Below are positions 1-64,000 of a stretch of DNA of 64,000 bases, one piece after another (positions within the stretch are counted from its first letter, which is position 1; every line of letters begins with the position of its first letter). Under the pieces are notes generated by a model that did not search any database, was not told where the DNA came from, and saw only the letters and a program-made list of their open reading frames with translations. A program made the position numbers and the translations under genes. Source of the DNA: Buchnera aphidicola (Schlechtendalia chinensis). Lineage in GTDB: Bacteria > Pseudomonadota > Gammaproteobacteria > Enterobacterales > Enterobacteriaceae. Where the stretch lies: the NCBI RefSeq assembly GCF_001648115.1, contig NZ_CP011299.1, positions 372,001 to 436,000 of the forward strand, given 5' to 3'.

Positions 1-582
1 TTTTTAGAAACTCAACAACGGAAAAATGCACATTATATGAAAATCTTCTTCGAGTTCCAAAATCTATAATTTTTAATTTAGATATATCTAAATCTTTTGT
101 TGCTTTATAAAAATTCACAATTTTTTTTTTAAAAAATCTACAGCTATTTTTGAATTAATGTTAGGAGATTCAGATTTATGAACAATTTCACTAATTAATG
201 ATAATAGAGGAACTTCCCATAATATTACTTCTTTCCATAATCCATGTATACGAATATATAATTCACCATTTTTATTGCACACGTTTACTTGCTTAGAATT
301 ATATCGAAAATTTTTTAACCATAACAAATATTTTTTTTTAAAAAAAGGGAAAGAAGACATGTATGTATATTCGTCATCAGTAAGATACAAATTTTCAGAC
401 ATCATTTCAATTTGATTTACTAACGTATCAGAATATTTTCCAAATAAGTTGTGTCCTCTGCATAAAAATTGCGCGGAAACAGTAACATTATGATAATAAT
501 AGAAAATAGCCTGTTGCATATGAAACTTATAAGCATCAGTATCTAAAAAAGTTTTTAGTATTGGGTGGTTACATATTTTCAT
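1..582 (-). CDS. pncB: Nicotinate phosphoribosyltransferase, partial at window edge, frame broken at an A10 run
   Basis: Converts nicotinate and PRPP to nicotinate mononucleotide in NAD salvage, in the cytoplasm. The first 155 residues, from the ATG at 582, follow E. coli PncB closely ([13 protein letters not shown] near the start, then [21 protein letters not shown] sequence). The frame then stops at 115-117, just after an A10 run on the coding strand (121-130). Adding one A joins it to a second open frame covering 114 to 1, which reads [18 protein letters not shown], the expected PncB continuation. The gene therefore runs out of the window and is intact apart from one homopolymer length. 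It is divergent from pyrD. It could be a pseudogene, or be rescued by transcriptional slippage; the unbroken downstream frame favours rescue. Confidence 0.88.
121..130 (-). other. A10 slippage/frameshift site in pncB
   Basis: Ten T on the plus strand are ten A in the pncB sense strand. The sense codons read TTA AAA AAA AAA TTG TGA as written. With eleven A they read TTA AAA AAA AAA ATT GTG AAT and continue as PncB. The flanking six T make a T6A10 block, a good substrate for RNA polymerase slippage. The count agrees with the translated frame on the stop-proximal side. Confidence 0.8.
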
Positions 583-834
583 AATAAATTTTCAAATAAC
601 TGTTTATAATTAAATATTATAAAATATTTTAGTAATATATTGATATAATATGTAAAAAATTGTTTTATAATTATTATAATTTTTAATGTTTAATTTTTGA
701 TTTTCATATTCTAAAATCGTATATTTTATAAAATTATTAAATCGTAACTTTTTTCAATATAATTATATAGAATTGTAAAACAAAATTATAAAAGTATTAT
801 ATTTCAAGCACATACATAATTTAGGTATTTTAAT

Positions 835-1842
835 TTGTATAATTTAATTCGAAAAATATTATTTTGTTTTGATCCAGAAAGATCTCATAAAATAGCACTA
901 AATTTTTTAAAATTTAAAACACATTTTAGAAAAAATTTTATCAGTTCTGGAAAAGATCTATGCAAACCTGTAAAATGTATGGGATTAGATTTTAAGAATG
1001 TTTTAGGATTAGCAGCAGGATTAGATAAAAATGGAGTATATATTGATATTTTGTCTATGTTAGGTTTTGGATTTATAGAAATTGGAACTGTTACTCCACA
1101 GCCGCAATATGGAAATGATATACCACGTTTATTTCGAGTCACTCCAGCTAACGCATTCATAAATCGTATGGGATTTAATAATCACGGAATAGAAAAAGTT
1201 GTTTCAAATTTAAAAAAAACTGTTTTTAAAGGTGTAATTGGAGTAAATATAGGAAAAAATAAAAATACACCAATAAAAAAAGGAATATTGGATTACATTT
1301 ATTGTATGAAAAAGATATACCATCTTTCTAGCTATATTGTTATAAATATATCATCTCCAAATACAAATAAATTAAGAGAACTACAATATGGAAAACTATT
1401 TGAAGAAATTCTTTTAGGAATTAAACATACTCAAGAAAAATTAAGAATACTACACAAAAAATATGTTCCTATTGCAATAAAGATTGCACCAGACTTATCC
1501 AAACAAGAACTTATTCATATTACAAGTAATTTAATTAAATATGATATCGATGCTGTAATAGCAACAAATACTACAACAGACTTTTCACTTATAACAGGAC
1601 TTAAAAATAGTTCTGAAATTGGTGGATTAAGTGGCAGACCATTACAATACAAAAGTACAAACATAATAAAAAAACTTAGTAAAGAACTAAAAAATAAAAT
1701 TTCTATCATTGGAGTTGGAGGGATAGATTCACTAATATCAGCTCGAGAAAAAATAAATGCAGGAGCGCACTTACTTCAAATATATTCTTCATTAATATAT
1801 AAAGGTCCAAAGATCGTAAAAAAAATAATAAAATATTTATAA
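835..1842 (+). CDS. pyrD: Dihydroorotate dehydrogenase (quinone), class 2
   Basis: Oxidises dihydroorotate to orotate with FMN and passes electrons to the membrane quinone pool; fourth step of pyrimidine synthesis. The 335 residues match the E. coli enzyme (336) end to end, including NCMGL-like GLDFKNVLGLAAGLDKNG, NRMGFNN, the FMN/substrate loop INISSPNT with the catalytic Ser, IATNTT, GGLSGRPLQ and GVGGIDS. The start is TTG at 835, eight bases after an AGG-like ribosome site; it aligns with the E. coli N-terminus (MYxxxRKxLFxxDPER), so an ATG is not required. Downstream is uup, as in E. coli after loss of zapC, ycbX and rlmL. Confidence 0.96.
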   Translation: MYNLIRKILFCFDPERSHKIALNFLKFKTHFRKNFISSGKDLCKPVKCMGLDFKNVLGLAAGLDKNGVYIDILSMLGFGFIEIGTVTPQPQYGNDIPRLFRVTPANAFINRMGFNNHGIEKVVSNLKKTVFKGVIGVNIGKNKNTPIKKGILDYIYCMKKIYHLSSYIVINISSPNTNKLRELQYGKLFEEILLGIKHTQEKLRILHKKYVPIAIKIAPDLSKQELIHITSNLIKYDIDAVIATNTTTDFSLITGLKNSSEIGGLSGRPLQYKSTNIIKKLSKELKNKISIIGVGGIDSLISAREKINAGAHLLQIYSSLIYKGPKIVKKIIKYL

Positions 1843-2071
1843 AGATGTACTTAAAAACAATAAACACATAAACACAATAACTACATTTTAAATATAATGT
1901 TTAAATTTTGAAAACTTTAATATTTATATGTTTGAAACATCGTTAAATTTTATTAAAATAAATATTTTCTCGAAAACTTATAAAATTGTTAATTTAATAC
2001 TAAAAGTAATTATTTGAACACTATTTGTCTAAGGCAATTATGAATAACAATAATTTTTAAAGAGGTATGCT

Positions 2072-3979
2072 ATGCCATTAATTTGCATGCAAAATGCAAG
2101 ATTTTCTATTAATAAAAATAAATTATTAAATAATGTGAACTTTCAAATAAATAAAAAAGAACGTATTTGTTTAATAGGAAGAAACGGGACAGGTAAATCA
2201 ACTTTTCTTGATATTATTACCAAAAAAGAACTTTTAGATCACGGACTCATTATACATAAAAAAAACATAAAAATAGAATATTTAAAGCAAACTATGATTG
2301 AAGATCATGAAAAATCTGTATATGAATTTATTCATGAAGGCCTTGAACAAGACTCTGAGCATCTTAAAAACTACTTTTACGAATTAAATAACGAAAAATT
2401 GAAAAAATCATCACATAATTTGAAATTATTAACTCAATTAAAAGAAAAATCTAATAGAAACGAACTATGGAAAGAAAAAGAGAAAATTGAAAACATTATA
2501 AAAACCTTCGGATTAAATAGCAATTTGAAATTATCTTCACTTTCTGGAGGATGTTTGAGAAAAGTAGAATTAGGTAGAATTTTAATCCGAAAACCTGATT
2601 TAATAATATTAGACGAACCTACAAATCATTTAGACATAATAGCAATTGATTGGTTAGGAAAATTTTTAGTAAATAATTCTCAAAGTGTACTATTTGTATC
2701 CCACGACCGATCTTTTATAAATAAAGTATCCACCAGAATTATTAACTTAAATTCTGGATGTTTAATTTCATGGAGTGGAGATTATAATTCATTTTTAAAC
2801 TTTCAAAATACTAACAAAAATTTAATCAAAATACAAAATTTAAAATTCAATAAAAAACTAGAAAAAGAAAAATTATGGGTTCAGAGTGGTGTAAAAGCAC
2901 GTTCTACTAAAAACGAAAATCGAATTACACGATTTAAAAAAATGCTAACCATGGAAAAAATTAATAAAATTTCTGAAAAAAAAATAGACATTCTAATTAA
3001 TGAAGAAAATTATAAAGGGGATATTTTTTTAAAATTAAAAAATATACACTTTTATAAAAATAAAACTATTTTAATAAACAATTTTTCCGATGTAATAAAA
3101 AAAGGCGAGAAAATTGCATTAATAGGATCAAACGGAAGCGGAAAAAGTACATTATTAAAATTAATAGTAAGAACATTACAACCAAAAATTGGGAACATTT
3201 ATTCTAATCCTAACACTAAGATATCGTATTTTGATCAAAAAAGAGTTTTAATAAATTTAGAAAAAACTGTATTAGATAATTTGTCCTATGAAAGCGAAGA
3301 GGTTGTTGTTAATGATAAAAAATACTATAAATTTAAATATTTAGAAAAATTTTTGTTTTCAAAAGATAGATTAAGATTAAAAGCTAAAGAATTATCAGGT
3401 GGTGAAATTAACAAATTATTGTTAGCTAAAGTGTTTTTAAAAAAAAGTAATATTTTAATATTAGACGAACCCACTAATGATTTAGATTTAGAATCATTGA
3501 AAAATTTAGAAATCTCGTTAAAAAAATATCAAGGAGTAATATTAATAGTAAGCCACGATAAAACATTTATAAAAAATATAGCAAACAAATATTGGAATTT
3601 TGAAAAAAATGGAATAATTAAAAAATATTTAAATTTCCCAAATATAAATAGTACTAAAAATATTCAAAAATCATTCGAAAAAAATGTTACCCTAAAAACA
3701 AATTATAATTTATCAAAAATTAAAAATAATTTAAAAAATAAAACTTTAAATTATAACTTAAAAAAAGAACTAAAAAATATACCTAAAAAAATAGAACAAA
3801 TAGAAATCCGAATTAAAAAACTACAAAATAAGATTAATACTTCATTTTTTTTTCATAAACCATTATCTGAACAAAAAAATTTTTTGACCCAATTAAAAAT
3901 GGAAGAAAAAGACTTACAAAAACATTTTTCAAGATGGGAATACTTAGAAACACACAACGATAAAAACATTTGTGAATAA
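2072..3979 (+). CDS. uup: ABC-F family ATPase Uup
   Basis: Soluble tandem ABC ATPase of the ABC-F class. Uup of E. coli is linked to ribosome function and suppression of transposon excision. 635 residues, the usual length. First ATPase domain: Walker A GRNGTGKS (about 38-45), signature LSGGCLRKVELGR, Walker B LIILDEPTNHLD. Second: GSNGSGKST (about 352), signature ELSGGEINKLLLAK, Walker B ILDEPTNDLD. A Lys-rich linker lies between them, and a C-terminal coiled coil (about residues 540-630) is typical of Uup. ATG at 2072 follows an AGAGG site. The first signature reads SGGCLRK rather than SGGxxRR. Confidence 0.95.
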   Translation: MPLICMQNARFSINKNKLLNNVNFQINKKERICLIGRNGTGKSTFLDIITKKELLDHGLIIHKKNIKIEYLKQTMIEDHEKSVYEFIHEGLEQDSEHLKNYFYELNNEKLKKSSHNLKLLTQLKEKSNRNELWKEKEKIENIIKTFGLNSNLKLSSLSGGCLRKVELGRILIRKPDLIILDEPTNHLDIIAIDWLGKFLVNNSQSVLFVSHDRSFINKVSTRIINLNSGCLISWSGDYNSFLNFQNTNKNLIKIQNLKFNKKLEKEKLWVQSGVKARSTKNENRITRFKKMLTMEKINKISEKKIDILINEENYKGDIFLKLKNIHFYKNKTILINNFSDVIKKGEKIALIGSNGSGKSTLLKLIVRTLQPKIGNIYSNPNTKISYFDQKRVLINLEKTVLDNLSYESEEVVVNDKKYYKFKYLEKFLFSKDRLRLKAKELSGGEINKLLLAKVFLKKSNILILDEPTNDLDLESLKNLEISLKKYQGVILIVSHDKTFIKNIANKYWNFEKNGIIKKYLNFPNINSTKNIQKSFEKNVTLKTNYNLSKIKNNLKNKTLNYNLKKELKNIPKKIEQIEIRIKKLQNKINTSFFFHKPLSEQKNFLTQLKMEEKDLQKHFSRWEYLETHNDKNICE

Positions 3980-4265
3980 AAATTTACATAAAATTTATAA
4001 TAACTTTAATTTTTAAGAATGAAAATATGTCGAATTTTAAATTATACCTACAATTTTCATGAAAACAAAAATAATTACTATTTATAATTAAAAATTTTTA
4101 AACTTTAGAAATAAAATGCTATTATCTTAATTAATAAATTTTTATTAAACTATATACAAAATTATTTGACATAACAACAACCAATGTAAGGTTTTAATAA
4201 ACAATAAAAAAATTTCTTTAATTCTATTAAACTTTAAAATTCTTAACACTTATAAAATACATTAT

Positions 4266-5213
4266 TTATATATTTTTAAAACGTCTTATATTCATACAAT
4301 TTTCAGAACAAAAATTATTAAATTTTTTAGAACACTGAATACATTGAATAAATAGGCGATGACACAAATCGTTATAACAATTTTTATATGTATCACATAA
4401 ATTTTCACATTGAGAACAACTTGATAGAATATCATTCGATACTGTTTCGCTCATACGTGCATCAAAAACAAAATTCTTCCCTCTAAATTTAATAGGAATG
4501 TTGTTTCTTTTGGCATCATTAACATATCCAATAATTCCGCCTTTTATCTGATATACATATTTAAATCCGTTACAAAGCATCCACGATGATGCTTTTTCAC
4601 ATCGAATACCTCCAGTACAATAAATAACAATTATTCGATCTTTCTTATTTTTTAAAAAAATAACTATGTTTTGTAATTGTTCTCTAAACGTATTCACAGG
4701 AAAATTTATTGAATTGTTAAAATTCCCAATTCTATACTCATAATTGTTTCTTATATCTAAAAATATTACATCCTTTGTGTCTAACATTTTATTAACTTCT
4801 TTAGCTTCTAAATATTTTCCAATATAATTCAAATCATATGAACTTTTGTGCAAATTATCAAATAAGATGGTATTCCGAACTTTTACACGTAAAGCCCAAA
4901 AAGACTTTCTATCGTCTAATGAATAATTAATATGTATATTTTTCAATTCATTACTATAATTATAAATAAAATTTTTAACACTACAATATTTAGCACGAGG
5001 AATACTTATTTGCGCATTTATACCTTCATGAGCAACATATACTCTTCCAAAAACATTAAAATTATTAAAATTTATGTACCAATCATTTCTAAATTTATAA
5101 GGATCTTGAATAAAGTAATATTTATAAAAAGAAACAGTGGTTCTAGGAGTATTATCACACAGCATATTATTTTTTAGTTCACTATTAGAAATAGAATTGT
5201 GTAAAATAATCAT
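4266..5213 (-). CDS. trhO: tRNA uridine(34) hydroxylase, rhodanese type
   Basis: Homologue of E. coli YceA/TrhO, which makes 5-hydroxyuridine at the wobble base of some tRNAs. 315 residues against about 350. N-terminal domain with GRVYVAHEGINAQIS (about 57-71), rhodanese domain with DIRNNYEYRIGNF and the active loop CTGGIRC (199-205), then a Cys-rich tail (CSQCENLC, CIQCSKKF, about 260-310) as in E. coli. The basic C-terminal extension of the E. coli protein is absent. ATG at 5213; MIILHNSISN aligns with the E. coli N-terminus. It stands between uup (convergent) and valS, away from its usual E. coli neighbours. Confidence 0.93.
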   Translation of the reverse strand: MIILHNSISNSELKNNMLCDNTPRTTVSFYKYYFIQDPYKFRNDWYINFNNFNVFGRVYVAHEGINAQISIPRAKYCSVKNFIYNYSNELKNIHINYSLDDRKSFWALRVKVRNTILFDNLHKSSYDLNYIGKYLEAKEVNKMLDTKDVIFLDIRNNYEYRIGNFNNSINFPVNTFREQLQNIVIFLKNKKDRIIVIYCTGGIRCEKASSWMLCNGFKYVYQIKGGIIGYVNDAKRNNIPIKFRGKNFVFDARMSETVSNDILSSCSQCENLCDTYKNCYNDLCHRLFIQCIQCSKKFNNFCSENCMNIRRFKNI

Positions 5214-5297
5214 GATATACTTGATGCTCCAATGTTTTATGTAATGTTTATATAAATAATTTCGATAATTTAAATAATAAAATACAAATAAAAATTT

Positions 5298-8159
5298 CTA
5301 GAGAAGTTGATCCTTTTTTAAAAGTAACTTTTCCAAATTCATATTTAAATCTTTAAATTGTTTTTTTACATTTTTTATTATCTCTTGTGGAGCATTTTTT
5401 AAAAAATTTTTATTAAATAATTGATTTTTTATTTTTTTTATTTTTAAAGTTGTCTTAAGTATTTCTTTTGAAATCCGTTCAAATTCCATATTTTTAGAAA
5501 AATTACCTAATATAGGAATTAATATTTCCGATCCGAAAAATGAGTATGATAGATAAGATGATCTATTTTTATTATCGAATAATATTGTTATATCTTTTAA
5601 ATACAAAACTTTTTTTAAATACTCTTTATGACTTTCTATTAACATATTAATTTTTAAACTAGTATTGTAAAAATATATAGGTATCAGAGTCTTATAAGTC
5701 AATTTTATATTATTCCGATATTGACGTACAATTTCTATTATAGATCGTATTCGTTTCATATCTTTCAAAACATTATTATCATTAAAATTTTTTTTGTACT
5801 TTGGAAATGAACACAACATAATAGTATTGACATCTTTTGTATTTAAAAAAATTCGAATTTTTTGCCAAATTTCTTCAGTGATGAATGGAATAATTGGATG
5901 AGCCAACCGTAATATTGATTCTAATACATATAACAAAGTATGCTTAGTTCCCACTAATTCTAAATCTGAACAAGATACAATAAATGGTTTTACTAATTCT
6001 ATATAAAAATCGCAAAATATGTTCCAAACAAACTCATATAATACACTTGAAGCTAAATCAAATCGATAAGTATCTAAGGCATATCTATACTCTTTAACTG
6101 TAGTGTTAAATTTTAATAATATCCATTTGTCAGCTATCGAAAGTACCTTTTTATCATCATGAAATTTCATTGCAATATCAATATTTAATAATAAAAACCG
6201 GCTAGCGTTCCATAATTTATTACAAAAATTTCGATAACCAAAAAGACGATTAACGTTCCAATTAATATATCTAGTTGGACTAGCTAAAGCTGCACAAGTA
6301 AATCTTAATGCATCAGTTCCAGTAGCATTAATGCCATTAGGAAACATAATCTTAGTTCTTTTTTGAATTTGAATTTCCAATTTAGAACATAACATATCCT
6401 TTGTACGTTTTTTGATTAACGATTCTAATGTAATCCCATCAATCATATCTATTGGATCAATAACGTTTCCCTCAGACTTTGACATTTTTCTTCCATTTTC
6501 ATCACAAATTAAACCAGTGATATATACTTTTTTAAAAGGAACTGTTAATTTTTTTTGCTTATCTGTCATAAAATGCATACTTAACATTATCATTCGAGAT
6601 ATCCAAAAAAAAATTATATCAAATCCACTAACAATAACATCAGTAGAATAAAATTTTTTTAAAAAACTTATATCTTTAGGCCAACCCAACGATGCAAGTA
6701 CCCATAAACCAGAAGAAAACCACGTATCTAATACGTCATCATCTTGAATTAGTTCAACTTCTTTAGAAAGACTATACGTTTTTCTCACATGGCGTTCACA
6801 ATGTCCAGCATACATATTGCCTTTTTTATCATACCAAATAGGAATTTGATGCCCCCACCACAGCTGTCTAGAAATACACCAATCTTCTATCTTACTCATC
6901 CAAGAAAAATATATATTTTCATAACTTCTAGGAATAAATTCAATATCCCCATTTTTTACAGAATCTAAAGCTTTCTTCGATAATGAAGAAACGCTCAAAT
7001 ACCATTGATTTGTTAACAATGGTTCAATAATAGCATTACTTCTATCTCCATATGGAATGGTTAAATTGTAATTTTCGACTTTTTCTAATTGATTATTCTC
7101 AATTAGTTCATTTATAATTAATTTTCTAGCTAAAAATTTATTTATTTTACGATATTTTAACGGAATTTCTTTATCGTATATGTTAGAAGGTTTACCATCC
7201 AAACAGTATTCCTGTACAGTATCAGAAATGTCACCATCAAGAGTAAAAATATTGATTATTGGCAAATTATGCCGAACACCTATTGCAAAATCGTTAAAAT
7301 CATGAGCAGGAGTAACTTTAACGCATCCAGTTCCCTTATCCATTTGAACATAATAGTCTCCAATAATAGGAACAACTCTATTAATTAATGGAACTAAAAC
7401 ATTTCTTCCTATAAATTTTTTATATCTCTTATCTTCAGGATGAACAGCTACTGCTGCATCTCCAAATAATGTTTCAGGACGAGTTGTGGCAATTGTTAAA
7501 TATTCGTTACTTATATCATCGTTATCTATATCTGAATTGTTATTTATCACGGTATATCTTATATACCACATTTTACCTATAGAGTTACGATTCTGAACCT
7601 CTAAATCAGATACTACCGTTTTTAATATAGGATCCCAATTGACCAATTTTTTTCTTTTATAAATCAACTTTTGATTAAATAAAATTATAAACGCTTGTTT
7701 AACTGCATAAGATATTTCAGGATCTAAAGTAAATTTTTGCCTCGTCCAATCTACAGAAATACCTAATCTACGCATTTGATAAGTAATTTTGTGAATAGAT
7801 TTTTTTTTCCATTCCCATGCTTTTTTTATAAATTTTTCTTTTCCATATTCTTTAAGAGTCTTTTCTTCTTTTAATAATATTTTTTTTTCTAGAACTATTT
7901 GAGTAGCAATACCAGCATGGTCAGTACCAACTTGCCATAAAGTGTTTTTTCCTTGCATACGATGATATCGTACTAAAATATCCATAATAGTATATTGAAA
8001 CGCATGACCTATGTGTAAATTTCCAGTAATATTTGGTGGAGGTAATATTATACAAAAATTTGACTTATTACATGAAAAATCAGGCTTAAAATAACCATTT
8101 TTTTCCCAAAAATCATATAATTTTTCTTCAATATCTATAGGATTGAAATATTTTTTCAT
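5298..8159 (-). CDS. valS: Valyl-tRNA synthetase
   Basis: Class I aminoacyl-tRNA synthetase charging tRNA-Val, with editing of misactivated threonine. 953 residues, close to E. coli (951). HIGH motif in NLHIGHAFQ (49-52), editing domain with TTRPETLFGDAAVAVHPED, KMSKS loop GRKMSKSEGNVIDP near residue 555, and a C-terminal coiled coil over the last 70 residues or so. ATG at 8159. The neighbour is pepA on the same strand, as in E. coli; holC, which lies between them there, is missing, leaving 76 bases. Confidence 0.98.
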   Translation of the reverse strand: MKKYFNPIDIEEKLYDFWEKNGYFKPDFSCNKSNFCIILPPPNITGNLHIGHAFQYTIMDILVRYHRMQGKNTLWQVGTDHAGIATQIVLEKKILLKEEKTLKEYGKEKFIKKAWEWKKKSIHKITYQMRRLGISVDWTRQKFTLDPEISYAVKQAFIILFNQKLIYKRKKLVNWDPILKTVVSDLEVQNRNSIGKMWYIRYTVINNNSDIDNDDISNEYLTIATTRPETLFGDAAVAVHPEDKRYKKFIGRNVLVPLINRVVPIIGDYYVQMDKGTGCVKVTPAHDFNDFAIGVRHNLPIINIFTLDGDISDTVQEYCLDGKPSNIYDKEIPLKYRKINKFLARKLIINELIENNQLEKVENYNLTIPYGDRSNAIIEPLLTNQWYLSVSSLSKKALDSVKNGDIEFIPRSYENIYFSWMSKIEDWCISRQLWWGHQIPIWYDKKGNMYAGHCERHVRKTYSLSKEVELIQDDDVLDTWFSSGLWVLASLGWPKDISFLKKFYSTDVIVSGFDIIFFWISRMIMLSMHFMTDKQKKLTVPFKKVYITGLICDENGRKMSKSEGNVIDPIDMIDGITLESLIKKRTKDMLCSKLEIQIQKRTKIMFPNGINATGTDALRFTCAALASPTRYINWNVNRLFGYRNFCNKLWNASRFLLLNIDIAMKFHDDKKVLSIADKWILLKFNTTVKEYRYALDTYRFDLASSVLYEFVWNIFCDFYIELVKPFIVSCSDLELVGTKHTLLYVLESILRLAHPIIPFITEEIWQKIRIFLNTKDVNTIMLCSFPKYKKNFNDNNVLKDMKRIRSIIEIVRQYRNNIKLTYKTLIPIYFYNTSLKINMLIESHKEYLKKVLYLKDITILFDNKNRSSYLSYSFFGSEILIPILGNFSKNMEFERISKEILKTTLKIKKIKNQLFNKNFLKNAPQEIIKNVKKQFKDLNMNLEKLLLKKDQLL

Positions 8160-8235
8160 TTTTTGAAAGTAATTAGTAAAAAAGTAATAGTATCATATTC
8201 AATAAAAATTTAAAAATTATACATCCAAAAATTTT

Positions 8236-9738
8236 CTATGAACTTTTAAGCATATTCAATAAAAATTGAGATAGTAATGACACAGGACGCCCTGTAGAAC
8301 TCTTATTCTTACCTGGAGTCCATGCAGTTCCAGCAATGTCTAAATGAGCCCAATTGTATTTTTTAGAAAATTTGGATAAAAAACATGCTGCTGTTATAGC
8401 ACCAGCGACTGCTCCTCCAGTATTATTGATATCTGCTACATTAGACTCTAAGTATTTATAATATTCTTTAAATAACGGCAACTCCCAAACTTTGTCATTA
8501 CTTTGATCACTAGCTCTCTTTATATCATTTTTTAAAATAGTATTATTAGACATCAATCCGGTAACATCATTTCCTAACGCGACGACACAAGCACCAGTTA
8601 AAGTAGCAATATCAATTACAACGCTAGGATTAAATTTTTCAACATATGTTAACACATCGCATAGCACCAATCTTCCTTCAGCATCTGTATTTAAAACTTC
8701 TACTGTTCTCCCAGACATAGTAGTTAATATATCACTAGGTCGAAAGGATTTATCACTTAGCATATTTTCACAACCTGCTAATATTCCTATAACATTTAAA
8801 GGTAACTTTAATTCAGAAACAACTACCATAAGTCCAAAAACAACTGCTGCTCCAGACATGTCATATTTCATTTCATCCATTCGCGAAGAAGGTTTAATGG
8901 AAATTCCTCCAGAATCAAAAGTTACTCCTTTTCCTATAAAAACAACTGTTCTTAAATCATTTTTTTGAATTCCATTATATTTAATAATAGACATAAGTGG
9001 TTTATTTTTGGATCCTATTCCAACAGATAAATATGCATTCATTCCTAAATTTTTCATGTCATTATGATCAACAATTTTTGTCTTCATCGAATGAGGATGT
9101 TTTAAAGATAGTTGTTTTGATTTATGAGCCAAATATGACGGATTACAAATATTAGGTGGAGTATTCGAAAGATCTTTAGCACATTTTAAACCTTTTGAAA
9201 TTGCCATTCCATGAAGAATAGCTTTTTTAGCTAATGATATATCGTCACTTTCTTTAATACTAAAAATAACATTTTTTAAAAAATTGAACAATTTTTTCTT
9301 TCTTGTTTTAAACTTATCAAAACAATATAAAACGTTTTGAATAGTTTCAATAGCGAATCTAATTTTCCAATATATGTCTAACTTTTTTGTATGCAAATCA
9401 GAAAAAAAATAACTAATGTTAGAAATAGGGAGTTTTTTAACAATATTTAAGCTATGTTCAAAGAATTTTTTATATATATCAATACCAAAAAATTCTTTTT
9501 TTCCACATCCAATTAAAATGATTTTTTTTGAAAAACCATTAGGAAGATTATATAAAAGTAAAAATTGACCTAACTTTCCTGACATTTCTTTTTTTTCAAT
9601 CAATTTTCTAATATAATCATTAGAATTTTTATTTAATTCTTTAACAAATCCAAAAAGTTCTAAATCTTCAAAAAGTCCAAAAATTAAACAATCAGAATTT
9701 ATATTATCAAAATTGCTGTCATTAATTTTATATTTCAT
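8236..9738 (-). CDS. pepA: Leucyl aminopeptidase (M17 family, cytosol aminopeptidase A)
   Basis: Dizinc aminopeptidase that removes N-terminal residues from peptides. In E. coli PepA also binds DNA in carAB control and Xer recombination. 500 residues (E. coli 503). The catalytic M17 domain shows GKGVTFDSGGISIKPS with the metal-binding Lys/Asp, KYDMSGAAVVFG and the signature NTDAEGRLVL, then IDIATLTGACVVALG. The N-terminal domain is more divergent, as expected. ATG at 9738 follows GGAG-like sequence. It is divergent from argF across a 576-base spacer. Confidence 0.97.
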   Translation of the reverse strand: MKYKINDSNFDNINSDCLIFGLFEDLELFGFVKELNKNSNDYIRKLIEKKEMSGKLGQFLLLYNLPNGFSKKIILIGCGKKEFFGIDIYKKFFEHSLNIVKKLPISNISYFFSDLHTKKLDIYWKIRFAIETIQNVLYCFDKFKTRKKKLFNFLKNVIFSIKESDDISLAKKAILHGMAISKGLKCAKDLSNTPPNICNPSYLAHKSKQLSLKHPHSMKTKIVDHNDMKNLGMNAYLSVGIGSKNKPLMSIIKYNGIQKNDLRTVVFIGKGVTFDSGGISIKPSSRMDEMKYDMSGAAVVFGLMVVVSELKLPLNVIGILAGCENMLSDKSFRPSDILTTMSGRTVEVLNTDAEGRLVLCDVLTYVEKFNPSVVIDIATLTGACVVALGNDVTGLMSNNTILKNDIKRASDQSNDKVWELPLFKEYYKYLESNVADINNTGGAVAGAITAACFLSKFSKKYNWAHLDIAGTAWTPGKNKSSTGRPVSLLSQFLLNMLKSS

Positions 9739-10314
9739 ATCGCTCCTAAAAATGCAAATATACGTTTGGATTTCATTAATAATTTTATAAATTATTAAAA
9801 AACTAAAACACTAAAAAAATCACTCGAATTAACATAAAATTCATTATGAAATAATAAAAATTAAAAAACTATTAAAAATTTCACATAAAAACGTTAATTT
9901 TTATTAACCAATCTTAAAAAGTATTTTAAACACTTGAATAATGATTAGTTCATTCATTGTAAATATATTTTAATTTAAATTAAAATTTGAATATGGTAAT
10001 ATCGTATTCTATAAAATTTTTATTAATATTACATAAATAAAGAAAAAAAATATACAATAACACATTTTACACTTAAAAAAACTTAATACACCATAAGAAC
10101 TCGCATTAAAAAATAAAATATTTTTTAAAAAACCATTAATGTAATCAATAAAATGTTAAAATCTTTAATGTTAATTTTTTATTCTTAATATAATAATTTT
10201 AAATTAACAAATATGAGAAAAAAATAAACTTATTATCTTAATATAAAAAAGTTATAAGAAATTTCAACATTCAAAAATATATAAAAAACTGAGTTTTCGA
10301 TTAAGGACAATAAA
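9739..10314. other. Long divergent spacer between pepA and argF
   Basis: 576 bases of nearly pure A+T with no open frame that resembles a known gene, no tRNA-like fold and no clear rho-independent terminator. It must carry promoters for pepA (leftward) and argF (rightward), but I could not single out a convincing -35/-10 pair or an ARG box. It is probably the remnant of E. coli genes lost between these loci. Confidence 0.6.
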
Positions 10315-11334
10315 GTGAATTCGTTATATAAAAGAAATTGTCTTAGACTACTAGATTTTCAAACTTATGAAGTTAAGCACATTATTAACGTTGCTAGAAT
10401 TTTAAAAAGTGCAAAAAAAAATAAAAGAGAAATAAAATATTTAAAAAACAAAAAAATTGTGTTAATTTTCGAAAAAGAGTCTACTAGAACTAGATGTGCA
10501 TTTGAAGTGGCAGCATTTGATCAAGGAGCAAACGTTACATATTTAGGACCAGGAAGTACACATTTAGGATATAAAGAATCAATACGAGACACTGCTAGAG
10601 TGTTAAGCCGTATGTATAATGGAATACAATATCGTGGACATAGTCATCATGCAATAGAAACCCTAGCACAATATTCTGAAGTTCCGGTTTGGAACGGATT
10701 AACAGAAAGATTTCATCCTACACAAATATTAGCTGATTTATTAACTATACAAGAAACATTACCATTAAGAAAGTGTCTATCTGATATTAAATTTGCTTAT
10801 GTAGGAGATGTAAGAAATAATATAGGGTACACTTTATTAGAAGCTGCAGCACTTTTTGGTTTTGATTTACGTTTAGTTTCTCCATCTCAATTTTGGCCGA
10901 AACTAACTTTTTTTTTAAAGTGTAGAGAACAAGCACAAAAAAATAATGGAAACATAATTTGTACAGAAAATATCGAAGATGGTGTAAAAAATGTGGACTT
11001 TATCTATTCTGACGTTTGGATATCTATGGGTGAGCCGGAAACAAAATGGAAGACTCATATCAATTTATTAAAAAAATATCAAGTTAACTCCAAAATGTTA
11101 AATTTAACTAAAAATTCTAATACGAAAGTTTTACATTGTTTACCTGCATTTCACGATAAAGACACTATTATGGGGAAAAAAATAATTAAAAACAATAACT
11201 TAAAATTTGGAATAGAAATTACAAATCAAGTATTTGAATCTAATTCAAAAATTATTTTTGAACAATCTGAAAACCGATTACACACAATTAAAGCATTAAT
11301 GATAACTAGTCTTACACAAAATTTCTTTTTGTAA
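10315..11334 (+). CDS. argF: Ornithine carbamoyltransferase
   Basis: Makes citrulline from ornithine and carbamoyl phosphate in arginine synthesis, a host-supporting pathway in aphid endosymbionts. 339 residues, near the E. coli ArgI/ArgF length (334). Carbamoyl phosphate site [12 protein letters not shown], then [29 protein letters not shown] and the catalytic HCLPAFHD. The start is GTG at 10315 after AAGGA-like sequence. The name argI is equally valid: its place next to valS-pepA and pyrBI-ridA is that of E. coli argI. The E. coli loop SGSQIG is changed to GSTHLG here. Confidence 0.96.
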
Positions 11335-11481
11335 AAATTTAAAATATTTTACTATTAAAATTATTGAATCTAACATTAAATCATTAATATTTTTTAATTT
11401 AAAAAACGTTTTATATCTATTCCAAAATATAATATTAATTATATTCATTTATACTTATTACTAATAAGGAAAAAATTTAAA

Positions 11482-12425
11482 ATGAATCAATCGTTATATT
11501 TAAAAAACATTATATCTATTAATGATTTAAGCAAACAAGAGTTAGAATTAATTTTAAACATTGCTAATACTCTTAAAAAAAAAATCATCTAAAATTACTA
11601 AAAAATAAAATTGTTGCCATTTGCTTTTTTGAAGCTTCTACTAGAACTCGATTATCTTTCGAAACTGCTATACTCAAGCTAGGAGCATCAATAATTGGAT
11701 TTTCCGATGGAAATAATACTTCTTTTGGAAAAAAAGGAGAAAGTTTATCTGATACTATTTCAGTAATTAGTACCTACGTTGATTTAATTATTATTCGACA
11801 TCCTAAAGAAGGAGCAGCTAGATTAGCATCTGAATTTTCTAATAAAATCCCCATTATAAATGCTGGAGATGGTGCTAATCAACATCCCACGCAAACATTG
11901 CTAGATTTATTCACAATTCGTGAAACCCAAAAAAAACTGAATAATTTAAATATAGGCATGGTTGGTGATTTAAAATATGGTAGAACAGTGCATTCTCTCA
12001 CTCAAGCATTATCAAAATTCAATAATAATCGTTTTTTCTTCATTTCTCCAAATACATTAACAATGCCTAGCTATATTAACAATATGTTGCATGAAAAAAA
12101 AATTGTTTGGAATAAGTACAATAATATTAAAGAAATTATTTCTAAAATAGATATTTTATACATGACAAGAATACAAAAAGAACGTCTTGAATCTACAGAA
12201 TATGTCAATATAAAAACGAAATGTGTCTTAAAAGCCATTGATTTAAAAAATGCTAAGAAAAATCTTAAAATTTTGCATCCATTGCCTAGAATAAATGAAA
12301 TTTCTAAAGATGTAGATAAGACACCATATGCGTGGTACTTTCAACAAGCAAAAAATGGAATATATACTCGACAAGCATTATTAGCACTAGTATTAAATAA
12401 GGATATATATAATGAATCAAATTAA
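11482..12425 (+). CDS. pyrB: Aspartate carbamoyltransferase catalytic chain, frame broken at an A10 run
   Basis: Condenses aspartate and carbamoyl phosphate, the first committed step of pyrimidine synthesis; the catalytic trimer pairs with PyrI. From ATG at 11482 (after AAGGA) the protein begins [20 protein letters not shown], matching E. coli, then stops after 35 codons just past the A10 run at 11575-11584. One added A restores a full 314-residue frame (E. coli 311) containing [55 protein letters not shown] and LHPLPR. All of the downstream sequence is free of stops and well conserved, so selection still acts on it. It overlaps pyrI by 14 bases. Slippage rescue is more likely than a pseudogene. 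Confidence 0.93.
11575..11584 (+). other. A10 slippage/frameshift site in pyrB
   Basis: Sense codons read CTT AAA AAA AAA ATC ATC TAA as written, ending the frame. With eleven A they read CTT AAA AAA AAA AAT CAT CTA and run on as PyrB. The two halves lie in different frames whatever the exact run length, because the ATG and the downstream coding frame differ modulo 3. The run falls at the variable linker just before the conserved [11 protein letters not shown] segment, where extra lysines would be harmless. Confidence 0.82.
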
Positions 12426-12876
12426 AAAATTAAAAGTCGAAGCAATCAATTGTGGCAGCGTAATTGACCACATCCCTTCACAAATTGGCTTTAAATTGCT
12501 AACTTTATTTAAATTTACTGAAACAGAACAAAGAGTAACTATAGGTTTAAATCTTCCTTCACAAAAATTAAAAAAAAAAGATATTATAAAAATTGAAAAT
12601 ACATTTTTAACAGATGATCAAATTAATCAACTCTCTATCTATGCACCATGTGCTACAGTAAACCATATTTATAATTATAATCTAATAGGAAAAATTTTTC
12701 CTACTGTACCTAGCAGAATAAATAAAATATTAGTGTGTCCTAATAGTAATTGTGTTAGTAATGATTTAGAAATTTCTTCTAGCTTTAAATTTAAAAAAAA
12801 TAATAACGTTTACTTAATTTGTAAATATTGCGAAAAAGAATTTCAAAAAAATATTATTTTAATGAATCAATGCTAA
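12412..12876 (+). CDS. pyrI: Aspartate carbamoyltransferase regulatory chain
   Basis: Binds CTP/UTP and ATP and transmits allosteric control to PyrB. 154 residues, as in E. coli. The N-terminal nucleotide domain starts [15 protein letters not shown]; the zinc domain has four Cys at 109, 114, 137 and 140 (VCPNSNC and CKYC), the expected spacing. The ATG at 12412 lies inside the end of pyrB (14-base overlap), so translation of the two is probably coupled. This makes the pyrB frameshift important: without slippage, ribosomes would stop far upstream. Confidence 0.97.
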
Positions 12877-12948
12877 TACTTTTATTATATCATTTATGAT
12901 AATTGTTTTAAAACTTAAAATTTTATAAACATTAAGAGAGAAAAAACT

Positions 12949-13335
12949 ATGACAGTTACAACAAATTTAAATGAAAACTTTGATCCTATTGGCCCTTATA
13001 AAACATCAATACAAGTTGAAAATCTAATTTTTATATCTGGACAAATTTCTAAAACATTCAATAAAACTCAAAATAATATTATTGTTCAAACTAAAGAAAT
13101 ATTAAATAACATTAAATCTATTTTAAAAAACCATAACGCAAAAGTCAAAGATATTATAAAAACTACTATATTTTTAACTAATTTAGAAAACTTAGATTCT
13201 GTAAACAGCATATATAAAAAATTTTTTATGAAATATTCTAATCAATTTCCTACTAGATCTTGCATTGAAGTATCAAAATTACCTTATAATGCTTCAATTG
13301 AAATTGAAACAATTGCTTATAAAAAAAATAGATAA
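12949..13335 (+). CDS. ridA: Reactive intermediate/imine deaminase RidA
   Basis: Hydrolyses 2-aminoacrylate and related enamines made by PLP enzymes, protecting transaminases such as those in isoleucine synthesis. 128 residues, full length. It shows GPYKTSIQVENLIFISGQ near the N-terminus, KTTIFLTNLENLDSVN, and the active-site region FPTRSCIEVSKLP with the conserved Arg, ending in IEIETIAYKK. ATG at 12949 after AGAGAG. It follows pyrBI as in E. coli, with a short hairpin downstream. Confidence 0.96.
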   Translation: MTVTTNLNENFDPIGPYKTSIQVENLIFISGQISKTFNKTQNNIIVQTKEILNNIKSILKNHNAKVKDIIKTTIFLTNLENLDSVNSIYKKFFMKYSNQFPTRSCIEVSKLPYNASIEIETIAYKKNR

Positions 13336-13350
13336 CTATATAAAATATAA

Positions 13351-13384
13351 AAGGCAAAGAAATAATAATGTTTTCCTTTGCCTT
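13351..13384 (+). terminator. Hairpin after ridA
   Basis: Inverted repeat AAGGCAAAG ... CTTTGCCTT (13351-13359 with 13376-13384), nine base pairs around a 16-base loop, 15 bases past the ridA stop. The tail is not a clean U run (GTTACTATAT), so it may be a weak terminator or an mRNA-stabilising end. Confidence 0.55.
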
Positions 13385-13584
13385 GTTACTATATATTAGT
13401 TTAAATTTATGAAAAATGTATTTTTAATATTAGTAACTTTATTTAATTCATTAAATAAATATTATTTAAAAATACTAAAATTCTAAAAAACATATATATC
13501 TAAAATATAAATAAAAATTTTAAACTTTATTTAAGAAAAGAATGTTTAGCATATTAAATAATATTAGTCTCTAACATTTAAAAA

Positions 13585-15405
13585 CTACTTAGATATTTTT
13601 CGACGATTTGATAATAAAGTTGTATTGTCTCTTGGAATATTCTTAACATTTTTTCTTGATTCAACTAATTTAGAAGAAGTACAATGTACATTGTTACTAC
13701 GTTTTCTTTTTGCACTTTCAAAAGAATAATTTTTTTTACGTTGTACATTATAAAATAACTTTATGTTGATTGGTTTATTAAGTATTTTAGTACGAAATAA
13801 CAATTTTAGTATATTTTTTGATAATTTTTTTGGAAGTTCAATAGTAGAATACGTAGAAAATAATCTAATACTCCCAATATTCCTACTGTTAATATCCCCT
13901 TCATTAGATATAGTCCCAACAATATGGCGAACTTCTACACCATCATTTCTCCCAACTTCAATTCGATATAAATCCATATTTCCACTTTCTTTATTTTCGC
14001 GTCGAAATCGAAAATTACTCTTTTTATCACTCCCATTGTAAGAACTTCTCGAGTATTTGCTTTTAGCTGATACATGCATCAACGAATCAGGCTTCATAAT
14101 GAGCAGACGTTCTCCTTGTGCCATTTTTAATAATGCAGCTGCTAATAGTTCCATACTTATTTCATTTTCAGGTTGCAATTTCGGTAACAAATATCGATAC
14201 TGGTCTAAATCTTTACTATCTAATTGTATATGAACTTTTTTAGAAAACTTTTCTAAACGACGCTTGTTTAATAATTCAACTTTTGGTAATGGAACTTCTG
14301 TCATAGTTAATTTCATTATTCTTTCAATATTACGTAACAAACGTCGTTCACGGTTTTCAACAAATAGAAGTGCTTTTCCTGTCCTTCCTGCACGTCCAGT
14401 TCGACCAATACGATGGACATAAGATTCAGCGTCCATAGGAATATCATAATTAATAACTAAACTAATACGATCAACATCTAATCCACGCGCTGCAACATCT
14501 GTAGCTATTAATATATCCAATCTTCCGTCTTTTAATTTTTCTAATGTTTGCTCTCTAAGAGACTGATTCATATCACCATTTAATGCAGCACTATTATAAC
14601 CATTACGTTCTAAAACCTCAGAAACTTCTAATGTCGCACTTTTAGTACGTACAAATATAATAGTAGCAGAAAAATCTTCAGCTTCTAAAAAACGAATTAA
14701 TGCATCAGTTTTTCTCCCGTATACTATCCAAAAACTTTGTTTAATATCAGGGCGAGTAATAGTATTAGATCGAATTTTGATTTCCTTAGGATTTTTCATA
14801 AATCTTTTAGAAATTCTTCGAATAATGTCAGGCATAGTAGCGGAAAATAATGCAGTTTGATGTTGAGCAGGAATTTTAGTCATAATAGCTTCTACATCTT
14901 CTATAAACCCCATCCTTAACATTTCATCAGCTTCATCTAATACTAAACTGCTTAAGTTAGATAAATTAAGTGTTCCTCTTTTAAGATGATCAAGTAGTCT
15001 ACCTGGAGTTCCAACAATAATTTGAGGACCTTGACGCAAAATTTTTAACTGTAAATCATATCTTTGTCCTCCATATAAAGCTAATACATAAATCCCAATT
15101 AAATTTTTAGAAAAAAGCGAAAAAGCTTCAGCTACTTGAACTGCTAACTCCCGAGTAGGTGCTAATACTAAAATTTGAGGTGCTTTTAAATGTAATTTAA
15201 TATTATTTAAAAAAGGTAGCGCAAAAGCAGCAGTTTTTCCACTTCCTGTTTGTGCCATTCCTAAAACATCTCTACCTTTTAAAAGAAGTGGAATACACGC
15301 AATTTGAATGGGAGATGGTTCTATGTATCCCATATCATCAAGCGATTTTACAATAGATGAATTTAAACCTAAACTAGAAAACGTTATTTTATCAATATGG
15401 ATCAT
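13585..15405 (-). CDS. deaD: DEAD-box RNA helicase DeaD (CsdA)
   Basis: ATP-dependent RNA helicase in ribosome assembly, cold adaptation and mRNA decay. 606 residues (E. coli 629). Q motif PSPIQ (30-34), Walker A AQTGSGKT (51-58), PTRELA, DEAD (157-160), SAT, and the helicase C domain with [10 protein letters not shown] and [13 protein letters not shown]. After it come the Lys/Arg-rich C-terminal RNA-binding region and a basic tail shorter and less Gly-rich than in E. coli. ATG at 15405. In E. coli nlpI lies between pnp and deaD; here that place is an empty spacer. Confidence 0.96.
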
Positions 15406-15840
15406 GCAAATGCATATGCCTCTTAAGTTACAGTGGCCAGTTTACATAACTCATAATAACAATGTTTTTTTATTTTCATTGTACAATGTTAACCGGCTCA
15501 AAAATAAATAATTTGGGAAAACACTAAAACTCTATGAAAGAGCTTAACAATAAAATTATTTTTGCATCAAATAAAACACTATAGAAATTTTGTTTCATAA
15601 AATACAAACCATTATATATAAAGAAAGATATGAATTTTATTGAATGTTTAAATGTGTTTTTTATTAATATATATATAAAGTATAAAAAACTTAAAGTTTT
15701 ATAATACTTTTTCAAATAAAATTAAAACAATTATATTAATTAATATTTATATATTGCGTTAATCTATATATTTATTCTTTTTTTAAATATGCTTATTTAA
15801 ATATTTTATAACACAAAATATTATTAACATAAACTAGAAT
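15406..15840. other. Spacer between pnp and deaD, site of the lost nlpI
   Basis: 435 bases upstream of deaD. It holds a 12-base palindrome CATTGTACAATG at 15477-15488 and A+T-rich sequence. An open frame of 63 codons on the minus strand (15524-15715) has no likeness to the NlpI lipoprotein or anything else I recognise, so I treat it as chance. The deaD leader and promoter should be here, but no convincing promoter was found. Confidence 0.55.
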
Positions 15841-17934
15841 TTAATATAATACTTTTTGATTCTCTTTAATACTTAATCGCAATCTTCCTTGCCTATCTAT
15901 CTCTAATACCTTTACAAAAACTTTTTGATCTAAACACAGATAATCTGTAACTTTCTCTATTCGCTTGTTGGAAATTTGTGAAATATGAACTAATCCTTCT
16001 TTTCCAAATCCAATAGATACGAATGCACCAAAATCAACAATACGAGTTACTGTTCCAGTGTAAATTTTACCTACTTTAATTTCAGCTGTAATTTCTTTAA
16101 TTCTACGAATAGCATTTTTAGCTTTTTCTTTTATCATTGCAGAAATTTTAACTGTTCCATTATCTTCAATTTCAATAGTAGTTCCTGTTTCCTCAGTTAA
16201 CATGCGAATCACTGAACCACCTTTGCCAATAACGTCCTTTATTTTTTCAGGATTTATTTGAATTGTATGAATTCGAGGTGCAAACTCAGAAATATCCTTT
16301 CTTGGAAATTCTAATGTCTTTTTCATAACGTTTAAAACGTGTATTCTAGCTTTTTTAGCTTGATAAAGTGCTAATTTTACAATCTTGATAGTAATACCTT
16401 CAATCTTTATATCCATTTGCAAGGCAGTAATTCCTGCTTCACTTCCAGCGACTTTAAAATCCATATCTCCAAAATGATCCTCATCTCCTAAGATATCAGA
16501 TAATATTACAAAATTGTCTTTTTCTTTTATCAATCCCATAGCTATTCCAGCTATAGCTGAAGATATAGGAACACCTGCGTCCATTAAAGCCAAAGAAGCT
16601 CCACAAACAGAAGCCATAGAAGAAGAACCATCAGATTCAGTAATTTCGGATACAACACGTATTGTATAAGGAAATTTTTCCAATTTTGGCATTATTGATA
16701 ATATACTGCGTTTTGCTAATTTCCCATGACCTATTTCACGACGTTTAGGAGAACCTGTAATACCTATTTCTCCTACAGAATAAGGAGGAAAATTGTAGTG
16801 AAACAAAAAATTATCTGTTCGATCTCCAAGTAATTCATCTACATTTTGAGCATCTCGAGACGTTCCTAATGTTACTGATACCAAAGATTGTGTTCCTCCT
16901 CTCGTAAATAACGCAGATCCATGTACCCTTGGTAATATTCCTGTTCTAATGTCTAGATCTCGAATAATATCTTTTTTTCTACCATCTATGCGCAACTTAC
17001 TATTCAAAATACGGTTTCTAACTATATCTTTTTCAATATCGAGAATTACGGACTTAATTTCTGACTCGTTTATCAAAGAATTCTCACTAGTTAAAATAGA
17101 AATTGTATCTAATTTAATTTTGTTTAATGTTTTCATTCTTTCTTTTGTATCAATAATTTTATATGCATTATTGATACATTCTTTAGATAAATCAATAACT
17201 CGTAATCTCAAATTTTCATCTATAGTATGTAAACAATTGTCTAACATAGGTATAGTAACTTTACTAGCAAAAATATTAATGTTTTGAATAACTATTTGCT
17301 GTTGTTGATGTCCAAAAGTAATAGCTTCCATTATTTCATCTTCAGAAAACATATTAGATCCAGATTCAACCATAAGAATCGACTTTTTTGTCCCAGATAT
17401 TATTAAGTCTAAATTACTAGATTTAATTTGCTCAACATTTGGATTTAATATATATTTATGATTTAAGTAACCAACTCTAGCAACACCAATAGGACCGAAA
17501 AATGGTAATCCAGATATGCTCAAAGCAGCAGATGCACCAATTATAGCGACAACATCGGGATTAATTTGAGGATTTAATGAAACAACTGTTGCAATAATTT
17601 GAACATCATTGAAAAATCCTTTTGGAAATAGAGGACGAATAGGACGATCAATTAAACGAGCAATTAATATTTCATTTTCACTAGGTCTACCTTCACGTCT
17701 AAAAAAACCGCCAGGTATTCGACCTGCAGCATATGTTCTTTCTTGATAATTTACAGTTAGCGGAAAAAAATTTTGATCAGATGATATTTTTTTTTGACTA
17801 ACAACAGTAACTAAAACTGAAGTATCATCCATACTAGCCATTACCGCTGCAGTAGCTTGTCTTGCTATTAAACCTGTTTCTAATGTAACAGTATTCTGAC
17901 CATATTGAAATTTACGTATAATAGGGTTTAACAA
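15841..17934 (-). CDS. pnp: Polyribonucleotide nucleotidyltransferase (PNPase)
   Basis: Phosphorolytic 3'-5' exoribonuclease, trimeric. 697 residues (E. coli 711). Two RNase PH-like cores: the first with [21 protein letters not shown] sequence, the second with [39 protein letters not shown] and the phosphate/metal residues [12 protein letters not shown] and [16 protein letters not shown]. Then a KH domain with [10 protein letters not shown] and a C-terminal S1 domain ([18 protein letters not shown]). The protein ends about 15 residues sooner than in E. coli, losing the tail that binds RNase E there. ATG at 17934; it follows rpsO. Confidence 0.97.
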
Positions 17935-18098
17935 AATAATGTCCTTAATATATTACAATTTGCATATTTACAAAACATAAATTAATACTTATAATCCTTG
18001 TTCATCTAAAAAATGTAATAGTTTCTAAAATAAATTAAATTTTTTCAAGATTTTAAAAAATTTAAAACATTTTATGTTTAAAAAGCTAAAATTTTTTA

Positions 18099-18118
18099 AA
18101 AAGGGCTATTGCCCTTTT
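18099..18118 (-). terminator. Rho-independent type terminator/attenuator between rpsO and pnp
   Basis: On the minus strand AAAAGGGC-AATA-GCCCTTTT followed by a further T and then A-rich sequence (stem 18099-18106 with 18111-18118). A GC-core stem with a four-base loop and a U run is rare in this AT-rich sequence. E. coli has an rpsO terminator at the same place that lets part of the transcription continue into pnp. Confidence 0.75.
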
Positions 18119-18178
18119 AAAAAAGTATTTTAATAATTTTTAAATTTTTAATATAGACAACATATTTTTATTTGTCGA

Positions 18179-18451
18179 TTAGCGACGCAATTCTAATTGA
18201 TCAATTATATTAGTATAACGTAATATATTTTTATTTTTCAAATAATTTAATAATTTTCGACGATGTGACACCATATTTAATAATCCACGTCGACTACAAT
18301 GATCTTGTTTATGAACAGAAAAATGTCGTTGTAAACAATTAATTTTATTAGTTAACCAAGCAATCTGTACTTCAGATTTTCCACTATCTTTTTCATTAAG
18401 TCCAAATTTTTTAATCAATTCACTACTTTTAAAAACAATGTTAAGAGACAT
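18179..18451 (-). CDS. rpsO: 30S ribosomal protein S15
   Basis: Primary 16S rRNA-binding protein of the central domain. 90 residues from ATG at 18451 ([12 protein letters not shown]), matching E. coli MSLSTE and its 89 residues. An in-frame upstream ATG at 18505 would add 18 residues not seen in S15. GGAG lies a suitable distance before 18451. Conserved [38 protein letters not shown] and the LxLRR end are all present. Confidence 0.96.
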
Positions 18452-18563
18452 TTTACCATACTCCATGTAATATATGTTAATAATGTAAAAAAGCTTACAA
18501 CTCATGTTTTTGAAGCATATTATCTAAGACATTATTATATAATTTTTGTATTAAGAATAAATT

Positions 18564-19490
18564 TTAAAAATTAGTAGAAATTAAACGATAAGGAAATAAC
18601 TCTTGAAACTTATTTATTTTTCCTAATCCAATAAAAATTCTATTTTCACCCTCTGTAATACGAACAAAAGGACTATAAATATAATAAAAAATTTTTATTT
18701 TTTCTCCGTTTTTTATTTTTTTTGATTTATCAAAAGACAAGTTTAATTCTGGGAAAATTAACACAGGAAAATCTAAAGGAATAAAAAATTTTGTTAACTC
18801 TTTTAAAACAAATTTTTTATCTTTTTCATATAACTCTTGTAATTTTTTAACTGTAATCATTTGAGAAATAGGATAATTACCTACTTGAATTCTATGTAAT
18901 TTAATTACATGTGCACCACATCCCAACTTTTCCCCTATATCTTCTACTAAAGTTCTAATATAAGTTCCTTTAGAACACAAAACCTCTAATTCTAAACAAA
19001 AATTTTCGTAATTAACACATTTTAACTTATAAATTACGATTTTTCGACTGTTTCTAGGTATACAAACCCCTCTCCGAGCATATGTATATAATGATTTTCC
19101 TTTATATTTTATCGCAGAATACATAGAGGGGATTTGATCAATAATTCCATGAAAAGAATTCAAAATTTTAATTAATTTTGAAAATGTGAAATTTATTGTT
19201 CTAAATTTGATAATCGCGCTTTCAGAATCAGATGTTTTTGTAGTTTGTCCAAGCTTGGCAACTACTCGATAATGTTTATTAGAATTAATTAAAAATTGAG
19301 AAAATTTTGTTGCTTCCCCGAAACAAATTGGCAACATTCCTGTAGCAATAGGATCTAAGGATCCTGTGTGACCTGCTTTTTTTACATTTAAAATTTTTTT
19401 TACTGTTTGCAAAACTTGATTAGAAGAAAAACCACTTGGCTTGTCTACTAAAAGTATACCATTAATAATAGTACGTTTTTTAAAAAACAT
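18564..19490 (-). CDS. truB: tRNA pseudouridine(55) synthase
   Basis: Makes pseudouridine 55 in the T loop of tRNAs. 308 residues (E. coli 314). GILLVDKPSGFSSN, the catalytic loop GHTGSLDPIATGMLP with Asp46, YSAIKYKGKSLYTYARRG, and SKGTYIRTLVEDIGEKLG are present; the C-terminal PUA-like part is more divergent. ATG at 19490. It is part of the infB-rbfA-truB-rpsO run in E. coli order. Confidence 0.96.
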   Translation of the reverse strand: MFFKKRTIINGILLVDKPSGFSSNQVLQTVKKILNVKKAGHTGSLDPIATGMLPICFGEATKFSQFLINSNKHYRVVAKLGQTTKTSDSESAIIKFRTINFTFSKLIKILNSFHGIIDQIPSMYSAIKYKGKSLYTYARRGVCIPRNSRKIVIYKLKCVNYENFCLELEVLCSKGTYIRTLVEDIGEKLGCGAHVIKLHRIQVGNYPISQMITVKKLQELYEKDKKFVLKELTKFFIPLDFPVLIFPELNLSFDKSKKIKNGEKIKIFYYIYSPFVRITEGENRIFIGLGKINKFQELFPYRLISTNF

Positions 19491-19517
19491 TTAACTATCC
19501 TTGTTTATTAAACAATT

Positions 19518-19877
19518 TTATTTCTTAAAAGATCTATTAATCAAATTACTAATTTTGACACCCTGAATATACGAATCATCATAAACAAAATTTAAAATAG
19601 GAATTACACGTAAGCAAATTTTTTGTGCCAATAAATATCTTATGTATCGTGAAGATTTTGTCAACATTAGCATAATATTTTTATGAGACATATTACTATC
19701 ATTGTTATCGAATATACTAACATATATTTTAGAATGACAAAGGTCACGCGAAATTTTAACTCTTGATATAGTTATCAAATTTTTAAAGCGAGAATCTGTT
19801 AACGAATAACGAATAATCCATGATATCGTTTTTTGTAATTCTTTAGATATACGAAAAAGACGATTTGATTGAAACAT
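19518..19877 (-). CDS. rbfA: 30S ribosome-binding factor A
   Basis: Late 30S maturation factor binding near 16S helix 1. About 119 residues from ATG at 19877 (MFQSNRLFRISKELQKTI), which aligns best with the family; an in-frame start at 19907 would add ten residues. RDLCHSKIYVSIFD and the KH-like fold region through IRYLLAQKICLRVIPILNFVYDDS are recognisable. The GGAG site is about 11 bases from the chosen ATG, rather far, so the start is uncertain. The acidic C-terminal tail of E. coli RbfA is missing. Confidence 0.9.
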   Translation of the reverse strand: MFQSNRLFRISKELQKTISWIIRYSLTDSRFKNLITISRVKISRDLCHSKIYVSIFDNNDSNMSHKNIMLMLTKSSRYIRYLLAQKICLRVIPILNFVYDDSYIQGVKISNLINRSFKK

Positions 19878-19920
19878 TTCTATAAATTCTCCACTCACTA
19901 TTACCAAAAAAAATTAAAAA

Positions 19921-22548
19921 TTATTGTGAAGTTGTCTTAATTTCTAACGAACGGAACGTTTCGATTAAATCGCTAACGCAAATATCGCTATAATTTTTTA
20001 TTCCAATTCCGCATTCTACTCCATTTCTAACTTCGCTAGTATCTTCTTTAAATCTTTTTAATGATTCCAATCTTCCTTCATAAATTACTTTGTTTTTTCT
20101 CAATATTTTAATTAAATCATGTCTTCTCACTATACCTTCTATAACCATACATCCAGCAACACTACCAAAATTAGGAGACTTAAATACATTTCTTACTTCT
20201 GCTAATCCTATTATTTCTTGTTTATATGTAGGAGATCTCATACCATGTATAGACCTTTTTATTTCATCAATAATGTGATATATAACTGAATAATGTCGAA
20301 AATCTAAATTTTCAGATTCAATAATACGCTGTGCAGAAAAATCAGCTTTAACATTAAATCCTATAATTATAGCTTTAGAAGCAAAAGCAAAATATGCATC
20401 AGTCTCTGTAACATTTCCAACTCCCTTTCCTATAATATTTACTTTTGCATTACTATCCGATAATTTATTAAGAGAATCTGAGATAGCTTCTAACGAACCT
20501 TGAACATCAGATTTCAAAACAATATTTAATTCCAAAATCTTATCTTTTTTAATTTTTTCAAAAATGTTAGATAACTTAAACGAAGATTTTTTTGTTAACT
20601 TTTTTTCTCTAAATTTCATTTGGCGATATATTGAAACCTCTTTAGCTTTCTTTTCATCACCAACAACAACAACTTTATCTCCAGCTATAGGGATTCCTGA
20701 TAATCCTAATATTTCAACCGGAATAGAAGGACTTGCAAACTGCACCTCTTTTCCTAAAGAATTTTTAATAGCACGAATTTTCCCATATTCTAATCCACAT
20801 AATACGATGTCTCCTTTTTTTAATGTACCTTCTTGGATTAAAATTGTAGCAATAGGACCTTTTCCTTTGTCTAAAAATGATTCAATAACTAAACCTGTAG
20901 CCATTCCAGAAATTGTTGTTTTTAATTCCAACATCTCAGATTGCAATAAAATAGATTTTAACAAATTATCTATTCCTTCTCCTGTTTTAGCTGAAATATT
21001 CACAAAAATGTTATCACCACCCCATTCTTCTGGAAGAATATTATATTTTATTAATTCATTTTTAACCTTTTCAGGTTCTGAATTAGGTTTATCTATTTTG
21101 TTTATTGCAACTAAAATGGGAACTGATGCTGCTTGAGCATGTTGTATCGCTTCAATAGTTTGAGGTTTTACTCCATCATCAGAAGCTACTACTAAAACCA
21201 CTATATCAGTAATTTGAGCACCACGAGACCTCATAGCAGTAAAAGCCGCGTGTCCTGGAGTATCTAAAAACGTTATTATTTTTTTTCTTACTTCAATATG
21301 ATAAGCACCTATATGCTGTGTTATTCCACCTGCTTCTTGAGAAGCAATTTTAGTTAATCTAATATAATCTAACAATGAAGTTTTTCCATGATCTACATGT
21401 CCCATAATAGCTACTATAGGAGGACGAATTTGTACACGTTCATTACTAATATCACGATTTTTCATGATATCTTGTTCCAACTTATCTTCATGATATATAG
21501 TAACTTTATGACCCATTTCTTCTGCTACTAACTGCGCCATATCTTTGTCTAAACTTTGATTAATAGTGACAATATAACCTAACTTCATCATTTTTTTAAT
21601 TATTTCAGAACTTTTTACAGCCATTTTATTTGCTAATTCACATACCGTAATTACATTATTAATAGTTATGTCTCTATTAATAACACATGATGGTTTCATA
21701 AATATTTGTTGTAAAGTACTATTTTGACAAACCTTATTACTCTTCTCTAAATTACTAAAACTCTTATAATTTTCATGATTAAATTTTTTATCTAAATACG
21801 TTTTATTGTTTCTATTATTTGTATTTTTTATTTTTTTTTGATGATGTAGACGATTATTGTCTTTTATCCCTGTATAACGATTAAAATTACGAGCACTAAT
21901 TGTATTAGAAACATTACGTGATTTTTTTCGAATTAAATCTTTAGACCAGTTATTTTTTTTATCTTTGTTTTTTTTGGTTTCTTTGAGAATAGGACTTAAA
22001 ACATTTTCATTATATTGTAGTTCTATTTTTTTAGAAGAAACATTATTACAACCAATATTTTGGAATATAGAATTTACCTTTTTTTCTGCATTATTGACAT
22101 TTACATCTTTTTTTATATTATTTAAAGTGTCATTTTTCTTAGAAACGTTCTTAGCAGAATGATGAAAATGACTAATTTTTTGTTCTGAATTAGACAATAA
22201 CTCATATTCGTTTTTAATAGAGTTATATGAAACATCATCTAATGTACTATTATTAATACCTTCTTTAGGTTTCGTATATGTTTTATGTTTCCTAATTTCA
22301 ACATATACGCATTTGTTTTTACCTCCCATATTAGATATATTTAAAGTACTACGGGTTTTTCGTTTTAAAGTTAATGTATTTTTTAAAACATGGTTAGTAT
22401 TCTTAAAATATTTTTCTAAAATTTTTTTTTCATTTTTAGTTAAAAAATTATAATTATCTTTAATAATACCTGCTTTAACGCATTTTTGTACTAATTTTTC
22501 TACTGAAATATTCATTTCTTTAGATAATATATTTATGTCTATTTCCAT
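19921..22548 (-). CDS. infB: Translation initiation factor IF-2
   Basis: GTPase that places fMet-tRNA on the 30S subunit. About 875 residues from ATG at 22548 ([20 protein letters not shown]), which matches the E. coli N-terminal subdomain and follows AGGAA; an in-frame start at 22584 overlaps the end of nusA and is less likely. The N-terminal winged-helix repeats are separated by an Asn/Lys-rich linker (about residues 80-300). The G domain has [14 protein letters not shown] (G1), DTPGHAAFT (G3) and NKIDKP (G4), followed by domains II-IV, including [11 protein letters not shown] and the C-terminal fMet-tRNA domain. Confidence 0.97.
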
Positions 22549-22567
22549 AATTGTAATTATTCCTATT

Positions 22568-24055
22568 TTATACCTTTTCACCAAACCAACATATATTCCG
22601 TGCTTTCATGATTAAAGCACCAGCTGTATCAACATTAAGTTCTTCAATATCTACTAAATCATCTATACCTTGATCAGCTAATTCTTCCAAACTATAAATA
22701 TTTTTTTTTGCTAGTTTTTCAGCAATTACCTGATTCATACCGCTTAAATTTAAAAGTTCCTGTCTAGGTTTTTTTTTATCTAAATTTTTTTTATTTTCTT
22801 GCTCTATAGAAATTAGCGCTTTTTTTGCTTCTGAACGAATTAAAAATGCTAATTCTTCTCTAAATCCATTGATATTTAATAATTCGTTAAAAGGTACATA
22901 AACTAACTCTTCAATTGAAGAAAATCCCTCTTTAACTAAAATTTTTAAAAATTTTTCATCAACTTTTAAATATTTTTTAAAAATACTTAAAATTTTATCA
23001 GCTTCTTTCTGATGTTTTAACTTCAAATCATCAGTTGTCATAACATTAATTTCCCAACTACTCAGTTGAGAAGCTAATCTAACATTTTGACCATTTCTTC
23101 CAATAGCTTGTGCTAAATGTTCGGAATGCACAGCAACATCTATTGAATGACTTTCTTCATCTACTACAATAGAAGAAATATCTGCTGGAGCCATTGAATT
23201 GATAACAAACTGAGCTGAGTTACTATCCCAAAGCACAACATCAATTCGTTCACCACATAATTCATTAGAAACTGCTTGTACACGAGCACCTCTCATGCCT
23301 ACACATGCACCCACTGGATCAATTCTCTTGTCATTGCTTTTAACTGCAATTTTAGATCTCGATCCTGGATCACGAGCTGCTGCTTTTATCTCAATAATTT
23401 CTTCTCCTATTTCTGGAACTTCAATTCTAAAGAGTTCAATTAGCATTTCAGGTCTAGATCTACTAACAAATAACTGTGCACCTCTAGATTCAGGACGAAT
23501 AGAGTATAAAACACCTTTTATGCGATCTCCTATCCGAAAGTTTTCTCTCGGTAACATTTCTTCTTTTAGAATTAATGCTTCAGCATTATTTCCTAAATCT
23601 AAAGTAACACTATCTCTATTATTTTTCTTAACTATTCCTGTTACAATTTCGCCAATATGACTTTTAAATTGATTTACAACCATTGACCTTTCAGCTTCTC
23701 TAACTTTTTGAACAATTACTTGCTTTGCTGTTTGAGTGGTAATTCTATCAAATGTAACTGATTCTAGTACATCTTCTACATAATCATTTATTTTTATTAA
23801 TTCGTTCTCATATTTAGCAGCTTCAAATGTAATTTCTTTCGTTGGATTTAAAACTTCTTTAACAACTAACCATCTACGAAACGTTTTAAAATTTCCATTT
23901 TTTCGATTAATTTTTACTTGAATATCAATATCTTGATTATATTTTTTCTTAGTTGCTATTGCTAATGCACTTTCTAAAGCTTCAAAAATTTTTTCACGGG
24001 GTAGAGATTTCTCATTAGAAACAGCTTCCACAACAGCTAAGACTTCTTTATTCAT
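22568..24055 (-). CDS. nusA: Transcription termination/antitermination factor NusA
   Basis: Binds RNA polymerase and nascent RNA, controlling pausing and termination. 495 residues, the full E. coli length. N-terminal polymerase-binding domain ([24 protein letters not shown] region), S1 domain (about 135-200), two KH domains ([28 protein letters not shown]) and both C-terminal acidic repeat domains. The full length is notable in a reduced genome. rimP and metY, upstream in E. coli, are absent; tRNA-Leu(GAG) is kept further upstream. Confidence 0.98.
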
Positions 24056-24334
24056 CTTAGTTTACCTCAATTCATAAAATAATATTGTGGAATTTAAAAT
24101 ATCTCATGGCAAACTTTTAAAAATAAAAATATATTTTGTTTTTTAAAAATAAAAATTTCAAAAACAAAAATTTTACATATTAGTAATAAAATTTCACTTA
24201 AATTAATAAAAATATTTTTAAATATTATAACTAGAATTTAAAAAATTATTTTAATTTTATTAAATTTTTAAGTCCTCGGTAATTTTAATATAACAAAATC
24301 CCCGTTTAGTTCGGGGATTTTGTTATATTAAAAT
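24056..24334. other. Spacer between nusA and tRNA-Leu(GAG); rimP and metY absent
   Basis: 279 bases. Nothing resembling RimP or an initiator tRNA is present. The part next to the tRNA is filled by the perfect inverted repeat at 24272-24344; the remainder (24056-24271) is featureless A+T sequence where the nusA promoter should lie. Confidence 0.6.
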
Positions 24335-24344
24335 TACCGAGGAC
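24272..24344 (-). repeat. Perfect 33-bp inverted repeat overlapping the 3' end of tRNA-Leu(GAG)
   Basis: The arms 24272-24304 and 24312-24344 are exact reverse complements (33 of 33) around a 7-base loop. The right arm includes the last ten bases of tRNA-Leu(GAG) (24335-24344). On the minus strand the RNA reads tRNA end, then ATTTTAATATAACAAAATCC, CCG, loop, and back. The inner CCCCG/CGGGG core looks like the usual terminator of this tRNA gene. The far arm carries ACCGAGG, identical to the 5' acceptor strand of the tRNA, so it could compete with it. Confidence 0.9.
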
Positions 24345-24419
24345 GGGACTTGAACCCGCATACTAAATAAAAGTACTACCTCCTCAAGATAGCGTGTCTA
24401 CCAATTTCACCACCTCGGT
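24335..24419 (-). tRNA. leuU: tRNA-Leu, anticodon GAG
   Basis: 85 bases. Acceptor ACCGAGG pairs with CCTCGGT, discriminator A. The anticodon stem-loop CTATCTTGAGGAGGTAG gives anticodon GAG; there is a long variable arm and a T loop GGTTCAAGTCC. It is nearly identical to E. coli leuU, including its place next to secG. CCA is not encoded. The first acceptor pair is A-U instead of G-C/G-U. Confidence 0.97.
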
Positions 24420-24464
24420 ACAATTTAAAAACTATTTATTCAATAAAAATACTTAAGACATCAT

Positions 24465-24701
24465 TTAAAATATATTATTATAATTAACGTTACATATTAT
24501 TAAACTAATTAAAAAAAATAAAAAAGCTAATATACTAATAATTTTAGTTAATGTATTATTGCTATAATTTGTTATTATTTGTTTCGATTTTTCTAAACCG
24601 AAAACAGTATTTACATCACTATTTTTTCCATTTTGAATCATAATAAAAAATATTAAAAAAATAGAAACAAAAATAAAAATTCCCAAACAACAATTATACA
24701 T
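24465..24701 (-). CDS. secG: Protein translocase subunit SecG
   Basis: Accessory membrane subunit of the SecYEG channel. 78 residues against 110 in E. coli. Two hydrophobic segments (about 4-20 and 52-71) flank the conserved cytoplasmic loop IMIQNGKNSDVNTVFG; the second segment ends LIICNVNYNN as in E. coli GNINSN. The hydrophilic C-terminal tail is lost. It lies between glmM and tRNA-Leu(GAG), the E. coli arrangement. Confidence 0.9.
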   Translation of the reverse strand: MYNCCLGIFIFVSIFLIFFIMIQNGKNSDVNTVFGLEKSKQIITNYSNNTLTKIISILAFLFFLISLIICNVNYNNIF

Positions 24702-24752
24702 ATATCCTTCCTCATTATTTTAAAAAATCAAATTTAAAATGTAGAAACAAAT

Positions 24753-26078
24753 CTAAAATTCTTTTTTTAACTCATGAGAAATAAAAGAAACAATGTTTTT
24801 ATCTTCATCTTCTATCATAATTCTAAAACAAGGTTCTGTTCCAGATCGTCTTAAAAGTATACGACCAAATCTCCCTAAAGTTTTCTTATACTTAGAAACA
24901 ATAAACTCAATTTTTTTATATTGTAAAACAACATCATGTTCCGAAAATTTTATATTCGTCATTTCTTGAGGAAATAATTTTATATCAGAACATAATTGAA
25001 ATAAACTTAAACGAGTATCGACCATAATTTTTATAATTTGTAGACTAGTAATAACACCATCTCCAGTAGGTGATTTATTTAACATTATAACATGGCCAGA
25101 GCTTTCTGAACCAAACGTCCATTCGTTTTCTTTCAATTTTTTTATTATGTTTTTATCTCCTAACTGAGTTTTAACAAAAGGAATCCTTAATTTTTTTAGA
25201 GCTATTAACAAACCATTATTACTCATAACAGTACCAACTACACCTTCTTTTTTATTTTTACAATACAATAAAAATTTTGCTAAAATATATAAAATATGAT
25301 CTCCATTTACTCTATTTCCCAAATGGTCAATCATAATTACACGATCTCCATCACCATCAAAAGCTAAACCTATATCTGCTCTGTGAAATAAAACTTTTTT
25401 TCTTAAATTATTAGTATTAATTGCTCCACAATTTTTATTAATGTTATATCCATTAGGACGAACAGATATCGTTATCAAATTTGCTCCAAAATCCCTAAAA
25501 ATTCTAGGTGCTACCTTATAGACTGAACCATTAGCACAATCTAATACAATTTTAATATTGTTTAAATTAAAGTAAAATGGAAAAATAGATTTACAAAATT
25601 TAATATATTCCTTATTCGCAAAATTCACTTTCTTAATTAAAGAACAACGAATCATATTTCTATAAATTATAGGTTTTTTTAATTCCTTTTCAATTTTTTG
25701 TTCTACAAAAGATGATGCTTTTAAACCTTCTTTTAAGAACAATTTCAAACCATTATCTACGAACAAATTATGAGACGCTGATATCACTATACCAACTTCT
25801 AATCTTAGAAATTTTGTTAAATAACCAACAGCTGGAGTAGATACTATTCCTAAAGACATTACATAAACTCCAGAGGCGGATAAACCCGAACTCAATGCAG
25901 ATTCTAACATACAACCAGAAATTCGAGTATCCTTTCCTATTATTACTTTTCTAATACTATTTTTAAATAATAACTTTCCTATAACTATTCCAAGTTTTAA
26001 AAAAAACTCCGGAGTAATTGGAAAAATTCCAACCTTTCCACGAATACCATCAGTTCCAAAATATTGTTTAGAGTTCAA
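24753..26078 (-). CDS. glmM: Phosphoglucosamine mutase
   Basis: Converts glucosamine-6-P to glucosamine-1-P for peptidoglycan and UDP-GlcNAc. 441 residues (E. coli 445). YFGTDGIRGKVG at the N-terminus, active serine loop GIVISASHN (about residue 101; followed by Leu instead of the usual Pro), the metal loop DGDGDRV, the sugar loop GSESSGHV and the phosphate loop RRSGTEPCFRIMIE. ATG at 26078. Upstream folP of the E. coli ftsH-folP-glmM-secG order is gone. Confidence 0.97.
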   Translation of the reverse strand: MNSKQYFGTDGIRGKVGIFPITPEFFLKLGIVIGKLLFKNSIRKVIIGKDTRISGCMLESALSSGLSASGVYVMSLGIVSTPAVGYLTKFLRLEVGIVISASHNLFVDNGLKLFLKEGLKASSFVEQKIEKELKKPIIYRNMIRCSLIKKVNFANKEYIKFCKSIFPFYFNLNNIKIVLDCANGSVYKVAPRIFRDFGANLITISVRPNGYNINKNCGAINTNNLRKKVLFHRADIGLAFDGDGDRVIMIDHLGNRVNGDHILYILAKFLLYCKNKKEGVVGTVMSNNGLLIALKKLRIPFVKTQLGDKNIIKKLKENEWTFGSESSGHVIMLNKSPTGDGVITSLQIIKIMVDTRLSLFQLCSDIKLFPQEMTNIKFSEHDVVLQYKKIEFIVSKYKKTLGRFGRILLRRSGTEPCFRIMIEDEDKNIVSFISHELKKEF

Positions 26079-26422
26079 GTTTTAATCCTTATAATTATAT
26101 CAAAATTTAAATTTTAAAATAGTGTCAAATTTCATAATAAAAAAAGTATGTAAATTATATGATTCTTTTGTAAAAAAATTCTTATAATACACAATTTTAG
26201 AGAAAAAATTACAAAAGCAACGTGACTTTAAATGATATTTAAAATTTTGTTCATAATCGTAAGCTATCTCTTAAATGTTTATAAGAGATAGCAATAAAAA
26301 TTTTAAAAAATAACATCTTAAAATGTGTTTTACTAAAATCAAAAACACAACATTGTATAAAATCAAACTAATTATAACTTTAAAAATTAAAAATAAAGAA
26401 AAATTAATAATTTAAATATAGT
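26079..26422. other. Spacer between ftsH and glmM, site of the lost folP
   Basis: 344 bases without a gene. It contains one clear inverted repeat, GCTATCTCTTA with TAAGAGATAGC (26263-26273 and 26282-26292, 11 pairs, 8-base loop), placed after ftsH in the direction of transcription, and otherwise A+T sequence that should hold the glmM promoter. Confidence 0.7.
26263..26292 (-). terminator. Hairpin after ftsH
   Basis: Perfect 11-bp stem with an 8-base loop about 130 bases beyond the ftsH stop. No long U run follows on the minus strand (TTACGATT), so termination may be partial or Rho-aided. Confidence 0.5.
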
Positions 26423-28261
26423 TTAATTGTTATTTTCATGCCATCCATCTGGAGTGCGTACAGTTTTTCTTTCCATTAAATCGTTAATTTGACAAGAATC
26501 AATTGTTTCATACTTAATTAAAGCGTCTTTCATAGCATGAAGAATATCTAAATTTTCACGCAATATTTTTTTTGCTCTTTGATAATTTTTCTCTATTAAC
26601 AATTTTACTTCTTCATCAATTATTCTTGCTGTCTCATCCGACATATGTTTTGATTTCGCTACCGTTCTACCCAAAAAAATTTCACCTTCTTCTTCAGAAT
26701 ACAAAAGAGGCCCTAATCTCTTTGAAAATCCCCATTGTGTTACCATATTTCTAGCTAAGCTAGTCGCAACTTTAATGTCGTTAAAAGCACCAGTAGACAC
26801 ATTATTAGAACCGTAAATTATTTCTTCTGCAAGTCTACCCCCATACAAAGTAGATATTTGACTTTCTAGCTTATTTTTACTTAAACTTAATACATCATCT
26901 TCTGGTAAAAAAAACGTTACTCCTAATGCTCTACCTCTTGGAATAATAGTAACTTTATGAGCAGGATCATGTTCTGGAACTAATCTTCCTACAATGACAT
27001 GCCCTGCTTCATGATATGCTGTAGACTCTTTCTGCTTATCAGTTATTACCATAGAACGTCTTTCAGTTCCCATAATAATTTTGTCTTTTGCTCGCTCAAA
27101 ATCGAACATTGAGACTACTTGACGATCAGTACGCGCTGCAAACAAAGCTGCTTCATTAACTAAATTAGCTAAATCTGCTCCAGAAAATCCAGGCGTTCCA
27201 CGAGCTATAATCATAGGATTAACATCTTTTCCTAAAGGAACTTTTTTCATATGTACTTTTATTATTTGCTCACGACCTCGAATATCTGGTAATGCAACAA
27301 AAATTTGGCGGTCAAATCTACCAGGTCTTAACAAAGCGGGATCTAAAACATCTGGACGATTAGTAGCTGCAATGAGAATAACTCCTTCGTTTCCATCAAA
27401 ACCATCCATTTCTACTAGCATTTGATTTAATGTTTGTTCCCGTTCATCGTGCCCACCTCCCAATCCAGCTCCTCTTTGACGACCTACAGCATCAATTTCA
27501 TCAATAAAAATTATACATGGTGCAGATTTTCTGGAATGTTCAAACATATCTCTAACTCTTGATGCACCAACTCCTACAAACATTTCGACGAAATCAGATC
27601 CTGAAATAGTAAAAAAAGGAACTTTAGCTTCACCAGCAATAGCTTTAGCTAAAAGGGTTTTCCCAGTTCCAGGTGGACCCACCATTAAAATACCTTTTGG
27701 AATTTTACCACCCAACTTTTGAAACCTACTCGGTTCCCTGAGATAATCTACTAATTCTTTTACTTCAGATTTAGCTTCATCACAACCAGCTACATCAGAA
27801 AAAGTAATTGTTATTTGATTTTCAGATAACATTCTAGCTTTACTTTTTCCAAAAGACATAGCGCCCTTTCCACCACCAATATGCATTTGTCTCATAAAAA
27901 AAACCCAGATTCCAATTAATAACAGCATAGGAAACCATGAGACAAAAACAGAAGTTAAAAAGCTAGGATCTTCTTGTATCTCTCCTACTACTTTGATATT
28001 TTTAACTAATAAAGTATCTAATAATTTAGGATCATGAATAGGAATATATGTTGTATATCTACTGTTGTCTTTTTTAACTACATTAATTTCACGCCCATTA
28101 ATATACGTCTCGCGAATTTGATCTTGATTGACTTCTGATAAAAAAGTAGAATAATCTACTTTTCGATAATTTATGTTATTAGCATTAAAATTCTGAAAAA
28201 TAGATAACACTACAGCTGCAATTACTAACCAAAGAATTAAGTTCTTAGCCATATCGCTCAA
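26423..28261 (-). CDS. ftsH: ATP-dependent zinc metalloprotease FtsH
   Basis: Membrane AAA+ protease that removes misassembled membrane proteins and regulatory proteins. 612 residues (E. coli 644-647). Membrane segments at about 7-23 and 104-123 around a periplasmic domain, Walker A GPPGTGKT (195-202), Walker [12 protein letters not shown], second region of homology with [13 protein letters not shown], the zinc site HEAGH and a distal Asp region. The non-conserved C-terminal tail is trimmed. MSDMAKN at the start matches the longer E. coli form. rlmE lies just upstream, as in E. coli. Confidence 0.98.
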
Positions 28262-28308
28262 GAGATTAACCTCACAATTTAAAACTATTAAACAAACAAA
28301 TAAAATAA

Positions 28309-28944
28309 TTATTTTGTTCGCTCTGATGCTATAATATATACTTCCCTAGAACGTGTTCGAGAAGAATTAGGTTTAAAAATTTTTACTTTAATGAACAAAG
28401 TTCTTATTTCTTCAACTAGCACATTAAATTGTTCTCCATAAAACGATTTTATTAATAATTTTCCATGATTACACAATACTCTTTTAGAGATTTTTAACGC
28501 TAATCGATTTAATTCTAATAAACGAGGATTATCAATGCAACGAGATCCAGTCATATTTGGAGCCATATCTGACATAACTAAATCTACTTTTCTATTTATA
28601 AAAGATAATAAAGAGTTTAAAAAAATCGAATTTTTAATATCACCTTGCAAAAAATAAACGTTTTTAACAGGCAACATAGGTAATATATCGCATGCTACAA
28701 TATGTCCTGAATTTCTCACAATTTTACTTGCATATTCAGACCAACCTCCAGGAGAAGAACCAAGATCTATTATAGTCATTCCTTTTTTAAATAATTTATT
28801 CTGTTTATTTATATCTTCTAATTTAAAGTAAGCTCTAGAACGAACATTCTTTTTAAAAGCTAAGGTTACGTATTGATCTCGAAAATGTTGTTTTAACCAA
28901 TTTTTAGAACTCAAAGAACGAGATTTAGACACTAATGACACCAC
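28309..28944 (-). CDS. rlmE: 23S rRNA (uridine-2'-O-)-methyltransferase RlmE
   Basis: SAM-dependent heat-shock methyltransferase (RrmJ/FtsJ) for U2552 of 23S rRNA. 211 residues (E. coli 209). [13 protein letters not shown] with the catalytic Lys, SAM motif [25 protein letters not shown] with the catalytic Asp, and [11 protein letters not shown] with the second Lys. ATG at 28944. It probably shares a transcript with ftsH (47-base gap). Confidence 0.96.
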
Positions 28945-29226
28945 GCTTAAAAATGTTTATTTCAAAAAATAGTTTAAAAAATAATGTACAAATAATCACA
29001 ATTATACAATATTTAAGAATTTTTAGAACAATTTAATTTGAATAGACGTGAAACACGAATAAATATTTTTAAAATATTAAAATTAACTTCGCAATTTTCA
29101 TGTTATAATAAAGCTATTACATTTATAATACTGTAAATAAATAATATCATATTGGTTTTTTTTTTAGGAATGTATATTTCAAAAAAAACGTACTTTAAAT
29201 TGTCTCTTATAACTAAACAATTACCT

Positions 29227-29706
29227 TCACTTATATTCTACCTTTAATATCTTATACTTTATATTTCCAGATGGAGTTTGAATTACAGCAATATCATTAA
29301 CCTTTTTACCAATTAATCCACGAGACATAGGAGAATTAATAGAAATTAAGTTCAATTTGAAGTCTGATTCATCATCTCCTACAATACAATAAGTAAACGT
29401 TTTTTTTATACTTAAATTACAAATAGTAACTGTAGATCCAAAAACAACGATTCCACAATTTTTCATCTTTTTAATATCAATTATTTGAGATTTGGATAAT
29501 TTTAATTCAATTTCTTTAATTCTTCCTTCACAAAAACTTTGTTCTTCTTTTGCAGCATGATATTCTGCATTTTCTTTTAAATCACCATGTTGACGCGCCT
29601 CTACTATAGAAGCTATTATCTTAGGTCTCTTTTCTTTTTTAAGAGTTTCAAGTTCTTTACGAAGCTTTTCAGAACCTAGTAAAGTCATCGGAATTCGATT
29701 ATTCAT
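29227..29706 (-). CDS. greA: Transcription elongation factor GreA
   Basis: Stimulates transcript cleavage in backtracked RNA polymerase. 159 residues (E. coli 158). N-terminal coiled coil (1-75) with the tip residues Asp/Glu in [17 protein letters not shown], then the FKBP-like C-terminal domain ending [16 protein letters not shown] at 29706. If this lineage relies on slippage at poly(A) tracts, GreA is relevant because it acts on stalled polymerase. Confidence 0.96.
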
Positions 29707-30188
29707 CTTTTCACCTTAAAATATTCCATAAGAAACTAGTAACAAAGTTAAAATTTCTTCATTAATTTTAACTATATAATAATATTAATTATAGAAATTA
29801 TTTAAGAAATTACTAAAATTAAATAAAGACAAAAAACGTTTTAATTAAAATTAAACCATTTTAAAATATAAAATAAATTATTTAAAAAGTACAAGTTAAA
29901 ATATTTTAAATTTTCATAAAAAACTAATTTTAGTGTTTTCTAAATATAAAAAATGAAAATATAATTAAAAACAGAATTCTATTATAAAAAATAATTTTGT
30001 ATTTTCATAATTTTTTATATACTTTTTAGAAATTTTACAAATATTTAAAAATCTAAAACATTAATGTTTATTAAAAATTAAAAGTTTTAATCACTTAAAT
30101 ATGTTTCTCATGACTAAAAATTAGAGATATATTCATAAGTTACGTTCTGATATTATGTAATTAATAAAACTTTGGGAACGTTCAATTT
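29707..30188. other. Divergent spacer between greA and ibaG
   Basis: 482 bases of A+T-rich sequence with no credible frame, RNA gene or hairpin. It separates two operons reading outward, so it must carry both promoters; none could be pinned down. Confidence 0.55.
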
Positions 30189-30449
30189 ATGATTATAGAA
30201 TCAATAAAAAATTTATTAAAAAACTCTTTATCATTAAAAAAAGTTAAAGTAAAAGGAGATAATTATTACATTGAAATAATAGCTATTGATGATATTTTTC
30301 AGAATAAAAGTGAAGTAGAAAAACAAAAAATGATTTATTCAAAACTAATGGACTACATTTCAAATAAAACTATTCATTCCGTTTCAATAAAAACATATTC
30401 TTTAAAAGAATGGGAGAATAACAAAAAATTATTACTTAAGAATCAATGA
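30189..30449 (+). CDS. ibaG: BolA family acid stress/Fe-S trafficking protein IbaG
   Basis: Small BolA-fold protein, a partner of monothiol glutaredoxin in iron-sulfur handling. 86 residues; the family signature region VKGDNYYIEIIAIDDIFQNKSEVEKQ... fits BolA, with M..Y..L..Y in the second helix. ATG at 30189 after GGGAACG. The last four bases (ATGA) overlap the murA start, as expected from the E. coli ibaG-murA operon. Confidence 0.88.
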   Translation: MIIESIKNLLKNSLSLKKVKVKGDNYYIEIIAIDDIFQNKSEVEKQKMIYSKLMDYISNKTIHSVSIKTYSLKEWENNKKLLLKNQ

Positions 30450-31696
30450 AAACATGTTATATAACTGGTCCTACTAGTCTTTCTGGAGAAGTAAAAATAT
30501 CTGGCTCAAAAAACGCTGCATTACCAATATTATTGACATCAATATTAACAAAAGAATCAATAGAATTGTATAATGTTCCAATACTCCAAGACACTATAAA
30601 TATAATCAAAATATTATCTAAACTAGGAGTTAAAATAAAAGTCGGAAAAGAAATGTATTTAAATGCTGGACAAATAAGAAATTGTGCTATATCCAATCAT
30701 ATGACAAAAAAAACACGCGCTTCTATATGGATATTAGGTCCACTTTTAGCAAGATTCGGTTATGCAAAAATATCATTTCCAGGTGGATGTAACATAGGAA
30801 AAAGAAAAATTGATTTACATATATTTGGATTGAAAAAGTTAGGAGCTACAATTAAAATATGCAAAAACCACATAATAGGAGTTGTAGTAGGAAAACTAAA
30901 AGGTGCGAACATCACGTTATCTAAAATAAGTGTAGGAGCAACCGTTACAATTATGAGCACAGCTACTCTAGCTCTAGGAATAACTACTATTTCAAATGCT
31001 GCGCGTGAACCAGAAATTATTGATGTCGCAAATTTTCTCAATAACTTAGGAGCTAAAATTATCGGTGCGGGAAGTCATAAAATTATTATCAAAGGAGTAA
31101 ATAAATTACATGGAGGCACATACAAAATTATACCTGATAGAATTGAAACAGGAACTTTCTTAATAGCAGCAGCTATCTCTCAAGGAAATATAATTTGTTA
31201 TAATTCTAAGCCTAAAATGTTAACCTGTTTATTAAAAAAGCTCACTAAAACCGGAGCACGAATAAGAACTGGAAATGATTGGGTTAGTCTCAATATGTCT
31301 AACATTAATCCAAAAGCTATAAATATCGTAACATCCCCATATCCAGGTTTTCCAACTGATATGCAAGCACAATTTACATTATTGAATTTAGTTGCTACTG
31401 GAAACAGCAAAGTTACTGAAACTATATTTGAGAATCGATTTATACACATACCTGAATTAATAAAAATGGGAGCACTAGCAATTGTAAAAAAAAATTCAGT
31501 CTTTTGTTACGGAGTAAAAAAATTGCATTCAGCTAAAATTATTGCGTCGGATTTGCGTGGATCTTCTAGCTTAATATTAGCTGGATGTATTGCAAATGGA
31601 AACACTATTGTAAAAAATTCTAATTTTGTTACGCGAGGATACGAAAATTTCTATAGTAAACTAAAGATCATAGGTGCTAAGATAAAAAACAAGTAA
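30446..31696 (+). CDS. murA: UDP-N-acetylglucosamine 1-carboxyvinyltransferase
   Basis: First committed step of peptidoglycan synthesis. 416 residues (E. coli 419). SGSKNAALPIL with the catalytic Lys, loop PGGCNIGKRKIDLHI with the fosfomycin-target Cys, DRIETGTFLIAAA, YPGFPTDMQAQ and DLRGSSSLILAG. The E. coli loop GGCTIGARPVD has become GGCNIGKRKID. An A9 run inside the gene is in frame, a useful contrast with the A10 frameshifts in pncB and pyrB. Confidence 0.97.
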   Translation: MKTCYITGPTSLSGEVKISGSKNAALPILLTSILTKESIELYNVPILQDTINIIKILSKLGVKIKVGKEMYLNAGQIRNCAISNHMTKKTRASIWILGPLLARFGYAKISFPGGCNIGKRKIDLHIFGLKKLGATIKICKNHIIGVVVGKLKGANITLSKISVGATVTIMSTATLALGITTISNAAREPEIIDVANFLNNLGAKIIGAGSHKIIIKGVNKLHGGTYKIIPDRIETGTFLIAAAISQGNIICYNSKPKMLTCLLKKLTKTGARIRTGNDWVSLNMSNINPKAINIVTSPYPGFPTDMQAQFTLLNLVATGNSKVTETIFENRFIHIPELIKMGALAIVKKNSVFCYGVKKLHSAKIIASDLRGSSSLILAGCIANGNTIVKNSNFVTRGYENFYSKLKIIGAKIKNK

Positions 31697-32004
31697 AACT
31701 TTATTTTAATAATGTTAATATGTTGAAATTAAAATTCTATTCATAGCCTGTCCTTAACTTACATTTTGAAAATATGTATTTGTTATTTAAAAAAAATATT
31801 TTTTTAAAAACTATATTAACTAAACAATCTAATATTTTCTAATACAATTTTTAAACACTTTGAATTAGAATTTTCAACAAAACTTTTAAAAACCTTAATT
31901 TTTTTTAAAATTTATATTTAGACAATGTTAAAAATAAAGTGTACAACTTAAATTTAACAAAATCGTTAAAATTTTAGAATACGTTAAAAACGTGGGAAAA
32001 TGCT
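31697..32004. other. Spacer between murA and rplU
   Basis: 308 bases of A+T-rich sequence. No gene, tRNA or strong hairpin seen; the rplU promoter should be here. In E. coli this junction is divergent from ispB, which is not in this window. Confidence 0.5.
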
Positions 32005-32319
32005 ATGTATGCAATTTTTAAAAATGGTGGAAAACAATATAAAGTTAAGAAAAATCAAATTATAAAACTGGAAAAATTAAATTACGATGTTGGAAAAAAA
32101 ATTCAATTTAAAGATGTTTTAATGATTTCAGATGAGAATACGATAGAAATAGGAAATCCAATACTGAGAAAAAGTATTATATCAGCCGATATTATCGGAC
32201 ACGGACGTCATAAAAAAATCAATATAACTAAATTTAATAGAAGAAAACACTATCTAAAACATCAAGGTCATCGTCAATCTTATACTAAAATTTTAATTAC
32301 AGACATTTGTAAAAATTAA
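32005..32319 (+). CDS. rplU: 50S ribosomal protein L21
   Basis: 23S rRNA-binding protein of the large subunit. 104 residues (E. coli 103). MYAIFKNGGKQYKV at the N-terminus and KFNRRKHYLKHQGHRQSYTKILI at the C-terminus (written here from its key parts) are diagnostic. ATG at 32005. rpmA follows after 10 bases, so the two are one transcript. Confidence 0.96.
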   Translation: MYAIFKNGGKQYKVKKNQIIKLEKLNYDVGKKIQFKDVLMISDENTIEIGNPILRKSIISADIIGHGRHKKINITKFNRRKHYLKHQGHRQSYTKILITDICKN

Positions 32320-32329
32320 GGGAAAATAA

Positions 32330-32593
32330 ATGGCACATAAAAAGGCAGGTGGATCAACTAGGAACGGAAGAGACTCACGATCTAAAAGATTAGGTGTAAA
32401 ACGTTTTGAAGGGGAATTAATATTACCAGGAAGCATTATAGTACGTCAAAGAGGTACAAAATTTCATGCAGGGGAAAACGTAGGTTGCGGAAAAGATCAC
32501 ACTTTATTTGCTAAAATTAAAGGAAAAATAAAATTTCAAAGAAAAGGATTAATTCAAAAAAAAGTTGTAAATGTTATTCCATGTAAAAACTGA
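32330..32593 (+). CDS. rpmA: 50S ribosomal protein L27
   Basis: L27 reaches the peptidyl transferase centre with its N-terminal tail. 87 residues; [36 protein letters not shown] and [11 protein letters not shown] are typical. ATG at 32330 after AAGGGAA. In E. coli yhbE separates rpmA from obg; here a long hairpin does. Confidence 0.97.
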
Positions 32594-32611
32594 AACATTA
32601 TTTAAAAAAAC

Positions 32612-32662
32612 TTTTCACAAATTAAAAGTATCCATTTCAAGGGTACTTTTAATTTGTGAAAA
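32612..32662 (+). terminator. Long hairpin after rpmA
   Basis: Arms 32612-32633 and 32641-32662 form 22 pairs with a single G-U pair around the loop ATTTCAA, beginning 18 bases after the rpmA stop. An A-rich then T7 stretch follows. The stem is far longer than ordinary terminators; it would insulate rplU-rpmA from obg or protect the mRNA end. Confidence 0.75.
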
Positions 32663-32735
32663 AAATAAAAATTTTTTTGAAAATTTAAAATAATAATAAA
32701 TTTTAAAAACAATTGTTATTGTATCAAAAATATAA

Positions 32736-33857
<1,122 letters not shown>

Positions 33858-33997
33858 AATATGTTTATTATCCTCAACTAAAAATTAAAATAATAATATT
33901 ATTATTCAAATTTAAAAAAACCAATATTTTTATTAATCTTTTTTAAAATTAACACAATCACAATATTATACATTTTTTATATCAAAATAATTGAAAA

Positions 33998-34024
33998 TAA
34001 AAAAAAACCACCCGGAACTCCGGG
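33998..34024 (-). terminator. Rho-independent terminator of rplM-rpsI
   Basis: On the minus strand, CCCGGAGTTCCGGG (34024-34011) followed by TGG and a run of nine or more T. A GC-rich stem plus U tract 40 bases after the rpsI stop is the clearest intrinsic terminator of the window. Confidence 0.88.
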
Positions 34025-34064
34025 CATAAATATTCCAAAATTTTAAATATTTTCTTTGAGAAAA

Positions 34065-34454
34065 TTAACGTTTAGAAAATTGAGGGCGTTTTCTTGACTT
34101 CCGCAATCCTACTTTTTTTCTCTCAACTTTACGAGAATCACGAGTAACAAATCCTAGTTTTCTTAAATCACTTCGAAAAGAAGCATCATAGTCTATTAAT
34201 GCTCTAGTAATTCCATGACGAATTGCACCAGCTTGTCCAGAAATTCCACCACCTTTAACAGTAATATATAAATCACATTTTTTTGACATATCAACTATTT
34301 CTAAAGGTTTTTTTATAATTATAGAAGTCGTTTTACAACTAAAATAATTTTTTAATGTACGATTATTAATCGTAATTTTACCTGTCCCGGATCTGAGAAA
34401 CACCCTAGCAGAAGAGTTTTTTCTACGACCAGTTCCATAATTATATCGGTTCAT
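34065..34454 (-). CDS. rpsI: 30S ribosomal protein S9
   Basis: Its C-terminal tail contacts the P-site tRNA. 129 residues (E. coli 130). [37 protein letters not shown], and the tail ending RKRPQFSKR (E. coli ...RPQFSKR) are present. ATG at 34454; 12 bases from rplM. Confidence 0.97.
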
Positions 34455-34466
34455 TATTTTTCCTAA

Positions 34467-34895
34467 TTAAATAATCAACATTTTCGGATTTTGTGCTATA
34501 TGTATGTGATCATTATCCGAATAAACTTTAAGCTTTTTAAACATTTCGCGACCAAGAGGACCTTTTGGAAGCATTCCTCGAACAGCTATTTCGATTACTC
34601 TAGTAGGAAATCGAGAAATCATATCTTTAAATGTAAACTTTTTAATACCACCAACATATCCAGTATGACGATAATAATATTTATTAATATACTTTTTACC
34701 AGTTACTAATATTTTGCTAGCATTAATGACAATTAAATAATCTCCAACATCAACATGAGGAGTATATTCTACTTTATGTTTTCCACGCAGTCTTGCTGCA
34801 ACATAAGAAGATAATCGTCCTAAAATTTTTCCTGTAGCATCAATACAATACCACGTTCTTACGATACTCTGAGTTTTTGCAGAAAAACTTTTCAT
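34467..34895 (-). CDS. rplM: 50S ribosomal protein L13
   Basis: Early-assembly large-subunit protein. 142 residues from ATG at 34895 (MKSFSAKTQ), exactly the E. coli length; an in-frame ATG at 34910 would add five residues and lacks support from the family. [38 protein letters not shown] and [22 protein letters not shown] motifs are clear. Forms an operon with rpsI. Confidence 0.96.
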
Positions 34896-35394
34896 ATTCA
34901 ATGAGTCCATATAAAATTCAAATTTTAAAAAATTTTTGTAACAATTTTAAATAAAAATAAAATTATAAAAAGTCTAATCAAGAACAACATTAAAAATGTT
35001 ATAAAAATATTTTGTAGTAAACTAATCGACATCATTTGGATTTTAAAAGATAAAGATATATTATACATATTCTTATTAAATTTGAGTATTTATAATACTA
35101 CAAAAAAATTAAAAATACTTTAAAATAGTTAACATGTATCATTATTTTTAAAATAAAAAACATTAGTACAATGTTGAATTCATTTTAATATTTTGTACTT
35201 TCAAATATATAATGAAATTATACAAAAAAATTTAAACTCATAAATATTAAAAAGTTTTAATTTAAAATGCCGCTATTTTAGTTAAGATTTCTATTCTGAA
35301 ATTAATATTTTTTAAAATCATGATAAAAATTAAAATTTTTAAAATAGCTCTCTCAAAATCATATACTCAAAATTAGTGCGAAAGGCAGTAAAAT
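34896..35394. other. Divergent spacer between rplM and pheA; no pheL leader
   Basis: 499 bases. A short frame from the ATG at 35320 encodes 18 residues with one Phe, unlike the Phe-rich PheL leader, and no terminator-like hairpin precedes pheA. Attenuation control thus seems lost. The rest is A+T sequence holding both promoters. Confidence 0.6.
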
Positions 35395-36528
35395 ATGAAG
35401 TCTACGAGTACTTTACTAGCATTACGAAATATTATTAATACATTAGATAAAGACTTAATCACCTTACTCGCTAAAAGAACAGAAATAGCAATAAAAATAG
35501 CGAAAATAAAAGTACAAAAAAATTTCCCCATAAAAGATGTAGAAAGAGAACAATCTTTATTAAATAATTTGACTATATTTGGAAAAGAATGCAACCTTGA
35601 AAATACATATATTAAAAAATTGTTCAAAATAATTATTAAAAATTCAGTATTGACTCAAAAAAATTGGATACAAAATCATTATTGTAAACAAAAAGAAATA
35701 AAAAAATTTTCTTTTCTCGGCGACTTAGGATCATATTCCTATGATGCTACTAAAAAATACGCAAATAAAGAATGCCAATTTTTTACTAAAGATTTCTGTC
35801 ATACTTTTCAAGAAGTTATTGAAAATGTTGAAAATAACAATTCTGATTATGCAGTACTACCAATAGAAAACAATTCTTCAGGATCAATTGATGAAACATA
35901 TTCTATTTTAAAAAGTACAAAATTATCAATTATTAGTGAAGTCAACATTCCCATACATCATTGTTTACTATCTCACAAAAAAACTCAATTAATGGATATA
36001 AAAACCATATATAGTCATAAGCAACCCTTTATACAATGTAGCAAATTCATTCAACACTTTCCAGATTGGAAAATAAAATATACTAATAGTACTACTGATG
36101 CAATGAAAAAAGTTTCTAGAAGTGAAAACTATACATCTGCTGCGTTAGGTAATGAAAAATGTGAAAAAATATATAAATTAAAAACTATATCTAGAAACAT
36201 TTCAAATATATCAAAAAATATAACTAAATTTATAATATTACAAAAACATCAAATTGATGTTCCAGAAAACATCCCATCTATAACAAAAATTATGGTATTA
36301 ATAAAAAATAAAGAAATGTTAGTTAAAAAGATCATAAATACAATTAAAGAATATAATTTACAGATAAGACAATTAAAATCATATAAAACTTTAGAAACAT
36401 CATCAGAATTAACAATTTTTATTGACATCAAAAATAACGTTAATACAAATCAAATAAAACATATTTTGCATAAATTAAATAATATTTCCATAATAAAAAT
36501 ATTAGGATGTTATCCAATTGACGAATAA
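35395..36528 (+). CDS. pheA: Chorismate mutase/prephenate dehydratase (P-protein)
   Basis: Bifunctional enzyme that makes phenylpyruvate from chorismate for phenylalanine, a nutrient supplied to the aphid. 377 residues (E. coli 386). Mutase helix region (1-95) with LLAKRTEIAIKIAKIK, dehydratase domain with LGDLGSYSYDAT, VLPIENNSSGSIDETYSIL, HCLLS and the catalytic Thr in NITKFIIL. In the C-terminal ACT regulatory domain E. coli GALV is EMLV and ESRP is KSYK, which should weaken phenylalanine binding. ATG at 35395 after AAAGG. Confidence 0.97.
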   Translation: MKSTSTLLALRNIINTLDKDLITLLAKRTEIAIKIAKIKVQKNFPIKDVEREQSLLNNLTIFGKECNLENTYIKKLFKIIIKNSVLTQKNWIQNHYCKQKEIKKFSFLGDLGSYSYDATKKYANKECQFFTKDFCHTFQEVIENVENNNSDYAVLPIENNSSGSIDETYSILKSTKLSIISEVNIPIHHCLLSHKKTQLMDIKTIYSHKQPFIQCSKFIQHFPDWKIKYTNSTTDAMKKVSRSENYTSAALGNEKCEKIYKLKTISRNISNISKNITKFIILQKHQIDVPENIPSITKIMVLIKNKEMLVKKIINTIKEYNLQIRQLKSYKTLETSSELTIFIDIKNNVNTNQIKHILHKLNNISIIKILGCYPIDE

Positions 36529-36575
36529 CCTTCAAAATTTTTATTAAGTAATAATTTTACATAGTTTTAAATGTA

Positions 36576-36603
36576 ACTCTATTTAACTAAGGTAAAATAG
36601 AGT
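36576..36603 (+). terminator. Hairpin after pheA
   Basis: ACTCTATTT with AAATAGAGT (36576-36584, 36595-36603), nine pairs and a 10-base loop, about 48 bases after the pheA stop; no strong U run follows. Confidence 0.5.
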
Positions 36604-36702
36604 ATGTATTATGATACACACAAAGTCATAGATCTAATAAAAATACTATTTTTAACAAAATTGATTCAAAAAACTTATAAATTAATTGTTGAGTAAAAAA
36701 TT

Positions 36703-38064
36703 ATGTTTAAAAATTTAACAGAACGATTTTCAAAAATATTTAATAAATTATCTAACCAAGGGAAATTAACTGAAAAAAATATTAAAGAAACTCTACGAGA
36801 AGTAGAACAAGCATTACTAGAAGCAGACGTAGCATTATCAGTAGTTCAAAATTTTACGAGTTCTATATCTAAAAGTTGTATTGGAAAAAGTATTGAAAAA
36901 AGTTTTACTCCAGGTCAAGAGTTAATAAAAATAGTTAAGCAAGAATTAATAGAAATACTAGGAAAAGAAAACAATCATTTAAATTTATCAACTCAAAATC
37001 CATCAGTAATTATGATAGTTGGACTACAAGGACACGGTAAAACTACAAGTATAGTAAAATTAGGAAAAATGTTAAAAAATACTAAAAATAAAAAGATATT
37101 ATTAGTATCTACCGATATTTATCGTCCAGCTGCAATAAAGCAACTTGAAGTGTTGTCAAAAAAAGCAAAAATTGATTTTTATCCTTCTAACATTGATCAA
37201 AAACCAATACAAATAGTAACTAAAGCACTAGAATTTGCTGCATTAAAACTTTATGACATACTATTGATTGATACTGCTGGTCGCCTCCATACTGATAAAT
37301 ATATGATTGATGAAGTCACAAATATACAAAAAAAAATTCAACCCATTGAAACTCTTCTAGTAATCGATGCCATGGTAGGGCAAGATGCAATAAATATTGT
37401 AAATAACTTTAACACAAACATGTCTATTACCGGATTTATTATAACTAAAACAGATAGTGATACTAGAGCAGGAATTGCATTATCAATGAGATTTATTACA
37501 AAGAAACCAATTAAATTTATCAGTCATGGAGAAAGTTTAAACGAATTTGAAATATTTCATCCTAATAGAATTGTTAACAGAATTCTTGGGATGGGTGATA
37601 TGTTATCTCTAATAGAAAATATCAAAAATAAAATTAATAAAGAAAACATTAAAAAATTCACTCATACAATAAAAAGTCAAAACAAATTTAGTTATAACGA
37701 TTTACTAGTACAAATACAACAAATTAAAAAAATCGGAAACGTTACTAAAATATTAAATAAATTACCAAAAACAGGAACAATATTTAAAAATATTCAATAC
37801 AATATAAACGAACAATTACTATTTAAAATGGAAACAATAATTCATTCGATGACTATAGAAGAAAGAAAAAAACCAGAATTAATAAAAGGATTGAGGAAAC
37901 GACGTATTGCAAAAGGATCAGGAATATCGATACAAGAAATAAATTCGTTACTAAAACAATTTAATAATATAAAAATGATGGTAAATACTATCAAAAAGGG
38001 TGGGATAAGTAAAATGATGAAAGGAATAAATAAAATTGTTAACAATAAATCTTTAAGAAAATGA
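36703..38064 (+). CDS. ffh: Signal recognition particle GTPase Ffh
   Basis: Protein of SRP, which binds 4.5S RNA and signal sequences and delivers ribosomes to FtsY. 453 residues (E. coli 453). NG domain: N helix with LREVEQALLEADVALSVV, G1 GLQGHGKTT (107-115; family GLQGAGKTT), DIYRPAAIKQLE, G3 DTAGRLHTD, G4 TKTDSDTRAG (family TKxDGDARGG), then M domain with MTIEERKKPELIKGLRKRRIA and SGISIQEINSLLKQF. The M domain has fewer methionines than in E. coli. ATG at 36703. Confidence 0.97.
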   Translation: MFKNLTERFSKIFNKLSNQGKLTEKNIKETLREVEQALLEADVALSVVQNFTSSISKSCIGKSIEKSFTPGQELIKIVKQELIEILGKENNHLNLSTQNPSVIMIVGLQGHGKTTSIVKLGKMLKNTKNKKILLVSTDIYRPAAIKQLEVLSKKAKIDFYPSNIDQKPIQIVTKALEFAALKLYDILLIDTAGRLHTDKYMIDEVTNIQKKIQPIETLLVIDAMVGQDAINIVNNFNTNMSITGFIITKTDSDTRAGIALSMRFITKKPIKFISHGESLNEFEIFHPNRIVNRILGMGDMLSLIENIKNKINKENIKKFTHTIKSQNKFSYNDLLVQIQQIKKIGNVTKILNKLPKTGTIFKNIQYNINEQLLFKMETIIHSMTIEERKKPELIKGLRKRRIAKGSGISIQEINSLLKQFNNIKMMVNTIKKGGISKMMKGINKIVNNKSLRK

Positions 38065-38137
38065 AATGTTTTTATATATTTTTTTTTGAGTTATACTATT
38101 TCAAAACAATTACAATTATCAAAAGGATTTAACTATT

Positions 38138-38392
38138 ATGGTAAAAATTCGATTAGCAAGAATTGGATCTAAAAAGCGTCCATTTTATAAAATAGTAATT
38201 GCCGACAGCAGATGTCCAAGAAATGGAAAATTCATAGAAAAAATAGGATTTTTCGATTCGATAGCGTCAAAAAAAAATAAAAATATCAATCTAAACTTTG
38301 AAAGGCTACAGTACTGGTTACAAAATGGTGCTTTAATGTCCAATAAAGTAAAATATTTAGTAAAAACATTTTCAAAAAAACAAAATACTTAA
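38138..38392 (+). CDS. rpsP: 30S ribosomal protein S16
   Basis: Assembly protein for 16S helices. 84 residues (E. coli 82). MVKIRLARIGSKKRPFYKIVIADSR-like start (key: RLxRxGxKKRPFY), RNGKFIEKIGFFD, and RLQYWLQNGA. ATG at 38138 after AAAGGA. First gene of the rpsP-rimM-trmD-rplS operon. Confidence 0.96.
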   Translation: MVKIRLARIGSKKRPFYKIVIADSRCPRNGKFIEKIGFFDSIASKKNKNINLNFERLQYWLQNGALMSNKVKYLVKTFSKKQNT

Positions 38393-38403
38393 AGGAAAAT
38401 TAT

Positions 38404-38946
38404 ATTATAAATACCACAAATAAATGTTTTAAAAACTTAATAATTGCACAATTTGGATCTCCTAATGGAATACTAGGATGGATTCGTGTTTTTTCTTTTA
38501 CAGAAAATAAAAAAAACATTTTTAAATACTTTCCTTGGTACATTCAAAATAAAAAAAAAATTACTCATGTTCAAAGTTGGAAAGATAGGAATAAGTATTT
38601 TGTAATAAAAATCGAAAATATTCAAACTCGTTGTATGGCTAATACATTAAAAAACTGTCACATATATATTAATTCAAATATATTACCAAAGCTTCAAAAT
38701 GAAGATTACTATTGGAAAGATATTATATCCTGTTCTATATATAATATACAAAACCAAAAATTAGGAATAGTAACTAATTTAATTAAGACACCAGCTCATG
38801 ATGTTCTTGTTATTAGCAATAAATCAAAAAATAATATTAAAGTAAATAAAAATATATTAATACCTTTTATTGAAAAAAAAATTATTAAAAAAGTTAGCAT
38901 CATTGAAAAAACAATTATAGTAGATTGGAATTACAATTTTGAATAG
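38404..38946 (+). CDS. rimM: Ribosome maturation factor RimM, apparently starting at ATT
   Basis: 16S processing factor that acts with S19. Homology to E. coli RimM begins upstream of the first in-frame ATG (38635): IIAQFGSPNGILGWIRVFSF, FPWYIQNKK and SWKDRNKYFVIKI precede it, followed by the PRC-barrel part EDYYWKDIISC and HDVLVISNKS up to IVDWNYNF. Upstream in that frame there is no ATG, GTG or TTG. ATT at 38404 stands seven bases after AAAGGA, which overlaps the rpsP stop, and gives 180 residues (E. coli 182). ATA at 38407 is the next option. A rare AUU start, as known for infC, is my choice. Confidence 0.88.
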   Translation: MINTTNKCFKNLIIAQFGSPNGILGWIRVFSFTENKKNIFKYFPWYIQNKKKITHVQSWKDRNKYFVIKIENIQTRCMANTLKNCHIYINSNILPKLQNEDYYWKDIISCSIYNIQNQKLGIVTNLIKTPAHDVLVISNKSKNNIKVNKNILIPFIEKKIIKKVSIIEKTIIVDWNYNFE

Positions 38947-38965
38947 CAAAATTCTTGAAAAAACA

Positions 38966-39724
38966 ATGTCACCTTTTCAAATAGCAATAATTAGCATTTT
39001 CCCAGAAATGTTTCAAACTATTATTAATTATGGAATTACTAGAAAAGCAATAAAAAAAAATATTATTAACATTAATATCTTAAATCCAAGAGACTATGTA
39101 AAGAATAAATATCGAAACATTGATGATCGTCCCTACGGAGGAGGATTCGGTATGCTAATGAAAGCAGAACCACTAAAACTAGCTATCGAACATGCTAAAT
39201 CCATTATAAAATCCAGTGCGAAAGTATTATACTTATCGCCCAAGGGATCCAAATTAAATCAAAAAAAAATTTCAGTACTATCAAAAAAAAAACGAATAAT
39301 ATTATTATGTGGACGATATCAAGGAATTGACGAAAGATTAATACATAGCAAAATTATAGATGAAGAAATTTCTATAGGAGATTACATACTCAGTGGGGGG
39401 GAATTACCTGCTATGATTTTAATCGATATGTTATGTCGATTACTTCCCGGAGCTTTAGGAAAAAATAGATTAAAATCATATGATTCTTTTCATAATGGAT
39501 TATTAGAATGTCCACATTACACTAGACCTAAAGTTTTTCAAAATATATCTGTTCCCAACATCTTATTGTCGGGAAATCATAAAGCAATAAAAACCTGGAG
39601 ATTAAAACAATCACTAGGTCAAACTTGGCAAAAAAGACCAGATTTATTAAAAAAAATTGTACTTACGCAAGAAAAAATTGACTTACTCGAGCAATTCAAA
39701 AAAGATATTTTACAAGTAAAATAG
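38966..39724 (+). CDS. trmD: tRNA (guanine(37)-N1)-methyltransferase
   Basis: Makes m1G37 and so prevents frameshifting. About 252 residues from ATG at 38966 (MSPFQIAIISIFPEMF), which matches the E. coli start; an in-frame TTG at 38939 overlapping the rimM stop would add nine residues. Knot region: DDRPYGGGFGMLMKAEPL, LLCGRYQGIDERL, IGDYILSGGELPAMILID. The C-terminal domain includes LECPHYTRP and LLSGNHKAI. Confidence 0.95.
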   Translation: MSPFQIAIISIFPEMFQTIINYGITRKAIKKNIININILNPRDYVKNKYRNIDDRPYGGGFGMLMKAEPLKLAIEHAKSIIKSSAKVLYLSPKGSKLNQKKISVLSKKKRIILLCGRYQGIDERLIHSKIIDEEISIGDYILSGGELPAMILIDMLCRLLPGALGKNRLKSYDSFHNGLLECPHYTRPKVFQNISVPNILLSGNHKAIKTWRLKQSLGQTWQKRPDLLKKIVLTQEKIDLLEQFKKDILQVK

Positions 39725-39766
39725 AAATAAAAAAACTTATGATAATATAAAAAAGGCGTTATTAAT

Positions 39767-40117
39767 GTGAATATTATTCAAATAATAGAAAAAGAACAAA
39801 TGAAAAAAAATATCCCTATATTTAGGACAGGAGATACAATAGAAGTGCAAGTATGGGTATCAGAAGGATCTAAAAGAAGAATTCAGCTATTTGAAGGTAT
39901 AGTTATATCCAAACGTAACAGGAACTTTAATTTTTCATTTTGTGTTAGAAAAATATCTAATGGCGACGCTATAGAACGAGTATTTCACATCAATTCTTAC
40001 AACATTGGAAACGTCGTCATTAAAAAAAGGGGTGATGTTAGAAAATCAAAACTATACTATTTGAGAAATAGAATAGGAAAATCAGCTAAAATTAAAGAAC
40101 TATTAACTAAAAAATGA
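39767..40117 (+). CDS. rplS: 50S ribosomal protein L19
   Basis: At the 30S-50S interface. 116 residues (E. coli 115). FRTGDTIEVQVWVSEGSKRR, FEGIVISKRNR, VRKISNGDAIERVF and KLYYLRNRIGKSAKIKE. The start is GTG at 39767 (the ATG two bases earlier runs straight into a stop). Last gene of the rpsP operon. Confidence 0.97.
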   Translation: MNIIQIIEKEQMKKNIPIFRTGDTIEVQVWVSEGSKRRIQLFEGIVISKRNRNFNFSFCVRKISNGDAIERVFHINSYNIGNVVIKKRGDVRKSKLYYLRNRIGKSAKIKELLTKK

Positions 40118-40163
40118 CATTCTTTAAACTAATTATTTTTTCTTTTTTTTTAAAATAATATCA

Positions 40164-40193
40164 TGCAGTCATATTTACCACAATTTGACTGCA
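40164..40193. terminator. Hairpin between convergent rplS and tldD
   Basis: TGCAGTCA with TGACTGCA (40164-40171, 40186-40193), eight pairs around a 14-base loop, between two genes that read toward each other, so it could serve both strands. Confidence 0.5.
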
Positions 40194-40258
40194 CAAATTA
40201 AAAATATTTAAAAAATTTTGTAGAAATCGTAAAATTAATCGAGAAATATCTAAAAACG

Positions 40259-41707
40259 CTATGAAGTACCTCCTACTGTGATATTATTTAATTTTATTGT
40301 AGGTTGACCTACACCTACTGGAACATTTTGTCCATTTTTGGAGCACGTTCCAACCCCTCCATCTATTAAAAAATCGTTCCCAACCATAGAAACTCCTTGC
40401 ATAATACTACTACCTGATCCAATTAACATAACATTCTTTATAGAATGAACTATTTTTCCAAATTTTATTAAATATGCTTCAGAAGTAGAAAACACAAAAT
40501 TTCCTGAAGTGATATCAACTTGACCACCACTAAAATTTAGTGCATATATTCCATATTCTACACTATCAATGATATCTTTAGGTATTGAATTTCCAGAAAT
40601 CATATAAGTATTAGTCATACGAGGACAAGGCAAATGAGCATACGATTCTCTTCTACCATTTCCAGTTGAATTAACACCCATTAAACGAGAATTAAATTTA
40701 TCTTGAATATAACTTTTTAAAATCCCATTTTGAATTAACACATTGTATTGACTTGGAACACCTTCATCATCAATAGTCAAGGATCCTCTTTTATTTTCAA
40801 TTGTTCCATCGTCTACTATAGTGCATAAAGTTGAAGCAACTTTATGACCGATTTTATTAGAAAAAATTGACGTGCCTTGCCGATTAAAGTCTCCCTCTAA
40901 TCCATGTCCAACTGCTTCATGCAACAAGATACCAGGCCAACCCGGACCTAATACCACTGGAAAAGTTCCTGAAGGAGCATTTTTGGCAAATATGTTAACC
41001 AAGGCAATTCGCACTGCTTCTTGCGCATAATGTTCTACTAAAGAAACATTAGAAATGTAATTTTTTAAAAAAAAATTGTATCCATCCCTACTACCCCCCC
41101 CACTAAAACCACATTCACGTTTACCGTCGTATTCTAAAACAACATTTACTGAAAGACGAACTAAAGGTCGAATGTCTGCTGCTAAAACTCCATCTGTAGC
41201 CGCTACCAACACCTGTTCATATTCACTACTTAAAACCGCATTAACACTAATTACACGACGATCAGAAGATCTTGCAATAGAATTGACTCGATGAAGGATT
41301 TCTATTTTTTCCTGAGAACTAAAATTCATTAACGGATTTATAGAAGTATATGAAGGTTTACTAATAACTGTGGAAAAAGGTTTAACAAAAGTTAAAAACT
41401 TTTTATTTGAAATACCATTAGCTAAAGTTGAACATTTTCTTAAAGCATTCAGCGTAATGTCATTAGAATAGGACAATCCAGTACTTTCTCCGGATATAAC
41501 TCTAATTCCAACTCCTTGATTAACATTAAATGTTCCTCTCTTAATAATATTGTCTTCTAATATCCATGACTCACAATTTTTAGATTGAAAATATAAATCA
41601 GAATAATCTATTTTATTTTTTGAAATATCACTTAAAATTTCATAAAGATTTTGATGAGTAATTTTATTTGAAGTTAATAAACATTCGGTAACTAAATGAA
41701 GAACCAT
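40259..41707 (-). CDS. tldD: Metalloprotease TldD
   Basis: Zinc protease that works with TldE/PmbA on unfolded peptides. 482 residues (E. coli 481). The metal site [11 protein letters not shown] matches E. coli exactly; also [32 protein letters not shown] sequence, [20 protein letters not shown] and [19 protein letters not shown] at the end. ATG at 41707. Confidence 0.97.
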
Positions 41708-41988
41708 TTACACTCACTTATTTGAAATTTAAACATGTAAAAAAACTTGACATTTATACACTAATTCGAATACATAACTAAAAAAAGTATTTTACAAATT
41801 TTACGTATCTAAACCAAAACAATATATTAATATTGTAATTAATATGTTTTGAATTCTATTCAGAAGAAGTCAAAACTTAAAAAATGTTAAATTAATTTTA
41901 ATAAAAGTAATAAAAGAGTATATATACGTATATAATAATATATAATACTTTTAATTCATATATTGAAATATGTCATTAAAGTAAAAAC

Positions 41989-42444
41989 ATGAAACATCCT
42001 ATTAATATCTTAATTATAAATGGTCCAAATCTTAATCTTTTAGGAGAACGAGAACCTCATATTTATGGAAAAAATACGTTAACGCATTTAATTAATAAAC
42101 TAAACGATAAAGGAAAACTATTAAATGCAAAAATACATCATATACAATCTAATTCAGAAAGTACTTTAATTAATGCAATACACGACTCTAAAAAAAAAAT
42201 AGATTACATAATAATAAATGCAGGTGCATTCACACATACTAGCATAGCATTACGTGATGCATTAATTGGAATAAATATACCTTTTATAGAAGTACACATT
42301 TCAAATATATATGCTCGTGAAAACTTTCGAACACATTCATGGTTATCTGACATTTCATCTGGAGTTATTTGTGGATTTGGTTTAGATGGGTATTTTTGGG
42401 CTTTAAAAACGGCTGTAAAAAGAACACAAAAAAATAAAATTTAA
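41989..42444 (+). CDS. aroQ: 3-dehydroquinate dehydratase, type II
   Basis: Third step of the shikimate pathway feeding phenylalanine and tryptophan. 151 residues, a typical type II length. NGPNLNLLGEREPHIYG with the catalytic Tyr, SNSE, NAGAFTHTSIALRDAL, EVHISNIYARENFR and SGVICGFGLDGY. E. coli uses the unrelated type I AroD; the type II enzyme is known from Buchnera. ATG at 41989. Confidence 0.97.
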   Translation: MKHPINILIINGPNLNLLGEREPHIYGKNTLTHLINKLNDKGKLLNAKIHHIQSNSESTLINAIHDSKKKIDYIIINAGAFTHTSIALRDALIGINIPFIEVHISNIYARENFRTHSWLSDISSGVICGFGLDGYFWALKTAVKRTQKNKI

Positions 42445-42754
42445 AAATATTAAAAAATTCAATACCAAACCATGCACTTTATTATAATAAAGTTCTGAGT
42501 ATTTGAATATTAGAAAGTGCTTTTAAAAAAATATGTATAAAAAATATAATGTGTAATCATATAATATTTTTTATACTTTCAAAAAAAAGTTTAAAAAATT
42601 TTAAAAATATAAAAAAATAAAATTACATAGATTATAAATTAAAATTATCTATTCTCAGACAAAATTATGTAAACCTTTTAAATATAATTATTAATAAAAA
42701 ATAAAAATTTAAGAATTGTGTGAATGTATATAAATTATATGTTAGATTTGATAT
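42445..42754. other. Spacer between convergent aroQ and rluD
   Basis: 310 bases. It holds the palindrome ACTTTATTATAATAAAGT (42476-42493, exact) and the outer pairing GCACTTT/AAAGTGC; otherwise no gene was seen. Confidence 0.6.
42474..42524 (+). terminator. Nested hairpin after aroQ
   Basis: Outer stem GCACTTT (42474-42480) with AAAGTGC (42514-42520) followed by TTTT; within it a competing exact 18-base palindrome (42476-42493). It could end aroQ transcription in either fold. Confidence 0.5.
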
Positions 42755-43732
42755 CTAAAAATTATAATTAAATTGTTCGATATCATTTTTGTTTAATTGC
42801 TTTAATAAATGAAGCATATCATTTGGTAAACAACTATTCCATTTCATTTGTACTCCTGTAATTGGATGTTTTAAACATAACTTACTAGAATGTAAAGCTT
42901 GCCTAGGAAATTCTTTAACCATCTTAAATGTTTCTTTAGATATATTTTTCAAACTTTGATATTTTTTTCCATAAATTGGATCTCCTATCAATGGATAATG
43001 GATGTCCAGCATATGTACTCTAATTTGATGAGTCCGTCCTGTTTCTAATTTAACTCTTAAATGAGTATGATAAGAAAAACGTTTAATAACCCTATAATGC
43101 GTGATAGCTTTCTTTCCAGAAGTACTAACAGTCATAATAGTTCGTCGAGTTGGATGTCTTGCAATAGGTCGTATGATAGTACCTCCTGAAATCATTCGTC
43201 CATGAACAACAGTTTCATATTGTCGAATAATTTTTCTAGATCGCATTAGTTCAATTAAAGCATTATAAGAAATAATGTTTTTCCCAATTATCATTAATCC
43301 AGTAGTATTCTTGTCAAGTCTATGTACAATTCCAGAACGCGGAATGTGCATAAAGCTACTATTTCTATATAACAATGCATTTAATAAAGTACCGCACTTA
43401 TTTCCTGCTCCAGGATGAACAACTAAATTAGTTTGCTTATCGATTACTAAAATATCTTTGTCTTCATAGACAATGCACAAAGAGATATTTTGAGGACTAT
43501 CAAAATTATTGCTTTCATTCACTATACTAACAATGATTTTATCTCCATACGAAACGTACATGTTAGGCTTATCAAAAATTTTACCATTTACATTAACTCT
43601 AAAATTTACAATCCATTTTTTAATACAAGTTCTAGAATATTGAGAGAATAACTTAGATAAAACTTTATCTAATCGAGTTTTTTTTGAAAACGTGTTCGAA
43701 ACAATCACTGTAAATTTCTTAAAATTAATCAT
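42755..43732 (-). CDS. rluD: 23S rRNA pseudouridine(1911/1915/1917) synthase
   Basis: Modifies helix 69 of 23S rRNA, needed for proper ribosomes. About 325 residues from ATG at 43732, which has TGGA seven bases upstream; the in-frame ATG at 43744 sits on that site. S4-like domain (TRLDKVLSKLF...VNGKIFDKP), catalytic HRLDKNTTGLM with the Asp, and GRTHQIRVHM plus GDPIYGKKY. ATG choice fairly sure. Confidence 0.95.
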   Translation of the reverse strand: MINFKKFTVIVSNTFSKKTRLDKVLSKLFSQYSRTCIKKWIVNFRVNVNGKIFDKPNMYVSYGDKIIVSIVNESNNFDSPQNISLCIVYEDKDILVIDKQTNLVVHPGAGNKCGTLLNALLYRNSSFMHIPRSGIVHRLDKNTTGLMIIGKNIISYNALIELMRSRKIIRQYETVVHGRMISGGTIIRPIARHPTRRTIMTVSTSGKKAITHYRVIKRFSYHTHLRVKLETGRTHQIRVHMLDIHYPLIGDPIYGKKYQSLKNISKETFKMVKEFPRQALHSSKLCLKHPITGVQMKWNSCLPNDMLHLLKQLNKNDIEQFNYNF

Positions 43733-44090
43733 AAAACATTCCAAAAAAATGAAAAAATTAAAATGTAAAACTGAAAATTGATTTAATATAATGAAATTGA
43801 AAAATAATTCGTAATATTCAAAAAAGCAATGTTATGACTATAAATTGATTAGTATATAATACTACAACATTTTAAAATATTTTAAAAAAATATTTTTAAT
43901 ATTTTACACATGAACAGAAACTTTTTAAAAAGAGTTTTAATCTATAAAATATTGATGCATAAGAATACATTTTAATTAAAGAGTATTTGTATAAAATGTT
44001 TATAAAAGTTTTCAAATACCATGATATCAAAAATTTTTGTATTAAGTGTAAACTACAATCACTTTTGAAAAAAAGTCTATATCAAAAAAC
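43733..44090. other. Divergent spacer between rluD and alaS
   Basis: 358 bases, A+T-rich, without gene or strong hairpin. Both promoters must be here; none can be fixed with confidence. Confidence 0.5.
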
Positions 44091-46733
44091 ATGAAAAAAA
44101 CAACTGATGAAATTAGAGAAATGTTTTTGTGTTTTTTTAAAGAAAAAAAACACATTATCCTTCCAGGAAGCTCATTAATTCCAGAAAACGATTCTTCGTT
44201 ACTATTTACCAATTCTGGAATGAATCAATTTAAAAAATTATTTTTAGAAAAAACAGTTAATCCTCAATATACCCGAGTAACAACAACTCAAAATTGCTTA
44301 CGAACAGGAGGAAAACATAATGATTTCAAAAATGTAGGATATACATCTAAACATCATACATTATTCGAAATGTTAGGAAATTTTAGTTTTGGAGATTATT
44401 TTAAAAAAGAAGCGATTATATACGCATGGGAGTTTCTCACATCTAAGATATGGTTAAATTTACCTAAAAAAAATTTATGGGTCACTATTTATGAGCATGA
44501 TTTAGAATCGTATAATATATGGAAAAACATTATTAAAATTGAGAAAGAAAAAATTATTAAAATAGGAAACAAAAACAAACAAAAATACACTTCAGAAAAC
44601 TTTTGGCAAATGAGTGATACAGGTCCATGTGGTCCTTCTACAGAAATATTTTATGATAAAGGAAATAATCTTTTTGGAAAACCTCCTGGAAATAATTCAA
44701 ACAACGGAATACGATTTATTGAAATTTGGAACATTGTGTTTATGCAATTCAATAAATTAAATAATGGAAATATTGTAAAATTATCTAGACATGCAATTGA
44801 TACAGGAATGGGATTAGAACGCGTTGCAGCAATTATGCAAAATGTAACATCTAATTATGAAATCGATTTGTTTCAACCAACAATTAATTTAATCGTGAAA
44901 ATGAGTCAAACAAATAATTTAAATAACATACACATCAACATTATTGCAGATCATATCCGATCCAGTTCCTTCATCATATCTGAAAATATTGTTCCATCCA
45001 ATGAAAAACATGGATATGTTCTTAGAAGAATTATTAGAAGAGCAATACAACATGGACACAAACTTGGAATAAAAAGCTTATTTTTACATAAACTTGTTCC
45101 TACTCTAATAAACTCAATGGGAATATATAAACCTATATTAGAAAAAAAACAAAAACAAATTGAAAGTATATTACAATTAGAAGAAAGTAAATTTATTAAT
45201 ACTCTTGAAAAAGGTTTAAAACTATTAGAGATAGAAATATCAAAACTTAAGAACAACGTTCTTAAAGGAGAAATAGCGTTTAAACTATACGATACGTTCG
45301 GTTTTCCAATAGATTTAACTACAGAAATATGTCACGAAAAAAAAATTTCTGTAGATATGTTAGAATTTAAAAAAAATTTAAAAAACCAGAAAAAAAAAGC
45401 AAAAAAAGCACAATTTTTTATAAATGATACGGGAATTACAATTCCAAGGAAAAATAGTATATCATCTAACTTTATAGGATATAATATTAAAACATCAAAA
45501 TCCTCTATTACCAATATCATTTTTGACAACACATATTTGCAAACTGTTCCAAAAGATAAACATAAAAAAGGAATGCTAATTTTAGATAATACTCCATTTT
45601 ACCCAGAACTTGGAGGTCAAATAGGAGATATTGGGGAAATTTATAATACTAATGGAATATTTGCTGTTTATGATACCCAAAAGTTTGGAGACGTTATTGG
45701 ACATATAGGAAAATTGATATCAGGAAATCTTAGTATTAACGATATAGTTCACGCAACGATTGATTCTGGACGAAGATCAATGATTCAATCTAACCATTCT
45801 GCTACTCATTTATTAAATTCATCATTAAGAAACATATTAGGAAATCATATTTTTCAAAAAGGATCCTATATCACAAATCAATTTTTACGATTTGATTTTT
45901 CTCACCATTCTTCTATCAATTTACAAAATATACAAAAAATTGAAAGCGTAGTTAATGAAAAGATAAACCAAAATATTTTAGTAAAAACAGAAATTATGGA
46001 ATTTAAAGAGGCGAAAAACAAAAACATCATAGCTATATTTCAAGAAAAATATGGTGAAAAAGTGCGTGTATTATCTATCGACAATTTTTCTATTGAACTA
46101 TGTTGTGGTACTCATGTCAAAAGAACTGGAGACATTGGTTTATTCAAAATTATTTCTGAAAAAAGCGTATCATCTGGAATTAGAAGAATCGAAGCAGTAA
46201 CTGGAAAAATAGCTATATCTATTATTCATAAAAAAGAAAATGAACTAGAAGATATTGCTACAATTCTCAAAACAAAAAGCAAAAATGTTAAAGATAATAT
46301 TCAAAAAATCATTTCAAAAAATAAAGAATTAGAACAAAAATTAAAAAATTTATACACAAAAGAAAACCGCAAATTAGTCAATAAACTTGCAAATAATTGC
46401 GTTATTGTTAAGAATGTCAACGTTATTATGCAAACGTTTAGTAATAAAGATTCTAAAACTCTAAGAAATATAATAGATCAACTTAAAAACAAGTTAAAAT
46501 CAGCTATTATTATATTAGTAAATATTTTTGAGGACCATGCAATATTTATCATAGGAATTACTTCTAACGTATCAAAAAAAATTTCTGCTTCCAAATTACT
46601 AAATATATTTTTGAAAAAATTAAATGGAAAGGGAGGAGGAAAAGATGTTATTGCTGAAGGTAGCGTAAAAAATTTAATCGCATTAAGGGAAGAAATTACT
46701 AATATAAAAAATTGGATAAGTTCTAATTTATGA
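44091..46733 (+). CDS. alaS: Alanyl-tRNA synthetase
   Basis: Class II synthetase with editing of Ser/Gly. 880 residues (E. coli 876). Motif 1 region with FTNSGMNQFK, motif 2 TTTQNCLRTGGKHNDFKNVGYTSKHHTLFEM-like run (key LRTGGKHND), GMGLERVAA, then the editing domain with SATHLLNSSLR and CCGTHVKRTGDIG zinc residues, and the C-terminal oligomerisation/DHHA1 domain with NGKGGGKDVIAEG. ATG at 44091. csrA follows, as in E. coli. Confidence 0.98.
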   Translation: MKKTTDEIREMFLCFFKEKKHIILPGSSLIPENDSSLLFTNSGMNQFKKLFLEKTVNPQYTRVTTTQNCLRTGGKHNDFKNVGYTSKHHTLFEMLGNFSFGDYFKKEAIIYAWEFLTSKIWLNLPKKNLWVTIYEHDLESYNIWKNIIKIEKEKIIKIGNKNKQKYTSENFWQMSDTGPCGPSTEIFYDKGNNLFGKPPGNNSNNGIRFIEIWNIVFMQFNKLNNGNIVKLSRHAIDTGMGLERVAAIMQNVTSNYEIDLFQPTINLIVKMSQTNNLNNIHINIIADHIRSSSFIISENIVPSNEKHGYVLRRIIRRAIQHGHKLGIKSLFLHKLVPTLINSMGIYKPILEKKQKQIESILQLEESKFINTLEKGLKLLEIEISKLKNNVLKGEIAFKLYDTFGFPIDLTTEICHEKKISVDMLEFKKNLKNQKKKAKKAQFFINDTGITIPRKNSISSNFIGYNIKTSKSSITNIIFDNTYLQTVPKDKHKKGMLILDNTPFYPELGGQIGDIGEIYNTNGIFAVYDTQKFGDVIGHIGKLISGNLSINDIVHATIDSGRRSMIQSNHSATHLLNSSLRNILGNHIFQKGSYITNQFLRFDFSHHSSINLQNIQKIESVVNEKINQNILVKTEIMEFKEAKNKNIIAIFQEKYGEKVRVLSIDNFSIELCCGTHVKRTGDIGLFKIISEKSVSSGIRRIEAVTGKIAISIIHKKENELEDIATILKTKSKNVKDNIQKIISKNKELEQKLKNLYTKENRKLVNKLANNCVIVKNVNVIMQTFSNKDSKTLRNIIDQLKNKLKSAIIILVNIFEDHAIFIIGITSNVSKKISASKLLNIFLKKLNGKGGGKDVIAEGSVKNLIALREEITNIKNWISSNL

Positions 46734-46893
46734 AAAGTATCTCTAATTAATGATATTTAAATACATATAAATATTAAGAAAATAAACTTACAAAAATACA
46801 AAGTATTAAAATTTATGTTTAGCCTAGAATTAGGAATGCTACCAATGATTTTTAGATAAATCTAAACTCTTTTTAAAGTTTTAAGGAAAATAC

Positions 46894-47079
46894 ATGCTTA
46901 TTTTAACTCGTCGAGTAGGCGAAACACTGATAATTGGTGATGAGATATCTGTAACAGTATTAGGTGTAAAAGGAAATCAGGTACGTATTGGCGTAAATGC
47001 TCCTAAAAAAATTTCAGTACATCGTGAAGAAATATATCAAAGAATTCAAGCTGAAAAAAACCAAAAACCTAGCTGCTAA
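46894..47079 (+). CDS. csrA: Carbon storage regulator CsrA
   Basis: Small dimeric RNA-binding repressor/activator of translation at GGA motifs. 61 residues, full length. [36 protein letters not shown] and [10 protein letters not shown] are nearly E. coli sequence, including the N-terminal LTRR that binds RNA. ATG at 46894 after AAGGA. No csrB/csrC-like sponge RNA was seen in the window. Confidence 0.97.
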
Positions 47080-47085
47080 ACATGT

Positions 47086-47119
47086 CAGCATCTTGCTATT
47101 TCTTTTCAGCGAGATGCTG
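47086..47119 (+). terminator. Hairpin directly after csrA
   Basis: CAGCATCTTGCT with AGCGAGATGCTG (47086-47097, 47108-47119), 12 pairs including one G-U, 10-base loop, six bases after the stop. The following TAAATATTGGCTTTT is a weak U tract. Confidence 0.65.
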
Positions 47120-47148
47120 TAAATATTGGCTTTTACCACTTTATTTCA

Positions 47149-47215
47149 TAATTTTATATAAATACTAAGAACTATTTTTACAGTTTAAATAGTTCTTAGT
47201 ATTTATATAAAATTA
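47149..47215. repeat. Perfect 29-bp inverted repeat between csrA and tRNA-Ser
   Basis: Arms 47149-47177 and 47187-47215 are exact reverse complements around the loop TTACAGTTT. It follows the csrA hairpin by 29 bases and ends 100 bases before tRNA-Ser. It is A+T-rich but with a mixed core (ACTAAGAACTA), so not a simple AT alternation. It could act as a second terminator, an RNase III site or a cruciform. Confidence 0.88.
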
Positions 47216-47315
47216 CTATACAATGTAAAATCAATATGATAATCTGACTTAAATCAAAGTATAAATTATGAACTTTTTTAAAAAAAAAATGTTAAAATAA
47301 GTAATATATACTTCA

Positions 47316-47403
47316 GGTGAGATGGCCGAGTGGTTGAAGGCACTCCCCTGCTAAGGGAGTATGCGATGTTCTCGCATCGAGGGTTCAAATCCCTCTCTCA
47401 CCA
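47316..47403 (+). tRNA. serV: tRNA-Ser, anticodon GCU
   Basis: 88 bases; acceptor GGTGAGA with TCTCACC, anticodon loop CTGCTAA giving GCU, long variable arm (TATGCGATGTTCTCGCATCG), T loop GGTTCAAATCC. It matches E. coli serV apart from the variable arm and discriminator A (G in E. coli). CCA is not encoded. Confidence 0.97.
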
Positions 47404-47419
47404 ATTAAAACTGTAATCA

Positions 47420-47493
47420 GCATCCGTAGCTCAGTTGGATAGAGTACTCGGCTACGAACCGAGAGGTCGGAGGTTCAAATCCTTCCGGATGCA
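47420..47493 (+). tRNA. argV: tRNA-Arg, anticodon ACG
   Basis: 74 bases; acceptor GCATCCG/CGGATGC, anticodon loop CTACGAA giving ACG (read as ICG after deamination by TadA). Almost identical to E. coli argV. It lies 16 bases after tRNA-Ser, as in the serV-argV cluster, here with a single Arg copy. No encoded CCA. Confidence 0.97.
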
Positions 47494-47632
47494 TATACAA
47501 AAATAAAAATTATATACCCATCTAAAACCATTCAGTATATATATTCTAAGTTTAAAAAAATTTATAGCATTCTAATATCAATATTACGATCATACATACT
47601 TAACATTACTAACATTTATAAAAGAGGTTAAT

Positions 47633-49171
47633 TTGATTCCGAAGATATTTCAAAAAATTCATTGGTTAAAATCTAATCCAAATATCGTAAAAAATATATT
47701 AAGAGGAATTGAAAGAGAAACTTTGCGTGTAAACTTAAAAGGAGAAATTTCTAAAAACAGTCATCCTTATTCTATAGGATCAGCGTTAACTAACAAATGG
47801 ATTACTACCGATTTTTCTGAATCACTATTAGAATTTATTACTCCTCCCAAAAATAATTTAAACTCCACGCTAAAAATTCTGAAGGATATTCACATATTTG
47901 TTACGAAAAGAATACAAAAAGAATATTTATGGCCATTTAGTTTTCCTCCATTTTCAAATTCTGAAGACTCTATAATTTTAGCAAACTATGGTACATCTAA
48001 TATTGGAAAAATGAAAACACTATACAGAAAAGGACTAAAACATAGATATGGTGTATATATGAACATCATTTCTGGAGTACACTATAATTTTTCATTACCT
48101 CAAGAATTTTGGAACGAATGGATTAATAATAAAAATATTAAAAAAAATTCCATTTCTAATGGATATTTATGCTTAATTAGAAACTTTTATCGTTTCGGAT
48201 GGATCATTTCATATTTATTTGGCGCATCTCCAGCTATTGAACCTTTTTTTATCAAAAATAAAAAGAACAATTTAAAATTTTGCAATAAAAATGGGATGTT
48301 ATATTTACCATGGTCAACTTCTCTAAGATCAAGTAAACTCGGCCATACAAATGAATCAATTAAAAATTTAAAATTAACATTTAATTCTTTAAATGATTAC
48401 GTATTATCTTTGAAATATGGTATAAACACACCCTCAAAAAAATTTGAAAAATTAGGACTTAAAGATATTTATGGTAATCTAAAACAAATAAATACTAATA
48501 TTCTTCAAACAGAAAATGAATTATATACCTTTATTCGTCCTAAAAGAGCGTTATCTTCTAATGAAAATATGTTAGATTCGTTAAAAACTAAAGGGATTCA
48601 ATATGTGGAAATACGATCTTTAGACATCAATCCTTTCTCATGCATCGGAATTACAAAAAGTCAAATATTATTTTTAGATTTATTCTTAATTTGGTGCACC
48701 ATTGCTAATTCTCCTAAAATGACTGATCAAGATTTTCAATACTGTTTAAAAAACTGGGAAATTATTCATCTAAAAGGTAGAAAACCACAACAAAAAATAT
48801 ATATTAATACTTACAATCAAAGAAAAATGCTAGAATCAATTGGAAAACAATTAATAGAAAACTTATTTCAAATAGCAGAAATTTTAGACATTTTATCAAA
48901 AAAACATTATTACAAAGAAATTTGTCAAAAAATGTTTATATGTTTTGATCATACAGATCACACTTATTCTGAAAGAATTTTAAACAAATATATAAATGAT
49001 AGTATAAAAAATGTAGGTATGAAGTTAGCAGTTAAAAATAAAAAAAAATTAAAAAATGAAATATTTAAAAAAATAAAAGAAAATGATTTTATAAATGAAG
49101 TAAATCGTTCTCATATTATGCAACTTGAAATAGAATACAATGAAAAACACAAATATAAAAACATCATTTAG
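47633..49171 (+). CDS. gshA: Glutamate-cysteine ligase
   Basis: First step of glutathione synthesis. 512 residues (E. coli 518). RGIERETLRVN, WITTDFSESLLEFITP, YGTSNIGKMKTLYRKGL, ISGVHYNFSLP, FGASPAIEPFF, PKRALSSNE and YVEIRSLDINPFSCIG. The start is TTG at 47633 behind AGAGG; E. coli gshA also starts with TTG and MIPxxxxxLxWL aligns, so this weak start is conserved. Confidence 0.97.
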   Translation: MIPKIFQKIHWLKSNPNIVKNILRGIERETLRVNLKGEISKNSHPYSIGSALTNKWITTDFSESLLEFITPPKNNLNSTLKILKDIHIFVTKRIQKEYLWPFSFPPFSNSEDSIILANYGTSNIGKMKTLYRKGLKHRYGVYMNIISGVHYNFSLPQEFWNEWINNKNIKKNSISNGYLCLIRNFYRFGWIISYLFGASPAIEPFFIKNKKNNLKFCNKNGMLYLPWSTSLRSSKLGHTNESIKNLKLTFNSLNDYVLSLKYGINTPSKKFEKLGLKDIYGNLKQINTNILQTENELYTFIRPKRALSSNENMLDSLKTKGIQYVEIRSLDINPFSCIGITKSQILFLDLFLIWCTIANSPKMTDQDFQYCLKNWEIIHLKGRKPQQKIYINTYNQRKMLESIGKQLIENLFQIAEILDILSKKHYYKEICQKMFICFDHTDHTYSERILNKYINDSIKNVGMKLAVKNKKKLKNEIFKKIKENDFINEVNRSHIMQLEIEYNEKHKYKNII

Positions 49172-49324
49172 TAGAACGAATAAATTTACAAAACATTATA
49201 TATAAAAAATATAAAACATATTTTCCGAAAATAAAATATACAATTATTTTATTTATATTTTTAATAATATTGTAAAATTAAACATATTTTGCTAAAATTT
49301 TAATTTTATTTCTGTCAAATTAAA

Positions 49325-50038
49325 ATGTTTACTAAAGCTCTTTTCATATTAATCTTCTTACTAATATCAATTTCTGTAACTAGTAACAAAATTCAAAAAC
49401 ATCATTATAAAAACTTTCGTCAAATTAAAATTTTAGCACAAAAAATTCATATAAATGCACCAAGTTCTTTTTATTGTGGATGTAAAATACTATGGACTAA
49501 GAAGAAAGGAATACCTCAATTAAAATCATGCGGTTACAAAATTCGAAAAAATAAAAATAGAGCAAATAGAATAGAATGGGAACATGTAGTGCCAGCTTGG
49601 CAATTTGGACATTTAAAAAAATGCTGGAAAAACGGTGGAAGAAAGAATTGTAATCACGATGAAAATTATGAAAAAATAGAAACAGATCTTCATAATTTAC
49701 AACCTGTAATTGGAGAAGTTAATGCAGATCGCAGTAATTTTATGTATGGAGAATTAAATAATTCTAATAAACATCAATATGGACAGTGTTCTATGAAAAT
49801 TGATTTTCAAAAAAAAATTGCCGAACCTCCAAATATTTCTAAGGGTGCTATTGCTAGAACTTATCTATATATGAATAATACGTACAAGTTAAATATTTCA
49901 GAAGATCAAAAAAAATTATTTGAAGAATGGAATAAAAAATATCCAATTAGTGATTGGGAATGCAAAAGAGATAAATTAATTTTTAAAATTCAAGGAAATC
50001 ATAACTCTTACATAAACTCCTACTGCTTTAAAAGATAG
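49325..50038 (+). CDS. endA: DNA-specific endonuclease I
   Basis: Periplasmic nuclease making double-strand breaks. 237 residues (E. coli 235). N-terminal hydrophobic signal (about 4-20), [13 protein letters not shown], catalytic [42 protein letters not shown] and [12 protein letters not shown]. The disulfide cysteines are kept and DsbA is encoded in the same window. It is surprising that a minimal symbiont retains this enzyme; it may scavenge nucleotides or act on host DNA. Confidence 0.94.
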
Positions 50039-50303
50039 AATAATATTCTAAAATTTTCAATAAAAATTATCTTTAAAAATATTCCAATAAATTTGTTAAA
50101 TGTAATGAAAGATTTTTTTAAAAAAATACTCTCATTACTGCATACAATTAAAATTACTAAAAATTCTGAATTCTACTGTTTAAACTAAAAAAATCTAAAA
50201 AAATAGCTAACAGTACTAGAAACTAAAGAACATAAGTAAATCAATATCGTATATTATAAAAATTGTACCATTTCAATAAACATAAAAAATTTTTTAAAAC
50301 AGT

Positions 50304-50921
50304 TTATGCTCTATTAATATTCCAACTCCATAACTTATCAGGAGTAACAATTTTTAATAATGGAACTTCCCAATAGGAAGGAATAATTTCATTTGACAAT
50401 TGAAAACTATATGCTAATCCAATTGGAACAAATTCTTCTTTTTTCCAATTTTTTAAAATTCTATCGTAAAATCCACCACCCATCCCTAAGCGATAACCAT
50501 TTTTATTAAAGGCAACTAAAGGAACAATAATAACATCCATATCTTTTTTAGAAAACAAAACATCTTTTTTTTTATCAATTTCTGGTTCGATAATATTGAA
50601 TTTGTTAAACTTTACAATCGTATCAGGAAAATATGGTACAAACATCAATATTTTTTCCAAGTAAGAATGAATAATTGGTAAAAAAACGTTATAATTTTTA
50701 CGCCACAACTTTAAAATTAATGGACTAGTATCAATTTCTCCATCAAAAGACATAAATATTGCAACATTTTTAGAGGATAACAATTCATTGCAATTAAAAG
50801 CTATATCAGATGCTCTATCAGAAAATTCTTTTCGATCTTCTATATTTAATTTTTTTCTCATATTCCTAAAATATTGTCTTTGAAAATAGCGACTCTTATT
50901 AATCATATATTGTAATTCCAT
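50304..50921 (-). CDS. fau: 5-formyltetrahydrofolate cyclo-ligase
   Basis: Returns 5-formyl-THF to 5,10-methenyl-THF (YgfA). 205 residues (E. coli 182-200). FMSFDGEIDTSPLILKLWRKN, VFLPIIHSY, and the signature LVAFNKNGYRLGMGGGFYDRIL, followed by VTPDKLWSW. The ATG at 50921 gives an N-terminus a little longer than E. coli; inner Met at residue 6 is possible. Follows zapA on the same strand. Confidence 0.92.
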   Translation of the reverse strand: MELQYMINKSRYFQRQYFRNMRKKLNIEDRKEFSDRASDIAFNCNELLSSKNVAIFMSFDGEIDTSPLILKLWRKNYNVFLPIIHSYLEKILMFVPYFPDTIVKFNKFNIIEPEIDKKKDVLFSKKDMDVIIVPLVAFNKNGYRLGMGGGFYDRILKNWKKEEFVPIGLAYSFQLSNEIIPSYWEVPLLKIVTPDKLWSWNINRA

Positions 50922-50981
50922 AAAATTAAAAAAATATGTTGTAATATCTTATCAACATATAAAAATTAACTATATTTAAAT

Positions 50982-51260
50982 TCAAATAATTTTGTGCTTT
51001 TTTAATTTAGAAATCATGTTATTTGACCTTACAATAATATTTTTAATTTTTATTTTTTCTTTTTCTAATTCATAAGAAATGTTTAATGCCGTTACTAAAA
51101 CCAATTGTTCTATGTTAGAAACACCAGTTTTAACTTTTAAATCCTGTAATCTCTTATTTAAATAGTTAGCTGCAACTTTTAAATCATTTCTTAACTCATT
51201 AGGACAATTAACTTTTAAAAATTGACCAAAAATTTTTATATCTATGCATTGAACAGACAT
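50982..51260 (-). CDS. zapA: Cell division protein ZapA
   Basis: FtsZ-ring stabiliser. 92 residues (E. coli 109). The N-terminal domain has [18 protein letters not shown] and the helix [23 protein letters not shown] with the family RLxDLxxRT-like pattern, then a shortened C-terminal coiled coil. ATG at 51260. Only 60 bases separate it from fau; 6S RNA, which lies here in E. coli, is absent. Confidence 0.88.
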
Positions 51261-51385
51261 TTTTTATACTACCTAATACAAATAATTAATTCTCTGTTTA
51301 AAAAACTATTTTCCCCAAAAACGCTATACAATTAACAATATAGGATAAACATTATTAAAATATTTTTACAATTATTTCAATTGAA

Positions 51386-52048
51386 CTAATTTCTAGTAAT
51401 TTTTTTTATACCAGATGCTGTACTAATCAATGCAACATCTGCTTTACGAATTGCAAATAATCCTACACTTACTACTCCAGGAAAAGAATTTATCTTTTTT
51501 TCCATTGCAATTGGATCTGATATTTTAAAGTTGTAAATGTCAATAATAATATTTCCATTATCTGTTATAACATTTTTCCTAACTTTAGGTTTTCCTCCTA
51601 ACATCTTTAATTTATTAAGTACACAAGAAGTAGCCATGGGTATAATTTCAACCGGTAACGGAAATTCTCCCAATACTTGTACCAACTTTGATTCGTCTGC
51701 AATACAAATAAACTCTTTAGCTACAGAAGCTATAATCTTTTCGTTTGTTAATGCTGCACCTCCTCCTTTGATCATTTGTAATTTAAAGTTAATTTCATCT
51801 GCGCTATCAATGTATAATGTTAATGATTTCATATCATTTAAATTATAAACAGGAATTCCATACTTCTTTAAAAAAAAAGTTGAAGAATTAGAACTCGATA
51901 TAGCTCCACGAATTAAATTTTTAACCGTACTTAATGCTTTAATAAAATAATATACGGTCGATCCTGTTCCAATTCCAATAATCTCTCCAGGATGAATATA
52001 GTCCAATACAGCCATTGCGACAGATTTCTTTAATTCATTGGAATTCAT
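51386..52048 (-). CDS. rpiA: Ribose-5-phosphate isomerase A
   Basis: Interconverts ribose-5-P and ribulose-5-P in the pentose phosphate pathway. 220 residues (E. coli 219). [19 protein letters not shown], the substrate loop [36 protein letters not shown] with catalytic residues, [18 protein letters not shown] and [14 protein letters not shown] at 52048. The E. coli neighbours zapA and fau remain nearby; serA is lost. Confidence 0.97.
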
Positions 52049-52217
52049 AGAATAATACCTATTCTAAACTTAATTATTTAGAAAAATTTGATTTACTTTG
52101 AATTCTAATAACTATATATTTTTTTAATCAAAATAAAATATCTAAATAGATAAGAAATATAATTTTAATTTTTATAATGAAACTTAAACTACTTTTAAAA
52201 TTCTTTATATGTTCAAT

Positions 52218-52288
52218 CTGGGGTACCTGGATTTGAACCAGGGATGCCGGTATCAAAAACCGGTGCCTTACCACTTGGCTATACCCCA
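52218..52288 (-). tRNA. glnU: tRNA-Gln, anticodon UUG
   Basis: 71 bases; acceptor TGGGGTA with TACCCCA, discriminator G, anticodon loop TTTTTGA giving UUG. Very close to E. coli glnU, with one base fewer in the variable loop. Third gene of the Met-Leu-Gln operon. No encoded CCA. Confidence 0.96.
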
Positions 52289-52316
52289 AAACATAACATT
52301 TTTAAATTTTTGTTAA

Positions 52317-52398
52317 TGCGGAAAGCGAGACTCGAACTCGCAAACTTTACAGTGCCAGAACCTAAATCTGGTGCGTCTACCAATTTCGCCACTTCCGC
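52317..52398 (-). tRNA. leuW: tRNA-Leu, anticodon UAG
   Basis: 82 bases; acceptor GCGGAAG with TTTCCGC-type strand (one G-U), anticodon loop ATTTAGG giving UAG, long variable arm. Close to E. coli leuW. Middle of the Met-Leu-Gln operon, order as in E. coli metT-leuW-glnU. No encoded CCA. Confidence 0.96.
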
Positions 52399-52425
52399 AT
52401 TAAAAAATTATTTTACAAGTAAAAA

Positions 52426-52499
52426 TAGCTACGACAGGAATTGAACCTGTGACCTCAGCGTTATGAGTGCTGTGCTCTATCCAACTGAGCTACGTAGCC
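52426..52499 (-). tRNA. metT: tRNA-Met (elongator), anticodon CAU
   Basis: 74 bases; GGCTACG acceptor, anticodon loop CTCATAA, and E. coli metT-like body, so an elongator rather than initiator or tRNA-Ile2. The end pair is G1-U72 instead of G-C. First gene of the operon. No encoded CCA. Confidence 0.95.
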
Positions 52500-52527
52500 A
52501 AAAATATAAAAATTTTTTATACTTTAA

Positions 52528-52556
52528 ATTATGCTGTGTTATAATAATAATGTCAA
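52528..52556 (-). promoter_or_regulatory. Sigma-70 type promoter of the tRNA-Met-Leu-Gln operon
   Basis: On the minus strand TTGACA (52556-52551), 17-base spacer, CATAAT (52533-52528): six of six and five of six consensus matches at ideal spacing. The start of RNA would be near 52521, about 22 bases before tRNA-Met. Confidence 0.85.
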
Positions 52557-52700
52557 CAATGATCTTAAACAAATTGAATTTTTAAAATTCAATTTTTTAA
52601 AAAACAATATTTATTACATTAAAATAACATCAAGAAATAGTACTACATTTTTCTATTCTAGTCTTGTTTATTGTTTAAGATTATGTTTATAGGAAATATA

Positions 52701-54365
52701 ATGAATAACGAAAATCAAAAAAATCAAAACTTTATAAAAAAAATAATTTTAAAAGATATAAAAAATAAAAGAGTAAAAACTGTAAGAACGAGATTTCCTC
52801 CCGAACCCAACGGATACTTACATATAGGTCATGCAAAATCTATATTTTTAAATTTTTTTTTAGCTAAACAATTTAATGGAACATTTAATCTCCGATTTGA
52901 TGATACTAATCCAAAAAAAGAAAATGCACATTATATTAAAAATATTATAAAAGACGTAAAATGGTTACAATGCAATTTAGAAAACAATATTTTTTATACT
53001 TCTTCTTATTTTGAAATTATCTACAAATATGCAAAAGAGCTTATAAAAAAAGGATTAGCTTATGTCGACCAATTAACTAAGGAAGAAATTCGAATATATA
53101 GAGGAACATTAACATCTCCTGGAATTAACAGTCCATATCGAAAGCAAACCGTAAAAGAAAACTTACTATTATTTAAAAAAATGAAACATGGGCATTTTTC
53201 AGAAGGAGATGCATGTTTAAGAGCCAAAATCGATATGAAGTCACCATTCATTGTGCTAAGAGATCCCGTATTATATAGAATTTTATTCTCAGAACATCAT
53301 CAAACTAAAAATAAATGGTGTATATATCCTACATACGACTTTGCACATTGTATTTCTGATTCTTTAGAAAAAATAACACATTCTATATGCACACTAGAAT
53401 TTCAAGACAACCGTAAATTGTATGAATGGATTTTAAAAAATATTAGTATTTCTCATCGCGCACATCAATACGAATTTTCTAAATTAAAATTAGAATATTG
53501 CGTATTATCTAAAAGAAAACTTAAGCATTTAGTAACTAATAAAATTGTATCCGGATGGGATGATCCTAGAATACCAACAATATCTGGACTAAAAAAAAGA
53601 GGGTATACTTCATCTTCCATAAGAACATTTTGTGAAAAAATAGGAGTTACAAAACAAAATCATATAATAGAGTTATCATTATTAGAATCTTGTATTAGAA
53701 ATGATTTAAACTTAAACACTTCACGCTATATGGCAATAATAAATCCTATAAAAGTATACATTTCTAATTTAGAAGACAACTATAGTGAAATTTTAACTGT
53801 ACCTAATCATCCTAATATTAGCTCAATGGGAACACATACAACTATCTTTAGTAATACGATATATATTGATCGCTATGATTTTTGTGAAAATAGAACTCAA
53901 TTTAAAAAAAAATTAAAAATTGGAAACGAAATTAGATTACGACATGCATATACTATTATCGCAAAAAAGATTATCAAAGATAATAATGATAATATTACTG
54001 AAATTATTTGTACATATGATAAAAATACGTTAGGAAAAAATCCTATAAATAAAAAAGTTTCAGGAGTTATTCATTGGATTGCAAAAAAAAATGCGATACC
54101 AGCTAAATTTAACTTATACGAAAAATTATTTATATTAAAAGATCCTGAATCTAAAGAAGATTTTTTAAAATATATAAATAAAAATTCATTAATTATTAAA
54201 CATGGCTTTATTGAATCTAGTATTCTTAATAACATTTCTGAAAAAACATACCAATTTGAAAGAGAAGGATATTTTTGCGTTGAAAAAAACTGTGATTCTA
54301 AACAAAAATTAACGTTCAACAGAATAGTGAAATTAAAAAAAAATTTTAAAAATCTTAATAAATAA
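52701..54365 (+). CDS. glnS: Glutaminyl-tRNA synthetase
   Basis: Class I synthetase for tRNA-Gln, whose gene lies just upstream. 554 residues from ATG at 52701 (after AGGAAA), the same as E. coli; the in-frame ATG at 52671 would add ten residues unlike the family. RFPPEPNGYLHIGHAKSI with HIGH, FDDTNP, the ATP loop VLSKRKL (E. coli VMSKRKL), and the two anticodon-binding beta barrels with less conserved sequence. No truncation. Confidence 0.97.
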   Translation: MNNENQKNQNFIKKIILKDIKNKRVKTVRTRFPPEPNGYLHIGHAKSIFLNFFLAKQFNGTFNLRFDDTNPKKENAHYIKNIIKDVKWLQCNLENNIFYTSSYFEIIYKYAKELIKKGLAYVDQLTKEEIRIYRGTLTSPGINSPYRKQTVKENLLLFKKMKHGHFSEGDACLRAKIDMKSPFIVLRDPVLYRILFSEHHQTKNKWCIYPTYDFAHCISDSLEKITHSICTLEFQDNRKLYEWILKNISISHRAHQYEFSKLKLEYCVLSKRKLKHLVTNKIVSGWDDPRIPTISGLKKRGYTSSSIRTFCEKIGVTKQNHIIELSLLESCIRNDLNLNTSRYMAIINPIKVYISNLEDNYSEILTVPNHPNISSMGTHTTIFSNTIYIDRYDFCENRTQFKKKLKIGNEIRLRHAYTIIAKKIIKDNNDNITEIICTYDKNTLGKNPINKKVSGVIHWIAKKNAIPAKFNLYEKLFILKDPESKEDFLKYINKNSLIIKHGFIESSILNNISEKTYQFEREGYFCVEKNCDSKQKLTFNRIVKLKKNFKNLNK

Positions 54366-56353
<1,988 letters not shown>

Positions 56354-56405
56354 AGTACGCTATTTAACTTCTAAAAAATATATTAAATAATAGAGAAGCA
56401 TGTTT

Positions 56406-57692
56406 ATGTCTAAAATTGAAAAAATAATTGCTAGAGAAATAATAGATTCTCGAGGTCACCCAACAGTTGAATCCGAAGTTCATGTAACTGGAAATTTTTT
56501 TGGATTAGCCTCGTCACCTTCTGGATCTTCAAAAGGTTCAAAAGAAGCTCTAGAATTACGCGACAACGATAACTCACGATTTTTTGGAAAAGGAGTAACC
56601 AAATCTGTCAAATTAATTGAAAATACCATTTTAAAAAAATTAAAAGATAAAGATTCTAATAATCAGACTGAAATTGATAATATAATGATTAAATTAGATG
56701 GTACTCAAAATAAATCAAAATTAGGTTCTAATACTATTCTGTCTGTGTCATTGGCAACAGCTAGAGCATCAGCAGCATATCAAGGAATTCCTTTATATCA
56801 ACATATTTCACAATTAAATAAAACTTCACAAAATTTTTCCATACCTATTCCAATGATAAATATAATAAACGGAGGAAAACACGCAAATAATAACGTAGAT
56901 ATACAAGAATTTATGATACAACCAATAAATGCTAGAACAATTAAAGAAGCTATTAGAATAGGGTCGGAAATATTTCACACATTAGGAAAAATCTTAAAAA
57001 TAAAAGGATTAAGTACAGCCGTTGGAGATGAAGGTGGATATGCTCCCAATTTAGAATCTAATGAATCAGCACTAAAAATTATTAAAGATGCTATTGAAAA
57101 ATCTGGATATACATTAGGAAAAGATATCACTTTAGCATTAGATTGTGCGGCTTCTGAACTATATGATAAATCTACACAAAAATATGTACTATCAGGAGAA
57201 AAAAAAGATTTTACATCTAAGGAGTTTACACATTACCTAGAAAATTTAGTTCAAAAATACTCTATTACTTCCATAGAAGATGGGCAAGATGAATCAGATT
57301 GGGATGGATTTTCTTACCAAACAAAAGTATTAGGAAAAGAAATTCAAATTGTTGGAGACGATCTATTTGCTACTAATCCGATCTTATTAAAAAAAGGAAT
57401 AAATCGAAAAATAGCAAATGCTATTTTAATTAAGTTAAATCAAATAGGAACATTAAGCGAAACATTGGAAACCATAAAAATTGCGAAAGAAGCCAATTAT
57501 GCTGTAATTATTTCACACCGTTCCGGAGAAACAGAAGACACATTTATATCTGACTTATCTGTAGGAACTGCATCTACTCAAATTAAAACTGGATCTATGA
57601 GTAGATCTGAACGCACGTCAAAATATAATCAATTGATACGAATAGAAGAACAACTAAATAATAATTCAAAATTTTGCAAAAAACGTAACTAA
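56406..57692 (+). CDS. eno: Enolase
   Basis: Glycolytic 2-phosphoglycerate dehydratase; in E. coli also part of the RNA degradosome. 428 residues from ATG at 56406 ([21 protein letters not shown] seven bases upstream), E. coli 432. An ATG at 56400 adds two residues. Catalytic residues are kept: [48 protein letters not shown]. But the mobile loop SGASTG is SGSSKG, DSRGNPTVE is [17 protein letters not shown] is NGGKHANN, and EDGLDE is EDGQDE. Confidence 0.97.
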
Positions 57693-58199
57693 ATCACCTA
57701 AAATCAATATGTAACGTCAAATTATCAATCGTAACAAATAGCAAACTTAATTTAAAATAACAATTTGCTATTTGTTACGCACAAAAAACTATTAATATTA
57801 TTAAATCTTAATATTTCCAAAAATATATTTTGAAAATTAAAAATAAAGATATTATTACAATTTACTAATTTTAAAATTTAATTGATTCCAAAAACTTTTG
57901 AAAATACTATTACTTTAATATAATAAAAAAAAGTTGTTAAAAACTGTTTAAGGTCAAATTTTAATTTTTATTTAAAATTTACTATAAACGTAAGAAAATA
58001 TACATATTATTACTTGACTTCAAAAAAATCTAATAATTTCTTTACAAAGGTTATTGGTAATACATTAAGAATTTAAAATTCAAAAAAATTTTATGTGCTA
58101 TGTCTTATGTACAAAAACCGTGATTTTTATAAAACAAAAAAGTGTAATATATTTAAAGACATTGTTTTAATAATTATTATTATGCATATTTAACACTGT
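57693..58199. other. Spacer between convergent eno and ispF
   Basis: 507 bases. Apart from the eno hairpin (57730-57779) I see only A+T sequence with no gene or RNA. In E. coli truD, surE, pcm, nlpD and rpoS follow ispF; none remains here. Confidence 0.6.
57730..57779 (+). terminator. Hairpin after eno
   Basis: 16-bp perfect stem CGTAACAAATAGCAAA with TTTGCTATTTGTTACG (57730-57745, 57764-57779), 18-base loop, 38 bases after the eno stop. No U run follows, so it may stabilise the mRNA end or need Rho. Confidence 0.7.
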
Positions 58200-58679
58200 T
58201 TAATCAAATCTCTTTTTTAACATTACGACGGATTCGCATGCTACTCCTTCTTTTCTTCCAATAAATCCTAATTTTTCAGTAGTAGTATATTTAACACTTA
58301 CATTTTCTATGGAACATAAAATATCCATAGCAACGTTTTTTCTCATTATATTTCGATAAATTGACATTTTTGGAGCTTGAGCAATTACTGTAATATCAAT
58401 ATTGGAAACAACATATCCTTTTTTTGAAATCATTTTCCATATTGTCCGCAGTAATATACGACTATCAACATTTTTGTATTCTTTTTTAGTATTCGGGAAA
58501 ATTGAGCCAATATCCCCTAATGCAGAAGCACCTATTAACGCATCTATAACAGTGTGTACAACAACATCACCATCAGAGTGCGCAATTAAACCATACGTAT
58601 AAGGAATAATTACCCCTCCAATAATTAAAGGTTTGTAACCACCAAATGCATGCACATCAAATCCATGACCAATTCTCAT
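58200..58679 (-). CDS. ispF: 2-C-methyl-D-erythritol 2,4-cyclodiphosphate synthase
   Basis: MEP-pathway isoprenoid enzyme. 159 residues, E. coli length. [14 protein letters not shown] with the zinc ligands Asp8 and His10, [20 protein letters not shown] with the third His, IGSIFPNT, and [21 protein letters not shown] at 58679 overlaps the end of ispD by four bases, so both are translated together. Confidence 0.97.
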
Positions 58680-59395
58680 ATGCTACTTCTCTCATGAAAT
58701 TTACTTTTTAAATAACAATTGACAAAAGAAATATCTTCTGGATAAGTTACTTTAATATTACTACTGCATCCTTGCACTAATTTAGGAAAATATCCACAAT
58801 ATTCCATAGCTGATGACTCATCAGTTATATTAATTCCTGAATCTATTACTTTTTTAAGGCAAAACGTTAACAATTTTAACGGAAAACACTGTGGAGTAAG
58901 CGCATTCCACAATCGATTACGATTAATAGTGCTAAAAATTTCAGAGTTATTTGTACTATATTTAAGAGTATTAGATACTGGAGTCGCTAATATTCCACCT
59001 ATTGCACTAGTATTAACTAACGATAAAATTTTATTTAAATCATTAATATTTAAACATGGCCTTACAGCATCATGAACAATTACCCAATCCGCATTAGAAA
59101 TTGCTAATAATCCAGATAAGACAGAATGAATTCGTAATCGCCCACCAAAAACAGAAAATACGCGTGGATGAGACGAAATAGGTAATGTATTAAAAAAAAC
59201 ATCTTTTTTATTTAAGACAACAATTATTTTAGATATATTAGAATGCGACAAAAAAAAATTCACGCTATGTTCAAGAATAGTATGCCCTTGTATTTTTAAA
59301 TACTGTTTAGGTATATTTAATAACATTCTACTACCAATTCCAGCTGCGGGAATAACAGCAAAAATTCTAGAATGCAGTAAATTAATAGTATTCAT
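58676..59395 (-). CDS. ispD: 2-C-methyl-D-erythritol 4-phosphate cytidylyltransferase
   Basis: MEP-pathway cytidylyltransferase. 239 residues (E. coli 236). [20 protein letters not shown] with the CTP-binding loop, [25 protein letters not shown], and [23 protein letters not shown] at 59395. It follows ftsB, as in E. coli. Confidence 0.96.
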
Positions 59396-59454
59396 AAAAT
59401 TATTTTTAAATTTCTATAAACGTATCGTTCTCTTAAATTATTAGTACTACTATT

Positions 59455-59721
59455 TTAGACAATTCGATAAAAAGTTTCACCTTTCTTTATCATTCCTAAT
59501 TTACTTCTTGCAAATTCTTCTTTTAGTTCATCACTAGTATTCCAATCTTGTATCTCTAATAAAAGTTCTTTATTTCTGTTTAGAACGTTTAAAATATTCT
59601 CTTCTTTTTTTAAATTTTTATTATATAATTGAACATACTCGTATAATCCATTTTTTCCTATAAAAAAGTTTACTTGCAACCAAAAAAACAAAACTATTAA
59701 ACTTATCTTTGCAATTACCAT
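59455..59721 (-). CDS. ftsB: Cell division protein FtsB
   Basis: Bitopic divisome protein that joins FtsQ and FtsL. 88 residues (E. coli 103). One N-terminal membrane segment (about 4-21), then GKNGLYEYVQLYNKNLKKEENIL and a coiled coil, and the FtsQ-binding end EEFARSKLGMIKKGETFYRIV, key residues FARxxLGMxKxGE. ATG at 59721. Confidence 0.92.
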   Translation of the reverse strand: MVIAKISLIVLFFWLQVNFFIGKNGLYEYVQLYNKNLKKEENILNVLNRNKELLLEIQDWNTSDELKEEFARSKLGMIKKGETFYRIV

Positions 59722-60326
59722 ATTTTTTACTCTGAAAAATATTCAATTAGCAATTCAATATTTGTAATCGTATATTATTAATGTTATTCAAGGTATAATA
59801 AAATTTATATATAAATATATAATCATTGTAAACTTTACATTTTTATATAAATTTTATAAACAATAATTTCAAAAGTTAATATTAATAAAAAAATTTTTGT
59901 AACTACAAAAAATACAATTTTACCATTTCATCTTTTAACACGCATATGAAAAATTAGATTTTTAAAACATAAAATTAATTTTTTATTGAAAAATATTGAA
60001 CTATCTAAAGTAAAGATATACATAAATTTATACTTTCATTGGAAAAAAATAAATAACATATGTAGACATCGTCTATCTTAAAAAATGTCAAAAAAATCTA
60101 ACAAAATCATTAAAATAACAAATTTTTAAAAATTTTAAAATTAATTTAAATTTTAATATAATTTAGAGAGTCGTGATTGCTATTAAAATTGTAATTATTA
60201 TTTCATCTAAAAAATTAAAACTCCTCAAAATTTTTAAAAAATTAGAACAACTTTTAATATTTCAAACTAATTTATATTTTAAAACATTATTATTTAAATA
60301 TTATTGATATATTACAAAAAGGATAA
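59722..60326. other. 605-base gene-free gap between mutS and ftsB
   Basis: The longest empty stretch. Both strands were read: no open frame of interest, no tRNA or known RNA motif, no strong inverted repeat. In E. coli, mutS and ftsB are separated by ispD-ispF, truD, surE, pcm, nlpD, rpoS and more, so this looks like eroded DNA of deleted genes plus the ftsB promoter. Confidence 0.6.
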
Positions 60327-62729
60327 CTACTCGCTGCTAGATAACTCTTGAAATTTTTTTTTAGCCATTTCAATAACAGAAGATGGAAAATCTGCTAATT
60401 CAGCAACAGCTAATCCGTAACTCTTACGATATGATCCTTCTTTTAAAGAGTACATAAAAGAAACTTTCTTATTATATTCTAAAGCGTCAAAATATACATT
60501 TTTTACATTTGAAAAATTATTTTTAAAATCAGTTAATGCAAAATAATGAGTAGACAATAATGTCATTGATTTAATTTTTTTTACAAAAAATTCCATACAA
60601 GCCCAAGCTAAAGACAAACCATCGTTAATAGATGTTCCTCTCCCTATTTCATCAATTAAAATCAAACTATATTTATTAGCATTTCTTAATATATAAGACA
60701 TTTCTACCATTTCTGTCATAAAAGTAGATTTTCCATTTGCTACGTTGTCTGCAGAACCAATTCGAGTAAAAATTTTATCAAAATATCCAATTTTCGCATA
60801 ACTAGCTGGAACAAAGCTACCTATCCATGCCATAATAACAATTAATGCTATTTGTCGCATATAAGTACTTTTTCCACCCATGTTAGGTCCAGTTATAATC
60901 AAAGTATTTTGTTCCTTTGATAAATGAACAGAATTGGGAATAAATGGAGTTCTTAAAATAGTTTCTACAACAGGATGTCTACCATTCGATAACAATATCC
61001 CATATTTGTTATGGATTATAGGGCATACATAATTTAATGTACATGCTCGTTCAGACAAATTATTTAAAACATCTAATTTGGATAGTGAAAACGAACTCTT
61101 TTGTAAAGATTCTAAATGAGGAAAAATGAAATCAAAAATTTCGTTATACAACTTTTTTTCAATTTCTAATACTTTTTCTCTAGCATTTATAATATTATAT
61201 TCGTATTCTATTAACTTTTGAGTAGAATACCTTTTAAAATTTTTTAACGTTTGCCTAAGAATATAATGATCAGGAACTAGCCCAAAATGTCTTTTGCTAA
61301 TTTGTATATAATATCCTATGATTTTATTATATCTAATTTTTAAAGAACTTATATTTAGATCATTACGTTCTTTTATCTCAAAACTTTTGATATAGTTACA
61401 AGTTCCTTCTTTTATAGATCTCCAATTATCTAACTCAGAATTGTAACGATCCTCTATAACATTCCCTTCCTGAATAGTGCTCGAAGGAAAATCTTTTATA
61501 GAACGTTCTAATAATTCTTTAATCGAATTAAACTCTTTAATTGAATAACTGATATCTTTTAAACATGAACAGTTTGTATTATTTAATATAAAATTAATTT
61601 TAGAAAATTGATTTAAAGCTACACGCATTAAAATTAAGTCTCTTGGACAAGCAGTTTTAAGATAAATACGCGAAATAATTCGTTCTAAATCACCAATCTT
61701 CTTTAAAAGCGGTTTTAATAAAAAAAAAACAGTTTTTAACGCTTTAATAACAGCATGTCTATTCTTTATTACAGAAGTATCCTTAATAGGAGAACTCAAC
61801 CATTGTTTTAACAACCTACTTCCCATTGAAGTTGAAGTATGATCGAGAATAGATAAAAGTGTATGTTCTTTTTTTCCAGAAACATTTAAAAAAATTTCTA
61901 AATGTTTTCTCGTTACATCACTCATATAAATATAATCGTTATCACATCTTACACTAATTGATTTTATATGAGGTAAATAAAAACATTGTATTGATTTTGC
62001 ATAAGATAGTAAGCATCCTGAAGCTCGAATAGCCAAATCAAGATTTTTTTCTTTAAGATTTAAAATGCTTTCAAAGCCAAATTGAATTTCTAATTGCTTA
62101 CAAGCATACTTAAAATCAAATTCGCGTAATGATTTGTATCGGATTCCCTTTCGATTTAGAATGACCGTACTATTCGAAAAATTTTCAGGAACCAATAATT
62201 CTTCGGGATTTGTTCTATGTATTTCAGAAATAAACGATTCACAGGATAAATGCTCGGAAATGCAAAAACTTCCAGAGCACAAATTCAATATAGCATATCC
62301 AAACTTTTTATTTTTATAATAAATAGAACCTAATAAATTATCTTTATCTTCTTCTAATAAAAAGTCTTCTACTGCTGTTCCAGGGGTAATAACTTTAACA
62401 ACTTTACGATCAATCAATCCTGAAGATGATTTTTTAATTCCATTCTGTTCACATATTGCTACAGATTCTCTCAAATCTATTATTTTTTTTAAATAATAAT
62501 TTAATGAACTTACAGGAATACCAGCCATAGGAACTTCTGAACCTAAAGAGTATCCTCTTTTAGTAAGAGTAAGATTCAATAATTTAGATATGCGTATAGC
62601 ATCTTCATAAAAGAGTTCATAAAAATCTCCCATTCTATATAATAAAAATATATCACAATAATTTGATTTTATTGATAAATATTGCTTTATCATTGGAGTG
62701 TGATCAAGTATCATATTTTTTTTATTCAT
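60327..62729 (-). CDS. mutS: DNA mismatch repair protein MutS
   Basis: Mismatch recognition ATPase. 800 residues from ATG at 62729 (an in-frame GTG at 62738 adds three); E. coli has 853. Mismatch-binding motif FYELF in YRMGDFYELFYEDA with PMAGIP after it, lever/clamp domains, Walker A TGPNMGGKSTYMRQ, LIDEIGRGTS and LLSTHYFALTDF. It stops soon after the helix-turn-helix (MAKKKFQELSSSE), so the E. coli C-terminal tetramer segment and beta-clamp motif QMSLL are missing. Confidence 0.96.
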   Translation of the reverse strand: MNKKNMILDHTPMIKQYLSIKSNYCDIFLLYRMGDFYELFYEDAIRISKLLNLTLTKRGYSLGSEVPMAGIPVSSLNYYLKKIIDLRESVAICEQNGIKKSSSGLIDRKVVKVITPGTAVEDFLLEEDKDNLLGSIYYKNKKFGYAILNLCSGSFCISEHLSCESFISEIHRTNPEELLVPENFSNSTVILNRKGIRYKSLREFDFKYACKQLEIQFGFESILNLKEKNLDLAIRASGCLLSYAKSIQCFYLPHIKSISVRCDNDYIYMSDVTRKHLEIFLNVSGKKEHTLLSILDHTSTSMGSRLLKQWLSSPIKDTSVIKNRHAVIKALKTVFFLLKPLLKKIGDLERIISRIYLKTACPRDLILMRVALNQFSKINFILNNTNCSCLKDISYSIKEFNSIKELLERSIKDFPSSTIQEGNVIEDRYNSELDNWRSIKEGTCNYIKSFEIKERNDLNISSLKIRYNKIIGYYIQISKRHFGLVPDHYILRQTLKNFKRYSTQKLIEYEYNIINAREKVLEIEKKLYNEIFDFIFPHLESLQKSSFSLSKLDVLNNLSERACTLNYVCPIIHNKYGILLSNGRHPVVETILRTPFIPNSVHLSKEQNTLIITGPNMGGKSTYMRQIALIVIMAWIGSFVPASYAKIGYFDKIFTRIGSADNVANGKSTFMTEMVEMSYILRNANKYSLILIDEIGRGTSINDGLSLAWACMEFFVKKIKSMTLLSTHYFALTDFKNNFSNVKNVYFDALEYNKKVSFMYSLKEGSYRKSYGLAVAELADFPSSVIEMAKKKFQELSSSE

Positions 62730-62941
62730 AAAATTCACTTAATTTAAAAATTAAAAAAGTAATAAAAGCCATAAAAAATATGCAAAATTTTAACATTATT
62801 ATACGCATTTTTTATATTTAATATAATAAAGTAAACTTTAATATAATATTAATTTATGAAATGTGTTTAATCTTTCCTATAATAAAATCTAAATTCTAAA
62901 AATTACAAAACTTTAAAACAATTCTAAATACTGAAACATAT

Positions 62942-63568
62942 ATGAAAAAATTTTTAATGATTTCTATTATATTAATACTGGGATTTAAAAGTACTTTCGC
63001 ACATTCAGTGGAATGTGAAAAATACAGCATACTTAAAAAAGAAATTAAAAATTCTCCTCCAATAATAGAATTTTTTTCTTTTTTATGTCCGCATTGCTAT
63101 ATTCTAGAAAAAAAATACAATCTCGATTACCACATTAAAAAAAGTTTTTCTAATTCTATAAAAATCGAAAAATACCATGTCAATTTTCTAGGAGGAGAAC
63201 TAGGTGATTCATTAACTCACATTTGGGAAATTTCTAAAATGCTCGGAGTAGAAAAAAAAATTATACTAACTATATTTGAAAAAGTTCAAAAAGAAAAAAC
63301 TATTCAAAATTTTGTTACTCTAAAAAAAGAATTTTTAAAATTAACACATATAACTGAGAAAGAATTCCAATTTCTCTGGAACAGTTTTGTTATGAAATCT
63401 ATAATATATAATCAAAATATTCTTCAAAATGAAATAAATTTAAATTATGTTCCTTTCATGATTGTTAATGGAAAATACATAGTAAAAAATGAGAGTATAA
63501 ATTATAAATCACCAAAAATTTTTATCGCAGAGTATATAAATATAATAAAATCTTTATTAAAAAAATAA
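62942..63568 (+). CDS. dsbA: Periplasmic thiol:disulfide oxidoreductase DsbA
   Basis: Introduces disulfides in periplasmic proteins. 208 residues, E. coli length. Signal peptide 1-20 (MKKFLMISIILILGF, then STFA/H), thioredoxin-fold active site CPHC at 49-52 in FFSFLCPHCYILEKK, and cis-Pro loop YVPFMIVNGKY. Divergent from mutS. EndA with its conserved Cys is a likely client. As in E. coli it lies upstream of polA, with yihF and yihG lost. Confidence 0.94.
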   Translation: MKKFLMISIILILGFKSTFAHSVECEKYSILKKEIKNSPPIIEFFSFLCPHCYILEKKYNLDYHIKKSFSNSIKIEKYHVNFLGGELGDSLTHIWEISKMLGVEKKIILTIFEKVQKEKTIQNFVTLKKEFLKLTHITEKEFQFLWNSFVMKSIIYNQNILQNEINLNYVPFMIVNGKYIVKNESINYKSPKIFIAEYINIIKSLLKK

Positions 63569-63694
63569 ATAATGAATCGTAAATATCATAATATATAACG
63601 TATTATAAGTAAAAAACGTTGACACATTAAATTGATATTTTAAAAATTATAGTATAATCTTTATAAACGAACTTAACTTTTTTTTGTAAATTTT

Positions 63695-64000
63695 ATGACT
63701 TTTAATCAAAATAATGTTCATTATCTATTAATAGATGGCACACCTTGTCTATATCGAGCGTACTATTCATCTCTATTTCTTAAAAATAATAGCAATGTAC
63801 CCTCCGGAGCTATATATGGTTTTATAAATACTCTTAAAAAACTATCGTTTCAATATCCAAAAACTAAAATAATTTTAATATTTGACTCCCCTACTAAAAC
63901 GTTTAGACATACTTTATTTAACTCCTATAAATTGAACAGACCAAAAATGCCACAAAATCTAAGAGTGCAAGTTGAACCATTGTATAAAATTATAAAAATG
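63695..64000 (+). CDS. polA: DNA polymerase I, 5' end only
   Basis: N-terminus of the 5'-3' exonuclease domain, cut by the window. From ATG at 63695: LLIDGTPCLYRAYYS, PSGAIYGFINTLKKL, IFDSPTKTFRHTLF, RPKMPQNLRVQVEPLY, all aligning with E. coli PolA residues 9-100. 102 residues visible. Whether the polymerase domain is present cannot be seen; some Buchnera keep only the exonuclease part. Confidence 0.93.
   Translation, partial: MTFNQNNVHYLLIDGTPCLYRAYYSSLFLKNNSNVPSGAIYGFINTLKKLSFQYPKTKIILIFDSPTKTFRHTLFNSYKLNRPKMPQNLRVQVEPLYKIIKM

Follow-up and report, generated by a model that had tools for sequence, protein, structure and literature searches.

The gene pyrB of Buchnera aphidicola (Schlechtendalia chinensis) (CP011299.1; genome of 607,835 bases) is probably a working gene whose reading frame is restored by slippage of RNA polymerase at a poly(A) run, and whose product, the catalytic chain of aspartate carbamoyltransferase (ATCase), joins the regulatory chain PyrI. 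The DNA appears to be one base short at this run. RNA polymerase would slip on its about ten A's and leave a mixed mRNA pool, in which the transcripts with one extra A (or two fewer) would give the full-length catalytic chain that assembles with PyrI; unslipped transcripts would stop after 36 codons and give only a short peptide. From the DNA we infer the restoration of the frame, its transcriptional rather than translational level, and the joining of PyrI. The pyrB frameshift is real, old, under selection, and very probably recoded at the A run, and its best reading is that of an unusually old and stable case of poly(A) slippage, a kind already familiar from Buchnera and Blochmannia.

Organization of the pyrB locus

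The window, i.e., the whole stretch of 64,000 nucleotides that was analysed, carries the features listed in Table 1. The 5' ORF starts with the ATG at 11482 and ends with the TAA at 11590-11592, and the stop of the 3' part lies at 12423-12425. From ATG to this stop, pyrB measures 944 nt, which is 2 mod 3, so one added base (or two fewer) is needed to read through it. On the 3' side of the A run, the zero frame contains 24 stops and the third frame 37.

Table 1. Features of the pyrB locus and of pyrD in the window.
Feature	Position	Strand	Remark
Shine-Dalgarno-like AAGGA	11466..11470	+	11 nt 5' of the pyrB ATG; from sequence
pyrB 5' ORF, zero frame, 36 codons + TAA	11482..11592	+	Codons before the A run encode the N-terminal part of the catalytic chain of ATCase
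A10 run, junction of the frames, proposed slippage site	11575..11584	+	A9-A11 at the same place in 9/9 genomes
pyrB 3' part, -1 frame, 280 codons + TAA	11583..12425	+	Remaining catalytic chain
pyrI, ATCase regulatory chain, intact	12412..12876	+	14-nt overlap with the end of pyrB; TIGR00240 176 bits vs cut-off 149
pyrD, stop-to-stop frame	820..1839	+	Later step of the same pathway

The initial annotation had placed a split of pyrB at 11575-11584, where the run is indeed exactly A10 and the remainder lies one frame away; its division of the gene into two parts also stands, with the sizes of 35 and 279 codons corrected to 36 and 280. Both halves had been said to match PyrB perfectly, and they do match it, in a manner that is good rather than perfect: E. 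coli PyrB is matched at residues 3-31 by the N part (E 0.003) and at residues 37-308 by the C part (E 3e-132). The junction must therefore fall within the few residues between, which are variable among relatives (for example, KKTPQPN in intact relatives). The -1 frame is about 69.5% identical to E. coli proteins, and the C part scores 350 bits with TIGR00670 against a cut-off of 237. When PyrB of the window was aligned to the E. coli chain 1q95_A, STRTR, GKKGE, RHP, HPTQ, KYGRT, TR.Q, and HPLPR, which we take to be the ATCase active-site motifs, were all seen. The N-terminal segment preceding the carbamoyl-phosphate motif is encoded solely in the 5' ORF. The gene pyrI proved intact and overlapping pyrB, as had been claimed.

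Upstream of pyrB, AGGA or AGGT occurs in several relatives, not in all. An Rfam search gave a sub-threshold match only (E 0.2), promoter-like sites did not rise above the shuffled background, and terminator-like sites were looked for and not found.

Frame offset and selection across the genus

The genus set consisted of 11 genomes, namely S. chinensis, Melaphis rhois CP033004.1, Baizongia pistaciae, S. peitan, Floraphis choui, Meitanaphis flavogallis, M. elongallis, Kaburagia rhusicola ensigallis, Nurudea yanoniella, N. shiraii, and Chaetogeoica yunlongensis (the last eight being species of PMC11188193, whose seven further Rhus-gall assemblies lie outside the compared set). pyrB is present in nine of them and missing from two Fordina relatives. 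In all nine, the distance from ATG to stop is 2 mod 3 (941-965 nt, the length in N. shiraii being counted from the first possible ATG), and the frames join at an uninterrupted A run, which is A10 in seven genomes, A9 in S. peitan, and A11 in F. choui. The offset is unaltered through a change of A10 to A9+G and through a 3-nt in-frame codon deletion beside the run. The base following the run is T in seven genomes, C in one, and G in one, that is, there is no strict context at this position. The C half is 84-90% identical to that of the window across the nine genomes.

The same offset in nine out of nine related genomes is far beyond chance. Outside the genus, open pyrB frames of at least 308 aa were found in all 24 selected small genomes, and a search of the family, covering 392 genomes of which 287 gave a match, returned frames below 300 aa only in the own genus, among the matches listed. 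In a FastTree tree of 24 genes, whose root was set by choice at the two Fordina genomes, Melaphis is nested among the other eight pyrB-bearing genomes; the split between Melaphis rhois and S. chinensis is dated to 48-70 MYA, as cited in PMC3174202. The pyrB offset appears to predate the diversification of Rhus-gall aphid Buchnera. Since nine genomes including Melaphis rhois share it, base-call error and recent death are excluded. Although homopolymers are prone to error, there is next to no chance that a fault of sequencing or assembly produced an identical offset in nine diverged genomes that match at least three accession series, and nearly all other long A runs of the same stretches sit in unbroken ORFs; the base-call error that the initial annotation had named as its own refutation is answered by this comparison.

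Selection was expressed as mean pairwise dN/dS (NG86, 36 pairs), which across the nine genomes is 0.195 for the N half (27 codons) and 0.096 for the C half. Neither half has a stop in its own frame; in the other frames, stops add up to 27-255 across the nine genomes. Low dN/dS and the lack of stops in both halves indicate that both sides of the frameshift are selected as protein. When constraint was ranked in the surrounding 40 kb (36 ORF queries, 31 usable alignments), the C half of pyrB came second and pyrI third among the 31 ORFs. The earlier statements that the gene is otherwise clean and not dead are borne out: no other disruption exists in any of the nine genomes, all of which combine the shared offset with purifying selection and no decay, and pyrB carries only the one offset, at a run of nine or more A's, and is intact in all other respects.

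Conservation of both halves would also suit an enzyme formed from two chains, the 36-residue peptide and an internally initiated C-terminal chain. We regard this as highly improbable: before the STRT motif, the C frame holds no ATG, GTG or TTG in seven of the nine genomes, and the remaining two have one TTG with no AGGA-like site within the preceding 14 bases (the scan covered ATG, GTG, and TTG; unusual starts such as ATT were outside it).

The losses in the pyrimidine pathway speak for a dying pseudogene, with carbamoyl-aspartate or pyrimidines coming from the host or the medium. The two Fordina relatives are without pyrB, pyrC, pyrD, and, within the examined 40 kb, pyrI, and pyrC and pyrD, which are present in five of the nine pyrB-bearing genomes, are both absent from the same four Rhus-gall genomes, which fall into two distinct pairs on the tree (2 changes). 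However, the dN/dS of 0.096, the lack of further disruption in nine of nine genomes, and a clade span cited as 48-70 My make decay very hard to credit, and constraint persists in both pairs without pyrC and pyrD (dN/dS of 0.09 and 0.16, pairwise values that may partly cover the period preceding the losses). The nine-genome offset, dN/dS, and the lack of a usual start in seven of nine genomes led to the rejection of base-call error, pseudogene, and internal start, respectively.

All nine genomes with pyrB contain carA, pyrE, and pyrF, and the four genomes without pyrC and pyrD keep pyrBI, pyrE, and pyrF. Because of these four, the pathway argument is complete for five genomes only. Where pyrBI outlives pyrC and pyrD, enzymes of the host might bridge the gap. 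The Fordina genomes are G008 and G010 (region around argI); G008 also gave no pyrF match and no pyrE above the cut-off.

Persistence of the A run and other frameshifted genes

Coding A/T runs of at least nine bases were surveyed around pyrB (95 entries) and in two control regions picked by position alone (112 entries in 40 ORFs; all nine genomes are represented in 38 of them), giving 207 entries; the control survey has 112 entries on full query length, against 108 when aligned stretches only are used. At least nine bases are kept in all nine genomes only at the pyrB and ftsI sites, both of which are frameshift junctions (the ftsI junction is counted twice, within both half-ORFs). The full-length control survey again had the ftsI junction alone at nine of nine and two sites at eight of nine. 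The sites kept in eight genomes are an in-frame one in ftsI and the murF junction; at the latter, F. choui as the ninth genome has an A10 no more than 70 bases away. Among the four run sites that persist best, three are frameshift junctions and one is not; as the in-frame ftsI run is kept in eight of nine genomes, run persistence alone is no proof of slippage. The pyrB run never falls below nine bases, the RNA:DNA hybrid length used in PMC5574713.

Amino-acid conservation is also a partial confounder of run persistence. Of 167 invariant Lys columns, 78 are all-AAA, so three successive all-AAA Lys columns have a chance near 0.1 and are not improbable alone; an argument for the A run from codons only is weak and was rejected. 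Near pyrB, only one other invariant KKK site exists (ORFs with at least eight usable genomes), and it is A9 in five of nine genomes. Intergenic runs, which would reflect neutral run-length volatility, could be aligned in numbers of only 3-5 per genome pair.

Several other genes in these genomes are frameshifted at homopolymers. ftsI is shifted at an A9-A11 run in seven of the nine Rhus-gall Buchnera and in frame in two; murF (L171:13591-14992) is split at an A9-A11 run in six of nine and occurs in three frame states, in frame or with either of two offsets; mraY (L171:12533-13622) has a split near a T9 run in only two of nine, S. chinensis and S. peitan; rimM is intact in the window (38347-38943) and split at A10/A11 in three of nine genomes (G004, G007, and G009). 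rimM was found in the survey of the pyrB area, and ftsI, murF, mraY, and murD in the control regions. Counted by Fitch parsimony inside the clade, frame changes number 0 for pyrB, 2 for ftsI, 3 for murF, 2 for rimM, and 1 for mraY, with states assigned by hand and rimM and mraY scored as shifted or not; with so few genes, the contrast is suggestive only. Since ftsI, murF, mraY, murD, and rimM are also shifted, the uniqueness of pyrB as a frameshift is weakened, and its constant state is the more clearly unusual.

At the ftsI junction (L171:17847-17880 in G000, and its orthologs), the run is kept in all nine genomes. Splits at A10 in single genomes were seen in murD (1/9, G009; L175:10283-10316) and, as a second split, in ftsI (1/9, G001; L183:16544-16550). 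The gene pncB (nicotinate phosphoribosyltransferase; window 118-591, minus strand) is split by an A10 at its low-coordinate end, likewise in Melaphis; its frame is open over 395-399 codons in four relatives, and the available stretch is too short in three. A run of N's lies inside ffh of G001 (L141, about 18026-18058).

Probable restoration of the frame and its significance

Ancient frameshifts maintained in homopolymeric sequences were reportedly described by Wernegreen et al. 2010 for another gene in Blochmannia; like that of pyrB, the frameshift is retained across species with no gene decay. Poly(A) frameshifts rescued by transcriptional slippage were reported in Buchnera and Blochmannia by Tamas et al. 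2008 (via PMC3017870, PMC3164680, and PMC6260861). These cases resemble pyrB in having a single offset at a run of about A10 in an otherwise intact endosymbiont gene. They differ in that the pyrB offset occurs in all nine pyrB-bearing genomes examined, in an old clade and in one of the most constrained local genes. According to PMC3164680, 42 of 69 pseudogenes in four Buchnera genomes are homopolymer cases confined to single genomes, and the homopolymer-split mur genes of Buchnera include murF, murE, and mraY. These share the run type of pyrB, and splits of ftsI, murF, and mraY also occur in the present genomes; the frame state of the mur genes flips between species, whereas that of pyrB is constant.

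Slippage of RNA polymerase at pyrB fits the persistence of the 9-11 nt run. In Buchnera, transcription insertions rise exponentially with A/T run length, up to 11, according to PMC5574713; on the other side, that study's data contained no transcription error by which a frame was restored. Full-length transcripts make up 30% of those from frameshifted genes, as given in PMC3017870, citing Tamas 2008.

Alternatively, the ribosome might restore the frame by -1 frameshifting on A AAA AAA at the Lys codons, a rather doubtful reading, though the shift would occur on the same A run and give an identical protein. In the zero frame CTT AAA AAA AAA, the P and A sites can re-pair perfectly after a one-base slip back, and a slippery heptamer of the form X_XXZ_ZZN is present in the right phase (AAA AAA AAA before the zero-frame stop). 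The A_AAA_AAA cluster is a proven stem-loop-stimulated case in E. coli, but without a stimulator the effect of the motif is at most 10x a background near 0.055% (both from PMC4066793). No SD-like element was found within 25 nt upstream of the run in any of the nine genomes, and no structure in the 70 nt downstream was more stable than in shuffles (z -1.33 to 1.39, from folds without pseudoknots). Nothing here thus points to a stimulated ribosomal shift; an unstimulated -1 shift on A AAA AAA may take place. A 7-mer would do for a ribosomal slip, yet at least nine A's are kept in nine of nine genomes. Compared with frameshifting of the dnaX / IS type, pyrB has the slippery heptamer without the stimulators (nine genomes; pseudoknots not modelled).

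It is possible that the offset is retained for regulation. On this reading, which seems unlikely, the out-of-frame state itself is selected and slippage would work as an output dial for pyrBI that sets the dose of the catalytic chain and, via the pyrB-pyrI overlap, that of PyrI, perhaps in response to ATP or UTP. Such a dial would explain why pyrB is out of frame in nine of nine genomes with no return, in contrast to ftsI, murF, mraY, and rimM with 1-3 state changes each on the same tree. In E. coli, the slippage at pyrBI studied by Liu 1994 is said to occur at a U run. Reiterative transcription at this operon takes place shortly after initiation and regulates the promoter (Liu 1994, via PMC1088944). 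The operon is the same in Buchnera, but there the site lies inside the coding sequence and is an A run.

The literature searched (supplementary files being outside its scope) did not mention a frameshift of pyrB in Buchnera of Rhus-gall aphids, and a search by term for pyrB and frameshift gave 0 matches in the main text of PMC11188193 and PMC11193766. When 5.8 billion predicted proteins were searched (7,999 candidates scored, 1,820 matches), no match above 78% identity to the window PyrB was full length among the best 120 of the 1,820. The sole match above 78% identity among these 120 is a 256-residue form starting after the STRT motif, which is consistent with a gene caller shortening the same frameshift in a further assembly. 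The Buchnera-named entries among the best 120 have 309-311 aa, and P0030, with no organism given, has 278 aa.

A strongly constrained metabolic gene seems to have relied on molecular infidelity from a time before its clade diversified. Gene catalogues seem to miss such genes, so metabolic reconstructions could wrongly call a pathway broken. With flipping frames in some genes and a constant one in pyrB, slippage as a tolerated accident versus slippage as regulation becomes a testable distinction.
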